Assembly: GCF_000473325.1 (NCBI RefSeq)
Contig: NZ_KI421513.1
Span: forward strand, 859,217-923,216
Source of the DNA: Leisingera caerulea DSM 24564
GTDB taxonomy: Bacteria; Pseudomonadota; Alphaproteobacteria; Rhodobacterales; Rhodobacteraceae
Length of the DNA: 64,000 bases
Direction: 5' to 3'
The notes under the pieces were generated by a model, which ran no database searches, had not been told where the DNA came from, and worked only from the letters and a program-made list of their open reading frames with translations. This document shows, piece by piece, positions 1 to 64,000 of this stretch (positions are counted from its first letter, which is position 1; every line of letters begins with the position of its first letter). A program made the translations under genes and the position numbers.

Positions 1-994
1 GCAGCTGTTCAGCCGTGCGGGCCGCCAATGCGGCGTGGTGATAATCAATCCGGGCGCAGGTCACGGCCGGTTTCTTGTGCATCAGCGCTTCGAACCCGAC
101 GGCCGAATTCTGCGAAACGATCACGTCCGACGCTTCGATCAGGTCGTGAACATTTGCCTGTGTCACCGCCACGTTGGGCAGTTGCGCGCACAGCCGCAGC
201 ACCTTGTCCTTGGTTTCATCCGCCTGCGCCGGGTGCAGTTTGACATAAACCAGCCCCTCCACCGCCAGCGACGTGTTTTCGATCATTTCCAGCGTGGTCA
301 GATAATGGACAGGAGTCTTGAAGTTGTCGATCTCCTGCAGAAACACAGCCGCCGCGGCGGGCTCCGCCGGGATGGCGCCGCGCTCCGGTTGCGCAAGTTT
401 GGAGACATTCGCGCGCTTCATATGCCCGCTCACGCCATTAAAGAAATACGCGGCCTTGGCCGCGTCCACCGCCGAGGGATCAAATTCGGCATCAACCAGC
501 GAGGACGACCAGTAATACCCTTTGGGATCAAGATACCAGAACCCCCACAAATAGCTGGTGTGCGCGTGTAGGATATTGGGCCCCTGCGCCTTGCGCAGCC
601 CGACGGCGATGTGTTTGTGCCCGGTGGCCAGGGCCAGCCGCGACGTGATGCTCTCAGCGGGGACCAGCAGCGGCTTGTGGCCATGCGCCGCCGCGCTGGC
701 GGCGATCTTCTCGAAGAAGTCGATCTGCCCCGAGCGGATCTTGCCATACCAGTCTTTGGTGGCATGCACGACAAGCGGGGTTTTGCCGGTCAGCAATTGG
801 CCCAACATGTTCAGCTTTCGAAAACTGCGCTTTTCTGCCGGTCCTGACGTCTTCACCATACCTGTTCCGATCGGTCTGCCCCAGTGCGTTTCCAGAAACC
901 ACAGCGAGGCGCCTGCGGCAAGCGCCGGGCGCGCCGGCAAGGCAAACCGCTTAGCCGCGGAAGCATTCACCTCCGGCCCGTGCTCACCCGGCAT
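1..994 (-). CDS. Capsule-type polysaccharide synthesis/export protein (KpsS/KpsC-like), C-terminus outside window
   Basis: The minus frame is open from an ATG at 994 to the window edge, giving about 331 residues with no stop. The C-terminal half carries a pattern typical of the capsule polysaccharide synthesis family (a GT-B-like fold): a YVKLHP stretch, then DVIVSQNSAVGFEAL and a KKPAVT loop. This suggests an enzyme acting on surface polysaccharide; the exact reaction cannot be read. The proposed start overlaps the end of the MFS gene by 11 bases, consistent with co-transcription. No strong ribosome site is visible there, and an in-frame ATG at 859 is an alternative. The family assignment is from motif memory only. 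Confidence 0.6.
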   Translation of the reverse strand, partial: MPGEHGPEVNASAAKRFALPARPALAAGASLWFLETHWGRPIGTGMVKTSGPAEKRSFRKLNMLGQLLTGKTPLVVHATKDWYGKIRSGQIDFFEKIAASAAAHGHKPLLVPAESITSRLALATGHKHIAVGLRKAQGPNILHAHTSYLWGFWYLDPKGYYWSSSLVDAEFDPSAVDAAKAAYFFNGVSGHMKRANVSKLAQPERGAIPAEPAAAAVFLQEIDNFKTPVHYLTTLEMIENTSLAVEGLVYVKLHPAQADETKDKVLRLCAQLPNVAVTQANVHDLIEASDVIVSQNSAVGFEALMHKKPAVTCARIDYHHAALAARTAEQL

Positions 995-2150
995 CAAACG
1001 CAAGCGCAGAGGGCCCCGGCCGCCGCCTCCAGGCTCCGGCGATCACCACCGCCGCCGCCACCTGCGCTGCGGCAAAAATGGCCAAGGCGGGCAGAAGGCC
1101 CAGCAGATCGGCCAACGCACCGCTTGCGATCACCGGCAGGGAAAACCCGCAATAGGCATAGACGAACAAACCCGCGGTGGCGCGGGCACGGTCGTCCGGT
1201 GTCCGCACCGAGACCTCAGCCAGGGACGCAAGATAGGTGAACCCGTAGCTCGCCGCGCTGGTGATGCAGGTTCCCGCCAGCACCAAGGGCAGCGCCTGCA
1301 GCCAGACGCCCCCCAAAAGCACAAGGAAACCAAGCGGAACCATAACAAACCCGGCGGCAAGCGCCTGTCGGTTGGTCAGCCGCCGGGCAATGGGCTGGCA
1401 CAGAAGGCCCGCAAAGATCGCCAGAAAGATCACCAGCCCGGTCCAGCCTCCAAGGCCATGCGCCGCCAGTTGCAAGGGCACCACCGCAATGGTCATGCCG
1501 GTGGCGGACCACGCCAGCGCCATCGCCGCACCGTACACCCAGGTGCCGGAGGGAAACACAGGCAAGCGCAGCAGGGAAACCGGCTGCGGCCGGCCGGTCC
1601 GGGGCAGTGCAAAGACCAGTGCCGCCAGCACCGGCGCGGCGGCGAGCAGGGCAGCATAGCTGGCCGGAACCAGGGTTGACCCCTGGACCGCCAGGCTGAC
1701 ACCGGTGGCAAGAGCGCCGCCGCCAAACCCCAGCGAGGTCGCAGACGTCACAGTCAGAGCCGCGGTCCGCGCACGGTTATCGCCCAGAATCTCTGTCATC
1801 CACGCTGTCCCGGCGGTTGTTGCAAGGGCTGTCCCGGCGCCAAGCAGAAACCGCGCGGCCACCAGGCTGGACCAGCCCGGAGCGACAACCAGCAGCGCGG
1901 TGGCCGCACAGCCGAGAACCAGCGCCAGCGCCACCGGAATGCGGCGCCCGATCCGGTCCGACAGCCCGCCAAGCAGCAGCAAGGCCGGCATCAGCCCCGC
2001 CGCATAGGCCGCAAAGGCCACTGTCACGGCCGTTGCACCAAGGTTGCTGCCAGCCGCATAGGCCTCATAAAGCGGCGCCTGAAGGTTGACGGCAAAGGTG
2101 ACCGTGAACAGGCACAGGGCCAGCAGCGGCGCGAAAAGGAAACGGGGCAT
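984..2150 (-). CDS. MFS transporter, probable drug/metabolite exporter
   Basis: A 388-residue integral membrane protein with about twelve hydrophobic segments. The loop after the second segment holds the MFS motif A variant GGLSDRIGRRIP, typical of proton-driven exporters; the substrate is unknown. The open frame extends further upstream, but the start MPRFLFAPLL at 2150 places the first membrane helix at the N-terminus. The extra upstream residues look non-native and would run through the divergent promoter. It is divergent from a MocR regulator, which by position is its likely controller, and its end overlaps the start of the polysaccharide gene. Confidence 0.8.
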   Translation of the reverse strand: MPRFLFAPLLALCLFTVTFAVNLQAPLYEAYAAGSNLGATAVTVAFAAYAAGLMPALLLLGGLSDRIGRRIPVALALVLGCAATALLVVAPGWSSLVAARFLLGAGTALATTAGTAWMTEILGDNRARTAALTVTSATSLGFGGGALATGVSLAVQGSTLVPASYAALLAAAPVLAALVFALPRTGRPQPVSLLRLPVFPSGTWVYGAAMALAWSATGMTIAVVPLQLAAHGLGGWTGLVIFLAIFAGLLCQPIARRLTNRQALAAGFVMVPLGFLVLLGGVWLQALPLVLAGTCITSAASYGFTYLASLAEVSVRTPDDRARATAGLFVYAYCGFSLPVIASGALADLLGLLPALAIFAAAQVAAAVVIAGAWRRRPGPSALAFDAG

Positions 2151-2204
2151 GGCACGGGCCTCAAGGTTGACTTCAGACCGGGATGCCACGAGATTCAACC
2201 CATG

Positions 2205-2220
2205 ACAATTTTTCCATTGT
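2205..2220. promoter_or_regulatory. Inverted repeat in MFS/MocR divergent promoter, candidate operator
   Basis: A perfect inverted repeat ACAAT-N6-ATTGT lies 19 bases before the MocR start and 55 bases before the MFS start. It is AT-rich against GC-rich surroundings. MocR-type regulators commonly bind repeats in such divergent spacers, so this is a reasonable operator for autoregulation and transporter control. The function is inferred from position only. Confidence 0.4.
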
Positions 2221-2238
2221 ACTAATGACAGCGGGTCC

Positions 2239-3576
2239 ATGAGCAAAGCCAGATACACACAGCTTGCCGACCTGCTGTCCAAGGCGATCCGCGAGGGCAA
2301 GCTGGCACCGGGCTCCAGGCTGCCGACTCACCGGGCCTTTGCCGAGGCATCCGGCGTCGCGCTTGCCACCGCGACCCGCGTCTACAAGGAGCTTGAACAC
2401 CGGGGGCTGGTCACCGGCGAAGCGGGCCGCGGGACATTCGTGCGGGACCCTGGCTTGCCTATGACGCTTGGCGTTCACCAGTCCGCGGCTGAAGGTGTCA
2501 CCGACCTTGTGTTCAATATGCCCGGCGAGGCTGCTGACGCCGCCATGCTGCGCGCCGGGCTGCGGCGGCTGGCAGCAGCCGGCGACCTGGAGACGATGCT
2601 GCGCTATCAGCCCCACGGCGGGCGGATGCACGAACGCCGGATCATTGCAGGGCATCTCTCCCCGCTTCATGGCCCAATCAGCCCGGAGCAGCTGCTGGTC
2701 ACGTCAGGCAGCCAGCACGGCCTGGCCGCCACCTGCCTGGGGCTGTTCAATCACGGCGATGCCATTGCTGCTGACACCCTCACCTACCCCGGGTTCAAAT
2801 CCGCCGCGGCCCTGCGCGGGCTTGAGCTGGTGCCCGTCAGCGCGCCGCAGGGCATCATGGACCCGGAGGACCTGGACCGGCAATGCCGCCAGCGCAAGAT
2901 CCGGGCGGTCTACCTGATGCCGACGGTCCACAGCCCGCTTGGGGCGGTCATGGATGAGCCCGCGCGCCGCCGTCTGCTTGCCGTTGCCGAGCGCCACAGC
3001 CTGCTCATCATCGAAGATGCCGCCTATGCGTTTCTGGAGCCCGACCCGCCGCCCAGCTTTCTGGCGCTGGCACCGGACAGGACCGTGTACACCGGCGGCT
3101 TTTCCAAGAACCTCGCGACGGGGCTGCGGCTGGGATATCTGATCGCGCCGCCGCCGCAAACCGCCCCGCTGCTCGAGGTGATACGCGCCACGACCTGGAA
3201 CGCCCCGGCGCTGATTTCCGCGCTGGTCACCGGCTGGATCGAAGACGGAACGCTAAGCCGGTCTGAGGAAAACCGCCGGCGCGACGGGGCAGAGCGCCAG
3301 GCCATCTGCCGAAGCGTCTTTGCGGACCTCCCCATCATTTCGCACCCCAACGCAGGCTTCGCCTGGCTGCCGCTCGGCAAGGGTGTCCGCGCCCAGCCTG
3401 TCGTGACGCGGCTGAAGCAGCAGGCAATCTCTGTGTCCGGCGCCGAACCCTTTGCAACCACCGCAGCCGCGCCGCAGGCGCTGCGGCTGGCCTTTGGCGG
3501 CGTGCCGAAGGCTGAACTGGAAGGTATCCTGCAAACTGTGCGGGAGGCGGTGCTCAGCCAGGGCCGGCCCGCCTGA
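2239..3576 (+). CDS. MocR-family transcriptional regulator (GntR HTH plus aminotransferase fold)
   Basis: 445 residues. Residues 1-70 form a GntR winged helix-turn-helix (LPTHRAFAEASGVALATATRVYKEL). Residues 100-440 resemble a fold-type I PLP aminotransferase. The PLP lysine is K290 in GGFSKNLATG, and IIEDAAYAF is the expected aspartate strand. The family uses PLP or an amino compound as effector to control a neighbouring gene. Divergence from the MFS exporter suggests that exporter is the target. ATG 2239 is immediately followed by HTH sequence; the ribosome site is weak. Confidence 0.87.
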   Translation: MSKARYTQLADLLSKAIREGKLAPGSRLPTHRAFAEASGVALATATRVYKELEHRGLVTGEAGRGTFVRDPGLPMTLGVHQSAAEGVTDLVFNMPGEAADAAMLRAGLRRLAAAGDLETMLRYQPHGGRMHERRIIAGHLSPLHGPISPEQLLVTSGSQHGLAATCLGLFNHGDAIAADTLTYPGFKSAAALRGLELVPVSAPQGIMDPEDLDRQCRQRKIRAVYLMPTVHSPLGAVMDEPARRRLLAVAERHSLLIIEDAAYAFLEPDPPPSFLALAPDRTVYTGGFSKNLATGLRLGYLIAPPPQTAPLLEVIRATTWNAPALISALVTGWIEDGTLSRSEENRRRDGAERQAICRSVFADLPIISHPNAGFAWLPLGKGVRAQPVVTRLKQQAISVSGAEPFATTAAAPQALRLAFGGVPKAELEGILQTVREAVLSQGRPA

Positions 3577-3810
3577 CGGCTGCTGCGGCCTCCTCGCTTG
3601 CCCAAGGCCCGTGCGCCCATTGCGCACCTGCCCTGTGAACGGCGCCAAACCGAAAAACTTGCTTTGCAAGGCCCGCAGTGGCAGCATTAATCCGGAACGC
3701 GCTTGGGCAGCGAAACCGGAATCGCACGTCGCTTGGGACGGCCGCGCCTCTTCCAGTCGTCAGGTTAACGATATCGGGCGCAGCCCCGGCGGCGCCGGGA
3801 GTGCATGGTT

Positions 3811-5382
3811 ATGACCCCATTTTCACGAGTCTACTACTTCGGCGACAGTCTGACTGACGAAGGCAATGCAGTGGACCTTCTGGCCTCGGTGATCGAGCCG
3901 GTCATCCTGGCTGATCTGATCCTTGATTCCGGCGGCATACCGTCGTCCGGTGAATTGGACGCCCTGCGTGCCCAAGCCAAGATCGAGGCGCGGCAGACCG
4001 TGATCAGCAGCTTTTCCGAAATCGGTCCCGAAGGCGCGGTGACCAATGCGCTGACCCATGCCAGCTATGCCGCAGCCCTGGGCGGGTTTGAGGTTGTGAA
4101 CTACGCCGTCGCAACCGCAACGGCGCTGGGGGACGGGTTTCTGGAGGACATGATCGACCTCGAAGCGCAGATTTCGGATTTCACAGAAGATGCCGCTGGC
4201 GGCGTGCCAGCGGATTCGGCCGCGTTCCTGCTGATCGGGGGCAACGACTTCATCGGCCTGCTGGACACTGCCCAGGATCAGCAGGTTGCCACCCAGGCCG
4301 AGTTCCTGGCGCTGGCAACGCCGGTGATGGAGGGGCTGATCGCGCAGATAACCGCCGCCGCCGGCACTCTCGCCGCCGCCGGGGTCGGCACTGTTTTCCT
4401 GGCAACCCAGCCGCGGGCAGGCTTTTACCCGGAATTCGACACACTCTCCCCGTTGCACACCGGCTTTGCCGACCTTCTCATCGACGCCTTCAACGGCATG
4501 ATCTCCGCCAGCATCCCTGATCTGCGCAGCGCCGGGACCGATGCCCGGGCGGTTGACCTCTTTGCGGTCTCGGAGGCACTCACTGAGGATCCGGCAGGCT
4601 TCGGGATCCTTGCAGAGCGGACGGATTACCTGATCGACGGCAGCAGCTTCGACAGCGACCAGGTTCTGGCCTGGGACGCGATCCACCCGGCCGAGACCCC
4701 GCATCAGCTCTGGGGTGCCTACAGTGAGTTCGTCATGGGCGGCGGCAGGACAGCGCTGCTGGACAGCGGCGCAACAGATCAGGGCTGGGGCAGCAAGGCC
4801 AATGCGATCTTCGCGCTCGGCGGCGACGACACTATACGGGCCGGCGCGGGCAGCGATGCCGTGTTCGGCGGCACCGGACACGATGAGATACAGGGCGGCA
4901 GCGGCGGCGACGTTCTCCTGGGGGGCAGCGGCAATGACACCGTGAACGGCCGCCGGGACAATGACATCATCAGCGGCGGCGATGGCAATGACACCCTGCG
5001 CGGCGGCGCGGGCGACGATGTGATTGCGGACGGGCGCGGTAACGATTTGGCCCTTGGCGGCCGGGGCGACGACACCTTCATTTTCACCGCGGCCGCGCTG
5101 GCCGGCGGCGGCGGCGCTTCGGGCGGCACATTCCGGGGCGGAGCGGGCTCGGACACGCTCTACCTCGTGCTGGAGGGCGCGGATTATGCAGCCTTCAGTG
5201 CTGGTGATGCGGGCGGTGTGCTGAACAGCCTCGGCCTTACCGTTTTCGGCATCGAGGTCATCCGCGCCATCGACGGCCGCGGCAATATCGCCGCAGAGCT
5301 TGACGGCTTCGGCTGGTTCCAGGCCGCCGACAGCTGGGGCGCTGTCTCCGCCCCGCAATCAGGCGACGCCTTGCTGGTATGA
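3811..5382 (+). CDS. Secreted SGNH/GDSL hydrolase with RTX calcium-binding repeats
   Basis: About 523 residues. The N-terminal part is an SGNH esterase/lipase domain: block I YYFGDSLTDEGNA with the nucleophile serine, block III LLIGGNDF, and block V WDAIHP supplying the catalytic Asp-His. Roughly residues 330-425 are tandem RTX nonapeptides (GGxGxDxhx type), which bind calcium and mark type I secretion; there is no Sec signal peptide. The substrate is unknown, probably an ester lipid or polymer. ATG 3811 was chosen because GGGAG at 3797-3801 sits nine bases upstream; the in-frame ATG at 3805 is too close to it. No type I secretion genes are in the window. Confidence 0.85.
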   Translation: MTPFSRVYYFGDSLTDEGNAVDLLASVIEPVILADLILDSGGIPSSGELDALRAQAKIEARQTVISSFSEIGPEGAVTNALTHASYAAALGGFEVVNYAVATATALGDGFLEDMIDLEAQISDFTEDAAGGVPADSAAFLLIGGNDFIGLLDTAQDQQVATQAEFLALATPVMEGLIAQITAAAGTLAAAGVGTVFLATQPRAGFYPEFDTLSPLHTGFADLLIDAFNGMISASIPDLRSAGTDARAVDLFAVSEALTEDPAGFGILAERTDYLIDGSSFDSDQVLAWDAIHPAETPHQLWGAYSEFVMGGGRTALLDSGATDQGWGSKANAIFALGGDDTIRAGAGSDAVFGGTGHDEIQGGSGGDVLLGGSGNDTVNGRRDNDIISGGDGNDTLRGGAGDDVIADGRGNDLALGGRGDDTFIFTAAALAGGGGASGGTFRGGAGSDTLYLVLEGADYAAFSAGDAGGVLNSLGLTVFGIEVIRAIDGRGNIAAELDGFGWFQAADSWGAVSAPQSGDALLV

Positions 5383-5784
5383 CCGCGTGCCAATGCCGGG
5401 CAGGTGAAAGCGGCAGCGGAAGGCCGGCACCGGTCTTCAGCGAGAGATTGAACCGGTTTGGCGAGGCTGAGACATGATGGCGGCAACCGGCGGGCAAAAC
5501 ATCCTGCGCACCGGGCCGCCTCGGCCGCCTAGGCATCGCCCGCGCCTTGGCTGTGAGATTAAAGTCTGTCCTGGGCCGCGCACAGTGCGGGTTCAAGACT
5601 GGCGCGGCTGGCATCCTCCCGTTTCATGGACCCGCCTGCCCTCCCGCAGGCACCAGGGCTTGCGAAACGGCAATCAGCACGGATTCGCCTCTGGCGGACC
5701 AGAAAGCGCTGGCGGAAATTCTAGTGAGACAGAAACGGTCTGCCGCAAGCGGTGGGCCTATTCATCATCCGGCGGGAGAGAAAG
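5383..5784. other. Intergenic stretch without a supported gene
   Basis: About 400 bases between the RTX hydrolase stop and the tRNA. Short frames exist here, but they run into or across the tRNA and show no family features. I see no clear terminator, promoter or repeat. Confidence 0.6.
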
Positions 5785-5861
5785 TGGCGGACCGAGGAGG
5801 ATTCGAACCCCCGACCCCTTGATTCGTAGTCAAGTACTCTATCCAGCTGAGCTATCGGTCC
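5785..5861 (-). tRNA. tRNA-Arg (anticodon ACG)
   Basis: A 77-base cloverleaf on the minus strand with an encoded CCA end. The acceptor stem pairs GGACCGA with TCGGTCC, followed by discriminator G. The anticodon stem CTTGA/TCAAG encloses loop CTACGAA, giving ACG at 34-36, which would normally be edited to inosine and read CGU/CGC/CGA. The T arm contains the GGTTCGAATCC signature. It stands alone, with the histidine-kinase operon end about 100 bases upstream of it. Confidence 0.96.
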
Positions 5862-5959
5862 ACTGCGGCGGGGTTTAATCGTAGCACCGCAGAGTCGCAA
5901 CCCCAAAAACAAAAATAGTTTCATCCGCCTGTCACATTTCCGCCAGGCCCGCCAGCGCC

Positions 5960-7345
5960 TCAGATCGTGCCATCGCCCTTGGGCAGGCAGATCTCAAAGA
6001 CCGTGCCGCCGGGTCCGGTTTCCTTGAGCTTCACCGAACCGCCGTGGCCGCGGGCCAGCTCGCCGGCAATCGTCAGGCCCAGCCCGGTGCCGCCCTTGCG
6101 GGCGCCGCCCTGGAAGGGGGTGAACAGATTGTCCTGCGCCTTTTTCGGCAGCCCGGGACCGGTATCCGCCACTGTAATATACCAGGCATCCTCGGTTTCC
6201 CGGGCAGCCACCGACACTGTGCCGGCCTGTCCGGTGGCCGTAATCGCCTGGCGGGCGTTGCGCACCAGGTTCATGATGATGCGGAACAGCTGCTCCGGAT
6301 CGGCCCGCAGCATCATCGGCGCGGGCACGGTGTTGACGATCTCAACCTTGGAGCTGCCGGCGGCCAGCAGCTCGCTTTCGGCGATGTCGCCGACAATTTC
6401 ATGCAGGCAGACCACCGCAAAGGTGGGCGACGGCTCTTCTGCCCGGCCAAAGGCCAGCGTGCCCTCGCACAGGGAGACCGCGCGGGTGATCGAGTTCACC
6501 AGCTTCGGCGCCAGGCGGCGCACCAGCGGGTCTTCGCTGCGCTCGATGCGGTCGGTGAACAGCTGCGCCGAGGTCAGAATATTGCGCAGGTCATGGCTCA
6601 CCTTGGCCACCGCGCCGCCCAGCTGCGCCAGACGCTCGCGCTGTTTCAGCGCATGGGTCAGCTCGGTCTGCAGCTGCATCAGCGCCTCTTCCGCCTCGCG
6701 CAGCTCCACCACGCTGGAACTGGGATGAATGATGCCGCGCACATCCTCCGGCGCCGCCGCATAACGCTGCATATGGCCAACCACGCTTTTGATCGGCTTC
6801 ACCAGAACGATCCGCACCGCGACAAACAGCAACAGTGCAGTGAAAATGGAGATCACCGCCGACAGGATCAGAATCCGCACCCCGTAATCCACCATTGCGC
6901 GGCGCAAATGGGCGGTTTCCATGGTGACCTCGATCAGCAGCCCGGCATCGCGCACCGGCGCGCCGATCACCCGGATGATTTCATTCCCGGGTGTGGCCAG
7001 CCGCAGCATCGCGTCCCTGATCAGCGTCACCGCCCCGGCCATGCGCAGATCATAGGTGCCGGTGATCTGCTGCGGAATGGGCGAGGCCAGCATCAGCTGG
7101 CGGATTTCGTCCCGGCGCAGCACGACATTGTAGACGCCCGCGTTTTCCAGCAGTTCCGCTTCCAGCTCGGTCTCCAGCATGTCGTCGGCCAGCAGTGCCA
7201 ATGAGGCGATCTGCGCCCGCTCCAGCCGGTCCGACAGGTAATCCATGCGGAACCGGGCGATCGACGGCACAAAGATCAGCACTTCGGCCAGCATCACGAA
7301 AACCGTGGTCAGGACCAGAAATCTGCCCGATAGCGTGTTGAGCAT
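5960..7345 (-). CDS. Sensor histidine kinase, orphan
   Basis: 461 residues. A membrane helix at about 9-28 and another at about 180-205 enclose a periplasmic or extracytoplasmic sensor region. A HAMP-like linker follows, then a HisKA domain with phospho-acceptor H251 in KVSHDLRNI. The HATPase domain shows the N box (NLVRNARQA), G1 (DTGPGLP) and G2 (GGTGLGL). It should phosphorylate a response regulator, but none is adjacent. It is last in an operon, 15 bases after the flavin reductase, which suggests a signal linked to redox or membrane status; that link is inference. Confidence 0.88.
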   Translation of the reverse strand: MLNTLSGRFLVLTTVFVMLAEVLIFVPSIARFRMDYLSDRLERAQIASLALLADDMLETELEAELLENAGVYNVVLRRDEIRQLMLASPIPQQITGTYDLRMAGAVTLIRDAMLRLATPGNEIIRVIGAPVRDAGLLIEVTMETAHLRRAMVDYGVRILILSAVISIFTALLLFVAVRIVLVKPIKSVVGHMQRYAAAPEDVRGIIHPSSSVVELREAEEALMQLQTELTHALKQRERLAQLGGAVAKVSHDLRNILTSAQLFTDRIERSEDPLVRRLAPKLVNSITRAVSLCEGTLAFGRAEEPSPTFAVVCLHEIVGDIAESELLAAGSSKVEIVNTVPAPMMLRADPEQLFRIIMNLVRNARQAITATGQAGTVSVAARETEDAWYITVADTGPGLPKKAQDNLFTPFQGGARKGGTGLGLTIAGELARGHGGSVKLKETGPGGTVFEICLPKGDGTI

Positions 7346-7360
7346 CCCGCCGCCCTTACC

Positions 7361-8779
7361 TCATGGAACCCAGCGCTGAACCAGGCGCACCGCGCGTTTC
7401 ACCAGACTGCTTTCAAAAAGCCGCGGAGAAAAATACGCGCCCGCCGCCCGTTTGTTGATCTCGCCAAAGGAGGGGTACGGCGCGACCATGGCTGCAATCT
7501 GGCTCATTTTCAGGCGGTTGGCCAGTGCCAGGGACCACAGGCTGATCAGCTCTCCGGCCTGATGCCCCGCGATGGTGGCCCCCACGGGGCGCCCGCCGGA
7601 GACCATCACTTTGATAAACCCTTTGGTCTTGCGTTCGGCGATGGCGCGGTCGTTGTGTTCATACTCAAAACGCACCACCTCCAGCTTCACGCCATAGCGG
7701 TCGCGCGCCTGCGTCTCGGTCAGGCCAACCTGCGCCAGTTCCGGGTCGGTGTAGGTCGCCCAGGGGATATGGCTGGTCTTGACCTTGGACGGCAGCCCGA
7801 ACAGGGCGGAGCGGATGATGACGCTGGCGTGGTAGCCCGCCACATGGGTGAACTGCATCCCGCCGGCCACGTCGCCAATGGCATAAACGCGTCTGTTGGT
7901 GGTCAGCAGGCTCTCATCCACCTTGATGCCGTTGCCCCGGGTCTCGATCCCGGCGGCCTCCGGATTCAGCCGGTCGGTGTTGGCCTTGCGCCCCACCGCC
8001 ATCAGCAGATGGGTGCCGTGGAATGTGCTGCCGTCCTTGGTCTCGACCTCAATCGCGCCAGCCTGCCCGCCGACGCGGGACACCATGGCGCCTTCGGCAA
8101 TTTCCACGCCTTCGCTGCGCAGGGCCTCCAGCACCAGCGCCGCGGCCTCCGGGTCATCCTTGCCCAGCGCTTTCTGGCCTTCGATCACGGTGACCTTGCA
8201 GCCCAGCCGCACATGCGCCTGCGCCATTTCCATGCCGATCGGGCCGCCGCCGATGATCAGCAGATGCGCGGGCTTTTTGCGCAGATCGAACAATGTCTCG
8301 TTGGTCTCAAATGGCACCTTGTCCAGCCCCGGAACGGGCGGCACCAGCGGCGAGGAACCGGTGGCAATCACGATCCGGCGCGCGGTGATGCGGTGCGGCC
8401 CGGCCTCCACCTCGGTTTCAGAGGTGAAGTGGCCGAACTCCCGGATCACCCGCACACCCAGGCCCTCGAACCGCTCCTGGCTGTCCACCGGCGCAATGGT
8501 TCCGATCACCTGGTGCACATGATCCTTGGCCGCGTCATAGTCCGGCTGCGGGCGCTGATCCGCCACGCCGAACGCCGCGGTATGCGCCTGACCATAGGCG
8601 GCCTTGGCGCTGGCCAGCAGCGCCTTGGAGGGCACACAGCCGTAATTCAGGCAATCGCCGCCCATCTTGTGGCCTTCCAGCAGCACCACATCGGCGCCCA
8701 TCTGGCTGGCCCCTGCGGCCACCGACAAGCCGCCCGATCCGGCGCCGATGACCAGAAGATCGCATTCAATACGGTTCAT
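7361..8779 (-). CDS. FAD-dependent pyridine nucleotide-disulfide oxidoreductase (mercuric reductase-like)
   Basis: 472 residues. Features in order: an N-terminal FAD dinucleotide fold (VIGAGSGGLSVA), the redox-active disulfide C-x4-C in GGDCLNYGCVPSK, an NAD(P) fold (IIGGGPIGMEMA), the second FAD motif YAIGDVAGG, and a C-terminal dimerisation domain. The family includes dihydrolipoamide and mercuric reductases. No MerA-type N-terminal metal domain or C-terminal vicinal cysteines are visible, so mercury is an unlikely substrate. The start MNRIECDLLVIG is two bases after the upstream VTT gene stop, indicating tight coupling. Confidence 0.85.
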   Translation of the reverse strand: MNRIECDLLVIGAGSGGLSVAAGASQMGADVVLLEGHKMGGDCLNYGCVPSKALLASAKAAYGQAHTAAFGVADQRPQPDYDAAKDHVHQVIGTIAPVDSQERFEGLGVRVIREFGHFTSETEVEAGPHRITARRIVIATGSSPLVPPVPGLDKVPFETNETLFDLRKKPAHLLIIGGGPIGMEMAQAHVRLGCKVTVIEGQKALGKDDPEAAALVLEALRSEGVEIAEGAMVSRVGGQAGAIEVETKDGSTFHGTHLLMAVGRKANTDRLNPEAAGIETRGNGIKVDESLLTTNRRVYAIGDVAGGMQFTHVAGYHASVIIRSALFGLPSKVKTSHIPWATYTDPELAQVGLTETQARDRYGVKLEVVRFEYEHNDRAIAERKTKGFIKVMVSGGRPVGATIAGHQAGELISLWSLALANRLKMSQIAAMVAPYPSFGEINKRAAGAYFSPRLFESSLVKRAVRLVQRWVP

Positions 8780-8781
8780 GT

Positions 8782-9555
8782 TCAGCTGTCCTTGTTCTTG
8801 CGGCCGCGGATATTGCCGCGCACGGCCTTGACCAGAATCGGCATTGCCGCCAGCACGCACAAGCCCAGGATCGGCCCGATCACGTGCGGCTCCCACAGCA
8901 GGCTCAGGTCCGGATCCTCGCCGCGGTCAAAAACAGAGCCGACGCCCACCCCGATCCAGGTAAAGACGATGGCGCCCGGAATGATGCCCGCCGCTGTGGT
9001 CCACAGGAAGTTGCGGAACTTGACCCCCACCAGCGCCGGCAGCAGGTTGGCCACAAAAAACGGCACCGCCGGCACCAGCCGCAACAGCAGCAGAACCTCA
9101 ATCTCATTTTCCCGCAGCGCCTGCTTCAGCATCTGCACCCGGCCCTCGGCCGCTTCGATCTTGGCCGTCAGCATCGCCCCGAGCCCCATGCGCGCGGCCA
9201 GAAAGATGCCCGCCGCGCCGATGGTGGCAGAGATCACGTTGAACACCGTGCCCGCAGCCAGCCCGAACAGAAAGCCGCCGGTCACCGAGGCCACCGCCGC
9301 ACCGGGCAGCGAAAACACCACGATGACAATATAAAGCCCCATGAACAGCGCCACCAGACCCAGGTAATTCTGATCCCGGAACGCCATCAGCGCCTCGCGG
9401 TTGTCGCGCAGCGTGTCAAACGTCAGATAATCCTTCAGCGCCACCGCCCCGATCAGCGCCACAGCCGCCACCGCAATCAGCGGCAGGTGGCGGGCCAGGC
9501 CGGGCTTTGATCCAGCTTGCGGGTCGGAATTCGGGGTCTCGGTCATATCGCTCAT
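8782..9555 (-). CDS. VTT/DedA-like (SNARE-associated, TVP38/TMEM64) membrane protein
   Basis: 257 residues with a first helix near 22-40 and a central VTT core. The hallmarks are the FSLPGAAVASVTGGFLFG stretch and the re-entrant LLLLRLVPAVPFFVANLLPAL segment. Family members are inner-membrane proteins linked to lipid scrambling and envelope homeostasis. It is the first gene of a three-gene operon with a flavin reductase and a histidine kinase; fused or neighbouring VTT-oxidoreductase pairs are a known association. I chose ATG 9555 over longer frames; ATG 9546 is also possible. Confidence 0.8.
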   Translation of the reverse strand: MSDMTETPNSDPQAGSKPGLARHLPLIAVAAVALIGAVALKDYLTFDTLRDNREALMAFRDQNYLGLVALFMGLYIVIVVFSLPGAAVASVTGGFLFGLAAGTVFNVISATIGAAGIFLAARMGLGAMLTAKIEAAEGRVQMLKQALRENEIEVLLLLRLVPAVPFFVANLLPALVGVKFRNFLWTTAAGIIPGAIVFTWIGVGVGSVFDRGEDPDLSLLWEPHVIGPILGLCVLAAMPILVKAVRGNIRGRKNKDS

Positions 9556-9776
9556 CGGTCCGTGGCTGCTGCAGGGTTTGTTGCTACGTGTTAAATGGCC
9601 CCGGCGCGAGGCCAAGCAGCCCCGCTTCACAGGTGCTTGAACACAGATCCGGATTTCGTGAGCTTTGTGGCAGAATCACTGGCCCCATGTTACAGCCGCG
9701 GCGTCCGGACCGGCCGTTGCGGGGCAGTTTTTGGCAGAAATGTTGCATATTGCCCGGAAAAGGCGGCCTGCAGGGT

Positions 9777-9805
9777 TTGACTTGGCCGTCATTCCCTCCT
9801 AAAGA
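9777..9805 (+). promoter_or_regulatory. Probable rpmH promoter
   Basis: TTGACT (9777-9782), a 17-base spacer and TAAAGA (9800-9805) form a good sigma70-type promoter about 70 bases upstream of rpmH. The 319-base spacer 9556-9874 that holds it contains no gene I can support. Confidence 0.6.
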
Positions 9806-9874
9806 CCGGGCTTCGAGATAGACCCCGGGCGGGCGATTCCGCGCACCCGACGAAAAAATGTGGAGACCGGAGCG

Positions 9875-10009
9875 ATGAAACGCACCTATCAGCCTTCGAA
9901 CCTGGTTCGCAAACGCCGCCACGGCTTCCGTGCGCGCATGGCCACCAAGGCAGGCCGCAAGATCCTGAACGCACGCCGCGCCCGCGGCCGTAAAGAACTG
10001 AGCGCATAA
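9875..10009 (+). CDS. rpmH: 50S ribosomal protein L34
   Basis: A 44-residue, very basic protein that begins [18 protein letters not shown] and continues through [18 protein letters not shown], the near-invariant L34 sequence. It binds 23S rRNA in the large subunit. GGAGA at 9862-9866 lies eight bases before the ATG. It directly precedes rnpA, as in almost all bacteria. Confidence 0.98.
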
Positions 10010-10032
10010 GCTCAGTTCCCGTTCTGACGGAC

Positions 10033-10458
10033 ATGACACCGCCGGAGGCCCCCAAGGACGGCAACGCTGCCCGCGGGGACACGCCTCCGGCGGTGTCCGT
10101 TTGCGCATCGGATGCACCCAAGCTTGAGGTCATGGCCAAGCGCCGTGACTTCCTCGCCTGCGCCCGCCCCCCTGCCTGCAAGCAGGGCACCAAGGGCATG
10201 ATGGTGCAGGGCCGGAACCGCCAGGATGATGGCGGCATCCGCATGGGCTTCACCTGCTCCAAAAAAGTCGGCAATGCGGTCGCCCGCAACCGCGCCAAGC
10301 GCAGATTGCGCGAGGCCGCGCGGATGATTCTGCCCGCACACGGCCGTCCCGGCTGGGATTACGTTCTGATCGGCCGCGCCGCAGAGACCGCCCAGCGCCC
10401 GTTCGAGGAGCTGAAGCGCGACCTGATCTATGCGCTGAAGAAAATTCACGGCCAGTAG
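10033..10458 (+). CDS. rnpA: Ribonuclease P protein component
   Basis: 141 residues. The conserved core begins at about residue 35 with AKRRDFLA and contains the RNA-binding RNR signature (SKKVGNAVARNRAKRRLREAAR). The protein binds the RNase P RNA and aids 5' processing of pre-tRNA. Residues 1-33 are an extension beyond the E. coli form, as seen in related Rhodobacteraceae. It follows rpmH by 23 bases and precedes yidD in the standard order. Confidence 0.95.
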   Translation: MTPPEAPKDGNAARGDTPPAVSVCASDAPKLEVMAKRRDFLACARPPACKQGTKGMMVQGRNRQDDGGIRMGFTCSKKVGNAVARNRAKRRLREAARMILPAHGRPGWDYVLIGRAAETAQRPFEELKRDLIYALKKIHGQ

Positions 10459-10493
10459 CGCACGCAGCCCCCTCGCCTTACTGAGCCACTCTT

Positions 10494-10547
10494 GTCCGGC
10501 CGGCAGGCCGGACAGCGCCCGGCCCTCCCTGCGGGAGGGCGCTGTCC
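10494..10547. repeat. Dispersed double-hairpin element, copy 1
   Basis: Two mutually exclusive hairpins share bases. GTCCGGCC/GGCCGGAC (10494-10513) has a four-base loop. A longer stem pairs GGACAGCG with CGCTGTCC and CCCTCCC with GGGAGGG (10510-10547). It lies between rnpA and yidD. The same plan recurs at 19160-19239 and 45273-45323. No T-run follows. Confidence 0.6.
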
Positions 10548-10585
10548 TCATTGCCTTACCGCATTCCTGCCCCTATCTATCCGCC

Positions 10586-10816
10586 ATGACCCCTCTGGCC
10601 CATATCCTTGCACTCCCCGTGCGCGCTTACCGGCTGCTGTTCAGCCCCTGGGTCGGCTTCAATTGCCGGTACCAGCCCACCTGCTCGGCCTACGCACTGG
10701 AATCGCTGGAGAAACACGGCGCCATCAAGGGCGCCTGGCTCACCATCCGCCGCATCGGCCGCTGCCACCCTTTCGGCGGCGACGGTTATGACCCGGTGCC
10801 GGACAAGAAAGACTAA
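10586..10816 (+). CDS. yidD: Membrane protein insertion efficiency factor YidD
   Basis: 76 residues with the family core: an amphipathic N-terminus (ILALPVRAYRLLFSPWVG), the CRYQPTCSAYALESLEKHGA block and the C-terminal RCHPFGGDGYDPVP. It is a small inner-membrane-associated protein that helps YidC-dependent insertion. It sits in the usual place after rnpA, although yidC itself comes about 3.3 kb later. Confidence 0.95.
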   Translation: MTPLAHILALPVRAYRLLFSPWVGFNCRYQPTCSAYALESLEKHGAIKGAWLTIRRIGRCHPFGGDGYDPVPDKKD

Positions 10817-10818
10817 GC

Positions 10819-11355
10819 TCACGTCCTCCGGTTCAGCCCGCGCGCGATGGTGTCGATGATCATCCACATCAGGATGATGAACGGCAGGAACGCCATCATC
10901 GGATCGCCCGCCGCCTTCCCGGCTTTGGCCGCCTTCAGCAGCGTGCCCACACCCTTGGGCGGCTGGCTGATATAGCTCTCCAGCTCGCGTGAAGCCTTGA
11001 CCAGGATTCCGTAATCCTTGTCCGGCTTCTTCTGCATCAGCTTCAGCGCCCCGGCGAGCCGCCCCAGCACGTTGTTCAGCTCATTCACAACGCTGTCCAG
11101 CCAGGTCACCCCGTCCTGCACATCCATGGGCAGCTCGCCAAAGAACGGCGCGTTCTGCAGCTTGGTAACCTGCGACTGCTTCTTCATGAAGGCCGTGACT
11201 TTCTGCGCCGCGGCCTTGCCCTTGGCGGGCGTCATCGCCCCCTTCTCGAACTGCTTGACCACGCCGCGCAGCTCTTTCTCCAGCCCCTTCAGGCCGGTCT
11301 CCGCCTCGCCCACGGCCTTGCGGACAATCCGCGCCTCCTTGCTGTCTTCGCTCAT
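10819..11355 (-). CDS. Hypothetical protein with C-terminal membrane anchor
   Basis: 178 residues of unrecognised family. The N-terminal two-thirds are charged and helical, with probable coiled-coil stretches (KAVGEAETGLKGLEKELRG and around 85-115). A hydrophobic segment near the end (MMAFLPFIILMWMIIDTIA) would anchor it in the membrane. ATG 11355 has GAGG eight bases upstream. It is convergent with yidD, two bases apart, and divergent from ttcA. I do not assign a function. Confidence 0.7.
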   Translation of the reverse strand: MSEDSKEARIVRKAVGEAETGLKGLEKELRGVVKQFEKGAMTPAKGKAAAQKVTAFMKKQSQVTKLQNAPFFGELPMDVQDGVTWLDSVVNELNNVLGRLAGALKLMQKKPDKDYGILVKASRELESYISQPPKGVGTLLKAAKAGKAAGDPMMAFLPFIILMWMIIDTIARGLNRRT

Positions 11356-11475
11356 CAAATGCCCTCACTGATCAAATCGCCTTACCGCGCCAGCTTAGCG
11401 CGCATTGCCGCCGCCCCCTAGCGTTGCACACCTTTTTTCCTTGGCAAAACGCCCGTCCTCGGCTAGGGCGCGCCC

Positions 11476-12363
11476 ATGCTTGATGATGACCTGGACGAAA
11501 TCCATCCGCTGTTTGCCGGCGCCCCCGCGACCACTGAGTTCAAGAAGCTCAGGAAGCGCATTGTGCGCCATGCACGTGAAGCGATCGACCAATACGGCAT
11601 GGTCGAGCGCCGCGAGGACGGCAGCACACCCAAGTGGCTGGTCTGCCTGTCGGGCGGCAAGGACAGCTATACCCTGCTGGCAGTTCTGTATGAGCTGAAA
11701 TGGCGCGGCCTCTTGCCCGTGGATCTGCTGGCCTGCAACCTGGACCAGGGCCAGCCGGGCTTTCCGGCCACGGTGCTGCCGGAGTTCCTGGAAAAAATGG
11801 GCGTGCCGCACCGGATCGAGTATCAGGACACCTACTCCATCGTTGTCGACAAGGTGCCGCAGGGGCGGACCTATTGCGCCCTGTGCTCGCGCCTGCGCCG
11901 CGGCAACCTCTACCGCATCGCGCGCGAGGAAGGCTGCTCAGCAGTGGTGCTAGGCCATCACCGCGACGACATCCTGGAAACCTTCTTCATGAACCTGTTC
12001 CACGGCGGCCGCCTCGCGACCATGCCGCCCAAGCTGGTCAACGAGGAAGGCGATCTGTTCGTGTTCCGCCCGCTCGCCCATGTGTCCGAGGCCGACTGCG
12101 AGAAATTTGCCCGCTCCATGAATTACCCGATCATCCCCTGCGACCTCTGCGGCAGCCAGGACGGGCTTCAGCGCCAGCAGGTCAAGCAGATCCTGGACCA
12201 GTGGGAATCAAACTCGCCCGGACGCCGCCAGGTGATGTTCCGGGCGCTGATGAACGCGCGGCCCTCGCATCTTCTGGACCCGAAATTGTTCGACTTTGCC
12301 GGTCTGGAGCTGAAGAATTCCGACGCTGAGCCGGAAAATACTGCAATTCCTATGCTGCGTTAA
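11476..12363 (+). CDS. ttcA: tRNA 2-thiocytidine biosynthesis protein TtcA
   Basis: 295 residues. The ATP-pyrophosphatase PP-loop SGGKDS is at 59-64. Two CxxC-type pairs ([10 protein letters not shown] and PCDLCGSQ) supply the cysteines that bind the iron-sulfur cluster. The enzyme thiolates C32 of certain tRNAs in the cytoplasm. [18 protein letters not shown] is the second family signature. It is divergent from the small hypothetical gene. The leader before ATG 11476 is short with no strong ribosome site. Confidence 0.93.
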
Positions 12364-12429
12364 CTCCCGGGTTAGAACAGCGCCTTAGTCTCGTGCCGGA
12401 ACGACTGGCAGCAGACAAAGGGTCTGAGA

Positions 12430-13974
12430 ATGACAAACACGGGTTCAGGTCTCCTGGCACGGCTCCGGCAAACCCTTGCCCCCGCACTTTTCGGGCCGCC
12501 CGTGCTCGCGTTCCTGCCCGCGCTGACGCTGGCCACCTACTGGCTTGGTGGCGAGGCGGCGCTGCTGTCGGTGGCGCTTGGCCTGCCGGTGCTGATCGCC
12601 GCAACCGGCGGGTTCAGCAAACTGGGCGGCCGCGGCCGCCCCCGCGACAGCATCACCGGCATGATCCTGCGCGACGGGTTTGAGGAGGAGACGGCACGGA
12701 TCTACGGCGAATGCGCCGACTCCGACCTGCGGTCGGCCGTCTTCATCGTCGACCTGGACGACTTCAAGGAGCTTGCCGACCGGCACGGCCAGGAAGCCGG
12801 CGACCGGATCATGCAGCATTGCGGCGCGCAGATCGCCTCCGCCCTGCGCCAGAACGATGTCGTGGCCCGGCTCGGCGACAGCCGGTTTGCCATCTGTCTG
12901 GCCCCTACCCTGCAGCTGGACCTGGAACTGTGCATCCAGCTGGCGGGCCGGATTCAATCCGCCGCTGAGGAACCGGTGCCGCTGGACGGCACCACGATCT
13001 ACATGACCTCCTCCATCGGCTTCTGCCAGCGCAACCGGGCCCCGGGAAAAACCAGCGCCGAATGGACCGCGGCCGCCATCGCCGCCCTGGCCGAGGCGCA
13101 AAGCAACGGCCCCGGCGGAATCCGCGCCTATTCGGCGGATATGTCGGGCCGCGGCAACTCCCGCTCCAACCTGCGCGACGAAGCCGCAGCGGCGCTGGAA
13201 TCCGGCCAGATCCAGGCCTGGTTCCAGCCGCAAATCTGCACCGACACCGGCCGGGTTTCGGGCTTCGAGGCACTGGCGCGCTGGTCGCATCCGGTGCAGG
13301 GGCTGATCCCGCCCTCCACCTTCCTGCCCGCGCTGGAAGAGGCCGGGCTGATGGACCGGCTCAGCCAGGTGATGCTTTACAACGCCCTTGTGGCGGTCAA
13401 GGCCTGGGACGCGGCCGGCGTGAGCGTGCCCCGCGTCGGCGTGAATTTCGCCACCCAGGAGCTGCGCAACCCCGGGCTGGCCGGGCGCATCAAATGGGAA
13501 CTGGAGCGGTTTGAGCTGCCCGCTGACCGCCTCTGTGTCGAGATCCTGGAAACCGTGATGACCGATCAGCCCGATGATGTGGTCACCCGCAACATCCTCG
13601 CGCTCAGCGAACTGGGCTGCCACATCGACCTTGATGACTTCGGCACCGGCCATGCCTCGATCGCCGCGGTGCGCCGCTTCAACATCTCCCGCATCAAGAT
13701 CGACCGTTCCTTTGTGATGAAGGCGGATCAGGACCCGGAACAGCAGAAACTGATCTCCGCTATCCTGACCATGGCAGAGCGGCTGGACCTTGAAACCCTG
13801 GCCGAAGGGGTGGAAACCGCGGGCGAGCACGCGCTGCTGGCGCAGCTGGGCTGCGGCCACGTGCAGGGCTTCGGCATCGGCCGCCCGATGCCGTTTGAGC
13901 AGACGCTGGACTGGATCGCCGCCCATGAGGCGAAACTGCAGAACACGCCTGTGATTGGCCGCCAGACCCCGTGA
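12430..13974 (+). CDS. GGDEF/EAL protein with degenerate GGDEF and apparently intact EAL
   Basis: 514 residues: two membrane segments at about 20-60, a GGDEF-like domain (80-240) and an EAL domain (255-500). The GGDEF signature has become RLGDSRFAI, so cyclase activity is unlikely. EAL hallmarks are present: GFEALARW, a glutamate in EILET, LDDFGTG, KIDRSF and LAEGVET. It is therefore probably a c-di-GMP phosphodiesterase anchored in the inner membrane, with the GGDEF part possibly regulatory through GTP. It follows ttcA closely but belongs to no obvious pathway with it. Confidence 0.9.
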   Translation: MTNTGSGLLARLRQTLAPALFGPPVLAFLPALTLATYWLGGEAALLSVALGLPVLIAATGGFSKLGGRGRPRDSITGMILRDGFEEETARIYGECADSDLRSAVFIVDLDDFKELADRHGQEAGDRIMQHCGAQIASALRQNDVVARLGDSRFAICLAPTLQLDLELCIQLAGRIQSAAEEPVPLDGTTIYMTSSIGFCQRNRAPGKTSAEWTAAAIAALAEAQSNGPGGIRAYSADMSGRGNSRSNLRDEAAAALESGQIQAWFQPQICTDTGRVSGFEALARWSHPVQGLIPPSTFLPALEEAGLMDRLSQVMLYNALVAVKAWDAAGVSVPRVGVNFATQELRNPGLAGRIKWELERFELPADRLCVEILETVMTDQPDDVVTRNILALSELGCHIDLDDFGTGHASIAAVRRFNISRIKIDRSFVMKADQDPEQQKLISAILTMAERLDLETLAEGVETAGEHALLAQLGCGHVQGFGIGRPMPFEQTLDWIAAHEAKLQNTPVIGRQTP

Positions 13975-14108
13975 CCCGCTCAATTCCGGGCAATTAATAC
14001 CGCGCCGGGGCGCTCTGCCGCCCCGGCGCGGCCCGATTCTGCTTGACCTTTGCGGCCCACCTCTGTTGAACCCCACGTGTCCTTCCCTACACGAGGTGGC
14101 AGTCCCCA

Positions 14109-15914
14109 ATGGACGATCAGAACAAAAATCTAATTCTCGCAACCGTACTCAGCTTTCTGGTGATCCTCGGGTGGTATACCTTCTTCCCGCCCCCGGAGCC
14201 GGAGCAGGCGCCTGAAACCGCGGTCAGCGAAACCGCCCCCGCAGGCGATACCGCACTGGCGCCCAGCGCCGCGGCTGAGGCCGTGGACGGCAGCGCCCCG
14301 GAACAGGCCGAGGCCCCGCAGGCCGCGCGTCTGGCCATCGACACGCCGCGGGTGACCGGCAGCATCTCGCTGCAGGGCGGCCGGATCGACGATCTGTCGC
14401 TGAAGGACTACCGCGAGACGCTGGACGAGAATTCCCCGATCGTCAAACTGCTGAAGCCGGTGGGCGAGGCCGAGGCCTATTACGCGCTTTACGGCTGGGC
14501 CCCGGGCGCCGGCCTGTCGCTGGATCAGGTGCCGGGCGCCAACACCGTCTGGAGCGCCGAGGCAGATGCCACCCTGACCCCGGACAGCCCCGTCACCCTG
14601 ACCTGGGACAACGGCAACGGCCTGACCTTCAGCCGCACCATCTCGGTCGACGAGGATTACATGTTCTCGGTCACCCAGTCGGTTGCCAACGCCTCCGGCG
14701 GCACCGTGTCGCTGGCGCCCTACGGCACCCTGGCCCGCCACGGCCAGCCCGCCGACCTGAAGAACTTCTTCATCCTGCACGAAGGCCTGGTCGGCATGTC
14801 CGACGGCGAGCTGGCCGAGATCGACTATGACGACATGGCCGATTTCGAGCCCGACGCGCGCGACGGCTCCAAGGCAGAAATCCGCCAGGTCGCCGAGAAC
14901 GGCTGGATCGGCTTTACTGACCATTACTGGATGTCGACCCTGGTCCCCGAGCCGGGTCAGGCCTTCCGCTCGATCGCCAAATTCGACGAGCGCCGCGAGA
15001 TCTACCAGACCGACATCGTGCTGCCGACCGTGACCGTCGCTGACGGCCAGTCGTCCGAAGTCACCACCCAGCTGTTTGCCGGCGCCAAGGAATGGGAAAC
15101 CATCCGCGGCTACCAGAAGGCAGGCATCCAGGGCTTCCTGGACGTGATCGACTGGGGCTGGTTCTTCTTCCTGACCAAGCCGATGTTCTGGCTGCTGCAC
15201 AATCTGAACGTCCTGATCGGCAACATGGGCTGGGCGATCATCGGCCTCACCGTGGTGATCAAGATCCTGGTGTTCCCGCTGGCCTATAAATCCTACGCCT
15301 CCATGGCCAAGATGAAAGAGCTTCAGCCGGAGATGGAGAAGCTCAAGGAGCGCGCCGGCGACGACCGCCAGAAGATGCAGAAGGAGATGATGGAGCTCTA
15401 CAAGCGGGAGAAGGTGAACCCCGCCGCGGGCTGCCTGCCGATTCTGATTCAGATCCCGATCTTCTTCTCGCTCTACAAGGTGATCTTCGTCACCCTGGAG
15501 CTGCGCCACGCGCCCTTCTTCGGCCCCTTCCAGGACCTCAGCGCGCCGGATCCGACCTCGATCTTCAACCTGTTCGGCCTGCTGCCCTTTGCGGCCCCGG
15601 CTCCGGAAAGCATCCTGGCGCTGGTCTTCATCGGCATCCTGCCGATCCTGCTGGGCGTCTCGATGTGGCTGCAGCAAAAGCTGAACCCGGCGCCCACCGA
15701 CCCGACCCAGCAGATGATCTTTGCCTGGATGCCCTGGGTGTTCATGTTCATGCTCGGCGGCTTCGCCTCCGGCCTGGTGGTCTACTGGATCGCCAACAAC
15801 ACGATCACCTTCACCCAGCAGTATCTGATCATGCGCAGCCACGGTTATAAGCCGGACGTGTTCGGCAACATCAAGTCGAGCTTCAAGAAGAAGCCGAAGG
15901 CTGAGAACGAATGA
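14109..15914 (+). CDS. yidC: Membrane protein insertase YidC
   Basis: 601 residues, normal for a Gram-negative YidC. TM1 is at 7-25, a low-complexity linker runs to about 75, and a large periplasmic beta domain extends to about 335. A five-helix insertase core follows, with the charged cytoplasmic loop (MKELQPEMEKLKERAGDDRQK) and NPAAGCLPILIQIPIFFSLY. It inserts inner-membrane proteins alone or with SecYEG. GAGGTGG lies upstream of ATG 14109. The stop overlaps the MOSC gene by four bases (ATGA). Confidence 0.96.
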   Translation: MDDQNKNLILATVLSFLVILGWYTFFPPPEPEQAPETAVSETAPAGDTALAPSAAAEAVDGSAPEQAEAPQAARLAIDTPRVTGSISLQGGRIDDLSLKDYRETLDENSPIVKLLKPVGEAEAYYALYGWAPGAGLSLDQVPGANTVWSAEADATLTPDSPVTLTWDNGNGLTFSRTISVDEDYMFSVTQSVANASGGTVSLAPYGTLARHGQPADLKNFFILHEGLVGMSDGELAEIDYDDMADFEPDARDGSKAEIRQVAENGWIGFTDHYWMSTLVPEPGQAFRSIAKFDERREIYQTDIVLPTVTVADGQSSEVTTQLFAGAKEWETIRGYQKAGIQGFLDVIDWGWFFFLTKPMFWLLHNLNVLIGNMGWAIIGLTVVIKILVFPLAYKSYASMAKMKELQPEMEKLKERAGDDRQKMQKEMMELYKREKVNPAAGCLPILIQIPIFFSLYKVIFVTLELRHAPFFGPFQDLSAPDPTSIFNLFGLLPFAAPAPESILALVFIGILPILLGVSMWLQQKLNPAPTDPTQQMIFAWMPWVFMFMLGGFASGLVVYWIANNTITFTQQYLIMRSHGYKPDVFGNIKSSFKKKPKAENE

Positions 15915-16663
15915 CCTGCAAGGTCACAAATATCTGGCGCCACCCGCTCAAATCCCACGGGCGGGAGGCACTGGAATCCGTAACTCTGAGCGCCGGGCAG
16001 ACCATGCCCGGCGATCGCGTTTGGGCGGTCGCGCATGAGGCGTCATCGGCGGATGGCTCCGAATGGGTGCCCTGCACCAATTTCACCCGCGGCTCAAAGG
16101 CGCCGCAGCTGATGGCCGTCAATGCCAAGCTGGACGAAGCCACCGGCCAGCTGACGCTGAGCCACCCGGACCGTCCCGACCTGACGTTTGATCCGGACGC
16201 CGCTGAGGACCTGACCCGTTTCCTGGACTGGGAAAAGCCGCTGCTGCCTGCAAACCGGGCCGGGTCTTCCCATATCGTCCGGGTGCCGGGCCGCGGCATG
16301 ACCGATAGCGATTTCCCCTCGGTCACGCTGTGCAACCTGGCCTCCCACCGCGCGGTGGAGCAAGCCATCGGGCATAAGCTGTCGCCGCTGCGCTGGCGCG
16401 GCAACATCTGGTTCGATCTGGGCGAGGCCTGGGCCGAAAACGAATGGATCGGCCGCGAGGTGCAGATCGGCGAGGCGGTCCTTGCCGTGCGCGAGCGGGT
16501 GGTGCGCTGCCTGGCGACCACCGCCAACCCCGAAACCGGCGAACGCGACGCCGACACGCTGAAAACCCTGAAAGACAACTGGGGCCATCAGGACTTCTCG
16601 GTCTACGCCGAGGTGGTCCGCGGCGGCCCTGTCCGCATCGGCGATGCGGTGAAGGTACTGTGA
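15911..16663 (+). CDS. MOSC domain-containing protein
   Basis: 250 residues. The N-terminal beta-barrel part (TNIWRHPLKS, GDRVWAVAHE) and the MOSC core with a conserved cysteine in RERVVRCLATTANPETGERD resemble the molybdenum-cofactor sulfurase C-terminal family. Such proteins handle sulfur transfer to, or reduction with, a molybdenum cofactor; the substrate is not readable. It is translationally coupled to yidC (ATGA overlap) and to engB (TGATG overlap), an arrangement common in Rhodobacteraceae. Confidence 0.88.
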   Translation: MTCKVTNIWRHPLKSHGREALESVTLSAGQTMPGDRVWAVAHEASSADGSEWVPCTNFTRGSKAPQLMAVNAKLDEATGQLTLSHPDRPDLTFDPDAAEDLTRFLDWEKPLLPANRAGSSHIVRVPGRGMTDSDFPSVTLCNLASHRAVEQAIGHKLSPLRWRGNIWFDLGEAWAENEWIGREVQIGEAVLAVRERVVRCLATTANPETGERDADTLKTLKDNWGHQDFSVYAEVVRGGPVRIGDAVKVL

Positions 16664-17310
16664 TGCAGATGCAATTCCCCCTGGCCGAGGCGCCGGACGA
16701 ACTTTCCCTGGAAAAAGGCCGCAAGCTGTTTGCGGGCGAGACCGAGTTCCTCAAGGGCGTGGTCGCAATGAGCGGCCTGCCCGGTGCCGACCGGATGGAG
16801 GTCTGCTTTGCCGGCCGCTCCAACGTCGGCAAGTCGAGCCTGATCAACGCGCTGACCGGCACCAAGGGCATCGCGCGCGCTTCCAACACCCCGGGCCGCA
16901 CGCAGGAGATCAACTTCTTCACCCAAGGGCCGGAGCTCTATCTGGTCGACCTGCCCGGCTATGGCTATGCCAACGCGCCGCTGGCGGTGGTGGAGAAATG
17001 GCAGAAGCTGCTGAAGCAATACCTGTCCGGCCGCCAGAACCTGCGCCGCGCCTTTGTGCTGATCGACAGCCGCCATGGCGTCAAGAAGGTGGACGAGGAC
17101 ATCATGAAGCTGCTGGACAGCTCCGCCGTCACCTTCCAATGCGTGATGACCAAGGCTGACAAGGTCAAGGAAAAGGACCGTGCCAAGGTGCTGGAGCAGG
17201 TCCGCGGCGCGCTGGCCAAACACCCTGCGGCCTATCCGGAAATCGTGCTGACCTCCTCTGAAAAGGGCGACGGCATCCCGACCCTCAGGTCGATCATCGC
17301 CAGCCTCTGA
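16663..17310 (+). CDS. engB: Ribosome biogenesis GTP-binding protein EngB/YsxC (YihA)
   Basis: 215 residues with G1 GRSNVGKS at 51-58, G3 DLPGYG and G4 TKAD. This GTPase aids assembly of the 50S subunit. The frame is open far upstream inside the MOSC gene; the real start is ATG 16663, overlapping the MOSC stop as TGATG. It shares an operon with yidC and the MOSC gene. Confidence 0.95.
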   Translation: MQMQFPLAEAPDELSLEKGRKLFAGETEFLKGVVAMSGLPGADRMEVCFAGRSNVGKSSLINALTGTKGIARASNTPGRTQEINFFTQGPELYLVDLPGYGYANAPLAVVEKWQKLLKQYLSGRQNLRRAFVLIDSRHGVKKVDEDIMKLLDSSAVTFQCVMTKADKVKEKDRAKVLEQVRGALAKHPAAYPEIVLTSSEKGDGIPTLRSIIASL

Positions 17311-17313
17311 TCC

Positions 17314-17679
17314 ATGCTTGCCCGCCTTGCCTCTTATCTGGTTGTGATCGCCCTGGCCGTGGCCGGGCTGATCCCCTCCGGATGGATGCCGGGCACGGCG
17401 CAGGACGGCAAGGTGCTGCTGGTGATCTGTACCGGCCATGGCATGGTGGAAACCTGGGTCGATCTGGACAGCGGCGAACCCCATGCGCCCGCCGAGCAGA
17501 TGGAGGACCGCAGCTGTCCTTTTGCGGCCCTTGGCGCAGTGGCGCTGCTGCCGGACAGCCTGATAGACCTGAACCTGGACACACCTCTCAGCGACCGCTG
17601 GTCGCGCGAGGCCTTTACCCATCACACAGCCGGCTTCCACTGGCGCTATGATGCCCGCGGCCCGCCCGCACTCTCCTGA
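17314..17679 (+). CDS. DUF2946-like small secreted or membrane protein
   Basis: 121 residues. A hydrophobic N-terminus (RLASYLVVIALAVAGLIPSGW) acts as a signal or anchor. The family-like pair ICTGHG and CPFA follows. Members are found beside heme, iron or copper handling genes in proteobacteria and are thought to be exported. It starts three bases after engB and precedes a PepSY membrane protein, so metal or heme handling is plausible but inferred. Confidence 0.65.
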   Translation: MLARLASYLVVIALAVAGLIPSGWMPGTAQDGKVLLVICTGHGMVETWVDLDSGEPHAPAEQMEDRSCPFAALGAVALLPDSLIDLNLDTPLSDRWSREAFTHHTAGFHWRYDARGPPALS

Positions 17680-17750
17680 TTTTCTGAACACTTCTGACAT
17701 TACCGCCGGCGCCCCGCGCGCCCGGCCCCGTTCCGATATGGAGAGACCCA

Positions 17751-19148
17751 ATGGCAACCAGCCAACCGCAATCCGCGGGCCAGATGCGCCCGCTTTCTGA
17801 AAAGTTCTACTTCGCCGCCTGGCGCTGGCACTTCTACGCCGGCCTGTTTGTGATCCCCTTCCTGATCATGCTGGCGGTGACCGGCCTGATGATGATGTTC
17901 ATCACCCAAGTGGACGGCCGCGAGGGCGAGAAGATCCCCGTCCCCCCAGGCCCCACCGAGCTGAGCATACCTGAGCAGGAGGCCGCCGTGCTGGCCGCCC
18001 AACCCGGCACTATAGCCGAATGGATCGGCCCCAAGGCCCCGGATCTGGCCGCAGTGTTCCGCGTGAAAACTGATGAAGGCCAGCGCCTGGTGGCGCTCAA
18101 CCAGTACAGCGGCGAAGTGATCGAGGTCTGGGACCGCCGCGCCGGCTGGTACGATCTGGCCGACAACATCCATTCTACCCTGCTGATCGGCGACACCGGC
18201 GACCGGCTGATCGAGATCGCCGCCGGTTTGGGCCTCGTGCTGGTGCTGACCGGCCTCTACCTGTGGTGGCCCCGTGGCAATGCCATCAGAGCTTTCATCC
18301 CCAACTTCCGCGCCAAGGGCCGCGCCCTGTGGAAGAGCCTCCACGCGGTCACCGGCTTCTGGATGTCGGCGCTGCTGGTGGTGTTCCTGATCTCGGGCCT
18401 GTCGTGGACCGGCATCTGGGGCGGCAAGATCATGCAGGCGTGGTCCACCTTCCCGGCGGCGAAATGGGACAATGTGCCCCTGTCTGACGATATCCACGCC
18501 AGCATGAACCATGGGCATACCAACGACGTGCCTTGGGCGCTGGAGCAAACCCCGATGCCCGCCTCAGGCTCTGACGCCGGGATCACCGGCGTGGCCGAAG
18601 GCGCCCCAGTGGATGCCGCCAGCCTGATCGCTTTGGGCCGCTCGCTGGGAATGGAAGGCCGCTTCCGCCTCGCCTACCCCGGTGGCGAAAGTGGCGTCTG
18701 GACAATCAACCGCGACAGCATGAGCGGCGACGGCGACAGCCCCTTCATCGACCGCACCGTGCATGTGGACCAGTACAGCGGCAGGATCCTCGCCGATGTG
18801 ACGTATGACGACTACTCCTGGGCGGGTAAAGCGATGGCGGTCAGCATCCCCTTCCACATGGGGCTGATGGGCACCTGGAGCTTCGTGTTGAACGTGGTGT
18901 TCTGCCTCGCGGTGATCTTTGTTTGCGTCTCCGGCCTGGTGATGTGGGTCAAGCGCCGCCCTTCCGGTGCCGCCCGCCTTGCCGCGCCGCCGGAACCGGC
19001 AGAGATGCCGTTCTGGAAAGGTGCCGCGCTGATTGCCGTGCTGGTCTCGCTGGCCTTCCCGCTCACCGGCCTGGCGCTGCTGGCGGTGCTGGCGTTTGAC
19101 GTGCTGCTGCTGGGCAACCTGCCGGTGCTGAAACGCGCGATGAGCTAG
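17751..19148 (+). CDS. PepSY-associated transmembrane protein
   Basis: 465 residues with four main membrane segments: about 25-50, 160-180, 205-230 and 375-410, plus a hydrophobic C-terminal pair. Conserved pieces are FYFAAWRWHFYAGLFVIPFL, the ADNIHSTLLIGDTGDRLIE loop, LHAVTGFWMS and the MSIPFHMGLMG-type segment. Histidines in the helices resemble those of heme- or siderophore-linked ferric reductases of this family. The C-terminal extension (MPFWKGAALIAVL...) is hydrophobic. GGAGAGACC upstream gives a ribosome site. Confidence 0.82.
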   Translation: MATSQPQSAGQMRPLSEKFYFAAWRWHFYAGLFVIPFLIMLAVTGLMMMFITQVDGREGEKIPVPPGPTELSIPEQEAAVLAAQPGTIAEWIGPKAPDLAAVFRVKTDEGQRLVALNQYSGEVIEVWDRRAGWYDLADNIHSTLLIGDTGDRLIEIAAGLGLVLVLTGLYLWWPRGNAIRAFIPNFRAKGRALWKSLHAVTGFWMSALLVVFLISGLSWTGIWGGKIMQAWSTFPAAKWDNVPLSDDIHASMNHGHTNDVPWALEQTPMPASGSDAGITGVAEGAPVDAASLIALGRSLGMEGRFRLAYPGGESGVWTINRDSMSGDGDSPFIDRTVHVDQYSGRILADVTYDDYSWAGKAMAVSIPFHMGLMGTWSFVLNVVFCLAVIFVCVSGLVMWVKRRPSGAARLAAPPEPAEMPFWKGAALIAVLVSLAFPLTGLALLAVLAFDVLLLGNLPVLKRAMS

Positions 19149-19159
19149 TAGAAAGCGAA

Positions 19160-19239
19160 GGGCAGCGCCCGACCCTGGGTGGGTGCGAAAGCGCCGTCCC
19201 GTGGGGAGGGTCGGGCGCTGCCCGGCCTCTAGGCCGGGC
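19160..19239. terminator. Bidirectional terminator-like double hairpin (dispersed element copy 2)
   Basis: A perfect 17-bp stem pairs 19160-19176 with 19207-19223. A second hairpin GCCCGGCC-TCTA-GGCCGGGC (19220-19239) overlaps its 3' arm. It lies between convergent genes (PepSY and SDR), where a bidirectional terminator is expected, although only a short A/T-rich run follows. Its 3' half closely resembles 45283-45329. Confidence 0.6.
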
Positions 19240-19251
19240 GGTTGACAAAAA

Positions 19252-19980
19252 TCAAACGTGCTGCGCGCCGTTCACCTCGATCTCAGCGCCGGAGATATAG
19301 GAACTCCCCTCCGAGCACAGGAAATAGATCGCCGCCGCCACTTCCTCAGGCTGGCCCAGCCGCTGCATCGGCAGCTTGGCGACGATCTTCTCGGTGCCGG
19401 GCGACAGGATCGAGGTTTCGACCTCGCCCGGCGCAATGGCGTTCACGCGCACGCCCATCGGCCCGAAGTCATGCGCCATCTCCCGCGTCAGCGCCGCCAG
19501 CGCCGCCTTCGAGGTGGCATAGGCCGCGCCTGCAAAGGGATGCACACGGCTGCCCGCGATCGAGGTCACGTTGACGACAGAGCCCTGCGCCGCCGCCAGC
19601 TCCTCCTTGAGGCCGCGGGCCAGCACCACCGAGGCAAAGAAGTTCACATGGAACACCTTGCCCCAGTCCATCAGATCAGTGTTCAGCGTATTGAGCCGCT
19701 CCCCGTCCGGTCCCTTGGGCGAGATGCCCGCGTTGTTAACCAGCGCATCCAGCCGACCGTCCAGCAGCTCCTGGATCTGGCCCACTGCATTGATCGTGTC
19801 CGACGGATCCGACAGGTCCAGCTGCACATGGTTCTCCTGGCCGCCGCCCCAGGGGCATTCCTGCGGGAATGGCTGGCGCGAGCAGGTGATCACCCGCCAG
19901 CCCTCGGCGTTGAAACGGCGCACGGTGGCGTGGCCGATGCCGCGGCTGGCCCCGGTCAGCAGCAAAGTCTTCTGGCGCAT
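19252..19980 (-). CDS. Short-chain dehydrogenase/reductase (SDR)
   Basis: 242 residues, a classical SDR. The NAD(P) motif is TGASRGIG (9-16), followed by NNAG, the catalytic serine in VNVTSIAGS and YATSK (the YxxxK motif). The C-terminal [10 protein letters not shown] is typical of FabG-like enzymes. It is an oxidoreductase on an unknown alcohol or ketone. It is convergent with the PepSY gene and divergent from argB. Confidence 0.9.
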
Positions 19981-20114
19981 GGCGCACTCCTTGTGTGAGA
20001 ATCTGGCCTGAGCCTAGCACCCGCGCCGCGATCCGCAACGGGGTGCGCCAAACGCAACCCTTGGCAGCGGCGCCGGAACCCCGTAACACATCGGGGCCAA
20101 GGGATGATGCAGCA

Positions 20115-20975
20115 ATGAAGAAACAAGATATGAACCGCGATTGGATTGCCACCGCCGAAACCCTCTCCAGCGCGCTGCCGTATTTCCAGCGCTTTGCCGG
20201 GGCCATTGTCGTCATCAAGCTGGGCGGCCACGCCATGGGCAGCGACGAGGCGATGGACACCTTTGCCCGCGATATCGTGCTGATGCGCCAGGTCGGGGTG
20301 AACCCGGTGATCGTGCATGGCGGCGGGCCGATGATCAACGCGATGCTGGAAAAGCTGCAGATCAAGTCGGAGTTCGTGAACGGCAAGCGCGTCACCGACG
20401 CCGCTACCATGGAGGTGGTGGAAATGGTGCTGTCCGGCGTCGTCAACAAGCGCATCGTGCAGGCGATCAACCGCCAGGGCGGCCGCGCGGTGGGGCTGTC
20501 GGGCAAGGATGCAAACCTCATCACCTGCGATCAGGCCAACCCGGACCTGGGCTTTGTCGGCGCACCGGCCGAGATGGACCCGATGGTGCTGCACGGGCTG
20601 TTTGAAAAGAACATGATCCCGGTGATCGCCCCGATCGGCGGCGGCCGCAATGGCGAGACGTTCAACATCAACGGCGACACCGCCGCCGGCGCCATCGCCA
20701 AGGCGCTGACCGCCGACCGGCTTTTGCTGCTGACCGATGTGGCGGGCGTCAAGAATGCCGAGGGCGACGTGGTGACCGAACTGAAGGCGGCGGATGTCGA
20801 GGAGATGACCGCCAGCGGCGTGATCGCGGGCGGTATGATCCCCAAGACCGAAACCGCGCTGGATGCGGTCCGCAATGGCGTGCGCGCCTGCACCATCGTG
20901 GACGGGCGGGTGCAGAACGCAGTGCTGCTGGAGCTTTATACCGACCACGGCGCAGGCTCGATGATCCGCGCCTGA
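20115..20975 (+). CDS. argB: Acetylglutamate kinase
   Basis: 286 residues of the amino-acid kinase fold. VIKLGGHAM and [11 protein letters not shown] form the phosphate-binding part; [18 protein letters not shown] and [15 protein letters not shown] are the acetylglutamate and nucleotide regions. It phosphorylates N-acetylglutamate in arginine biosynthesis. ATG 20115 is the best start, with GGGA about 11 bases upstream; frames extending further upstream read non-conserved sequence. No other arg genes are adjacent. Confidence 0.95.
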
Positions 20976-20990
20976 GGCACGGGCCGGCTG

Positions 20991-21054
20991 AGGGGCGCTG
21001 CCCCTCTTGGCCCCTGGGGCCAATTCGCCCCGGGATATTTCGGGGCCAGATGAA
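20991..21054. repeat. Dispersed 'GGGATATTT-GGGG-AGATGAA' element, copy A
   Basis: A GGGGCGCTGCCCC hairpin is followed by GGCCCCTGGGGCC and then the core GGGATATTTC/GGGGCCAGATGAA (21032-21054). The core is almost identical to 34382-34403. It follows the argB stop by 16 bases and is oriented with the gene, suggesting a 3'-end role. Confidence 0.6.
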
Positions 21055-21131
21055 CAGAGGATCCGTGTTTCAGGCGGCGCGCTGCGGCGTTGGGAGTTGC
21101 TTTTTGCCGCTGCATGCGCATCGCTGAAAGC

Positions 21132-21926
21132 ATGGAGTATGAAACCCTGATCCGCCTTGCGGCCTTCCTGGGGCTGTTTGCGCTATTTGCGGCGGCAGAA
21201 GCCTGGGCGCCGCGGCGCGGCCGCAGCCTGCCGCGGCGGCGGCGCTGGCCGGCCAACCTGTCGATCTCGATCCTGAACACGCTGACCCTGCGGGCGCTGG
21301 CGGTCGGGCTGCCCTTGCTGGCCGTCGGCGCGGCGCTGGATGCGGCAGAGCATGGCTGGGGGCTGCTGAATGCGGTCCGCTGGCCCGGCTGGGTGGAGGT
21401 GCTGCTGGCGGTGCTGGTGCTGGATTTCGCTATCTGGCTGCAGCATCTGATCACCCACAAGGTGCCGCTGTTGTGGCGGCTGCACCGGGTGCATCATGCC
21501 GACCGCGACATGGACGTGACCACCGCGGTGCGGTTTCACCCGGTGGAGATTGCCCTGTCGATGCTGCTGAAGATCGGGCTGGTCTATCTGCTGGGGCCCT
21601 CAGCCCTGGCGGTGGTGCTGTTTGAGATCCTGCTGAACGGCACCGCGCTGTTCAACCATGCCAACCTGGCGCTGCCCCGCAGGGCGGATGCGCTGCTGCG
21701 GCTGCTGCTGGTGACGCCGGACATGCACCGGGTGCATCACTCTATCCATCGCCACGAGCATGACAGCAACTACGGCTTTGCCCTGTCGGTCTGGGACCGG
21801 ATCTTTGGCACCTACACGGCGCAGCCGGGCCAGGGGCATGACGGCATGACCGTGGGGCTGCAGTGGCAGGACGGCCGCCCGGCGCGGCTGGGCTGGAGCC
21901 TGATGCTGCCGTTCCGCCGCCGCTGA
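21132..21926 (+). CDS. Sterol desaturase / fatty acid hydroxylase family protein
   Basis: 264 residues with about four membrane segments and the di-iron histidine clusters: HLITHK (HxxxH), HRVHHADRDMD and HRVHHSIHRHEHDSNYG. The family oxidises lipids at the membrane; the substrate is unknown here. I chose ATG 21132, where membrane sequence begins; ATG 21114 is possible. It lies after argB without an obvious functional link. Confidence 0.87.
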   Translation: MEYETLIRLAAFLGLFALFAAAEAWAPRRGRSLPRRRRWPANLSISILNTLTLRALAVGLPLLAVGAALDAAEHGWGLLNAVRWPGWVEVLLAVLVLDFAIWLQHLITHKVPLLWRLHRVHHADRDMDVTTAVRFHPVEIALSMLLKIGLVYLLGPSALAVVLFEILLNGTALFNHANLALPRRADALLRLLLVTPDMHRVHHSIHRHEHDSNYGFALSVWDRIFGTYTAQPGQGHDGMTVGLQWQDGRPARLGWSLMLPFRRR

Positions 21927-22010
21927 GCCGGGCGGCAGGAAGACGCCGGCGGACGGTTGCGCGGCGTTTTTGCACTCTGGACGGGACGCCCGCGCTGCTA
22001 GGCTCGCCCC

Positions 22011-22736
22011 ATGCCACCGGACCGGATGCCGCTTATGACCCTGACTGACCTGCCGGATGCCCCTGACCGGGACACTCCTTTTTATGCGCGGATCGAAGCA
22101 GCCGCCGGGCAGGCCGGGCTGGCGGTGTACGGTGCGCTGCATCCGCGGCGCCAGCCCGTCAAGGCGCTGGAGGGCGGCACCCTGGTGCTGCTGGGCACGG
22201 ATCAGGCATTCTGGCCCCGCTTCACCGCCAGCTTGGAGTACCGCGACGGCAGGCCGGACCCTGTGGACCGCTGGTCGCAGCGGGTGATCGTCGCCTTGGC
22301 AGAAACCCTGGGCGGCCGCGCCCATTACCCCTTTGGCGGGCCGCCCTATACGCCCTTCATCAACTGGGCTTTGGCTACGGGGCGGTTTTTCACATCGCCG
22401 TCACAGATGATGGTGCATGATCAGGCCGGACTGATGATTTCCTTGCGGGGGGCCCTTCACTTTGAACAGGAATTTGACATTCCCCCTCCGCCTTTGGCAG
22501 AGTCACCCTGCCACAGCTGCCGCTCCCGTCCCTGCCTGGCCGCCTGCCCGGCCGCCGCACTGGCGGACGGGGGGCCCTACGATCTGGCGGCCTGCCATGA
22601 CTATCTCGATACCAGCGCAGGCGCCGGCTGCATGACCGGCGGCTGTCTTGCCCGCCGGGCCTGCCCGCTGAGCCGCACCGCCGGCCGGGACCCCGGTCAA
22701 ACCGCACATCACATGAGGCATTTTCATCCGCAATGA
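22011..22736 (+). CDS. QueG-like 4Fe-4S ferredoxin-type protein
   Basis: 241 residues. The C-terminal third holds cysteine-rich Fe-S motifs (CHSCRSRPCLAACP and CMTGGCLARRACP), like the ferredoxin part of epoxyqueuosine reductase-type proteins but with unusual spacing. The N-terminal part is unassigned. It is probably a soluble electron-transfer or reductase protein. The end overlaps the SixA-like gene by four bases (ATGA). Starts at 22026 and 22035 are also possible. Confidence 0.72.
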   Translation: MPPDRMPLMTLTDLPDAPDRDTPFYARIEAAAGQAGLAVYGALHPRRQPVKALEGGTLVLLGTDQAFWPRFTASLEYRDGRPDPVDRWSQRVIVALAETLGGRAHYPFGGPPYTPFINWALATGRFFTSPSQMMVHDQAGLMISLRGALHFEQEFDIPPPPLAESPCHSCRSRPCLAACPAAALADGGPYDLAACHDYLDTSAGAGCMTGGCLARRACPLSRTAGRDPGQTAHHMRHFHPQ

Positions 22737-23230
22737 CCTGCACCCTGATCCTGACCCGCCACGCCAAATCCGCTTGGGACACCAGTGTCCCCAGCGACCA
22801 CGCCCGCCCGCTGAACAAGCGGGGCCGCCGCTCGGCCCCGGCCATTGCCGACTGGCTGCGCGGCAACGGCCATGTGCCGGATCAGGTCATCTCCTCCTCA
22901 TCCAGACGCACCCGCGAGACCTTTGAGCTGATGGAACTGGGGGTGCCCGCGGCCTTTACCGAGCGGCTGTACCACGCCAATTCGGACATCCTGTTCAAGG
23001 TGCTGTGTCAGGCTGAGAAACCCCGCGTGATGCTGATCGGCCACAACCCCGGCATTGCCGCCTTTGCCCATTCCATCGTGGCCACCCCGCCGGACCATTC
23101 CCGGTTTGACGACTACCCGACCGGCGCCACACTGGTGGCTGAGTTCGACATCGGCAACTGGAAGGATCTCAGCTGGAGCAGCGGCAAAGCGATTGATTTC
23201 GCCGTCCCGCGGGAGCTGCTGGGCGAGTAG
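22733..23230 (+). CDS. Histidine phosphatase family protein, SixA-like
   Basis: 165 residues. The RHG-type motif is LTRHAKS near the N-terminus, with the phospho-histidine at H10. SSSSRRTRETFE and LIGHNPGI supply the second arginine and histidine of the catalytic pocket. SixA homologs dephosphorylate phosphohistidines, but small-molecule phosphatases share the fold. It is translationally coupled to the Fe-S protein. Confidence 0.88.
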   Translation: MTCTLILTRHAKSAWDTSVPSDHARPLNKRGRRSAPAIADWLRGNGHVPDQVISSSSRRTRETFELMELGVPAAFTERLYHANSDILFKVLCQAEKPRVMLIGHNPGIAAFAHSIVATPPDHSRFDDYPTGATLVAEFDIGNWKDLSWSSGKAIDFAVPRELLGE

Positions 23231-23361
23231 CCCGCCTCCCAAAGCCCCCCGGGCCTGCGGCACGCTGGCGCATCCCGCGCCGGAGGCCACTGGCGCGGCG
23301 GCGCGGGCAGACCTATATTGCGGTCCGGAAACACGCCCCCCGCGAGGATTGGAGAAGACCC

Positions 23362-23820
23362 ATGCACCGCCGTACCCTGCTGCTGGCCGCAGCCGCCCTC
23401 CCCTTTGCCGCCCTGCCGGGCTTTGCCGCGGCGGCGGCGGAGACCACCATCCGCATCATGAAGTCGCCCACCTGCGGCTGCTGCACCGCCTGGGCCGACC
23501 GCCTGGCCGCTGCAGGCTTCACCACCGAAGTGCGCAATGTGGCGGATGAGGAGCTGTGGGCGATGAAGGAGCGGCTCGGCGTCAACGGCGATCTGGCCTC
23601 CTGCCACACCGCGGTGGCAGGGCCTTATGTGATCGAGGGCCACGTCCCGGCAGAAGACATCCAGCGGCTGCTCGCGGAGCAGCCTGAGGCGCTTGGGCTG
23701 ACGGTGCCGGGGATGCCGATCGGCTCGCCGGGGATGGAGATGGGCGACGAGCGCGAGGCCTTCGATACCCTGCTGATCCTGGCAGATGGCAGCACAGAAG
23801 TTTTTGCCAGCCATTCCTGA
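23362..23820 (+). CDS. DUF411 metal-binding periplasmic protein
   Basis: 152 residues. A signal peptide covers about residues 1-27 (MHRRTLLLAAAALPFAALPGFAAAAA), twin-arginine-free. The mature part has the DUF411 signature KSPTCGCCTAW, a CxCC metal site, then GDLASCHTAVAGPYVIEGHVP. The family is linked to copper and other metals in the envelope. GGAGAAGACCC precedes the start. A strong bidirectional terminator follows. Confidence 0.87.
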   Translation: MHRRTLLLAAAALPFAALPGFAAAAAETTIRIMKSPTCGCCTAWADRLAAAGFTTEVRNVADEELWAMKERLGVNGDLASCHTAVAGPYVIEGHVPAEDIQRLLAEQPEALGLTVPGMPIGSPGMEMGDEREAFDTLLILADGSTEVFASHS

Positions 23821-23839
23821 CCATAGCTGCCGAAACAAA

Positions 23840-23866
23840 AAAGGCCGGGCGCGCTGCCCGGCCTTT
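23840..23866. terminator. Bidirectional intrinsic terminator
   Basis: AAAGGCCGGGC-GCGCT-GCCCGGCCTTT is an 11-bp perfect stem. On the minus strand it is followed by a run of six T, serving aapP. On the plus strand it is followed by CTGTTT, serving DUF411. Confidence 0.9.
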
Positions 23867-23887
23867 CTGTTTGGTGATTGAGCTGCC

Positions 23888-24679
23888 TCAGTGGCCCAGG
23901 ATCTGGCTGAGGAACAGCTTGGTGCGGTCGCTCTTCGGGTTGTTGAAGAACTCTTCCGGCTCGTTCTGCTCCACGATCTGGCCCGCATCCATGAAGATCA
24001 CCCGGTTCGCCACCTGGCGGGCAAAGCCCATCTCGTGGGTCACGCACAGCATGGTCATGCCTTCCTCGGCCAGCTCGATCATGGTGTCGAGCACCTCCTT
24101 GATCATCTCCGGGTCCAGCGCCGAGGTCGGCTCGTCGAACAGCATGATGCGCGGCATCATGCAAAGCGAGCGCGCAATGGCCACACGCTGCTGCTGGCCG
24201 CCCGAGAGCATGCCCGGGTACTTGTTGGCCTGCTCCGGGATCTTCACCTTCTCCAGGAAGTGCATCGCCCGCTCTTCAGCTTCCTTCTTGGGGGTCTTGC
24301 GCACCCAGATCGGCGCCAGGGTGCAGTTCTCCAGGATGGTCAGATGCGGGAACAGGTTGAAGTGCTGGAACACCATGCCAACCTCGGACCGGATCTTGTC
24401 GATGTTCTTGAGGTCGTTGGACAGTTCGGTGCCATCCACCACGATCTTGCCCTGCTGATGCTCTTCCAGCGCGTTCAGGCAGCGGATCAGGGTGGACTTG
24501 CCAGAGCCCGACGGGCCCGCGATCACAATCCGCTCGCCCTGGTTGACGGTCAGGTTGATGTCGCGCAGCACGTGGAAGGAGCCGTACCACTTGTTCATGT
24601 TGGTGATTTCAATGGCGACCTCGTCGCTCACCTGCATCTTGGAGCGGTCGATTTGGCGGTCGGACATAAGTTCAGACAT
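23888..24679 (-). CDS. aapP: General L-amino acid ABC transporter, ATP-binding protein
   Basis: 263 residues. Walker [11 protein letters not shown] loop [12 protein letters not shown], signature [15 protein letters not shown], Walker [15 protein letters not shown] and H loop [14 protein letters not shown] are all present. It is the cytoplasmic ATPase that energises uptake of polar amino acids. The N-terminal 20 residues are extra relative to GlnQ-type proteins, as in AapP. It is the last gene of aapJQMP, 12 bases after aapM. Confidence 0.93.
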
Positions 24680-24691
24680 ATGTTGAACTCC

Positions 24692-25990
24692 TTAACGGTG
24701 GTCGGTGGCGAGACGGCGCTCGAGCCACTGTGAGTATTGAGAAATGCCGTAGCAGACGACGAAGAACAGCGCGGCCGCAAAGCCCAAAAGCTCCCAGTAC
24801 ACGCCGTTCCACTCTGTGGAGGCGAGGATCGGGCCGCGGATCATGCCAACCAGGTCGAACATCGAGATGACCGAAACCAGGGTGGTGTCCTTGAACAGGC
24901 CGACGGCCACGTTCACGATGCCCGGGATGGAGATCTTCAGCGCCTGCGGCAGGATGATCAGCCGCATCGCCTGGGGGTAATCCAGGCCAAGGCTGTCAGC
25001 CGCTTCGTACTGCCCCTTCGGAAGCGCGGCAAGGCCGCCGCGGATCACCTCGGCGATATAGGCCGCGGAGAACATGGTGATCATGATCACCACGCGCAGG
25101 AACAGGTCGACGGTGCTTTCCGGCGGGAAGAAATAGGCCAGCATCACCGAGGCCACGAACAGCAGCGTGATCAGCGGCACGCCGCGCACGAACTCGATGA
25201 AGATGACACAGACCCACTTGATCAGCGGCATGTCCGACTGGCGCCCCAGCGCCAGCGCGATGCCCAAGGGCAGCGACAGCGACACACAGGTCACCCCCAG
25301 CATCAGGTTCAGCATGAAGCCGCCCAGATCGCGCGAGGGCACCGGGCTCAGCCAGGCATTCTCCGACGCGCCTTCGGGGATCAGCATACCGCCGATGATC
25401 CAGACCGCCAGCGCCACCGCGATGGCGCCGAAAAAGCCGATTGCAAAGCTGCTCTTGCCAAATTTCTGGAACACGGTCGCAGCCGCTGCAAAGCCCACAA
25501 TCGCCACCACCGGCACCATCAGCGTGCCGCCCCAGATCAGCCAGAAGGCCAGGAACGGGTAGACGGCAGTAAAGGCCAGCAGCTTGCGCGGCAGATCGAA
25601 GAAAAGGACCGGGGCCGCAGCCACGAGGAACAGCACCAGCGCCAGGTTCGGCCGCCAGTATTGGTCGCCCGGGTACTTGAAGCCGTAAAGCAGCTGGTTC
25701 CAGCGCTCGGTCAGCACCGAGAAACAGGCCCCGGTCTTGCCTTGCAGCACCTCGCGGCACTCGGCCAGCGAGCTGGTGGTCCAGACCCCGTTCAGCACCC
25801 AAGGCAGGATGTTGCTCAGCACCATGAAGATCGCGGCCAGCGCCACGATGGTCAGCGCGGAGTTCGCGGCGTTGGAGAACAGGTTCTCGCGCAGCCATTT
25901 TATCACGCCGGTTTCAGAGGCCGGCGGCGGGGCCGGCGGAATCTGGGTTTCGCGGACAAAGGCGACGGTTTGTGCGTGTGTATCGCTCAT
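24692..25990 (-). CDS. aapM: General L-amino acid ABC transporter, permease
   Basis: 432 residues, longer than GlnP-type permeases because of an N-terminal extension with several helices, typical of AapM/BztC. The HisM-type core lies in the last 220 residues with the EAA-type loop EVIRGGLAALPKGQYEAADSLGL. It forms the membrane channel with AapQ. Three bases separate it from aapQ. Confidence 0.93.
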   Translation of the reverse strand: MSDTHAQTVAFVRETQIPPAPPPASETGVIKWLRENLFSNAANSALTIVALAAIFMVLSNILPWVLNGVWTTSSLAECREVLQGKTGACFSVLTERWNQLLYGFKYPGDQYWRPNLALVLFLVAAAPVLFFDLPRKLLAFTAVYPFLAFWLIWGGTLMVPVVAIVGFAAAATVFQKFGKSSFAIGFFGAIAVALAVWIIGGMLIPEGASENAWLSPVPSRDLGGFMLNLMLGVTCVSLSLPLGIALALGRQSDMPLIKWVCVIFIEFVRGVPLITLLFVASVMLAYFFPPESTVDLFLRVVIMITMFSAAYIAEVIRGGLAALPKGQYEAADSLGLDYPQAMRLIILPQALKISIPGIVNVAVGLFKDTTLVSVISMFDLVGMIRGPILASTEWNGVYWELLGFAAALFFVVCYGISQYSQWLERRLATDHR

Positions 25991-25993
25991 GTC

Positions 25994-27226
25994 TCAGCGC
26001 TCCTTCAGCTTCACAGATGCGTTGTAGACGTTCATCACCATCGAAATCACCAGCGAGGCGGTCAGGTAGAACAGCATCAGAAGCAGCACGCATTCGATGG
26101 CGCGGCCGGTCTGGTTCAGGGTGATGCCGCCCAGGGTTGCGGTGATATCCGCATAGCCCACGGCGATGGCGAGCGAGGAGTTCTTGGTGATGTTGAGGAA
26201 CTGCGAGATCAGCGGCGGGATGATCACCCGCAGCGCTTGCGGCAGCACCACCAGGTTCATCACCCGGCGCGGGCGCAGGCCCAGCGCAGAGGCCGCCTCG
26301 GTCTGGCCCTTGGACACCGCCTGGATGCCGGCCCGGACGTTTTCCGCGATGAAGGCGCCGGTGTAGATCGACAGTGCAAACCACAGCGCGATCAGCGGGC
26401 CGCCGATCTTGATGCCGCCGCTGAAGTTGAAGCCCTTCAGCTCAGGGTATTCCCAGGTCAGACCCATGATCAGTGTCAGCGCCAGGAACGGAACCAGCCA
26501 GGCTGCGAGGATCGGCAGCATGGTCTTGGGGCGCACGCCGGTGGCTTCCTGCTTGTGGCTGGCCCAGACGTTGATCTGATGCGCCACGATCCAAGAGAGC
26601 GCGAACCCGGCCAGGATCAGCAGCCAGTTCATCGCGGTGCTGGCAAAGATCCCGTTCTGGAACCAGGGCAGCGGCGTATAGATCCCGCGGTTGGTGAAGG
26701 CGAAGGCGTCAAACAGCATGCTTGCCGAAGGATCATTCCCCCGGAAAGCCCGCGGCCCCGGCAGCACCGCCGTCATGATCGTGAAGATGATGATGATCCA
26801 GATCAGCACCGGAATGTTCCGGAAGATCTCGACATAAACAGCCATCAGCTTGGAAACGAGCCAGTTGTTGGAAAGCCTCAGCACCCCGGCGATCACCCCG
26901 AACACGGTGGCGGTGATACAGGCCAGGAAGGCCACCAGCACGGTGTTCAGCAACCCGACCAGCGCGGCGCGCGCGTGGCTGGACTGGCTGTCGTATTCAA
27001 CCAGGGTCTGGTTGATATCGTACCCGGCCGAGTCGCCAAGGAAGCTGTAGGAAATATTGAGCCCGGCAGCGCGCAGGTTCTGGATCAGGTTGTTGCCCAG
27101 ATACCAGATACACAGGGCCAGAACGATCGCCGCAATCACCTGGAAGGTCAGTGACCGGTAGCGGGTATCGTTGATGAGCATAGACAGCCGAAAACTCTCG
27201 TTCGGCGGGTCAGTAAGCGTTGACAT
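25994..27226 (-). CDS. aapQ: General L-amino acid ABC transporter, permease
   Basis: 410 residues with eight or so membrane segments. The permease core has the cytoplasmic EAA loop (ENVRAGIQAVSKGQTEAASALGL). The N-terminal half carries the long extension characteristic of AapQ/BztB. It pairs with AapM. It is separated from aapJ by a spacer holding a strong hairpin, which should lower its expression relative to the binding protein. Confidence 0.93.
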   Translation of the reverse strand: MSTLTDPPNESFRLSMLINDTRYRSLTFQVIAAIVLALCIWYLGNNLIQNLRAAGLNISYSFLGDSAGYDINQTLVEYDSQSSHARAALVGLLNTVLVAFLACITATVFGVIAGVLRLSNNWLVSKLMAVYVEIFRNIPVLIWIIIIFTIMTAVLPGPRAFRGNDPSASMLFDAFAFTNRGIYTPLPWFQNGIFASTAMNWLLILAGFALSWIVAHQINVWASHKQEATGVRPKTMLPILAAWLVPFLALTLIMGLTWEYPELKGFNFSGGIKIGGPLIALWFALSIYTGAFIAENVRAGIQAVSKGQTEAASALGLRPRRVMNLVVLPQALRVIIPPLISQFLNITKNSSLAIAVGYADITATLGGITLNQTGRAIECVLLLMLFYLTASLVISMVMNVYNASVKLKER

Positions 27227-27314
27227 GTATTGTGATCCCCTGACTCCGGCGTCCTGATCCTGGCGGGGTTGTCCCCGCTCCGCAGCTTGCCGGAGCTTTT
27301 TTCAGATAGGAAAA

Positions 27315-27337
27315 GGGCGCAGGAAATTCCTGCGCCC
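27315..27337 (-). terminator. aapJ-aapQ intercistronic hairpin (partial terminator)
   Basis: GGGCGCAGG and CCTGCGCCC pair around AAATT, and on the minus strand TTTTCC follows. The position just after aapJ fits a leaky terminator or an mRNA-stabilising stem that lets the binding protein be made in excess of the permeases. Confidence 0.75.
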
Positions 27338-27352
27338 CTCCCGGTGGTGTGT

Positions 27353-28369
27353 TTAGCGGAACGGCGGAGCGTACAGCAGGCCGCCTTCGGTCCACTGAGC
27401 GTTCAGGCCGCGGGCCAGGCCGACCGGGGTGTCTTCGCCGATGGTCTTGGCAAAGATTTCACCATAGTTGCCATTGGCGGCGATCGCTTTGTGCGCCCAG
27501 TCGGCATCCACACCCAGCATCTCGCCCAGGGTGCCTTCGCTGCCCAGCAGGCGGTTGATTTCCGGGTTGTCGGTGCCGGCTGCCATTTCGCTGATGTTGG
27601 CGGACGTGACGCCCAGCTCTTCGGCTGCGATCAGTGCGTTCAGGGTCCAGCGGACAACGTCACCCCACTCGTGGTCGCCGTGGCGGACCAGCGGGCCCAG
27701 CGGCTCCTTGGAGATGATTTCCGGCAGGATTACATGCGCGGACGGATCGTCGAAGGTGGCACGGGTTGCGGCCAGCCCGGAGGCGTCGGTGGTGTAGACG
27801 TCGCAGGCGCCTGCCAGATACTGCTGCTGCGCTTCGGCGTTGGTTTCGATCGGAACCGGCTCATAGCTGATGTTGTTGGAGCGGAAGAAGTCCGCCAGGT
27901 TCAGCTCGGTGGTGGTGCCGGTCTGGATGCAGACGGTGGCGCCGTCCAGTTCCTTCGCCGAGGACACGCCCAGCTCTTTCGGGACCATGAAGCCCTGGCC
28001 GTCGTAGTAGTTCACGCCGGTGAATTCGAACTTCAGGTCGACATCGCGCGAGAAGGTCCAGGTGGTGTTGCGGGCCAGCATGTCGATTTCGCCGGAGGCC
28101 AGCGCGGTAAAGCGGGTCTTGCCGGTGGTCGGCACGAATTCAACAGCGGTCGAGTCGCCCAGCACGGCTGCAGCCACAGCACGGCAGACGGCGACGTCAA
28201 AACCTTCCCATTCGCCATTCGCATTCGGGGCCGCAAATCCGACCAGGCCGGTGGTGACGCCGCAGTTCAGCTTGCCGCGGGCTTTCACGTCATCCAGCGT
28301 GCCGGCAGCAGCTGCGCCAGCCGCCAGACCAGCAACGGTCAGAGCGCCCAAAAATACGGTTTTTTTCAT
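27353..28369 (-). CDS. aapJ: General L-amino acid ABC transporter, periplasmic binding protein
   Basis: 338 residues. The Sec signal peptide is MKKTVFLGALTVAGLAAGAAAAG, cleaved near residue 22. The mature part is a family 3 solute-binding protein: RGKLNCGVTTGLVGFAAPN, then WEGFDVAVCRAVAAAVLGD and LNALIAAEELGVT. It captures amino acids for AapQMP. ATG 28369 has AGGAAGAGG just upstream; the longer frame reads through the promoter. Confidence 0.94.
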   Translation of the reverse strand: MKKTVFLGALTVAGLAAGAAAAGTLDDVKARGKLNCGVTTGLVGFAAPNANGEWEGFDVAVCRAVAAAVLGDSTAVEFVPTTGKTRFTALASGEIDMLARNTTWTFSRDVDLKFEFTGVNYYDGQGFMVPKELGVSSAKELDGATVCIQTGTTTELNLADFFRSNNISYEPVPIETNAEAQQQYLAGACDVYTTDASGLAATRATFDDPSAHVILPEIISKEPLGPLVRHGDHEWGDVVRWTLNALIAAEELGVTSANISEMAAGTDNPEINRLLGSEGTLGEMLGVDADWAHKAIAANGNYGEIFAKTIGEDTPVGLARGLNAQWTEGGLLYAPPFR

Positions 28370-28472
28370 TTTTACCTCTTCCTGATAGTCCGCCTGTCCG
28401 GCGGTTCTTATTACCCGGCGATCCCCCGCCGGAAATGAGACCGAAGAAGGGTTTACCCCTTTTTCGCGCCTG

Positions 28473-28502
28473 AGTGTGGGCGCATTCATCAACAAACGTC
28501 AA
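28473..28502 (-). promoter_or_regulatory. Probable aapJ promoter
   Basis: On the minus strand TTGACG (28502-28497) and CACACT (28478-28473) are 18 bases apart, about 100 bases upstream of aapJ. The -35 is strong and the -10 is weak. Confidence 0.5.
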
Positions 28503-28549
28503 GGGCGGGATCAGGAAATTCGATGGGCGCGATGCGCACAAATGCACCG

Positions 28550-28569
28550 GGAGTAAACATTTTTACTCC
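28550..28569. promoter_or_regulatory. Perfect AT-rich palindrome between ATP12 gene and aapJ
   Basis: GGAGTAAA-CATT-TTTACTCC is a perfect 8-bp inverted repeat. It lies 30 bases after the ATP12 stop and about 50 bases upstream of the proposed aapJ -35. No T-run follows, so an operator seems likelier than a terminator. Confidence 0.4.
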
Positions 28570-28598
28570 ACGCGGCCCGAATTGGTAATTTTCTGTTC

Positions 28599-29303
28599 TC
28601 AGGAGAAATCGAAGAACCGTTTGGCGTGCAGAAATTCCTGCCGTTTGACCCCGGCGGCCGCCGCAGCCTCCTCGTCGGTGCCCCACTGCTCTTCCTGCCA
28701 GCGCTCGTCCAGCCGCGACAGCAGCCAGATCTCCTCGGCGCTGCGCCAGCCATGCGCGGCGGCAAAGCCCAGGATCAAAGAGCCGGAAATCCCTACCAAA
28801 TCGTGGAACGCCGCCAGCTGGAACGGGTTCATCGCCTGCACCTTTTCGGCCAGCGCCGCCAGCGCCGCAGCCTCCTGCGGCTGGTGCAGAACGCCGGTGC
28901 GGGGCTGCAGCCGCACCCCCAGCGCCTCTGCCGCCCAGTCCAGCGCCGGATCCCATTCCTGCGCCTGACGCAACGTCAGCTCAACCGGCGCGTCAGCGCG
29001 GTAGCACAGCAGGTCGCAATCGCCGTATTCGGTCAGCATGGCGGCGACTTCGCTGTGCTGATGTGTCACCTTGTCAATTGCGGCATTCGCAGACCGGGTG
29101 CAGGGCATTGTCGAAGGGTCGACTGATTCGGTCTGGGCGTCCCATTCCGCGGCAATGGCCTGGGCCATCTCCTGCGTCGGCACCGCCAGCGGTGCCTTGG
29201 CCGGGGTCTTGACCCGGCGGCCGTCCAGCTCCACCGCAAACCCGTCACCGGTCTCCGCTACCGAAACCGCTTTCCAGAACCGTTTCTGTGCCCAGCCGCT
29301 CAT
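28599..29303 (-). CDS. ATP12 family chaperone (F1-ATPase assembly)
   Basis: 234 residues of the ATP12 family, the alphaproteobacterial relative of the mitochondrial chaperone for the F1 alpha subunit. Recognised stretches are FAVELDGRRVKTPAKAPLAVP, the AAEWDAQ block, DLLCYRADAP and the C-terminal helix with DERWQEEQWGTDEEA. It lies four bases downstream of the HAD phosphatase and shares its operon, not an atp operon. Confidence 0.9.
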   Translation of the reverse strand: MSGWAQKRFWKAVSVAETGDGFAVELDGRRVKTPAKAPLAVPTQEMAQAIAAEWDAQTESVDPSTMPCTRSANAAIDKVTHQHSEVAAMLTEYGDCDLLCYRADAPVELTLRQAQEWDPALDWAAEALGVRLQPRTGVLHQPQEAAALAALAEKVQAMNPFQLAAFHDLVGISGSLILGFAAAHGWRSAEEIWLLSRLDERWQEEQWGTDEEAAAAAGVKRQEFLHAKRFFDFS

Positions 29304-29306
29304 CTC

Positions 29307-29975
29307 TTAGCCTTTCCAGATCTCTGCCAGCAGCGGGCGCAGCTCCGCGAAATCGCGGATCAAGTGGTCGGCGCCCAAAGTCTCTGCCGGATGATACCCC
29401 CAGGGCACGGCGATGGTGGTGACCCCCGCCGCGCGCCCCATTTCAATGTCAAACCGCGTGTCGCCGATCATCACGGTGCTGTCGCGCTCCACCCCGGTCT
29501 CCGCCATCGCAGTCAGGATCATCGACGGGTGCGGTTTCGACGGGTGGTGATCCGCCACCTGCCGGGTCACGAAGCAGCTCAGCCCATGCGCCGCGATCAG
29601 CGCGTCGACGCCGCGCTGGGATTTGCCGGTGGCAACCCCCAGCAGGTACTCCGGCACCTCGTTCAGCTCCGCCAGCATCTCCAGCGTGCCGGGATAAAGC
29701 GGCGAATGCGCCGCCCCCGCCGCCTCGCGCGCCAGCATGTAGGAGGACTTGTAGCCCTCCACCAGCCGCTCCAGCGTGGCGGCATTCTGGTCCGGCGCCA
29801 GCTCCTTCATCGCCAGCGGCAGCGACAGCCCGACGATGGACAGGATCGCCTCGCGCGGCGGCGTTCTCAGCCCGGCGCCTTCAAACGCCTCGGCCATGGC
29901 GCCGGTGATAGCGCCCTGGCTGTCCACCAGGGTGCCATCGACGTCAAACAGGATCAGCCGCAGCGGTGAACTCAC
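29307..29975 (-). CDS. HAD-superfamily hydrolase, phosphoglycolate phosphatase-like
   Basis: 222 residues. Motif I is LFDVDGTLVDS with the nucleophile Asp and acid-base Asp; motif II is GVATGKSQRG; motif III Lys is in HHPSKPHPS; motif IV is MIGDTRFDIEMG. The cap is of the alpha-helical type. Its substrate is unknown; Gph-like activity is the usual guess. The start overlaps the rluC stop (ATGA), so it is coupled to rluC. Confidence 0.88.
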   Translation of the reverse strand: MSSPLRLILFDVDGTLVDSQGAITGAMAEAFEGAGLRTPPREAILSIVGLSLPLAMKELAPDQNAATLERLVEGYKSSYMLAREAAGAAHSPLYPGTLEMLAELNEVPEYLLGVATGKSQRGVDALIAAHGLSCFVTRQVADHHPSKPHPSMILTAMAETGVERDSTVMIGDTRFDIEMGRAAGVTTIAVPWGYHPAETLGADHLIRDFAELRPLLAEIWKG

Positions 29976-31018
29976 TTCAGGTCCTCGAACGGATCATCGG
30001 CAGCCAGGTCCTCGGTCCAGCCGAAGGTCTCCCAGCTTTCCTTCATATGGTCGGGCAGCGGCGCCACAACCGAGACCGGCTTGCGGGTCACCGGGTGCTC
30101 AAACACCATCCGGCGCGCGTGCAGGTGCAGCTTTTTGGAGATCACCCCGCCGATCTGCGCGCCCCATCCGTCGCCCAGGTTCTCTTGGCCCGAACCGCCG
30201 TATTTGCCGTCGCCGGCAATCGGATGGCCCATGCCCGACATATGCGCCCGCAGCTGATGGGTGCGGCCGGTGATCGGCTCCATCGCCACCCAGGCGGCGC
30301 GGCTGGCTACGCGGTAAAGCGTGGCATACAGCGTATGCGCCCGCTTGGCGCCCGGCGTATCGTCGATGTCCTGCGGATGGACGTTGATCATCTTCTCGCC
30401 CTCGCCGGACTTGCCGTGGCCCGGCGCCTTGACCAGCCCGTTCTTGATTTCGCCCAGATAGGGCGTCGGCACGCCTGCGACCAGCGCCCAATAGATCTTG
30501 CGGGTGTTTTTGTGGCGGAAGGCGGCGGTCAGCGCCTGTGCCGCCTTGCGGTTGCGCGCCAGCACCAGAACACCGGAGGTGTCCTTGTCGATCCGGTGCA
30601 CCAGCTTGGGCTTGTCCTCAAGCCCGAATTTCAGCGCCTCGGCCAGGCCGTCCACGTGCTTGGTGGTGCCGGAGCCGCCCTGCACCGCCAGCCCGGCGGG
30701 CTTGTTCAGCACGATCACGTCATCGTCGCGGTAGATCACGCAGGACTGGATCATCTTGGCATCCGCCTCCGAGATCCGCATCGCGCGCGGCTCGGCCGGT
30801 TTCAGGTCGCTGTCCGCCAGCGGCGGCACGCGCACTACCTGCCCGGACTCGACACGGGTGCTGGCCTTGACGCGGCCGCCATCCAGCCGCAGCTCGCCCT
30901 TGCGGCACATCTTCTCGATGCGGCCCTGGTTCACATGCGGAAACAGCCGCCGCAGCCAGCGGTCAATGCGCTGGCCGCCATCGTCTTCGCTGACGGTAAT
31001 CATCTGAACGCCGCTCAT
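29972..31018 (-). CDS. 23S rRNA pseudouridine synthase RluC/RluD family
   Basis: 348 residues. An N-terminal S4 RNA-binding domain (GQRIDRWLRRLFPHVNQGRIEKMCRKGE) is followed by the RluA-type catalytic domain with the active-site Asp in LVHRIDKDTSGVL and RTHQLRAHM. It probably modifies 23S rRNA at the RluC sites. ATG 31018 overlaps the crcB stop by four bases. The longer upstream frame lies within crcB and is not used. Confidence 0.9.
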   Translation of the reverse strand: MSGVQMITVSEDDGGQRIDRWLRRLFPHVNQGRIEKMCRKGELRLDGGRVKASTRVESGQVVRVPPLADSDLKPAEPRAMRISEADAKMIQSCVIYRDDDVIVLNKPAGLAVQGGSGTTKHVDGLAEALKFGLEDKPKLVHRIDKDTSGVLVLARNRKAAQALTAAFRHKNTRKIYWALVAGVPTPYLGEIKNGLVKAPGHGKSGEGEKMINVHPQDIDDTPGAKRAHTLYATLYRVASRAAWVAMEPITGRTHQLRAHMSGMGHPIAGDGKYGGSGQENLGDGWGAQIGGVISKKLHLHARRMVFEHPVTRKPVSVVAPLPDHMKESWETFGWTEDLAADDPFEDLK

Positions 31019-31395
31019 GCGAACACTCCTCTTGCGGCCATCAGGCCCAGAAACAATCCGCCGACCGACAGGGCCACGGACAAACAAACATAAAGCGCCG
31101 CCTGCCCGAAGGCGCCGCGCTCGATCAGGTTGGCGGTCTCCAGCGAGAACGCCGAGAAGGTGGTGAACCCTCCCAGAAGCCCGGTCATCACCAAGGGGCT
31201 CAGATGGGTCAGCCCGCGCATCGCCGCGGCCACCACAAACACCCCCATCAGGAAGGAGCCCAGGATGTTCACGGTGATCACCGCCACCGGAAAATCGTGA
31301 TGCCCCAGCAGGCGGATCATCCCCAGCCCGGCCAGATAGCGGCACACCGCCCCAACAGCGCCGCCAAGGGCGACCATGGAAACCGAAAAAATCAT
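31015..31395 (-). CDS. crcB: Fluoride exporter CrcB/Fluc
   Basis: 126 residues, four membrane helices. Family signatures are GGAVGAVCRYLAG, the VNILGSFLMG asparagine motif and GLLGGFTTFSAFS with the TFS pore motif. It is a dimeric fluoride channel of the inner membrane. An AGGA upstream supports ATG 31395. It opens the crcB-rluC-HAD-ATP12 run; no fluoride riboswitch is recognisable in the leader. Confidence 0.93.
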   Translation of the reverse strand: MIFSVSMVALGGAVGAVCRYLAGLGMIRLLGHHDFPVAVITVNILGSFLMGVFVVAAAMRGLTHLSPLVMTGLLGGFTTFSAFSLETANLIERGAFGQAALYVCLSVALSVGGLFLGLMAARGVFA

Positions 31396-31483
31396 CCCCG
31401 TCCTGTCGCCGGCGCGGCCCGGGATGTCAAGTTTTGCCCGTATTGCACGGCGCGCAGGGCTGCCAACAAAAGGCTCCCGCCCC

Positions 31484-31539
31484 TTCATCTTTCCCCGAAT
31501 ACTCCCGCCGGAGGCAGCGGCTTTGCGGGCAAAGCCGCT
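31484..31539 (-). repeat. Dispersed 'GGGAGTATTT-GGGG-AGATGAA' element, copy C
   Basis: Read on the minus strand after the rarA stop, there is a perfect hairpin AGCGGCTTTG-CCCG-CAAAGCCGCT (31539-31516). It is followed by CTCCGGCGGGAGTATT and the core ending AAAGATGAA. The same core follows aroG at 34433-34460. A short CTCC/GGAG stem followed by TATT could terminate transcription. Confidence 0.65.
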
Positions 31540-32862
31540 TCACTTGTTCCGCTTTGCCCTCAGGTTCGCAAAGTAATCCGTGCGCCGCTTCAGTTCCCGC
31601 TCGAACCCGCGTTCCACCGGCTGATACAGAACCGGGCGTTTTACCCCGTCGGGAAAGTAGTTCTGGCCGGAAAACCCGTCCTCCGCGTCATGGTCATAGG
31701 CATAGCCGTCGCCATAGCCCTGCTCCGACATCAGCTTGGTCGGCGCGTTCAGGATGTGCTTGGGCGGCGGCGCGCTGCCGGTCTGCTTGGCCAGCCGCCG
31801 GGCGGCCTTGATGCCGACGTAGACCGCGTTGGATTTCGGCGCCAGCGCCAGGTAGACCGCCGCATTGGCCAGCGCCAGTTCGCCCTCCGGGCTGCCGAGG
31901 CGCTCGTAGGTCTGCCAGGCATTGAGGCACACGGTATTTGCCTGCGGGTCGGCCATGCCGATGTCCTCGGTCGACATCATCGTCAGCCGCCGGGCCAGGA
32001 ACCGCGGGTCCTCGCCGCCCTCCAGCATCCGCGCCAGCCAGTACAGTGCTGCATCCGGGTCAGAGCCGCGGATGGATTTGTGCAGGGCGGAAATGAGGTT
32101 GTAATGCTCGTCGCCGGACTTGTCGAACTTGGCCGCCCGGCGCATCAGCCGGTTTGACAGCGCCTCCCGCCCAAGGGGCGCCTCCACCTTCCAGGCGGCG
32201 ACTTGCTCAATGAGGTTCAAAAGCGCCCGCCCGTCGCCATCGGCCATCTCATGCAGCGCGTCGCGGGCATCGCCCGACAGCGGCAGGGCGCGGCCCAGCT
32301 CCTTCTCGGCGCGCTGGGTGAGGCGTTCGAGATCGGCCAGCGACAGGCGTTCCAGCACCAAGACCTGGCTGCGTGAAAGCACAGCGGCGTTCAGCTCGAA
32401 CGAAGGGTTCTCCGTTGTCGCCCCGACCAAGAGGATGGTGCCATCCTCCATATGCGGCAGGAAGCCGTCCTGCTGGGCCTTGTTGAAGCGGTGGATCTCA
32501 TCCACGAACAGAAGCGTTCCCTGCCCGTTCTGGCGGCGGATCCTGGCGGCCTCGAACACCTTGCGCAGCTCCGGCACCCCGGTGAAGATCGCCGAGATCT
32601 GCACGAAATGCAGGTCGGTCTCCTTGGCCAGCAGCCGTGCGATGGTGGTCTTGCCCACCCCCGGCGGCCCCCAGAAGATCAGCGACGACAAGGACCCCGA
32701 GGCCAGCATCACGCCCAGCGGCGCCTCCGGCCCCAGCACCTGTTCCTGTCCGATCACCTCGCCCAGCGACTGCGGCCGCAGCCGATCGGCCAGCGGCCGG
32801 TTCGGCGCAGGCTGCTGCGGATCGCTGTCCGCGGATGCGGGGCTGCCGAACAGATCTGCCAT
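31540..32862 (-). CDS. rarA: Replication-associated recombination protein A
   Basis: 440 residues of the clamp-loader-like AAA+ family. Walker A is GPPGVGKTT, Walker B is LLFVDEIHRF, sensor 1 is VGATTENPSFE, and the C-terminal tetramerisation part has STEDIGMADP. It acts at stalled replication forks. The start overlaps the protease stop as TGATG. An extra N-terminal segment (residues 1-20) precedes the PLADRLRPQ block. Confidence 0.94.
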   Translation of the reverse strand: MADLFGSPASADSDPQQPAPNRPLADRLRPQSLGEVIGQEQVLGPEAPLGVMLASGSLSSLIFWGPPGVGKTTIARLLAKETDLHFVQISAIFTGVPELRKVFEAARIRRQNGQGTLLFVDEIHRFNKAQQDGFLPHMEDGTILLVGATTENPSFELNAAVLSRSQVLVLERLSLADLERLTQRAEKELGRALPLSGDARDALHEMADGDGRALLNLIEQVAAWKVEAPLGREALSNRLMRRAAKFDKSGDEHYNLISALHKSIRGSDPDAALYWLARMLEGGEDPRFLARRLTMMSTEDIGMADPQANTVCLNAWQTYERLGSPEGELALANAAVYLALAPKSNAVYVGIKAARRLAKQTGSAPPPKHILNAPTKLMSEQGYGDGYAYDHDAEDGFSGQNYFPDGVKRPVLYQPVERGFERELKRRTDYFANLRAKRNK

Positions 32863-34253
32863 CAGAGCCGGAACCTCAGCGCCATGCGACGGCCGCGCCG
32901 GTTCAGATCCAGCTGGATCCAGCGGCCGCTGCCCGCGAGAATCGCATAGACGTCATCGGTGCTCGCCACCTGCTGGCCATTGACCGCCAGCAGCAGGTCG
33001 CCCGCCTGCACACCGCCGCGCCCGGCATAGGGGCCGGGGTCTGTGACCACCACGCCCTCCGCCGACAAGGGCAGGCCGAGACGGGCGATCACCTGCGGAT
33101 TGATACGCGCCACGGTCAGCCCGGGCAGCGCGGTCTTGTCATCCAGCTGCACCGGGTTGGCGGGCGGCTGATCGGGCGCCACAATCATCGGCACCTCGAT
33201 TTCCTCCCGCTCGCCGCCGCGCAGGCGGGTGATGACGGACAGATCCCCAAGCCCCGCCACCGACATGCGGAACACCATTTCCGAGGGCGAATTCACCACC
33301 TCGCCGTCCACATGGGTAATCACGTCGCCGACCCGGAAACCGGCCTTGGCAAAGGGGCTTTCGCGGTGCAGGTCCGAGACAACCATCCCCTCCGGCAGGT
33401 CCATCCCCAGAGAGGCCGCCAGATCGGCATCCACCGGCTGGCCCGCCATGCCCGCCCAGGGGCGCTGGAACTCTTCCGCGCCGGTCCGGGCCTGGTTGAC
33501 GAACTCCCGCACCAGATTGGCCGGAATCGCAAAGCCGATGCCGTTGGAGCCGCCGGAGCGGGACAGGATGCGGGTATTAATGCCGATGAGATCTCCGTTC
33601 ACGTCGATCAGCGCGCCGCCGGAGTTGCCCGGGTTGATCGGCGCATCGGTCTGGATGTAGTAGCCAAAGCCGTCGCCCGCCCCCATGCCGGTGCGCGCAA
33701 GGCCGGAGATGATGCCGCTGCTGACGGTCTGCCCGACCCCGAACGGGTTGCCGATCGCCAGCGCCAGCTCGCCCACCTGCACCTGGTCGCTGTCGCGCAG
33801 GTCCAGATACGGCAGGTCCGCCGCCTCTTCCAATTGCAGGATCGCCAGGTCGCTGGCCTTGTCGCCCAGGATCACCCGCGCATTGTATTCGCGCCGGTCA
33901 TTGGTCACCACGCGGATTTCGGTGGCGCTGCCGACAACATGGTAGTTGGAGACCACGATGCCGTCCGCCGACAGGATCACGCCGGAGCCCAGCGAATTCT
34001 CCACCCGCGGCTGCGGCTCGGCAAAGCCGCGGAAGAAATCATCGAAGAACGGATCGTTCATGAACGGCGAGCGGCGGCGCTGCTGCACCTGGCGCACCAC
34101 CTTGGCGTATATGTTCACCACCGCCGGCGAGGCTTCCTTGACCAGCGGCGCGAACCCCAGCGCGATCTCCGCCTGGCTTTGCGGCACCCGGGTTTCAGCG
34201 GCGGCAGGCAGGGCGAGAACGATGGCAAGGGCAGTGAGTGCGGGACGGATCAT
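32862..34253 (-). CDS. Periplasmic Do-like serine protease (DegQ/DegP type)
   Basis: 463 residues. The signal peptide is MIRPALTALAIVLALPAAAE. The trypsin-like domain has the triad His in SNYHVVG, Asp in ASDLAIL and Ser in GNSGGALID. Two PDZ domains follow. It degrades or refolds misfolded envelope proteins. The start ATG 34253 begins the signal peptide; longer frames are not supported. It is coupled to rarA by a one-base overlap, an association seen in related genomes. Confidence 0.92.
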   Translation of the reverse strand: MIRPALTALAIVLALPAAAETRVPQSQAEIALGFAPLVKEASPAVVNIYAKVVRQVQQRRRSPFMNDPFFDDFFRGFAEPQPRVENSLGSGVILSADGIVVSNYHVVGSATEIRVVTNDRREYNARVILGDKASDLAILQLEEAADLPYLDLRDSDQVQVGELALAIGNPFGVGQTVSSGIISGLARTGMGAGDGFGYYIQTDAPINPGNSGGALIDVNGDLIGINTRILSRSGGSNGIGFAIPANLVREFVNQARTGAEEFQRPWAGMAGQPVDADLAASLGMDLPEGMVVSDLHRESPFAKAGFRVGDVITHVDGEVVNSPSEMVFRMSVAGLGDLSVITRLRGGEREEIEVPMIVAPDQPPANPVQLDDKTALPGLTVARINPQVIARLGLPLSAEGVVVTDPGPYAGRGGVQAGDLLLAVNGQQVASTDDVYAILAGSGRWIQLDLNRRGRRMALRFRL

Positions 34254-34345
34254 GAGGACTCCAGCAGATGTTGCCCGAAGGATATGCGGAGTACGCGCGC
34301 GGATTGCAAGGCGGGAGGCGGACCGGGCCGCAGCGGAGCGCAGGC

Positions 34346-34481
34346 GCGCTGCCCCTCTTGGCCTGACGGCCAATTCACCCTGGGATATTTGGGGCCAGAT
34401 GAAGCAAGCGGCCGAAAACGGCTCCTGCTTTTCATCTTTCCCCAAATACTCCCGGCCGGAGGCACGCGCCGCAAGGCGCGT
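34346..34481. repeat. Dispersed element, copy B: two inverted cores
   Basis: Two copies of the core face each other: GGGATATTT/GGGGCCAGATGAA (34382-34403) and its inverted partner ending in CTCCC (34430-34453). They are flanked by GCGCTGCCCCTCTTGGCC on one side and the hairpin ACGCGCC-GCAA-GGCGCGT (34464-34481) on the other. The whole could fold into one long imperfect stem. It fills the gap between the protease start and the aroG stop. Confidence 0.65.
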
Positions 34482-34499
34482 CCCTTTGCGGCGCCGGCC

Positions 34500-35579
34500 T
34501 CAGGCCTCGGCCAGCTCGTCCTGTGCGGCGGCCGTGCGGCGCTTGGCAACCGCTGCGGCCAGATGCTCCAGCTCTGCCACAGTCTCCTCCCAGCCCAGGC
34601 AGCCGTCGGTGATCGACTGGCCGTAGGTCAGCTCCCCCTTGCCCAGATCCTGGCGGCCCGCCACCAGGTGGCTTTCGACCATCACGCCGGTGATGCGGCT
34701 GTCGCCCGCGGCGATCTGGCCCGCCACATCGCGCAGCACCGCAGGCTGGCGCATCGGGTCCTTGCCGCTGTTGGCGTGGCTGGCGTCGATCATCACATGG
34801 CCGCGGATGCCGTCCTTCTCCGCCAGCTTGCAGGCCGCATCGACAGAGGCCGCGTCATAGTTGGTGCCGCCGCCGCCGCGCAGGATCAGGTGGCCGTCAG
34901 GGTTGCCGCTGGTGGCCGCAATCGCCGCGCGGCCCGATTTGGCCAGCGCCATGAAATGATGCGGGTGCGCCGCCGAGCGCACCGCGTCCACTGCGATCTG
35001 CACATTGCCGCGGGTGCCGTTCTTAAAGCCCACGGGGCAGCTGAGGCCGGAGGCCATTTCGCGGTGGATCTGGCTTTCGGTGGTGCGGGCGCCGATGGCG
35101 GCCCAGGCCACAAGGTCAGAGATGTACTGCGGCACCGCGGTGTCCAGGAATTCGGTGCCGACCGGCAGGCCCAGGGCGTTGATGTCCAGGCACAGGCGGC
35201 GCGCCAGCCCCAGCCCTTCGTTGATGCGGAAGGAGCCGTCGAGGCCCGGATCGTTGATCAGCCCTTTCCAGCCGCTGATGGTGCGGGGTTTTTCGAAGTA
35301 GACCCGCATCACGATCTCCAGCTCACCGGCGAGCCGTTCGCGCAGCGGCGCCAGGCGGCGGGCATAGTCCATCGCCGCCTTGGGGTCGTGCACCGAACAG
35401 GGGCCGACGACCGCAATCACACGGTCGCTGCGGCCGTGCAGCACATCCTGAATGGCGGTGCGGCTGGCCAGCACGGTATCGGTCACTGTTGCCGTTGAAG
35501 GCAGCTGCGCGGCGAGATCCTCGGGCGAGATCAGTTCCTGCATACCGGTGATGCGGAGGTTTTCGGTCTGGGGTGTCAT
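34500..35579 (-). CDS. aroG: 3-deoxy-7-phosphoheptulonate (DAHP) synthase, class I
   Basis: 359 residues, the usual length. It condenses phosphoenolpyruvate and erythrose-4-phosphate at the entry to aromatic amino acid synthesis. Signatures are VVGPCSVHD, VYFEKPRT, GWKGLINDP, AWAAIGARTTES, GFKNGT, LRGGGGTNYD and DASHANSGKDP. A leader peptide rich in Tyr, Phe and Trp and an intrinsic terminator lie between its promoter and its start, so expression is probably attenuated by aromatic amino acids. It is otherwise a single gene. Confidence 0.95.
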   Translation of the reverse strand: MTPQTENLRITGMQELISPEDLAAQLPSTATVTDTVLASRTAIQDVLHGRSDRVIAVVGPCSVHDPKAAMDYARRLAPLRERLAGELEIVMRVYFEKPRTISGWKGLINDPGLDGSFRINEGLGLARRLCLDINALGLPVGTEFLDTAVPQYISDLVAWAAIGARTTESQIHREMASGLSCPVGFKNGTRGNVQIAVDAVRSAAHPHHFMALAKSGRAAIAATSGNPDGHLILRGGGGTNYDAASVDAACKLAEKDGIRGHVMIDASHANSGKDPMRQPAVLRDVAGQIAAGDSRITGVMVESHLVAGRQDLGKGELTYGQSITDGCLGWEETVAELEHLAAAVAKRRTAAAQDELAEA

Positions 35580-35624
35580 GGGTCTGCTTCCTTGGCGGGA
35601 GGCCCTGGGCGCTGCGGCGGATAC

Positions 35625-35654
35625 AAAAAAACCGCCTGCGGGCTGCGGGCGGTT
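35625..35654 (-). terminator. Attenuator terminator upstream of aroG
   Basis: On the minus strand AACCGCC (35654-35648) pairs with GGCGGTT (35636-35630). The loop is GC-rich, and a run of seven T (35631-35625) follows. It lies between the leader peptide stop (35687) and the aroG start (35579). Alternative pairings of the GC-rich loop could form an antiterminator. Confidence 0.85.
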
Positions 35655-35686
35655 GGTGGTATCCTGGTGCGTTCCGATGTCCTAGC

Positions 35687-35764
35687 TCAGAATGCGCTGA
35701 CCCCTCCGTCCGCCATGTGGCGCGGATAAAAGAAATACCAGAATGCGGCATAGGTCCGGGTCAT
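35687..35764 (-). CDS. Aromatic leader peptide of aroG (attenuation)
   Basis: A 25-codon frame starting at ATG 35764 and ending at TGA 35687. Residues 5-13 read YAAFWYFFY, so seven of nine are aromatic and all three aromatic amino acids occur. Ribosome stalling here would report Tyr, Phe and Trp supply and control the downstream terminator. The probable -10 ends only seven bases before the ATG, so the mRNA would be almost leaderless, as for the trp leader of Sinorhizobium. A longer upstream reading of the same frame (to 35875) crosses the promoter and is not used. Confidence 0.8.
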   Translation of the reverse strand: MTRTYAAFWYFFYPRHMADGGVSAF

Positions 35765-35771
35765 GGACCGG

Positions 35772-35800
35772 ACGCTAGCGGAGATTCGCGCCCCTGTCAC
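35772..35800 (-). promoter_or_regulatory. Probable promoter of the aroG leader
   Basis: On the minus strand GTGACA (35800-35795), a 17-base spacer and TAGCGT (35777-35772). Transcription would begin about 35765-35764, at the leader peptide AUG. Confidence 0.6.
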
Positions 35801-35813
35801 CCCGGAAAATGGC

Positions 35814-35846
35814 AGCAGGCCCTCCACACGGAAGGGCCTGCTTTTT
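35814..35846. terminator. Intrinsic terminator after the chemoreceptor gene
   Basis: AGCAGGCCCT and AGGGCCTGCT form a 10-bp stem around CCACACGGA. On the minus strand, where it would end the chemoreceptor transcript, it is followed by GCCATTTTCC. On the plus strand TTTTTG follows. It therefore could act in both directions and insulates the aroG promoter. Confidence 0.75.
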
Positions 35847-35859
35847 GTGCCGGCTCGGG

Positions 35860-38265
35860 TCAGAAATCCTGCCACAGATCGCGGGCAGCATTGCCCTCTG
35901 CCGGGGGCACGGCTGCGGCAGCAGGCGCCGGGCTGGCCTCGATCTCCCAGTCATCGCCGCCGTGGGCAGACGGCGCTGGTGCCGCCGGGGCCGCAGGCGC
36001 GGCGGTGCTGCCGTCCACCTGGAAGCGCGCCACCAGTTCGGCAAGCTTCACGGCGTCGGTGTTCAGCAAATGGCCTGCGGCGGTCGCCTCTTCGACCATC
36101 GCGGCGTTCTGCTGGGTCACCTGGTCCAGCTGGGTCACTCCGGTGTTGATCTCAAGCAGGCCGGTGGATTGCTCCGCCGCGCCCTCGGCAATCTCCGACA
36201 CCAGCTGCGAGATGTGGCTCACCCGGCCGACGATGGACTGCAGCGCCTCGCCTGCGCGGCCGACCAGATCGACGCCTTCCGCCACCTGCCGCGAGCTGTC
36301 GCCGATCAGCGTCTTGATCTCCATCGCCGCATCCGAGGACCGCTGCGCCAGAGCGCGCACTTCGGAAGCGACCACCGCAAAGCCGCGGCCGGCCTCGCCC
36401 GCGCGGGCAGCCTCGACGCCTGCGTTGAGCGCCAAGAGGTTGGTCTGGAAGGCGATGTCGTCGATCACCGAGATGATCTGCGAGATCTTGTTGGAGCTGT
36501 CCTCGATGCCGCTCATGGCCGCCACCGCATCCTGCACCACCTCGCCGCTGCTTTCGGCCTCCTGCCGGGCCTCCCGCACCGTGGTTTCCACGTTGCGGGC
36601 GCCGTCGGCGGCGGAGCGCACGCTGGCGGTCAGCTCGTCGATGGCGGCAGCGGTCTCCTCCAGCGTCGCGGCCTGGCTTTCGGTGCGGTGCGACAGGTCG
36701 TCGGAGGCCTGGCTGATCTCAGCCGCGCCGTTGCGGATGCTGGACGCGGCGCCGATCACCTCCTGCACGGTGGCGGTGAGGTTGTCGATGGAGCCGTTGA
36801 AGTCCGCCCGCAGCTGTTCGTATTCCTCCGGGAATTCTTCCGCGATGCGGATGGTGAGGTCGCCGTGCGACAGGCGCGACAAGCGCTCGCTCAGCTCCCG
36901 GACCACCCCGGCCAGCTCAGCGTCCTTGCTTTGCGCCTTCTGCTGTTCGGCTTCTTGCATCCGCACCAGCTCATCGCGGAACTTCTCCAGCGCGCGGGCC
37001 ATGTCGCCGACTTCGTCGCCGCGCTCCTGGCCGTGGATCTCGACTGCATTGTTGCCCTCGGCCAGGCCGCGCATCGACACCACGATGCGGCGGATGCCGG
37101 ACGCGATTCCGGAGCTGGTGACCAGCGCCATCACCGCGCCGATCAGAATCGCCGCGCCGATCGCGGCTGGGATCATGATCCGGGTCTGTGCTGCGATCTC
37201 ATCGCTGGCGGCGCGGCGGGCGGCCATGGTCTCAGCGCCGCGGGCCTGCAGCGAGGCCAGGGTTTCGCGGAAGCGGTCGAAGTACGCCTTGCCCTGCCCT
37301 TCGGCGACCCGGTCGGCCATGTCGTCCATGGTGGCGGCGCTGCCGATCACCCGGCGCAGCTGCAGCATCGGCACCACCACGTCATTGCGCCAGTTGCCGA
37401 TGATCTCTGCCACCGTGTTCAGGCGGTTGGTCTGCATCAGCTTGTCGGTGAAAGCCAGGCGCAGGTCTGCGAGGATCTCGTTGAAGCGTTCGTTGCCTTC
37501 CATATAGGGGTCCAGAAACGCCCGGTCGCCCGCCAGAAGGAAGCCGCGCACGCCGGTTTCCATGTCGACGGCGGCGGCCAGCAGGTCCTTGGCGGTGCTG
37601 ATCACCTCATGGGCTTTCTCCACTTCCTCCAGCGAGGCGCTCAGATAGTCCGGATCGGCAATCCCGGCATTGACCAGCGAGGAGAAAATGTTGCGGCGGT
37701 TGGCAAGCTCCACCTCCTCGTCCGCGATGATCTTGCCGACCTCGGCGCGGAACTCATCAAACAGGATCCGGCCCTGGGACTTTTTTACCGCGTCCGCCAT
37801 GTCGTTCATGCTCATGGCGTCGCCGATTTCCCGGCGCAGCTCGATGGCACCGGCGGCCACATTCTCCTGCCAGCCGGTCAGAATCTGCTCCGCCTCCTGC
37901 AGGTCCGCCATCATTTGGGGATCATCCGCCGCCAGGGCCTTGAGCGCCGTCAGCGCCTCAGCCAGGTCGGCCTGGCCAGCCTCATAGGGTTCCAGAAACT
38001 TCTCCTGCCCCGCCAGCAGGTAGCCGCGCAGCCCGGCTTCCATGTCCAGCGCCGCCACAGCCAGCGATTGCGCCTCGCTGAGGATCCGGCCGGTGTGATC
38101 GACCGCCTTGGAGGTCTTCTCCATGCGGCCCAAGTCCACAACAGCCATCACGCCGACGCCAAGCACCAGCAGCAGGGGGAACAGGGCCACCGTAACGATT
38201 TTCGTTTTCGTACTGAGGTTTGCCAGTGAGAACCGCCTGGCTGCGGAAGTCTTCTTCTTTTTCAT
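35860..38265 (-). CDS. Methyl-accepting chemotaxis protein with two CHASE3-like sensor modules
   Basis: 801 residues. TM1 is at 23-45. Two similar CHASE3-type helical modules follow, the first with [21 protein letters not shown] and the second with [23 protein letters not shown]2 is near 378-400, then HAMP and the signalling domain with the hairpin tip around [34 protein letters not shown] (split here across two known blocks). The C-terminus DLWQDF fits an xWxxF tether for CheR/CheB. It is a cytoplasmic-signalling chemoreceptor with unknown ligand. ATG 38265 was taken in preference to GTG 38268. No che genes are adjacent. Confidence 0.9.
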
Positions 38266-38376
38266 CACGTCCGATCCGGAGCTAAAGGGATGCGGCAGTG
38301 AAATCAGAATAAAATTACGAATCTCTTTCGCACAAAAAGTGAATCCTAAACATCCTGCGATTGTCGTCGCGTAACG

Positions 38377-38403
38377 AAAAACCCCGCTCCAGGCGGAGCG
38401 GGG
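38377..38403 (-). terminator. Terminator of the S13-S11-rpoA-L17 block
   Basis: On the minus strand CCCCGCTCC and GGAGCGGGG pair (9 bp, loop of four), followed by TTTTT. It lies about 35 bases after rplQ. Confidence 0.92.
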
Positions 38404-38436
38404 GCCAGACAGTTGAACCCAAGGGTTCAGCGCGTC

Positions 38437-38865
38437 TTATTCTTCAGCTTCTGCAGCTGCTTCTTCTGCTTCCAGGCGGGCCTTGTCGGCAGCGCCCTTG
38501 GCGGAAACGTCGCGGTCGACAAACTCGATGATCGCCATCGGAGCCATGTCGCCATAGCGGAAGCCGGCCTTCAGGACACGGACATAGCCGCCCTGACGGT
38601 CCTTGTAGCGCGGGCCCAGAACCTCGAACAGTTTCGCGACGTCCTTGTCCTCTTTCAGCTTGGCTGCGGCCTGACGGCGGGCGTGCAGGTCGCCGCGTTT
38701 TGCCAGGGTGATCAGTTTTTCAACGATCGGGCGCAGTTCTTTTGCTTTGGGCAGGGTCGTTTTGATCTGCTCATGCTCAATCAGCGAGCCGGCCATGTTG
38801 GAGAACAGGGCCTTGCGGTGCTCATGAGTACGGTTCAGGCGGCGGTAACCACGTGCGTGACGCAT
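38437..38865 (-). CDS. rplQ: 50S ribosomal protein L17
   Basis: 142 residues. The opening [34 protein letters not shown] and the [21 protein letters not shown] block are diagnostic. An Ala/Glu-rich acidic tail of about 25 residues extends past the E. coli length. Last gene of the alpha-type block, followed by a strong terminator. Confidence 0.97.
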
Positions 38866-38971
38866 TTTTCAGTTCCTTGTCTTGCGTTTTGCTTTGTCAG
38901 GCGGCTGATGCGTGTCAGCCGCTCTCCTTGGGGCAGGTGCCCAGATCGTCCCCGGCAGTCCCGGGCATTGA

Positions 38972-38995
38972 AGAGGAGGGCCGGAGCCCTCCTCT
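38972..38995 (-). other. rpoA-rplQ intercistronic hairpin
   Basis: AGAGGAGGGC and GCCCTCCTCT form a perfect 10-bp stem just after the rpoA stop, without a T-run. It may stabilise the upstream mRNA or adjust L17 relative to RpoA. Confidence 0.6.
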
Positions 38996-39001
38996 GAAGT
39001 C

Positions 39002-40018
39002 TTAGAAGCTGTCTTCGAACTTCTTGGCCAGATCTTCGATGTTGTCCGGCGGCCAGTCCTCGACGTCCATGCCGAGGTGCAGGCCCATGCCCGACAGAAC
39101 CTCTTTGATCTCGTTCAGCGACTTGCGGCCGAAGTTCGGGGTGCGCAGCATCTCCGCTTCGGTCTTCTGGATCAGGTCGCCGATATAGACGATGTTGTCG
39201 TTCTTCAGGCAGTTTGCCGAACGCACCGACAGTTCCAGCTCGTCCACTTTCTTGAGCAGAAGCGGGTTGAACTCCAGACCATCGTCCTCGTCCTGGCGGC
39301 CAGCCGATTCCGGCTCGTCGAAGTTGACGAAGATCGACAGCTGATCCTGCAGGATGCGGGCGGCAAAGGCCACGGCGTCATCGGGAGTGATGGAGCCGTC
39401 GGTTTCCACCTTCATGGTCAGCTTGTCATAGTCCAGCACCTGGCCCTCACGGGTGGGCTGAACGTCATAGGAGACCTTCTTGACCGGCGAGTAGATCGCG
39501 TCGATCGGGATCAGTCCGATCGGTGCGTCTTCCGGCTTGTTCTTGTCTGCCGAGACATAGCCCTTGCCGGTGTTCACGGTCAGTTCCATGAACAGGTCGG
39601 CGCCATCGTCCAGGTGGCAGATCACGTGATCGCGGTTCAGAACCTCGATGCCTGCGGTCTCAGCAATGTCGCCTGCGGTGACGACCGCCGGGCCCTTGGC
39701 ATTGATCGACAGCCGCTTGGGGCCTTCGACTTCCATGCGCAGGGAGACCTGCTTGAGGTTCAGGATGATGTCGGTGACGTCTTCACGCACACCGGCGACG
39801 CTGGAAAACTCGTGCAGCACGTTGTCGATCTGCACGCTGGTGATGGCCGCGCCTTGCAGCGAGCTCATCAGCACGCGGCGCAGCGCGTTGCCCAGGGTCA
39901 GGCCGAAACCGCGTTCCAGCGGCTCTGCAACAACGGTTGCCTGGCGTGCAGGATCGTTGCCCGGCTTCACTTCCAGCTGTGCCGGCTTGATCAGCTCTGC
40001 CCAGTTCTTGTGGATCAT
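39002..40018 (-). CDS. rpoA: DNA-directed RNA polymerase subunit alpha
   Basis: 338 residues. The N-terminal dimerisation domain has [20 protein letters not shown]; the C-terminal domain has [24 protein letters not shown] and [14 protein letters not shown], which bind UP elements and activators. ATG 40018 gives the standard N-terminus [10 protein letters not shown]; the longer frame upstream is non-coding leader. It follows rpsK by 113 bases. Confidence 0.98.
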
Positions 40019-40131
40019 GCGTTCCCTCCATTCCTGTCCCTGCCCCATGTCCGGAAGGCCAAGGACGCCCGAGGTTTAAATGACGCACTGGGGCCCTGCG
40101 AATCAAGCGGGGCCCCAGCAAAAAATTCAGA

Positions 40132-40521
40132 TTAGACGCGGCGGCGCTTCGGCGGGCGGCAGCCGTTGTGCGCGATCGGGGTCACATCACGGATCGAGGT
40201 GATGTTGAAACCGACAGCGGCCAGTGCGCGCAGCGCCGATTCACGGCCCGAACCGGGGCCCTGAACTTCGACTTCCAGAGTCTTCACACCGTGTTCCTGT
40301 GCCTTCTTGCCTGCATCTTCTGCAGCCATCTGAGCGGCATAGGGGGTCGACTTCCGCGAGCCTTTGAAGCCCATGGTGCCGGCCGACGACCAGGAAATCG
40401 CGTTGCCCTGCACGTCGGAGATCAGGATCTTGGTGTTATTGAACGAAGAGTTCACGTGAGCAACGCCGGAGGCGATGTTCTTGCGCTCTTTACGCTTAAT
40501 GCGGGATTTATCGCGTGCCAT
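40132..40521 (-). CDS. rpsK: 30S ribosomal protein S11
   Basis: 129 residues. [43 protein letters not shown] and the C-terminal [18 protein letters not shown] match S11, a platform protein of the small subunit. It is 14 bases from rpsM in the usual S13-S11-alpha order; S4 is absent between S11 and rpoA, normal for this class. Confidence 0.98.
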
Positions 40522-40535
40522 TGATCAAGCCTCCC

Positions 40536-40904
40536 TTACTTCTTCTTGCCGGCGATCGGCTTCGCCGGGCCCTTGCGGGTGCGGGCGTTGGTATGGGTAC
40601 GCTGACCGCGGACCGGCAGGTTGCGGCGGTGGCGCAGGCCACGGTAGCAGCCGAGGTCCATCAGGCGCTTGATGTTCATCTGAACTTCACGGCGCAGGTC
40701 GCCTTCGACGGTGTAGTTGGCGTCGATGTGCTCGCGCACGGCCAGAACTTCAGCGTCGGACAGTTCGTTCACACGGCGGGTCGGGTCGATGCCAACGGCG
40801 TCGCAGATCGCTTTCGCCGAGGTGTTGCCGATACCGGTGATATAGGTGAGGGCGATGGGAACCCGCTTTGCAGTCGGGATGTTAACGCCGGCAATACGTG
40901 CCAC
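40536..40904 (-). CDS. rpsM: 30S ribosomal protein S13
   Basis: 122 residues. [29 protein letters not shown] and [27 protein letters not shown] are diagnostic. It lies in the subunit head and contacts the tRNA and the B1 bridges. It is the first gene of its own block; a promoter candidate lies at 41059-41087. L36 and IF1, which precede S13 in many bacteria, are not present here. Confidence 0.98.
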
Positions 40905-41058
40905 GTGTCACTTTCCTTTTCGTTGCGGTTCCGTAGTTCCGGAACCTTTTTTCACAACACTTGACCGTGGCAGTGTGGCCAGAGGGTCCAGCATTTTGAG
41001 GTGGTAAGGCAGACAGACGAATCCGCCCGCCGGGAATCATTCCCAGAAGGGATGGGGT

Positions 41059-41087
41059 TGCCTATGTGGAATTACCGCGGGGGTCAA
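41059..41087 (-). promoter_or_regulatory. Probable promoter of the S13 block
   Basis: TTGACC (41087-41082), a 17-base spacer and TAGGCA (41064-41059) on the minus strand, about 155 bases before rpsM. The sequence CATAGGCAACCCC around the -10 resembles TATAGGCACCC at the L15 promoter. Confidence 0.55.
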
Positions 41088-41101
41088 CCCCGTGATCCGC
41101 G

Positions 41102-41122
41102 AAAACGCCGCCAGGGGCGGCG
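41102..41122 (-). terminator. Terminator after the small secreted protein gene
   Basis: On the minus strand CGCCGCC-CCT-GGCGGCG followed by TTTTC, twelve bases after the stop of the upstream gene and just before the S13 promoter. Confidence 0.8.
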
Positions 41123-41133
41123 GGCCTGCCCTG

Positions 41134-41526
41134 TCAGCTGGCGCAGGCATAGAATCGCAGCGGCTCCGCCTCGCCCATCCAGATGGATACAGTGCCGGGC
41201 TCCTCCGGGTCCAGAACAACCGTGAACAGCTGCGGGTAATACTGCGGCCCCGGCAGCTCGCAGCGGCCCATGTGGTCGCTCACCCGGTGGCTGCTCCAAT
41301 CCAGGCGGAGGGCTGGCTGGAAGCTGCAGAAATACTCCAGCGAGCTGAAGCCGGAGCCGTCCAGGATCAGGCCGCCCTCCGCGGCATAGTCCAAAATCCC
41401 GTCCTCGCTGATCAGCACCCGGTCGCAAGCGGCGGCATCATCGAGATAGAGCTGCTCCGCGGACAGCGGGCCGGCCAGGGCAACTGCGGCCAGCACGGCG
41501 GGAACTTTGGCAAAATGAGCGGTCAT
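41134..41526 (-). CDS. Hypothetical secreted protein between adk and rpsM
   Basis: 130 residues of unknown family. A signal peptide is probable (MTAHFAKVPAVLAAVALAGPLSAEQ, cleavage after SAEQ or nearby). The mature protein has four cysteines, which could form disulfides. ATG 41526 was preferred, as it begins the signal peptide. It is bounded by the adk terminator and its own terminator, so it is transcribed separately from the ribosomal blocks. I do not assign a function. Confidence 0.72.
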   Translation of the reverse strand: MTAHFAKVPAVLAAVALAGPLSAEQLYLDDAAACDRVLISEDGILDYAAEGGLILDGSGFSSLEYFCSFQPALRLDWSSHRVSDHMGRCELPGPQYYPQLFTVVLDPEEPGTVSIWMGEAEPLRFYACAS

Positions 41527-41543
41527 GGGAGCCTCTGAAAAGG

Positions 41544-41574
41544 AAAATGCCCCGCGCTTATGCAGCACGGGGCA
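41544..41574 (-). terminator. Terminator of the L15-secY-adk block
   Basis: On the minus strand TGCCCCG pairs with CGGGGCA around a 13-base loop, followed by TTTTCC, starting 24 bases after the adk stop. Confidence 0.78.
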
Positions 41575-41597
41575 CTTCGATCCGGTAAACGGGCGGC

Positions 41598-42241
41598 TTA
41601 TTCACCCATGATCCAGGCCATGCTCTTGCGCACTTCCTCGATCGAGGCGAGGCCGTCCAGGCGCTGGAGGTTGCCTTTGGCATAATAGTAGCCGATCAGC
41701 GGCGAGGTCTTTTTGTAGTATTCCATCAGGCGGGTCTTGAGGCTGTCCTCATTGTCGTCCGCCCGGCGCTTGACCTCGGTGGAGCCGCAATTGGCGCATT
41801 TGCCGTCCGCGGGCCAGGGCTTGGTCTGGTCGTGGTAAACCTCGCCGCAGCCGCCGCAGGTGGAGCGGCCGGTGATGCGGGCGACCAGCGCGTCGTCATC
41901 GACCTGCATCTCGATCACGGCGTCGAGTTTCAGGTCCATCTCGTCCAGCAGCTTGGCCAGCGCGTCGGCCTGGGCCAGGGTGCGCGGGAAGCCGTCGAAG
42001 ATAAAACCGCCCTCGGCGCCGCCCTGCAGCTTCTCGCGGATCAGGCCGATCACGATCTGGTCGGTGACCAGCTTGCCCTCGGCCATGATGGCGGCAACCT
42101 TCTTGCCCATTTCGGTGCCCGAGGTCTGGGCCTCGCGCAGCATGTCACCGGTGCTGAGCTGCACCATGCCGCGGCTTTCCACAAGGTAGCGCGCCTGCGT
42201 ACCTTTGCCCGCCCCCGGCGGGCCAAGGAGAATAATGTTGG

Positions 42242-42245
<4 letters not shown>
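41598..42245 (-). CDS. adk: Adenylate kinase, zinc-type
   Basis: 215 residues. The P-loop is [10 protein letters not shown]; the lid is the long form with four cysteines (CGGCG and CANCG) that hold zinc. [14 protein letters not shown] is the AMP-binding signature. It interconverts AMP, ADP and ATP. The start overlaps the secY stop by four bases (ATGA). Confidence 0.97.
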
Positions 42246-43606
<1,361 letters not shown>

Positions 43607-43716
43607 GAAAAGGTCTCTTCTTTAGCGAAACGCCGCCCGGAACCGTTTTCCGGCTCGGGCGGCGTTCTAGGAAAACTCAGGTCTATGTAAGCGGCATTGG
43701 CGCCGCTCACAAGCCG

Positions 43717-44187
43717 TTACTCTGCGGCGGCTGCAGTTGCCACAGTCAGAGCGCCGCCAGCCTTTGCCACAGCGTCAACGGCAGCTGCCGATGCACCGGT
43801 GACGGAGATGGTGGCTTTGGAGGTGATTTCGCCTTTGGCCAGGACGCGGACGCCGTCCAGCTTGCGGCGCACCAGGCCGGATGCGACCAGCGAATCCTCG
43901 GTGATGTCGGCTGCGTCCAGCTTGCCTGCGTCGATGAACTTCTGGATCAGGCCCAGGTTCACAACGGCGTATGCCTTGCGGTTCGGCTTGTTGAAGCCGC
44001 GCTTGGGCAGACGCTGGTACAGCGGCATCTGGCCGCCTTCGTAGCCATTGATCGAGACGCCCGAACGGGATTTCTGGCCTTTGATACCACGGCCGCCCAT
44101 TTTGCCTTTGCCGGAACCCGGGCCACGGGCCACACGGGTGCGTTTCTTGGCGGCGCCGGGATTGTCGCGAAGTTCGTGAAGTTTCAT
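43717..44187 (-). CDS. rplO: 50S ribosomal protein L15
   Basis: 156 residues. [42 protein letters not shown] and the LPKRGF block are diagnostic of this assembly protein. ATG 44187 is the canonical start; the frame continues upstream through the promoter. It is separated from rpmD (L30) by about 3.3 kb of unrelated genes, although the two are normally adjacent. Confidence 0.97.
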
Positions 44188-44283
44188 GTCGCTTCTCCTT
44201 GCCGGATGCGGGCCCCGAAGCGTGATGGCCCGACCGCGGCTTTTCTTGATTGGTGATTCCGTGGCGCAGAACGCCACCGGGTG

Positions 44284-44312
44284 CCTATAGACCTGTTGGG
44301 GAGCGGGATCAA
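44284..44312 (-). promoter_or_regulatory. Promoter of the L15-secY-adk block
   Basis: TTGATC (44312-44307), 17 bases, TATAGG (44289-44284) on the minus strand, about 97 bases before rplO. A good sigma70-type promoter, consistent with this block being transcribed apart from L30. Confidence 0.7.
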
Positions 44313-44358
44313 GTGTCGGCGTTCACTACTGATCTGAACACAAAGAACTCAAGATGCA

Positions 44359-44832
44359 TTAAACGTTATTTATTTCTTTGCCTTGAGTTCGAAGTTCTTC
44401 GATCGCTTGGTTCAACAGAGTGTGAAAGTGTTCCACGATAGACGTCGTCGCAACTAGTTGCTCGTCTACTGCCAGACTTTGCCTGTGTAGCAGTGCAATT
44501 ACCTCGTCCCATTTTTGAAGGGCCGCGAAGGAAGAACCGGCAGATATAGTCGCGTTGCTGTTTATGACTGTTTGCTTACCAACAACTATGTCTTGCTCCA
44601 GTTTGTCAAAGTACTCCTCACAACTGTGCAATGCGTCAACCTCATTAGGCATATAGGTCATGAGAGTATTGACGAGTTTTATACGCTCAAACTTTTGAAA
44701 GCTGTCCAATCGAAGAAGCTTTGCTTCAACCTCAGCGTTCAGTCGAAATGCTTCGGAACGGCGGTCACTGACTATCTCTGAACGCCTAGCACCTAGTCCT
44801 AAAGCCGTCAGTAAACCTGAAAGAAAGTCCAT
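44359..44832 (-). CDS. AT-rich hypothetical protein, helical
   Basis: 157 residues, no family recognised. It begins with a weakly hydrophobic MDFLSGLLTALGLGARRSE and is otherwise predicted helical, with a coiled-coil-like C-terminal third (SLAVDEQLVATTSIVEHFHTLLNQ). Base composition is visibly more AT-rich than its neighbours and codon choice differs (many A/T third bases), suggesting recent transfer. It sits directly upstream of the L15 promoter. The ribosome site before ATG 44832 is weak. Confidence 0.6.
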   Translation of the reverse strand: MDFLSGLLTALGLGARRSEIVSDRRSEAFRLNAEVEAKLLRLDSFQKFERIKLVNTLMTYMPNEVDALHSCEEYFDKLEQDIVVGKQTVINSNATISAGSSFAALQKWDEVIALLHRQSLAVDEQLVATTSIVEHFHTLLNQAIEELRTQGKEINNV

Positions 44833-45361
44833 CGGAATACCAAGATTGCAAACTATCAGGTGAATTATGCCCTTCGAACAAAGGGAACTCTACCGGTTTT
44901 GTCCAACGAATCTCACTACCCCGCCAGGACCCCTGCCCTGCCGGTTGCGTGTCGCGTTGCCTGTCTGTGTCCGCTCCGTCAAGGGCCGTCCGTTAAAGGG
45001 TGGCGGCGCCGCCGGGGTGGAGATCGGATGGGGATGACCCCATGCGAATACGCGTATCGCGCGCTCCGGGTGCCAAACCGGAGCCCAGTTCCAGGTGCCG
45101 GGGGTGTCAGGCCCGGCGGGTGATCATGACCGGGGTTGATCCTGCCAGACCCGGGTTAAAGCCCCGTAGGCGGTGCGTACGGTGGGTGCGCAACGGGCTT
45201 GTCAGGGATACATCAATCGATGTCCCCGAACTGTTCACAGAGGGCAGAGCCCGAACCGAGGGTTGGGCGAGGAGCGCCCGCCCCGTGGGGGCGGTTTGGG
45301 CGCTGCCCGGCTTGCCGCCGGGCGGTGACATTTTCGAGCTTGCCCGCTGAACAAACAAATA
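44833..45361. other. Long noncoding stretch rich in inverted repeats
   Basis: Over 500 bases without a credible gene. It contains successive hairpin-forming pieces: TGGGG-ATGA-CCCCA near 45030, the palindrome ATACGCGTAT near 45050, GCTCCGG/CCGGAGC (45062-45083), a long imperfect pair CCTGCCAGACCCG with CGGGCTTGTCAGG (45140-45206) and ACATC-AATC-GATGT (45209-45222). The dispersed element at 45273-45323 closes it. It could be a structured RNA or a relic; I recognise no RNA family. Confidence 0.4.
45273..45323. repeat. Dispersed double-hairpin element, copy 3
   Basis: AGCGCCC (45273-45279) pairs with GGGCGCT (45298-45304), with CGCCCC/GGGGCG inside. GCCCGGC-TTGCC-GCCGGGC (45305-45323) adjoins it. 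The stretch from CCCGTGGGG through GCCGGGCGG matches 19198-19241 closely, allowing for a few changes. Confidence 0.55.
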
Positions 45362-45433
45362 CGCCCCCGCCGGGATGGCAGGGGCGCTTTTGGGCCGGGC
45401 TTTCGGAGAGGGAGGAGGATCCGTCAGCCGGCC
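45362..45433 (-). ncRNA. Cuckoo-type (CcsR-like) small RNA 1, anti-Shine-Dalgarno hairpin plus terminator
   Basis: Just after the first DUF1127 stop, on the minus strand. GGCCGGCT pairs with AGCC(C)GGCC, then CGGA with TCCG, presenting CCTCCTCCC (45418-45410) in the loop. A 10-bp terminator stem follows (45386-45377 with 45371-45362). CCUCCUCC loops co-transcribed behind a DUF1127 gene are the hallmark of the Cuckoo/CcsR RNAs of Rhodobacterales, thought to act in stress responses. The RNA would be processed from the DUF1127 mRNA. Confidence 0.75.
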
Positions 45434-45440
45434 AGGGAGA

Positions 45441-45656
45441 TCACTTGCCGTAGACGTGCTCGCGGGCGGCGCCGGGGATGGCGCAGCGGCTGAGGCCGAT
45501 GTCGGCCAGATCGCGGCTGGACAGGGCGCGCAGTTCGCGCACGGTGCGCTGGTACTCGCGGCGCAGCTTCCAGTTCTGGATCAGGCCGGCAGCCACGCCG
45601 CGCAGGCGGACGGAAAACCCGGTAGAAGCAGGGGCGGAGAGAGTTGAATAAGCCAT
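45441..45656 (-). CDS. DUF1127 small protein 1
   Basis: 71 residues. The DUF1127 core is YQRTVRELRALSSRDLADIGLSR, and it ends REHVYGK. These small Arg-rich alphaproteobacterial proteins bind RNA in the studied Rhodobacter case (CcaF1) and are stress induced. AAGGA precedes ATG 45656. A CCUCCUCC-loop RNA element follows directly. About 50% of its residues match the second DUF1127 protein in aligned positions by eye. Confidence 0.93.
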   Translation of the reverse strand: MAYSTLSAPASTGFSVRLRGVAAGLIQNWKLRREYQRTVRELRALSSRDLADIGLSRCAIPGAAREHVYGK

Positions 45657-45732
45657 TGTTCTTGTTCCTTCGCATCGGTTCCGGAACGTGCTTCCGGTGC
45701 GGTGCTTGATCTGTTCGTCTGAAGTGATGGGG

Positions 45733-45760
45733 ACATAAGGATGCCCCTGGGCGTGCGCAA
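45733..45760 (-). promoter_or_regulatory. Candidate promoter of DUF1127 unit 1
   Basis: TTGCGC (45760-45755), 16 bases, TTATGT (45738-45733) on the minus strand. A weak match; a stress sigma factor (RpoH type) may be involved by analogy with Rhodobacter. Confidence 0.35.
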
Positions 45761-45837
45761 CGGCTGCTTTGGTCTGGCAGATATGCAGCCGCCGCATAGC
45801 ACATTCGCGTGAGGGCTCTTGCCCCCCTTGGCAAAAG

Positions 45838-45911
45838 AAAGCGCTCCCGCCCGACAGGGCAGGAGCGCTTTGGCCCGGGCAAGAAGAGGAGGAGGAGAAG
45901 AGCGCCCGGGC
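45838..45911 (-). ncRNA. Cuckoo-type (CcsR-like) small RNA 2, anti-Shine-Dalgarno hairpin plus terminator
   Basis: After the second DUF1127 stop. GCCCGGGC (45911-45904) pairs with GCCCGGGC (45880-45873), leaving a CU-only-like 23-base loop with CTCCTCCTCC (45897-45888). A perfect 15-bp stem follows (45871-45857 with 45852-45838), then CTTTTGCC, as terminator. The organisation matches RNA 1: gene, CU-rich loop hairpin, terminator. Confidence 0.78.
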
Positions 45912-45918
45912 GGGAGAG

Positions 45919-46131
45919 TTACTTGCCGTAAACGTGCTGATGCGCGATGTCGGCGATATCGCTGCGGCGCACGCCGATGTCGGCCAGCTCATGATCGGAG
46001 AGCCGGTCCAGTTCGTTGTAGGTGCGCTGGAACTCGCGGTGCAGCGCCCAGGCTTCCAGCACGCCCTCGGCGGTGCGGCGGATACGGGCGGTCAGGCTGA
46101 GCGTCGGTGCGGCGGAGATAACATGTGCCAT
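45919..46131 (-). CDS. DUF1127 small protein 2
   Basis: 70 residues. EFQRTYNELDRLSDHELADIGVRRSDI is the DUF1127 core, ending HQHVYGK like its neighbour. AAGGA is placed ideally before ATG 46131. It is followed by Cuckoo RNA 2 and its own terminator, so it forms a separate unit from the first DUF1127 gene. The pair probably arose by duplication. Confidence 0.93.
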   Translation of the reverse strand: MAHVISAAPTLSLTARIRRTAEGVLEAWALHREFQRTYNELDRLSDHELADIGVRRSDIADIAHQHVYGK

Positions 46132-46204
46132 CTTGTAGATCCTTGTCTCTTGGGCCGGGCCTATTCCCGGCGGTCCGTTGTTTGGTCTTTTCTGTGACAG
46201 GCCT

Positions 46205-46233
46205 GAGATAGGAAGAACCGTTGGCGATAACAA
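46205..46233 (-). promoter_or_regulatory. Candidate promoter of DUF1127 unit 2
   Basis: TTGTTA (46233-46228), 17 bases, TATCTC (46210-46205) on the minus strand, giving a 5' leader of about 65 bases. Confidence 0.45.
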
Positions 46234-46399
46234 TTGCCTGATCGGACTGCCCGCTATGCACATGCTGCAAGGGGCTTTGGGGCGGATAACCGCCCTGCCC
46301 CGGGCAAACCTGGAAAACGAACGTATGGGGGGCGCCCGGAAAGCGGGCTGGTCCGCCAAGCAAGCCAAGCGCCTCTCAAGGCGAGGGGCACTGGGGGTA

Positions 46400-47326
46400 T
46401 TACGCTTCCGCCGCAGGGCGCAAAACGGTCCGGAGCAGCGACAATGCCCCCCAAAGCAGGAAGACCGGCAAGACGAGCATCCGGAGCGTGAAGATGCCGA
46501 TGATCGTCAGGGAAGAGCGCAGTATCGTGTCGGCTTCCTCCACGAAGACCTGCGCGGCGTCCAGATACCGGCCGCTTTGCTCAAAAACACCGCTCACGCT
46601 GTCTCCGGCTTCGCTGATCCGGCTGCTCAGCCAACCCAGCACCCCTGCATCTCCCTCCTCTGCCGGAGACGCCGCCTCTGCCTCAGCCGCCTCTGCGCCG
46701 ATGAGGAAATTCGCCTCCTGCGCGACGGCATCAAGCTCAGCCATGGCAGCGCTCATCTGCGCCGCAGTGGCCTGCTCTCCGACCCACACAGCCAGCACGA
46801 ACACCGCGGGGATGGCAAAGCCGACCGCAATGCCCACGGTGATCGCCTTGTTGCAAAGCGGTCTCACTGTCCTGGCAAGCGCGGAACTGCGGCCGAAGGA
46901 GAGACGGCCCAGCAGCGCGGCGCCGAGCACCACGAGGCCAACCGACACCACCGGCGCCAGACCCACAGCGGCAAGCGCGGCGCCGGCCGCCACGAGAAAC
47001 ACGGCATCGGCCACGCGCTCCACCGTGTCATCGACGGGTTCCAGCACCTTCAGCGGCTGCAGGCTTGCCTGCCCGACAACCGAGGCGCCCACCTCGATCT
47101 CCTGCGCCGTGGACAGCGCGGCGTTGATTGCCCGGAGCGACACATACACCGTCACCGCTGAGGCCGCGATATTCTCCGCTGTCCGCTCCGAGACAGTGGC
47201 AAGCGGGTTCCAATCGCTGCGCCCGGACAGGCCAAGGACGCCGGTGAGCAGAAAGAGCAGGCCTGCCATCAGGCCAAAGGCGGTGCGGGCGCGTTTTCTC
47301 GGGACATCGCGGGACGGGTCGGTCAT
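46400..47326 (-). CDS. Hypothetical multi-pass membrane protein
   Basis: 308 residues of unknown family. Hydrophobic segments lie at about 18-36, 115-150 (two), 172-195 and 275-300. A stretch between them (AEAEAASPAEEGDAG) is acidic and flexible and would be outside the membrane. Codon use resembles the core genome. ATG 47326 was chosen because hydrophobic sequence starts soon after a basic N-terminus (DVPRKRARTAF). It lies between the L30 terminator and the DUF1127 units. No function is assigned. Confidence 0.72.
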   Translation of the reverse strand: MTDPSRDVPRKRARTAFGLMAGLLFLLTGVLGLSGRSDWNPLATVSERTAENIAASAVTVYVSLRAINAALSTAQEIEVGASVVGQASLQPLKVLEPVDDTVERVADAVFLVAAGAALAAVGLAPVVSVGLVVLGAALLGRLSFGRSSALARTVRPLCNKAITVGIAVGFAIPAVFVLAVWVGEQATAAQMSAAMAELDAVAQEANFLIGAEAAEAEAASPAEEGDAGVLGWLSSRISEAGDSVSGVFEQSGRYLDAAQVFVEEADTILRSSLTIIGIFTLRMLVLPVFLLWGALSLLRTVLRPAAEA

Positions 47327-47447
47327 TGCTGGTTCGCTGCCTATGCCGGGACGGATCTGCAAACGCATACCATGCAAAGGCCGCGGCACAACACGTCCGC
47401 TTCGCCTCTGACCGGACAAACAGGGCGTGCCGCGGCGCCCCGAAACG

Positions 47448-47474
47448 AAAAACGCCCCCGGTTTCCCGGAGGCG
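47448..47474 (-). terminator. Terminator of the L29-L30 block
   Basis: On the minus strand CGCCTCCGG and CCGGGGGCG form a 9-bp stem (one G-T pair) followed by TTTTTC, about 28 bases after rpmD. Confidence 0.88.
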
Positions 47475-47502
47475 TTTTCCAAAGTCTGATACCGAAAAGG
47501 GC

Positions 47503-47691
47503 TTAGCCGCGCTCTTCGATGATCTGAACCAGGTGCGGGATCGATTCGACCATGCCGCGGACCGAAGGAGTGTCCTCCAGCTCACGGGTCTTGTGCATCT
47601 TGTTCAGGCCCAGGCCAACCAGGGTTGCGCGCTGCTTGGCGGGGCGGCGGATCGGCGAGCCGATCTGCTTGACGACGATGGTTTTTGCCAT
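47503..47691 (-). CDS. rpmD: 50S ribosomal protein L30
   Basis: 62 residues. [30 protein letters not shown] and the [21 protein letters not shown] end are diagnostic. It is the last gene of block three, followed by a terminator; L15, its usual next neighbour, is 3.3 kb further on. Confidence 0.97.
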
Positions 47692-47704
47692 GTCTCTCTA
47701 CTCC

Positions 47705-48274
47705 TTACGCTTCAGCTTCGGCAGCTGCCGGTGCGTCGTCCCGCTTGGGCAGGATGTCAGCAACCTTTTTGCCGCGGCGCTGAGCCACCGAGCGCGGGCT
47801 CTGCTCTTTCTGCAGGCCGTTCAGGGTGGCGCGGATCATGTTGTAGGGGTTCTGCGAGCCGATCGACTTGGAGACCACGTCCTTGATGCCCAGCATCTCG
47901 AACACGGCACGCATCGGACCACCTGCGATGATACCGGTACCTTCCGGTGCGGTGCGCATCACAACTTTGCCTGCGCCGTGACGGCCGGCCATGTCGTGGT
48001 GCAGGGTGCGGCCTTCTTTCAGCGGCACACGGATCATCTGGCGCTTGGCCTGCTCGGTTGCCTTACGGATCGCCTCGGGCACTTCTTTCGCCTTGCCCTT
48101 GCCAAAGCCCACGCGGCCTTTCTGGTCGCCTACGACAACCAGGGCTGCGAAGCCAAAGCGCTTGCCGCCTTTGACGGTTTTCGACACGCGGTTGATCGCG
48201 ACCAGACGATCTGCGAATTCCGGTGTTTCTTCACGGTCGCGGCGCGGGCCGCGGCGGTTTTCACGTTCTGCCAT
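47705..48274 (-). CDS. rpsE: 30S ribosomal protein S5
   Basis: 189 residues. A lysine/arginine-poor acidic N-terminal extension precedes the S5 RNA-binding domain ([27 protein letters not shown]) and the C-terminal [29 protein letters not shown]. It helps translational accuracy. Preceded by a 118-base spacer after L18. Confidence 0.97.
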
Positions 48275-48361
48275 CAGGCATTCCTTTCATAGGGCGCTCA
48301 GGCGCCTGTTTGTCCGATCCTTGGTGAGGGTCCGGCGTCAGGCCGGCCTCCCGGATCATCG

Positions 48362-48383
48362 GGGCGGCCCCGAAAGGCCGCCC
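48362..48383 (-). other. L18-S5 intercistronic hairpin
   Basis: GGGCGGCC and GGCCGCCC pair perfectly around six bases, nine bases after the rplR stop; no T-run. Possible mRNA-stability or attenuation element. Confidence 0.55.
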
Positions 48384-48392
48384 GCATGGGAT

Positions 48393-48752
48393 TTAGATCT
48401 TCAGGCCGCCTTCACGCGCAGCGTCGGCCAGAGCCTTCACTTTGCCGTGGAACAGGAAGCCACCGCGGTCGAAGTAGGCTTCGGTCACGCCGGCCGCTTT
48501 TGCGCGCTCGGCGATCGCTGCGCCAACCTTGGCTGCTGCTTCGACGTTGTTCTTGCCGACAACGCCCAGATCTTTTTCCAGGGTCGAAGCGGAGGCCACG
48601 GTCACGCCGCGCAGGTCGTCGATCAGCTGAACAGAGATGTTCTTGTTCGAACGGTGCACGGACAGACGCGGACGGCCTGCGTTCACTTTGCGAAGCTTGT
48701 TCCGGACGCGCAGCCGGCGCTTCAGAAACAGGGTACGTTTGCTGTTTGCCAT
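48393..48752 (-). CDS. rplR: 50S ribosomal protein L18
   Basis: 119 residues. [33 protein letters not shown] and the C-terminal [28 protein letters not shown] are diagnostic of the 5S rRNA-binding protein. It lies 11 bases after rplF. Confidence 0.97.
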
Positions 48753-48763
48753 TTTGCTGGTCC

Positions 48764-49297
48764 TTACTTCTTCTTGCCTTCCTTGCGGAAGATGAACTCG
48801 CCCTTGTAGCGGATGCCCTTGCCTTTGTACGGCTCGGGACGGCGCCAGTCGCGGATTTTCGCCGCCACTTCGCCCACCTGCTGCTGGTCGATACCTTCCA
48901 CAACGATTTCGGTCTGCTTCGGCGCGGTAATGGTGATACCTTCCGGAGCAACGAAGTCGACATCGTGGCTGTAGCCCAGGTTCAGCTTCAGGGTGTTACC
49001 CTGCATCTGCGCCCGGTAACCCACACCCTGGATCTCAAGCTCTTTCTTGAAGCCCTGGGTCACGCCGGTCACGAGGTTGGCCACCTGAGTGCGGGACATG
49101 CCCCACTGCTGACGGGCACGCTTGGACTTGCCGCGCGGCTCGATGGTGACAACGTTGTCGTTCACGGACAGGGTGACGTCGTCGGTTGCGGTAAAGCTGC
49201 GGGCGCCTTTCGGGCCTTTCACTTCGATGGTCTGGCCGGACACAGAGGCGGATACGCCGCTGGGCAGTTCGACCGGTTTCTTACCAATACGGGACAT
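48764..49297 (-). CDS. rplF: 50S ribosomal protein L6
   Basis: 177 residues. [35 protein letters not shown] and the C-terminal [16 protein letters not shown] motif identify L6, near the factor-binding site. Standard spc order: S8-L6-L18. Confidence 0.97.
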
Positions 49298-49309
49298 TGC
49301 GAGGCCTCC

Positions 49310-49702
49310 TTAGAAGACGGTGCAAAGCACTTCGCCGCCAACGTTGGCTGCGCGTGCGCTTGCGTCCGACATCACACCCTTGGGGGTGGAGACAATCGAC
49401 ACGCCCAGGCCCTGACGGACCGACGGGATGTCATTGACGCCCATGTAAACGCGGCGGCCGGGCTTGGAAACCCGCTTGAGCTCGCGAATGACAGGTTCGC
49501 CGTCGAAGTATTTCAGGCTGATTTCGATGGCCGGGTGGCCATTTTCACCAGTGGTCTTCTCATAACCGCGGATGTAGCCCTCGTCCGCCAGCACGTCCAG
49601 CACCCATGCCCGCAGCTTGGAAGCCGGGGTCATGACGGTGGATTTGCCGCGCATCTGAGAGTTACGGATACGGGTGAGCATATCGCCGATAGGATCGTTC
49701 AT
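49310..49702 (-). CDS. rpsH: 30S ribosomal protein S8
   Basis: 130 residues. [16 protein letters not shown] and the C-terminal [27 protein letters not shown] are diagnostic. It binds the central domain of 16S rRNA and, in E. coli, represses the spc mRNA at L5; whether this holds here is not shown. Confidence 0.97.
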
Positions 49703-49715
49703 ACCACTCTCTCCC

Positions 49716-50021
49716 TTACCAGCTCGATTTCACCAGGCCGGGGATCTGACCAGCAGACCCCAGCTCGCGCAGCGCGATACGGCTGATCTTCAGCTTACGG
49801 TAGTAAGCGTGCGGACGGCCGGTCAGCTGGCAGCGGTTGTGCAAACGGCTCGGGGCCGAGTTGCGCGGCAGTTTCGCCAGTTTCAGACGCGCCTTGAAGC
49901 GCTCTTCCATCGGGCGGCTTTCGTCATTCGCGATCTCTTTCAGCTCGGCGCGCTTTGCGGCGTATTTTGCCACCAGGCGCTCGCGCTTCTTCTCGCGTTC
50001 GATCATGCTTTTCTTAGCCAT
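49716..50021 (-). CDS. rpsN: 30S ribosomal protein S14
   Basis: 101 residues, the longer zinc-independent type with no CxxC pairs. [26 protein letters not shown] and [25 protein letters not shown] are diagnostic. It belongs to the small-subunit head. Confidence 0.97.
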
Positions 50022-50040
50022 GGTCTCTTCCTTCCCGCGC

Positions 50041-50604
50041 TTAGCTGTTGAAGGGCATGTTGAAAGCTTTCAACAGCGCCTTTGCTTCCGCGTCGGTTTT
50101 CGCGGTGGTGGCGATCACGATGTCCATGCCCCAGGGCTCATCGATTTTGTCGAAATCGATTTCCGGGAACACGATGTGCTCTTTCAGGCCCATGGCATAG
50201 TTGCCGCGGCCGTCAAACGAGGTGCCCGAAACGCCGCGGAAGTCGCGGATACGGGGCATCGCAATGGTGATCAGACGATCCAGGAATTCGTACATCCGGT
50301 CGCCGCGCAGGGTCACCTTGGCACCCATCGGCATGCCTTCGCGAACGCGGAAGCCGGCGATGGAGTTCTTTGCCACGGTGGTCAGAGCTTTCTGGCCCGC
50401 GATGAGGGTCAGGTCGGCCTGAGCGGATTTGGCTTTCTTGCTGTCTTTGACAGCCGCGCGGCCGCAGCCGATGTTCAGAACGATTTTCTCCAGCTTGGGG
50501 AGCATCATGTCGTTCTTGTAGCCGAATTCCTCTTTCAGAGCGCCACGGATGGTCTCTTTGTAGAGGGTCTTCAGGCGCGGGGTGTAGGTTGCAGCGTCAA
50601 GCAT
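50041..50604 (-). CDS. rplE: 50S ribosomal protein L5
   Basis: 187 residues. [19 protein letters not shown]-type [42 protein letters not shown] identify L5, which binds 5S rRNA. It overlaps the L24 stop by one base. Confidence 0.97.
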
Positions 50605-50909
50605 CAGACAGTCTCCCCGGTGGTCTTGGCGAAGCGCACCTTCTTACCGTCTTCCTCGCGGAAGCCGACACGGGTTGCTTTGCCGTTGCTGTCCAGCAGT
50701 GCCAGGTTCGACAGGTCGATCGGCAGTGCCTTGGGCAGACGGCCGCCCTGGCTGTTTTGGGTCTGGCGAGTGTGGCGGATCGCCATGTTCACGCCTTCGA
50801 CAACGGCTTTGCCGGCCTTCGGGTCAACGGAGGCGATGGTGCCTTCTTTGCCCTTGTCCTTGCCGGCCAGCACGACGACCTTGTCGCCTTTACGGAGTTT
50901 AGCAGCCAT
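50604..50909 (-). CDS. rplX: 50S ribosomal protein L24
   Basis: 101 residues. The KOW motif is [27 protein letters not shown]; the C-terminal part is [18 protein letters not shown]. It starts early in large-subunit assembly. It lies two bases after rplN. Confidence 0.97.
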
Positions 50910-50911
50910 GA

Positions 50912-51280
50912 TTACAGCACCTCCGGAGCCAGCGAGATGATCTTCATGAAGTTCTTCGCGCGCAGTTCACGAACAACCGGGCCAAAGATACGGGTACCGA
51001 CCGGCTCGTTGTTGTTGTTCAGGATAACGGCTGCGTTCCGGTCAAAACGGATCGCGGTGCCGTCTTCGCGGCGGACTTCTTTGGCGGTGCGCACGACAAC
51101 GGCCTTACGGACGTCGCCTTTTTTCACGCGGCCGCGCGGGATGGCTTCCTTGACCGAGACGACGATGATGTCGCCTACGGATGCGTATTTACGCTTGGAG
51201 CCACCCAGAACCTTGATGCACTGAACTCGGCGGGCGCCGGAGTTGTCAGCTACATCCAGATTTGTTTGCATCTGGATCAT
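50912..51280 (-). CDS. rplN: 50S ribosomal protein L14
   Basis: 122 residues. [50 protein letters not shown] is the invariant start, quoted here only as a recognised block. It forms part of the subunit interface. A 100-base spacer precedes it after rpsQ. Confidence 0.97.
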
Positions 51281-51380
51281 GTGGTTTCTCCCGACCTTTG
51301 GGGCAGCGATGCGTGCTGTGATCCCCCAGGGTTTCGACTTTGCTGTTCAGCCCAGTCGCCAGGAGTCTCGGATGAGACTC

Positions 51381-51611
51381 TTAGGCTTCCAGAACTTCCC
51401 AGCGTTTCGTTTTCGATTTCGGCGCGCATTCGATGATGCGTACGGTGTCGCCGACCTTGAAAGCGTTCTTTTCATCGTGAGCCCGGTACTTCTTGGACTT
51501 ACGGATGGTTTTCTTCAGAACCGGGTGCGTGAAGCGGCGTTCAACCGAGACGGTGACGGTCTGGGCGTTTGCGTCGCTGGTCACAACGCCTTGCAGGATA
51601 CGTTTGGGCAT
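51381..51611 (-). CDS. rpsQ: 30S ribosomal protein S17
   Basis: 76 residues. [21 protein letters not shown] and [21 protein letters not shown] fit S17, a primary 16S rRNA binder. It is 11 bases after rpmC. Confidence 0.97.
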
Positions 51612-51622
51612 TGTGTCGCTCC

Positions 51623-51823
51623 TTATTCGGCTGCTGCTGCAGCTTTTTCGTTCAGGATGGTCTTCACTTTGGCAGCATTGCGGCGGGCCGCTTTGATGCC
51701 GGCAGTGTTTTCCAGCTGACCGGTCGCCTGCTGAAAGCGCAGGTTGAAGCTCTCTTTTTTCAGGGATGCGAGCATATCGCGGAGTTCATCCACGGTCTTC
51801 TCGCGCAGATCATTGGCGTTCAT
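51623..51823 (-). CDS. rpmC: 50S ribosomal protein L29
   Basis: 66 residues. [35 protein letters not shown] is the two-helix L29 signature; it lies at the exit tunnel and helps dock trigger factor. It begins block three; L16, normally next to it, is 5.4 kb upstream. Confidence 0.97.
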
Positions 51824-51889
51824 CGCCTTTGTTCCTTGTCCAAAGCACCAGAAGGCCCCTGACGGGTCACCTTTTTACCTGGTGGGTTA

Positions 51890-51895
51890 TGTCAA
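51890..51895 (-). promoter_or_regulatory. Candidate -35 of the L29 block promoter
   Basis: A perfect TTGACA on the minus strand about 70 bases before rpmC, with no clear -10 at the usual spacing. The 284-base spacer 51824-52107 also holds CCGCGC-CGGAAA-GCGCGG (51897-51914), which could end the FkbM transcript. Confidence 0.4.
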
Positions 51896-52107
51896 ACCGC
51901 GCCGGAAAGCGCGGAAAAAAGAATCACTTGGCCCGGATCCAACGCGGATTGGGGACAAGCGATGGGTCCCTATAATGGAGACCGGGTGCGGGGGCAAGGG
52001 AAAGATTGGCCGCCGCACCAGGGCAGCCGGCGCAGTCCGGCGCCCCTGCCCGGCCAGGCGGGCGCCGCGTGCCGGTTGCAGGCTCAGCCGGCCTCGGCCC
52101 TGGCCGG

Positions 52108-52902
52108 TCAGCCGGCCTTGACCGGGCTGTCCTGAGGCACGAACCAGTCGTCATAGCCGGACGCCCCGGCAGCGACGTTCCTGTAGCCGTTCTGCTCCAG
52201 CAGCGCCCTGATCTCCGCCCTCTGCTCGGTGTAATTGTGCTCCACCGTAATGGCATTGAACCGGTATTTGCTGAAATCGAACGCCTTCAGAATATCCAGT
52301 TCGCTGCCCTCGGTATCAACCGACAGGAAATCAATCTCCCGCGGGGCGCCGTGCCGGTCGAGCATATCCAGCAGCGAAACGGTTTTGACCGGATAGCTTA
52401 TCGCCTTGCGCCGGCTTCTTGAGTGCAGGTCCGCTTCGCTGAAATCCGAGATCGTCGACAGCTCCGCCGCGCCGGTCTCCTTGAATTCCAGCTCCGCCCC
52501 GGTTTCCTTCCAGACGCAATCGAACTCAACCTCGCAGGAGCGGTTGCGGCGCAGGTCCTCGTGCCAGCACTTTGCGGGCTCGGCCACGATGCCGGTCCAG
52601 CCGAACTCCTTTTCCAGCACATAGGTGTTGCTGATGGATTTGCCGTTGGTGGCCCCGAACTCGACGAAATACCCGCCCCGCTTGAAGCCATTGGCGACCA
52701 GAGCGAATACGTCCTGGCTTGCCTGGGACTGCCAACCGGCGCTGGCGCCGTTGAGATTGGCGAGCAGGAAATCCCGGAAGGCGTCCCCCTCAGCCGCCTT
52801 GCGGCGGCTTTCCTCCAGCTGGTTCTGCAGGGCCTTGTACTTGGACGCACTGCTTACGTGGAGGCCGATTGCATGAAGCGCGCTTCGAATCTTGGGATGC
52901 AT
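52108..52902 (-). CDS. FkbM family methyltransferase
   Basis: 264 residues. An SAM-dependent methyltransferase of the FkbM type: SQDVFALVANGFKRGGYFVEFGATNGKSISNT (motif I region), then a conserved IDFLSVDTEGSELDILKAFDFS and ITVEHNY. Members methylate hydroxyl groups of sugars or other small molecules; the substrate is unknown. ATG 52902 has GGAA six bases upstream; a TTG at 52932 would extend it. Neighbours are an oxygenase-like protein and, divergently, a chemoreceptor. Confidence 0.85.
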   Translation of the reverse strand: MHPKIRSALHAIGLHVSSASKYKALQNQLEESRRKAAEGDAFRDFLLANLNGASAGWQSQASQDVFALVANGFKRGGYFVEFGATNGKSISNTYVLEKEFGWTGIVAEPAKCWHEDLRRNRSCEVEFDCVWKETGAELEFKETGAAELSTISDFSEADLHSRSRRKAISYPVKTVSLLDMLDRHGAPREIDFLSVDTEGSELDILKAFDFSKYRFNAITVEHNYTEQRAEIRALLEQNGYRNVAAGASGYDDWFVPQDSPVKAG

Positions 52903-52960
52903 TAGGGGTTCCAGTCGGTTTGTGTCAGACAAACGCCCTTAGCGGGCGCGGCGCGCGGGC

Positions 52961-53581
52961 TCACTCCCACTTGTAATTGAAGCTGACCGAGATCCGCTCG
53001 TCCTCGGCCATGTTCATAGGCACTTCGTGGCGCAGCCAGCTTTCCCACAGCAGCACATCGCCAACGTCCGGCTTCATGTAGATGAACGGCTGCAGCTCGC
53101 GCCGTGCGTCCTTGGTGCGGGTTGGCGCCGCCATCATCCGGGCAGAGCGCGGATCCTCCAGCTTGAGCGCGGAGGCACCGTCCGGCATCGACACATAGGT
53201 GGTGCCGGAAATCACCGAATGCGGATGCAGGTGGCTGGAGTGGGTGCCGCCCTCGGGCAGGATGTTGATCCACAGGTCCTCCAGCTTCAGCTCGCGCCCG
53301 TCCAGATCAAACTCCAGATCCTTGGCAAAAGCCGCGACATGGCTGTCCAGCGATTTCACCAGATCGGCAAAGATCGGGAACCGCCATGGCAGATCGGTCA
53401 GGGAGGCATAGGAGGTATAGCCCGGGTAACCGTTCTCCTCGCACCAATCCTGCCCGGCATCATCATCGCCGGCGATGACAAGGCAGGAGTTTTCCAGTTC
53501 CTGCGCATCAACCTTGGGTCCGAATTCGGACAGCTGCGCGCGGTAGAGGCGGGTCACAAAGAGCGATTCAATCTGGGCCAT
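52961..53581 (-). CDS. Putative 2OG-Fe(II) oxygenase family protein (TIGR02466-type)
   Basis: 206 residues. The iron-binding residues are probably H in HSSHLHPHS with D near YVSMPD, and H in SWLRHEVPMN; DERISVSFNY is the 2OG-binding arginine strand. The family is described as putative 2OG-Fe(II) oxygenases, often beside methyltransferases or glycan genes. It lies 58 bases upstream of fkbM in the same direction, suggesting a shared modification step; that is inference. Confidence 0.75.
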   Translation of the reverse strand: MAQIESLFVTRLYRAQLSEFGPKVDAQELENSCLVIAGDDDAGQDWCEENGYPGYTSYASLTDLPWRFPIFADLVKSLDSHVAAFAKDLEFDLDGRELKLEDLWINILPEGGTHSSHLHPHSVISGTTYVSMPDGASALKLEDPRSARMMAAPTRTKDARRELQPFIYMKPDVGDVLLWESWLRHEVPMNMAEDERISVSFNYKWE

Positions 53582-53688
53582 GGCTGCGTCTTACCGCAGT
53601 CCGCAGCCAAGCGCGAGAGCCTGCGGCGGGGCGGCAACCGGTTTCGCCCCTGGCGTGCAGCGCCGCCAGCATGTTGGAATAGTTCAAT

Positions 53689-53701
53689 TTACCCTCGGTA
53701 A
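53689..53701. promoter_or_regulatory. Palindrome in chemoreceptor/oxygenase divergent region
   Basis: TTACC-CTC-GGTAA is a perfect inverted repeat in the 202-base divergent spacer, about 80 bases before the chemoreceptor start. A possible operator; a TTAAC half-site lies nearby. Confidence 0.3.
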
Positions 53702-53783
53702 GCTCACGCTGATTTAACGAATGCTGTCCATTTTGGACCAAAACAACACCAACTAGATGTCTCAGTGAAATGGTCCAGGTCAC

Positions 53784-55946
53784 ATGAAAGCAAAACTCAC
53801 CGTCAGCACGGCAATTCTTTCCATCATTGTTCTGGCCGGGGGTCTGATGGCCGCCCTGATCAGCCTTCTTCTGTATTCGCACGGCGTGCGCGACGACATG
53901 CAGCGGCGCGTTGCCGAAATCGAGGAGATCTACCTTGGCCTCGATAAAATCGAGCTTGAGTTCCTGATGGCCCGGCGCGCCGAAAAGGATTTCCTGCTGC
54001 GCCGCGATGACAAATACCTGTCCCGCCACGCCGCAACCATGACCCGGATACAGGCGACCTACGGCTCTCTCGTCCGCCGGATGCCGGAGGTGGCGGAACT
54101 GTCCGGCACAGGCCCGCAGCTCAAGGAAATCGGCGCCGCGATTGACGCCTATGAGGCAAGCTTTGCCGCCCTTGCCAGCAGCAACAAGCGGCTGGGCCTG
54201 GATGAAAACAGCGGCCTGGAGGGGCAGTTGCGCACGGCGGTCAAGAATGCCGAAGCCACCCTGAAATCCCTGGATCAGCCGGTCATGCAAGTGAAAATGC
54301 TGATGATGCGGCGGCATGAGAAGGACTTTATCATGCGTAAGGCGCCGAAATACCTGGACCGGCTGAACGCACGGGTGGAGGAGTTCCGCGCTTTCCCGGA
54401 CAGCTTTTACGGCAGCACCGCCCGGCAGAAGGAGATCCTGGGACTGATGGAGGCCTACCAGAAGTCCTTTGCCGCCTATGTGGAAGAGTCGCTGAAGGAA
54501 CAGCAGCTACGCAAGCAGGTGTCCGGCCATTATGCCGGCGCCGAGCCGCTGCTGGCCGCGGTCCATGACGAGGTGCGCGCCCTGCTTGCGCAGGTCTGGG
54601 CCCAAGGCGAGGCAGTCAGCGCCGGGGCTCAGACCAACGCGCTTCGGGCGGGCATCGGCGGCTCTATCCTGTTCGTGGCGGTGGCCCTGCTTCTGGCCCG
54701 CAGCATTGCCCGGCCGCTTAAGCAGACCGACACCGTGCTGAAAAAGATGATGCAGAACGACTTCAGCCCGGCCATCCCGAAAACCGGAATCCGCGAGACT
54801 GCCGCAATTGCCAGTGCGGTCGGCGCGTTCCGCGAGGCGGAGGCCGCCAAGCAGCAGCTGACCAGGGAAGTCACCGAAGTCATCGCGGCCTGCGGAGAGG
54901 GCGATTTCTCGCGCCGCATCGCAACCGGCGGCGATGACAGCCGGGACAGCGGCCTGGGCCAGGGCGTGAACACAATCGGCGAAGTGGCCGAGAAGGGCCT
55001 GGGCGATGTGCTGAAGGTGCTGGACGCAATCGCCGAGGGCGATCTGACACAGCGGATGCCCGCAGGGCAAAAGGGCGTATTCAAGGATATCGCCGGGGCC
55101 ATCGACAACCTGGCCGGCAGTCTTGAAACAGTGGTCCAGCAACTGGCAGGCAGCGGAAAAATGCTGAACGACACCTCGCAGGAGATCGCCGCGGCGGTCG
55201 CCGATGCCTCGCAGCGCGGCGAATCCTCCGCCGCGGCGCTGGAGCAAACCGCAGCGGCGCTGCAAACGGTCCGCGACACGGTCCACGACACCGCCGCCAG
55301 CGCCCAGGACGCCCGGCAGTTCGTCAACGACGCCCAGACCAAGGCGGAAGCCACCCGCGAGGTCGCGGAAAAAACCGTCTCTGCCATGCAGCGGATCAAG
55401 GACTCCTCGGACGCGATCTCCAAAATCACCGGCCTGATCGACGATGTGGCATTCCAGACCAACCTGCTGGCGCTGAACGCCGGGGTGGAGGCCGCGCGCG
55501 CGGGCGAAGCCGGGCGCGGATTTGCGGTTGTCGCCTCAGAAGTGCGGGCGCTGGCGCAGCGCTCTTCCGAGGCGGCCAATGAGATCAGCACGCTGATCAA
55601 CAGCAGCCAGAGCGAAGTCACTGGCGGCGTGGAGCTGGTCGATGAGGCCGGCGAGGCGCTGGCCGCAATCCATCAGACGGTCACCCAGGCCGCGGAAAAG
55701 GTGAACGAAATCGCCGAAAACGCAACCGAACAGGCGAACGGCATTTCCGAGGTGAATGTGGCGATTGAGGCGCTGGACAAGGATTCCCAGCGCAGCGCCG
55801 CCATGCTGGAGGAAACCGCAGCAGCCGGCCAGATGCTGCGCGACGAGGCGGGCAACCTGACCAGGGCGATCTCCGGCTTCCGGCTGGAGCCCGCGGCGGC
55901 TGCGCCTGCGGCCCCGGTGCAGGCTACCGTCGCGCAAGCGGCATAG
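53784..55946 (+). CDS. Methyl-accepting chemotaxis protein with HBM-type sensor domain
   Basis: 720 residues. TM1 is at 7-30; the sensor of about 245 residues is two helical bundles with repeated RR(A/H)EKDFLLRR and RRHEKDFIMRK motifs, the mark of the HBM (helical bimodular) domain, which in Pseudomonas binds organic acids. TM2 is near 290-310, then HAMP modules and a signalling domain with the usual tip ([18 protein letters not shown]). The C-terminus is Ala/Pro-rich without an xWxxF tether. AGG lies just before the ATG. No che genes are near. Confidence 0.9.
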   Translation: MKAKLTVSTAILSIIVLAGGLMAALISLLLYSHGVRDDMQRRVAEIEEIYLGLDKIELEFLMARRAEKDFLLRRDDKYLSRHAATMTRIQATYGSLVRRMPEVAELSGTGPQLKEIGAAIDAYEASFAALASSNKRLGLDENSGLEGQLRTAVKNAEATLKSLDQPVMQVKMLMMRRHEKDFIMRKAPKYLDRLNARVEEFRAFPDSFYGSTARQKEILGLMEAYQKSFAAYVEESLKEQQLRKQVSGHYAGAEPLLAAVHDEVRALLAQVWAQGEAVSAGAQTNALRAGIGGSILFVAVALLLARSIARPLKQTDTVLKKMMQNDFSPAIPKTGIRETAAIASAVGAFREAEAAKQQLTREVTEVIAACGEGDFSRRIATGGDDSRDSGLGQGVNTIGEVAEKGLGDVLKVLDAIAEGDLTQRMPAGQKGVFKDIAGAIDNLAGSLETVVQQLAGSGKMLNDTSQEIAAAVADASQRGESSAAALEQTAAALQTVRDTVHDTAASAQDARQFVNDAQTKAEATREVAEKTVSAMQRIKDSSDAISKITGLIDDVAFQTNLLALNAGVEAARAGEAGRGFAVVASEVRALAQRSSEAANEISTLINSSQSEVTGGVELVDEAGEALAAIHQTVTQAAEKVNEIAENATEQANGISEVNVAIEALDKDSQRSAAMLEETAAAGQMLRDEAGNLTRAISGFRLEPAAAAPAAPVQATVAQAA

Positions 55947-56176
55947 GGGCCCGCGCAAGGGGCTGGCAGGCAATCCCGGGGCGGAGCTGACCACGGCCTC
56001 GGCCGCAGTCCGCAAACAGACCGGGTTGCCTCCCCGTCCGGCCCCATAACGGCTCGCCCCGTGCCGCCGGTGATTTCGTTGCCGCCATTGCTCAATCCGC
56101 TACGCCCGCGGGCTTGCCCCGCAACCGCCTGAGGATTGCGCGTCGCTTCCCTGCGGACGAAGAACGCACGCAGGTG

Positions 56177-57016
56177 TCAAGGTGATGGCTGGACAGATCC
56201 CCCCTGCACCGGCGGCACGGCCCGCTGATAAAGATGCCATGTGGTGTGGCCAAGGACCGGCAAGGTGAAGATCAGGCCCAGAAACGCCGGAACCAGCGAC
56301 ACCAGCATAGCCGCCGAGATGATCGCCGCCCAGGCGAGCATGACCACCGGGCTTTCCGAGACAACGCGAAGGGACGTCAGCATCGCGGACACGAAATTGG
56401 TTTCCCGGTCCATCAGCATCGGCATGGCGATGACGGTCAACGAGAACAGAACAACCGACAAAAAGGCGCCTACACAGGTGCCAATTGCAAGGAAGGTCCA
56501 GCCCTGCGGCGTGAAGAATACGGTGCTCAGAAAACCGTCAAAATCCGAGAAGGACGCATCCTTGAGGATGATCGCCAGCCAAAGCCGGATCTGGTAAATC
56601 CACACCCAGAAAATGAACAGGGTGACAAAAGCCATCCAGCCCAGTTCGCGCTTACGCTGATCGGCCACCACGGTGAGGATATCGGACCAGCCGAAGCGCT
56701 CTCCCTTTTGCAGCCGGCGGGACATTTCATACAGCCCGGCGGCGGCGAATGGCGCGACCAGCGGAAAGCCCACAGCGGCGGGAATGATCATCCAGATCGC
56801 GCCGAGCCAGACCAGGCACCAGACAAACAGGATCCCGAAAACCGCATAGAACAGGCCGAAGAATCCGCTCATGAAAGGGTGCGCGCGGAAGTCGGACACC
56901 CCGGCCTTCAGCGACGCGGCGATATCGCCCGCGGTCACCTTATTGACCTCAGGCACAAACTGCGGCGGCGGTTTCAGTTTGTCCGGCGGTGTGGACCCTG
57001 CGGTCTTGGATGTCAT
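56177..57016 (-). CDS. DUF2189 domain-containing integral membrane protein
   Basis: 279 residues. A soluble basic N-terminus with PPDKLKPPPQFVPEVNKV is followed by about six membrane segments. The DUF2189 features include SLKAGVSDFRAHPFMSGFFGLFYAVFG and PLVAPFAAAGLYEMSRRLQKGE. Function unknown; members are often near cytochrome oxidase genes, but not here. ATG 57016 has GGGAGGAG seven bases upstream, the strongest ribosome site in this stretch. Confidence 0.85.
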   Translation of the reverse strand: MTSKTAGSTPPDKLKPPPQFVPEVNKVTAGDIAASLKAGVSDFRAHPFMSGFFGLFYAVFGILFVWCLVWLGAIWMIIPAAVGFPLVAPFAAAGLYEMSRRLQKGERFGWSDILTVVADQRKRELGWMAFVTLFIFWVWIYQIRLWLAIILKDASFSDFDGFLSTVFFTPQGWTFLAIGTCVGAFLSVVLFSLTVIAMPMLMDRETNFVSAMLTSLRVVSESPVVMLAWAAIISAAMLVSLVPAFLGLIFTLPVLGHTTWHLYQRAVPPVQGGSVQPSP

Positions 57017-57200
57017 GACACACTCCTCCCAAAGCATGGCACCGCGCTGGCCCGCTTGCCAATCGGCCCGCGGTGAAACAGACATCCCTCCCCGCCAGCA
57101 AGTGTGCATCAGGCGAGGCTCAACGGCAAGTGGGGAGTGGAGCAGCCAAACCCGCGCGGCAGGCTTGGCCGCCCCTTGGCTGATACAGCTGACTCAACAG

Positions 57201-57229
57201 AAAAACCCCCGCCGGTCTCCCGGCGGGGG
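57201..57229 (-). terminator. Terminator of the L2-L16 block
   Basis: On the minus strand CCCCCGCCGG and CCGGCGGGGG form a perfect 10-bp stem with a four-base loop, followed by TTTTT, 26 bases after rplP. Confidence 0.95.
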
Positions 57230-57255
57230 CTTTCATTTCATGGCAGTCGTGAAAC

Positions 57256-57669
57256 TTACCAGTCTTCGCGGACCACGACGCGGGTCTTGACCGGCAGCTT
57301 CATCGCCGCCAGGCGCAGGGCCTCGCGGGCGACTTCATCGCTGACGCCGTCGATCTCAAACATCACGCGGCCAGGCTTAACCTTGGCTGCCCAGTAGTCC
57401 ACGGAACCTTTACCTTTACCCATACGGACTTCGGTCGGCTTCGAGGTCACCGGAGTGTCCGGGAAGATACGGATCCAAACACGGCCCTGACGCTTCATGT
57501 GGCGGGTCATGGCACGGCGGGCAGCCTCGATCTGGCGTGCAGTCACACGCTCAGGGGTGGTTGCCTTCAGGCCATAGGTGCCGAAGTTCAGGTCGGAGCC
57601 GCCTTTTGCCAGGCCGTGGATCCGGCCCTTATGCATCTTGCGGAATTTAGTGCGCTTTGGCTGAAGCAT
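57256..57669 (-). CDS. rplP: 50S ribosomal protein L16
   Basis: 137 residues. [38 protein letters not shown] and the [24 protein letters not shown] block are diagnostic; it lies near the A site and PTC. It ends block two; L29 is not next to it. Confidence 0.98.
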
Positions 57670-57681
57670 CTCAAATCCTCC

Positions 57682-58392
57682 TTAGCGACGGCCGCCACCG
57701 GCACCACGGGGTGCAGGGCCGTCCTGGATTTCTTGTGCTTTACGGTCACGCGCCGAAGGATCGTGCTCCATGATCTCGCCTTTGAAGATCCAGACCTTGA
57801 TCCCGATGATCCCGTAGGGGGTCATCGCTTCGGAGTGTGCGTAATCGATGTCGGCACGCAGGGTGTGCAGCGGCACGCGGCCTTCACGGTACCATTCGGT
57901 ACGCGCGATTTCCGCACCGCCCAGACGGCCAGCGACGTTCACCCGGATACCCAGGGCGCCCATGCGCATGGCGTTCTGCACGGCCCGTTTCATGGCACGG
58001 CGGAAGGACACACGGCGCTCCAGCTGCTGGGCGATGGACTCGCCAACCAGCTGAGCATCCAGTTCCGGCTTGCGCACTTCAACGATGTTGAGGTGCAGCT
58101 CGGAGTCGGTCATCTTGGCAATTTTCTTGCGCAGGACTTCGATGTCCGCGCCTTTCTTGCCGATGATGACGCCCGGACGGGCGGTGTGAATGGTCACGCG
58201 GCATTTCTTGTGCGGGCGTTCGATGATCACGCGCGCAATGCCAGCCTGCTTGCACTCTTCCTTGATGAACTCGCGGATTTTGATGTCCTCGAGCAGCAGA
58301 TCACCATAGTCTTTGGTGTCGGCGTACCAGCGGCTGTCCCAGGTGCGGTTCACCTGCAGGCGCATGCCGATCGGATTGACTTTCTGACCCAT
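57682..58392 (-). CDS. rpsC: 30S ribosomal protein S3
   Basis: 236 residues. [25 protein letters not shown], the KH region [20 protein letters not shown] and [12 protein letters not shown] identify S3, at the mRNA entry. It overlaps the L22 stop by one base. Confidence 0.98.
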
Positions 58393-58772
58393 TAGGCTTG
58401 CTCCTCAACTTGACGCACCTTGATGGTGATCTCCGCGAACGGCTTCAGGATTTTGCCGAACCGGCCACGAGCCCGCGGACGGCCGCGCTTCATGGTCAGG
58501 TTCTTGCCAACCCATGCCTCGGCGACGATCAGTTCATCGACGTCCAGGTTGTGGTTGTTCTCAGCGTTCGCAATCGCGGACTGAAGGCATTTCTTCACGT
58601 CCTGCGCAATCCGCTTGTTGGAGAAAGTCAGGTCGGTCAGCGCCTTCTCGACTTTCTTGCCGCGGATCATCTGAGCCACCAGGTTCAGTTTCTGCGGGGA
58701 GGTACGGAGCATGCGCAGTTTTGCCATTGCTTCGTTGTCTGCCACGCGGCGGGGGTTCTTTTCCTTGCCCAT
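58392..58772 (-). CDS. rplV: 50S ribosomal protein L22
   Basis: 126 residues. [29 protein letters not shown] and the C-terminal [21 protein letters not shown] fit L22, whose loop lines the exit tunnel. It lies three bases after rpsS. Confidence 0.97.
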
Positions 58773-58775
58773 GAC

Positions 58776-59054
58776 TTACTTCCGCTTCGCTTTTTTGTCT
58801 GCGGCATGGCCATAATAGGTGCGGGTCGGCGAGTACTCACCGAACTTCTGACCGATCATGTCTTCCGAGACGTTGACTGGGATGTGCTTTTTGCCGTTGT
58901 AGACACCAAAGGTCAGGCCGACGAACTGCGGCAAGATGGTGGAACGGCGCGACCAGATCTTGATCACTTCATTGCGGCCCGATTCACGCGCTGCTTCGGC
59001 CTTTTTCAGGACGTAAGCATCAACGAAGGGGCCTTTCCATACGGAACGTGCCAT
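58776..59054 (-). CDS. rpsS: 30S ribosomal protein S19
   Basis: 92 residues. [48 protein letters not shown] and the C-terminal [17 protein letters not shown] are diagnostic. It lies three bases after rplB. Confidence 0.98.
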
Positions 59055-59057
59055 GGA

Positions 59058-59900
59058 TTAGCGGCCTTTCTTCTTGGCGTGGCGCGAGCGGACGATGAGC
59101 TTCTGCGACGCCTTGTTTTTGTTGCGGGTCCGTTTGCCCTTGGTCGGTTTGCCCCAGGGGGTCACCGGGTGGCGGCCACCGGAGGTCCGGCCTTCACCAC
59201 CGCCGTGGGGGTGGTCGATCGGGTTCATGACGACACCACGCACGGAGGGACGCTTGCCCTTGTGGCGCATACGGCCGGCTTTACCGAAGTTCTGGTTCGA
59301 GTTGTCCGGGTTCGACACGGCACCGACGGTGGCCATGCATTCCTGACGCACCAGGCGCAGTTCGCCCGAGGACAGGCGGATCTGAGCGTAACCGCCGTCA
59401 CGGCCAACGAACTGAGCGTAAGTACCGGCTGCACGGGCGATCTGGCCGCCTTTGCCGGGCTTCATTTCGATGTTGTGAACGATGGTACCGATCGGCATGC
59501 CCGAGAACGGCATTGCGTTGCCCGGCTTGATGTCGGCTTTTGCAGACGCCACGACCTTGTCGCCGACAGCCAGACGCTGCGGCGCCAGGATGTAGGCTTG
59601 CTCGCCGTCTTCGTATTTGATCAGCGCGATGAATGCGGTCCGGTTCGGGTCGTATTCGATCCGCTCAACGGTGGCCGCAACATCAAATTTGTTCCGTTTG
59701 AAGTCAACGATCCGGTAGAGGCGCTTTGCGCCGCCGCCACGGCGGCGTGCAGTGATCCGTCCGGTGTTGTTCCGGCCGCCCGATTTGGTCAGACCCTCAG
59801 TGAGGGATTTGACCGGACGCCCTTTCCAAAGCTCCGAACGGTCGATCAGAACCAGCCCACGCTGGCCCGGCGTCGTCGGCTTATACGACTTGAGTGCCAT
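59058..59900 (-). CDS. rplB: 50S ribosomal protein L2
   Basis: 280 residues. [28 protein letters not shown] and the C-terminal [26 protein letters not shown] identify L2, needed for peptidyl transfer and subunit joining. It is the first gene of block two; the normally preceding L23 is 2.3 kb away. Confidence 0.98.
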
Positions 59901-60033
59901 GCTTTCTGTCTTCCGTTTAGCGTGCAGGCCCTTAGGTTCTTGTCTTTGGACCCGCTATGTTTAAGGCCCCCGTAGGTGCCTGAGTTATAGGGCCCCGAAG
60001 GTCCCCAGGTTCGAACATCCTGACAAACGTAAC

Positions 60034-60056
60034 GACCCCGGAACGAATCCGGGGTC
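60034..60056 (-). terminator. Hairpin upstream of rplB, possible terminator of the inserted cassette
   Basis: GACCCCGGA and TCCGGGGTC pair (9 bp) around five bases. On the minus strand GTTACGTTTG follows, a weak T-run. It may end the AT-rich cassette transcript or form part of the L2 leader. Confidence 0.55.
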
Positions 60057-60084
60057 TGCAGGATGGATGGCGTTTAGCAGAGTC

Positions 60085-60093
60085 GGGGGGGGG
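60085..60093. other. Run of nine G beside the AT-rich cassette
   Basis: G9 at 60085-60093 marks the point where composition changes from core-like to AT-rich. A C7 run at 62164-62170 lies at the other side. Could be chance or a relic of integration. Confidence 0.35.
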
Positions 60094-60141
60094 TGGCAAT
60101 GGCCCAGCGGCAGGTATGAAACTTTTTCCGGATTGCGGCTC

Positions 60142-60255
60142 TTAGCTCGAGCGATTTAGGGAAATTAAGAAATACACGACGTATCCTACCGCTGCAAAAG
60201 CGGACATTGCAAAAAGACTGACTACCATGGGGTTTTCGAAGAGATACGTTTCCAT
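60142..60255 (-). CDS. Small single-pass membrane protein, 37 residues
   Basis: ATG 60255 to TAA 60142. METYLFENPM is followed by a hydrophobic segment (VVSLFAMSAFAAVGYVVYFLISL) and a short polar tail LNRSS. GGAAGG is placed just before the start (GGAAGGTGAC-ATG). It lies downstream of two other genes of the AT-rich cassette in the same direction. No family recognised; reality rests on the ribosome site, position and membrane profile. Confidence 0.5.
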   Translation of the reverse strand: METYLFENPMVVSLFAMSAFAAVGYVVYFLISLNRSS

Positions 60256-60376
60256 GTCACCTTCCAACTGCGAAGCCCTTCGCTGAGACGCATACATTAT
60301 TAGCGACTACATATGAACATCCACTTAATCCGCCACGCGCTCTCTTCCAGCCTACAGTCAAAATAATGGAGTAAAC

Positions 60377-60796
60377 TTACCGTGTGCCCTCGCGAGGTTT
60401 CCCGAACACCGCCTCGGACATGATAGTGAAAACCCCGCCGAAGACAGCCTCCGCTGCAACTACATACCTCTTGAAGTCATCGACGCTTTGATCGCCATCC
60501 AACTTCCAAAGCCCATCAACCAAGATGTAGAAGAACATCAGAGGCACCACTATCGCAAAGACCGCAAAGAAAACGTTCGCCCTAGCGGTTTCTGAGAGTT
60601 TTATGTCTGCATGCTTCACTGCGTACAGAGCCGCGCTTGTCAAGGCGGCAACAGTCAAGGGAATGAAAATTGCAACAACATCACTTTTAGAAGAAGGGCT
60701 GACGGAGTCATTAGACGTAATAACAAAATAACAAATTGCATGCCCGCCCAAAAGTATAAACCCAAAAGTCATTGCAATTAGTCCACGGGGAAACAT
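60377..60796 (-). CDS. Hypothetical four-helix membrane protein (AT-rich cassette)
   Basis: 139 residues with hydrophobic segments at about 7-28, 42-62, 76-98 and a weaker one near 118-132. No family recognised. AGGAGG sits five bases before ATG 60796, a perfect ribosome site overlapping the end of the upstream gene; a GTG at 60802 is less likely. It is co-transcribed with the secreted protein gene. Composition is AT-rich compared with core genes. Confidence 0.7.
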   Translation of the reverse strand: MFPRGLIAMTFGFILLGGHAICYFVITSNDSVSPSSKSDVVAIFIPLTVAALTSAALYAVKHADIKLSETARANVFFAVFAIVVPLMFFYILVDGLWKLDGDQSVDDFKRYVVAAEAVFGGVFTIMSEAVFGKPREGTR

Positions 60797-60798
60797 AG

Positions 60799-62037
60799 TC
60801 ACCTCCTCACCATCGCCTTGAATCCAAAATGCTCTTCTAAAGTTTGCGCCACATACTCAGTTGCCCTTACCGCGAGCTCTCGCTCTGTTCCATCACCGTG
60901 TTTAATCGGCGAAAACTTCTCATACGCCGGGCCAGAGGATTTACGATCAAACTTTCTTGTGAACGAGAATGTCAGATCTGCAATCAAGCGCCCACCTCTA
61001 TCGGATATGCTAATAAAGCAAAAAACCCTCAGCCAAACTGGATAACGGCCAAACTTCATATCATCACTATGAAGAAAACAATCCCACGTAGGTCTACCGC
61101 CATAATAACTGTACTTACAAAGCTCGTCAGGACCTGCAAGCACCCCAAAGAAAGTTTTCATCCTCGAGTTTATGTTCTTTACGTCTTCAGGATTTTTTAA
61201 GATTTCTCCGAAAAAATTGTCTTGCTCATTCATTTCCAGTTGAAGATTGTGGAAGTTGATAGGGCGATAAGCAGGTGATCTGCTGACGACCTTCCAGGAA
61301 GAGAAATCTAAGGTCCCATCCCGCAGAGAAGGCCCAACAGCTTCCGCGACAGCTTTCAGGACCGACGGAGAAGTAACAAGCATCGCGCCATCAAATTGAC
61401 TAGTGGAAAAGGTTGCAACAGAAGTCTCCGCGTTCTGAGAACGAGCTACCAGCTTTGCGGCTGGTACAAGCGACTGCTCCATAACGATACCAACCTCAGA
61501 ACTCTCTTGGCACAATTCCAAAAATCCGATTCTGCAAAGATGACTGTTGATCTCCATAGCGCCAACATAGTCCTGAAACCGCATTCCACGCTCGTCCCTA
61601 TTTCTCCCGTAATAGTTCAACAGCTCTACTGCGTCCTGATCTGCCTTTAGCGTGGTCCCAATCAAGCTATCATAGCAATTTTGGCAAAAGTCAGCTTTCT
61701 GCCAAGCGCTATTACTGTCAAGCTTGCGCAAATTGTATGCAGACGAAAAATCCTTAGGCAGATCGTGATCCTCAGTAACTACACTCAACGTTCGATTACT
61801 TCGGTCGATTTTTCCATTAACCGGAAAATGAAAAAAACCCTTCTGGGGATCATAAGTCGTAACATGCCCAACATACTCCGAAAAACCTGGCGCATTGGTT
61901 TCAACTCTTGTGAGAGATAAATAGCCATCGTTCTGGACTGACAGACCTATGTCTTGGGCCGCGGCGGTCGAGACGCAAAGAAAGCTCAACATAAAAAGTG
62001 ACGTGCAAGAGACGCTAACCATAACACTTAGCCACAT
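60799..62037 (-). CDS. Hypothetical secreted protein, 412 residues (AT-rich cassette)
   Basis: A signal peptide covers about residues 1-28 (MWLSVMVSVSCTSLFMLSF...AAAQD, cleaved after AAAQ or AAA). The mature part is soluble, with cysteines in KADFCQNCYDS and near CRIGFLELCQES and CKYSYYGGRPTWDC that could bind metal or form disulfides. No known domain is recognised. The base composition is clearly more AT-rich than the flanking ribosomal genes, with many A/T-ending codons, suggesting transfer. It is followed immediately by the membrane protein gene. Confidence 0.72.
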   Translation of the reverse strand: MWLSVMVSVSCTSLFMLSFLCVSTAAAQDIGLSVQNDGYLSLTRVETNAPGFSEYVGHVTTYDPQKGFFHFPVNGKIDRSNRTLSVVTEDHDLPKDFSSAYNLRKLDSNSAWQKADFCQNCYDSLIGTTLKADQDAVELLNYYGRNRDERGMRFQDYVGAMEINSHLCRIGFLELCQESSEVGIVMEQSLVPAAKLVARSQNAETSVATFSTSQFDGAMLVTSPSVLKAVAEAVGPSLRDGTLDFSSWKVVSRSPAYRPINFHNLQLEMNEQDNFFGEILKNPEDVKNINSRMKTFFGVLAGPDELCKYSYYGGRPTWDCFLHSDDMKFGRYPVWLRVFCFISISDRGGRLIADLTFSFTRKFDRKSSGPAYEKFSPIKHGDGTERELAVRATEYVAQTLEEHFGFKAMVRR

Positions 62038-62179
62038 TCATCCAAGACGAGAACTCAACTTAAACTATGTGACCCTATGAGGTTCAATGCAAGGGACAAG
62101 TGGAAGTGCGGGACGGCGCTGGCGTAGCGGCCCGCGGGATTGATACCGCGCCAGGGTTAGACTCCCCCCCAAAAAAACG

Positions 62180-62206
62180 AAAAAGGCCCCCGCTTCCGCG
62201 AGGGCC
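62180..62206 (-). terminator. Terminator of the S10-L3-L4-L23 block
   Basis: On the minus strand GGCCCTCGC-GGAA-GCGGGGGCC (9 bp, one G-T pair) followed by TTTTTCGTTTTTTT, 28 bases after rplW. Confidence 0.92.
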
Positions 62207-62233
62207 TCTCAATCTTCTCAAAGACACGGGATC

Positions 62234-62530
62234 TCAGAGTCCGGTGGACACGTCGATGGTGTTGCCTTCTTCCAGGGTCACATAGGCTTTTTTCACGTCC
62301 TTGCGGCGGCCGATCTGGCCGCGGAAACGCTTCACCTTACCCTTGGTGACTGTGGTGTTGACCGCTTTCACCTTCACACCAAAGAGCGCCTCGACAGCTT
62401 CCTTGATCTGCGGCTTGTTGGAGTCGATTGCCACTTCGAACACCACCGCGCCGTTTTCGGACGCCATGGTGGATTTCTCGGTGATGATCGGCTTGCGGAT
62501 CACGTCGTAGTGTTCTGCCTTCACGCTCAT
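62234..62530 (-). CDS. rplW: 50S ribosomal protein L23
   Basis: 98 residues. [20 protein letters not shown] and [32 protein letters not shown] identify L23, the exit-tunnel docking site for trigger factor and SRP. It overlaps the L4 stop (ATGA) and is followed by a strong terminator. Confidence 0.98.
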
Positions 62531-63144
62531 TTCAGACGAGCCTCCAGTGCTTCGACACCCGCCTTGGTGATCACCAGGGTGTCACGCTTCAGGATGTCAT
62601 AGACGTTGGCACCGATGGTCGGCAGGATGTCCAGACCTTCGATGTTGCGCGACGCTTGCAGGAAGCCTTCGTTGACCGATGCGCCGTCGATGATCAGCGC
62701 GCGCTTCCAGCCCAGGTTTTTCACCTGCTTGGCCAGAGCTGCGGTCTTGCCTTCGGCAGCAGCGTCCTCGATGATGACCAGCTCGCCCGCTTTGGCTTTG
62801 GCGGACAGCGCGTGGCGCAGGCCCAGCTTGCGGAACTTCTTGGTCAGCTCGTGGCCGTGCGACCGGACAACGGGGCCCTTGTAGATGCCGCCCTTGCGGA
62901 AGATCGGCGCGTTGCGGTCACCGTGGCGTGCGCCGCCGGTGCCCTTCTGGCGGTAGATCTTCTTGGTCGAGTAGGAGGTCTCGGAGCGGGTCTTCACCTT
63001 GTGGGTGCCCTGCTGCGCATTGTTGCGCTGCCAGCGGACCACACGGTGCAGGATGTCCGCACGCGGCTCCAGGCCGAACAGGTCTTCGGACAGCTCGATG
63101 TCGCCAGCCTTGCCGCCGTCGAGTTTGATCACGTCAAGTTTCAT
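62527..63144 (-). CDS. rplD: 50S ribosomal protein L4
   Basis: 205 residues. [22 protein letters not shown] and LLVKTDVK-like [30 protein letters not shown] match L4. In E. coli L4 autoregulates its operon by attenuation; whether it does so here cannot be seen because the leader is outside the window. It overlaps the L3 stop. Confidence 0.97.
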
Positions 63145-63845
63145 GCTTCACCACCTTCCGCGGAAGCTTCCGCAGTTTTCAGAGCGGCCGGGAAAGGCAG
63201 ACCCTCGGGGGCTTTCTTCTTCACGGCATCCTTGACGGTAACCCAGCCGGATTTCGGGCCCGGAACGGCGCCCTTGATGAAGACCAGGCCGCGCTCGGCG
63301 TCGGTTTTCACCACTTCCAGGTTCTGGGTGGTCACGCGGGCTGCGCCCATGTGGCCGGCCATCTTCTTGCCTTTGAAGACCTTGCCCGGGTCCTGACACT
63401 GACCGGTCGAACCGTGCGAACGGTGCGAGATCGACACACCGTGCGAGGCGCGCAGGCCGCCGAAGTTGTGCCGCTTCATGGCACCGGCGAAACCTTTACC
63501 GATCGAGGTGCCGGTCACGTCCACTTTCTGGCCAGCCAGGAAGTGTTCGGCCGAGATTTCGGCACCGACTTCGATCAGGCCGTCCGCGGGCACGCGGAAT
63601 TCGACCAGCTTGCGCTTGGGTTCAACCTTGGCAGCTGCGAAGACACCGCGCATGGCTTGCGAAGTACGCTTTGCCTTGGCGGAGCCAGCACCCAGCTGAA
63701 CGGCGGTGTAGCCGTCTTTTTCCTCGGTGCGCTGTGCAACAACCTGCAGGCCGTCCAGCGACAGAACGGTCACAGGAATCTGCTTGCCGTCTTCCATGAA
63801 CAGCCGGGTCATGCCGACTTTCTTTGCGATAATACCGGAACGCAT
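63141..63845 (-). CDS. rplC: 50S ribosomal protein L3
   Basis: 234 residues. [49 protein letters not shown] and [22 protein letters not shown] are diagnostic; a 20-residue Ala-rich C-terminal tail extends past the usual end. It is an early assembly protein near the PTC. Confidence 0.98.
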
Positions 63846-63863
63846 ATCTAATACCCTCCGATC

Positions 63864-64000
63864 TTACGACTGCAGCTTGATTTCGACGTCAACGCCGGCG
63901 GCCAGGTCGAGCTTCATCAGCGCGTCCACGGTCTGCGGAGTCGGGTCGACGATGTCGAGAAGACGCTTGTGAGTGCGGATCTCGAACTGGTCGCGGGATT
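63864..64000 (-). CDS. rpsJ: 30S ribosomal protein S10, N-terminal part outside window
   Basis: The C-terminal 45 or so residues are present, ending in TAA 63864. [42 protein letters not shown] is the conserved S10/NusE tail, given here as a recognised block. It heads the S10 operon, 18 bases before rplC. Confidence 0.97.

Follow-up and report, generated by a model that had tools for sequence, protein, structure and literature searches.

The aroG gene of Leisingera caerulea DSM 24564 is very probably controlled by a ribosome-mediated transcription attenuator of the trp/phe type, as judged from its sequence and from comparison with related loci. The leader frame and its conservation, the terminator, a covarying antiterminator, the spacing of these parts, and the absence of a Shine-Dalgarno sequence before the leader together point to such an element. 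The locus lies in a stretch of 64,000 nt (the window), and all of its parts are on the minus strand (Table 1). A sequence-only reading of this DNA had placed a 25-codon frame with YAAFWYFFY between a promoter-like pair and a T-run terminator, 5' of a DAHP synthase gene, and had proposed that aroG is attenuated by way of an aromatic leader peptide with an intrinsic terminator. All of these parts were located, and the proposal agrees with the conserved leader, terminator, covarying antiterminator, spacing, and folding described below. The antiterminator (GGCGG/CCGCC) was absent from that reading and is named here.

Table 1. Parts of the aroG leader locus, with positions in the window
Feature	Position	Strand	Remarks
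-35 box GTGACA	35795..35800	-	Located in sequence; [TC]GACA in relatives' leaders
-10 box TAGCGT	35772..35777	-	Ends 7 nt 5' of the leader AUG
Leader ORF, 25 codons, predicted near-leaderless, ATG 35764 to TGA 35687	35687..35764	-	Encodes MTRTYAAFWYFFYPRHMADGGVSAF
Control codons Tyr5-Tyr13 (YAAFWYFFY)	35726..35752	-	7/9 codons aromatic
Segment 1 (CCGCGCC)	35719..35725	-	Can pair with segment 2 in untranslated RNA (fold); covariation unconvincing
Segment 2 (GGCGG-AC-GG), within the leader ORF	35706..35714	-	Antiterminator left arm
Segment 3 (AACCGCC)	35648..35654	-	Shared: 5' arm of the terminator, right arm of the antiterminator
Segment 4 (GGCGGTT) and T-run, intrinsic terminator	35625..35636	-	Conserved hairpin
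Shine-Dalgarno-like AAGGAAG of aroG	35587..35593	-	Sequence; SD-like common before relatives' aroG
aroG, class I (AroFGH-type) DAHP synthase, 359 aa	34500..35579	-	TIGR00034 E=1e-150; PF00793

Proposed mechanism

The transcription start, the stalling, the response to starvation, and its effect size are those that we infer in the following model. RNA polymerase would start at the leader AUG or within a base or two of it, and a ribosome would translate the leaderless 25-codon frame during RNA synthesis. When charged tRNA for Phe or Tyr (here also Trp) is short, the ribosome would stall in F-W-Y-F-F-Y and cover the RNA up to just before GGCGG, so that GGCGG could pair with CCGCC as an antiterminator. 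The terminator would then be blocked and aroG transcribed. A ribosome that reaches the stop codon would instead cover GGCGG, the terminator would form, and an RNA of roughly 140 nt would be released. Untranslated RNA is also predicted to fold with GGCGG occupied, leading to termination by default.

The leader locus in the window

The locus has a short frame rich in codons for the products of the pathway, as in classical attenuators, and translation of this frame is predicted. Seven aromatic codons in nine were found in only 1 of the 106,902 stop-free 9-codon stretches in the six frames of the window. This count, together with the lack of such a leader at class II DAHP synthase loci (see below), rules out an aromatic run by chance. 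The spacer between the -35 and -10 boxes is 17 nt, and the leader frame is 107 nt from aroG. The predicted intrinsic terminator (AACCGCC...GGCGGTT and the T-run, 35654 to 35625) lies between the leader frame and the first gene, again as in classical attenuators, and its hairpin ends 50 nt from the aroG start.

No covariance model of Rfam release 15 matched at the leader at the gathering score, nor at an E value of ≤1 in positions 35500 to 35900. No Pfam or NCBIfam entry matched the leader peptide, and a homologue search with the peptide, which is too short as a query, gave nothing. A simple scan for promoter and terminator consensus sequences, which are of the E. coli type, called nothing in positions 35560 to 35880, and such a generic scan was rejected as decisive for this locus. 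Taken by themselves, the window sequences had unremarkable folding energies (weak z scores of -0.98, -0.50, and -1.60). The support for the attenuator is comparative and does not come from the single sequence.

An inverted repeat was seen by eye at about 35815 to 35841, between a chemotaxis-like gene (35860 to 38268, minus strand) and the aroG promoter. It has a T-run on its plus-strand side and was not called by the consensus scan; it is possibly a terminator insulating the aroG promoter. Elsewhere in the window, Rfam models matched an L2-Alphaproteobacteria ribosomal protein leader (59903 to 59981, minus strand) and a tRNA (5788 to 5861, minus strand).

Distribution of the leader among aroG loci

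AroG was searched for in the family (149 genomes, 9 with a match), in the genus (21 genomes, 21 with a match; own genome included in both), and in named genome contigs, from which the best 80 of 583 loci were used. Among these 80 named records the closest match was AroG of L. aquaemixtae, with 97% identity. The pooled set had 109 loci, with some places represented twice; L038, which has only 46 nt of upstream sequence, was set aside, leaving 108 usable loci. The sequence-only reading had suggested an alignment of aroG leaders from relatives as a check. Such a leader was present at 100 of the 108 loci (99 found by script, L056 by eye), and in the aligned representatives (see below) the aromatic codons were conserved and the antiterminator covaried. 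None of the eight loci without a leader (L067, L074, L076, L077, L078, L085, L087, and L089) is labelled Alphaproteobacteria; L077, caught by a finder that required Trp, was dropped as a false hit.

The 99 leaders found by script gave 89 unique sequences and, at an identity cut of 85%, 38 representatives (alignment A1). All counts with n = 38 refer to these representatives, which come from a set whose finder demanded Trp, so the presence of Phe, Tyr, and Trp in 89/89 unique leaders is partly by construction. The first scan and the later locus readings did not require Trp.

Some of these loci had peculiarities of their own. At L087 (Coxiella MAG NORP135), a frame ending in SFYAYRFSNFFYFS lies just 5' of aroG without GC-rich arms and is possibly an unrelated aromatic leader. 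Two records filed as Nocardioides marinus and Mycobacterium sp. (L014 and L035) each have an AroG and a leader of alphaproteobacterial type; these assemblies are probably misnamed or contaminated.

In an even draw across the class, class I AroG (E ≤ 1e-60) was found in 9 of 337 genomes, and the nine strongest matches to a covariance model built from A1 (47.6 to 104.7 bits) were in the same nine genomes. AroG was seen in the fetched stretch at eight of these loci; the ninth (L114) runs into the end of its contig. A further 57 genomes matched the model at E ≤ 0.001, but weakly (33.9 bits or less) and mostly in part; these look like terminator-only matches, and tblastn found no AroG in L119 to L146.

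In a draw across the phylum, AroG (E ≤ 1e-60) was found in 225 of 398 genomes. Among 36 loci taken from the class and phylum draws (L148 to L183), the leader was present in 33 by script and in L153 by eye, and none was found at L148 (157 nt upstream) or L175. Further upstream stretches chosen by family (n = 40) had a leader in 12 cases and none in 28. Outside the class, leaders were found in families f189, f209, f214, and f220 and, before one AroG type, in f186; for f189 the sole clue to placement is its neighbour Pseudoxanthomonas in the AroG tree. No leader was found at the one to few loci seen for each of f181, f183, f184, f192, f193, f196, f200, f212, f217, f218, f219, f222, f227, and f228, and additional AroG copies in f186 and f209 were without one. 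The f186 copies of one type (L224, L225, and L243) have an aromatic leader, e.g., MSSRIAFDFFYFWFSVPGGREASA, and a CCGCC..GGCGG terminator; another copy in this family (L226) has no aromatic leader. The absence of the leader at 8/108 loci, at L175, and in 28/40 further stretches indicates that aroG can do without it.

Class I and class II DAHP synthases

Within the class, class II DAHP synthase is widespread (45/58 genomes) and class I AroG rare (9/337). The genome of L. caerulea also has one class II DAHP synthase, with no aromatic leader within 350 nt upstream. A similar scan of class II DAHP synthase loci found such a leader at none of the 30 that have 200 nt or more of upstream sequence; a weak match came from one further locus, whose upstream sequence is only 181 nt long. 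The result for the 30 loci rules out the leader as a property of DAHP synthases generally.

This distribution also bears on the possibility that the hairpin merely ends a short upstream transcript, or belongs to a small RNA gene, and that aroG has its own downstream promoter. The 50 nt between the hairpin and aroG leave space for a second promoter, and the leader by itself is a complete short gene. However, this explanation is very improbable, since it gives no reason for the aromatic codons, for the near-fixed spacing of a segment that competes with the terminator, or for the association with genes for class I as opposed to class II DAHP synthase.

Probable leaderless start of the leader frame

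An SD-like sequence was found before the leader in 2/38 representatives versus 27/38 before aroG, and the distance between promoter boxes and leader start codon varies little, so that leaderless translation of the frame is likely. This favours the near-leaderless AUG of the sequence-only reading. The motif [TC]GACA has its first base at -37 to -34 relative to the start codon in 24/38 representatives and TA...T at -13 in 15/38, and GAC[AT] is found within -40 to -27 in 30 of the 32 representatives that are not from Xanthomonadales-type records. The start codons of L004, L021, L027, L047, L048, L080, and L086 were set by hand; those of L004, L021, L027, and L086 were set by promoter distance and are therefore not independent evidence for that distance. 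As for column information upstream of the leaders, position -1 (0.86 bits) alone exceeded the most extreme shuffle (0.77 bits); the best promoter column had 0.67 bits, and the mean of the shuffle maxima was 0.29. Leaderless starts are reported in other alphaproteobacteria: trpL of Sinorhizobium meliloti is described as leaderless (PMC10117765, PMC7298713), and for Bradyrhizobium japonicum 320 start sites are reported 0 to 10 nt before an annotated start codon (PMC4842269).

Terminator and antiterminator

A terminator was present in all 38 representatives, two of them (L008 and L073) set by hand. By script, some terminator was found in 88/89 unique leaders and the conserved hairpin in 87/89, the match in L008 being a different hairpin. 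In the antiterminator, GGCGG of the leader frame (leader nt 51 to 55) pairs with CCGCC of the terminator 5' arm (nt 113 to 117), with flanking pairs.

Across the 38 representatives, 79.8% of antiterminator cells pair, 21 cells are changed on both sides (6.7 in shuffles), and the covariation score is 0.149 (0.064 in shuffles). For pairing, both-sides cells, and covariation score, 0 of 500 shuffles were as high, and slid versions of the antiterminator reached at most 57.8% pairing and a score of 0.083. Not all measures stand out, as five pairs have a both-sides change and 76/500 shuffles reach that number. Three of the nine pairs never vary and the core GGCGG/CCGCC is nearly invariant, so the covariation rests on the flanks and one core pair. 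This core pair (51:117) is G-C in 34 representatives, A-U in 3, and G-U in 1. Rhodobacter/Paracoccus-type leaders have AGCGG opposite CCGCU, so that this position stays Watson-Crick in the antiterminator and is U-G in the terminator. In 36/38 representatives the leader with its actual codons pairs more strongly with the terminator arm than its synonymous recodings do on average; the median rank is only 0.21, probably since the Ala-Gly codons by themselves dictate much of GGCGG. On this comparative evidence, the locus has an antiterminator that is predicted to exclude the terminator and is backed by covariation, as classical attenuators do.

The hairpin between segments 1 and 2 is present in the fold of the window sequence. 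The counts do not single out the hairpin as drawn, and covariation is higher when it is shifted by 3 columns. A 1:2 protector hairpin, as in trp, is thus a prediction of the fold, and the reading of it as proven was rejected.

Ribosome position and fold outcome

The gap between the last aromatic codon and GGCGG is 11 nt in 27/38 representatives, so that a ribosome with the last aromatic codon in its A-site leaves one free base before GGCGG in these 27. The effect of ribosome position was calculated by a fold scan at equilibrium, in which the ribosome footprint was assumed and base pairing of the terminator arm was scored whatever its upstream partner. The mean probability of terminator-arm sequestration was 0.62 to 0.70 for A-sites ranging from the last aromatic codon back to the eighth codon before it, and fell to 0.46, 0.32, and 0.29 at the next three codons. 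Stalls at 9 to 14 codons before the last aromatic codon gave equally high sequestration (0.62 to 0.71), indicating that the scan marks the end of control and not its beginning. For the window sequence, a stall at Tyr13 gave the antiterminator and a ribosome at the stop codon gave the terminator. By folding and spacing, the position of the ribosome on the control codons is thus predicted to decide between the two structures, which is a further mark of a classical attenuator.

Amino acids that the leader may sense

Aromatic codons make up 249 of the 978 codons in the 38 leaders (Phe 105, Tyr 103, and Trp 41), and Phe and Tyr are present in every leader seen. Counted back from the last control codon (site 0, aromatic in 38/38 by definition), sites -3 and -2 are aromatic in 38 and 37 of the 38. 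Pairwise single-base differences in the last seven control codons comprised 520 synonymous third-position differences versus 841 others, 722 of which were at position 2, the position that exchanges Phe and Tyr. By this sequence comparison, codon differences keep the aromatic residues.

The sequence-only reading had suggested that the leader gauges the total aromatic supply. This fits the L. caerulea genome and its nearest relatives; family-wide, Phe and Tyr are in every leader seen but Trp comes and goes. At least 11 leaders of relatives are without Trp (L056, L113/L151, L115/L154, L116/L149, L117/L152, L153, L163, L179, L186, L187, and L196). In one alphaproteobacterium (G444, L153/L118), the leader, read by eye, is reduced to MNAARTLSARFYPRSIAGGIRGA, with Phe-Tyr alone close before the antiterminator arm. 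Mapped on the 63-row AroG tree, the absence of Trp takes six changes to explain, of which at least four are forced. Trp as a fixed part of the code is ruled out by the Trp-less leaders and these changes.

The control signal may therefore in effect be Phe and Tyr only, with the Trp codon tolerated and giving little signal. Trp is missing from the leaders listed above, down to the Phe-Tyr of L153, the last control codon is Tyr in 23/38 and Phe in 15/38 representatives, and aroR of Corynebacterium glutamicum is described in a review as responsive to limitation for Phe and not for Tyr (PMC11802643). However, L056 is the only one without Trp among the 100 leaders at the 108 usable loci, and Trp is within the run in 38/38 representatives, which were taken from the finder that required it. 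In the window fold, moreover, a stall at Trp9 gives the same sequestration as one at Phe8 (0.76 each). With this evidence on both sides, a signal limited to Phe and Tyr is a serious possibility that we consider somewhat less than even.

Antitermination is predicted for stalls throughout the run and is lost a few bases past the last aromatic codon, so any single aromatic shortage would switch on AroG. A broader reading can be put forward tentatively, and we hold it to be a little under even: the leader would be an OR gate for a lack of any one of the three aromatic amino acids, class I AroG would be the on-demand partner of an unattenuated class II DAHP synthase, and gene and switch would have moved jointly as a unit among proteobacteria. 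If the OR gate is true, a shortage of one aromatic amino acid turns on the entry enzyme of the shikimate pathway.

History of gene and switch

In the AroG tree of 63 rows, 54 leader-bearing rows and two without a leader (L067 and L175) are on one side of the branch marked with a star. Rhodobacterales AroG is found in two separate places in the tree, both with leaders, so from these sequences the gene and its switch seem to have moved together. In a tree of 52 AroG sequences, including 20 more from other families (33 with and 19 without a leader), five changes of leader presence are forced. Leader presence as one clean AroG clade is ruled out by these changes, at least five in number; there may have been a single origin of the leader with later losses.

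Comparison with known systems

The trp and pheA attenuators of E. coli work by alternative RNA structures, and the trpL and pheL leaders have Shine-Dalgarno sites. The aroG leader resembles trpL and pheL in that transcription would be attenuated through ribosome position on control codons, but these leaders, as described, each respond to one amino acid and precede a different gene; the DAHP synthase genes of E. coli are reported to be controlled by TyrR and TrpR (PMC11802643, PMC11878033).

The attenuator of aroR-aroF in the actinobacterium C. glutamicum, for which a response to Phe limitation is reported (Neshat et al. 2014, cited in the review PMC11802643), is a functional analogue of the aroG leader as far as its description allows comparison. 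Both have consecutive aromatic codons before a DAHP synthase gene and ribosome-mediated attenuation, reported for aroR and predicted for aroG. By that description, aroR has Phe-Tyr-Phe, whereas the aroG leader has 7/9 aromatic codons including Trp, is predicted to be near-leaderless, and carries the antiterminator arm inside its frame. The element uORFC-13-1 before aroF of Acholeplasma likewise combines a terminator with a short frame carrying one or more Phe codons before a DAHP synthase gene. It differs in that its Phe codons may be as few as one and a ribosome-binding site is described for it, and its 24 examples are listed from Acholeplasma and environmental sequences only (PMC8632094).

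The alphaproteobacterial trpL/rnTrpL of S. meliloti has a leaderless attenuator transcript from the AUG of a short frame, as is predicted for the aroG leader. It differs in that it is described as responding to Trp only and controlling trpE, and trans action is reported there (PMC7298713, PMC10117765). Given the same predicted leaderless architecture, and since rnTrpL is reported to start with the AUG of trpL and to act in trans (PMC7298713), the released aroG leader RNA or peptide might also act in trans, like rnTrpL/peTrpL. This is unlikely, because the linker between the leader stop codon and the terminator has few conserved columns.

A literature search gave no recognizable description of an attenuator of a proteobacterial aroG, and a prior mention stays possible; the available text of PMC11109978, PMC2965389, PMC4833913, PMC1262725, PMC4117421, and PMC4287350 does not mention the element. 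The attenuator proposed here would provide cheap RNA-level control of the first step of aromatic synthesis in many proteobacteria with class I AroG. Natural leaders with and without Trp, down to Phe-Tyr alone, give a clear way of testing how a single leader combines signals from several amino acids. Set beside the systems above, the aroG leader is a new and widespread example of the ribosome-mediated attenuator, a class of mechanism that is already known.
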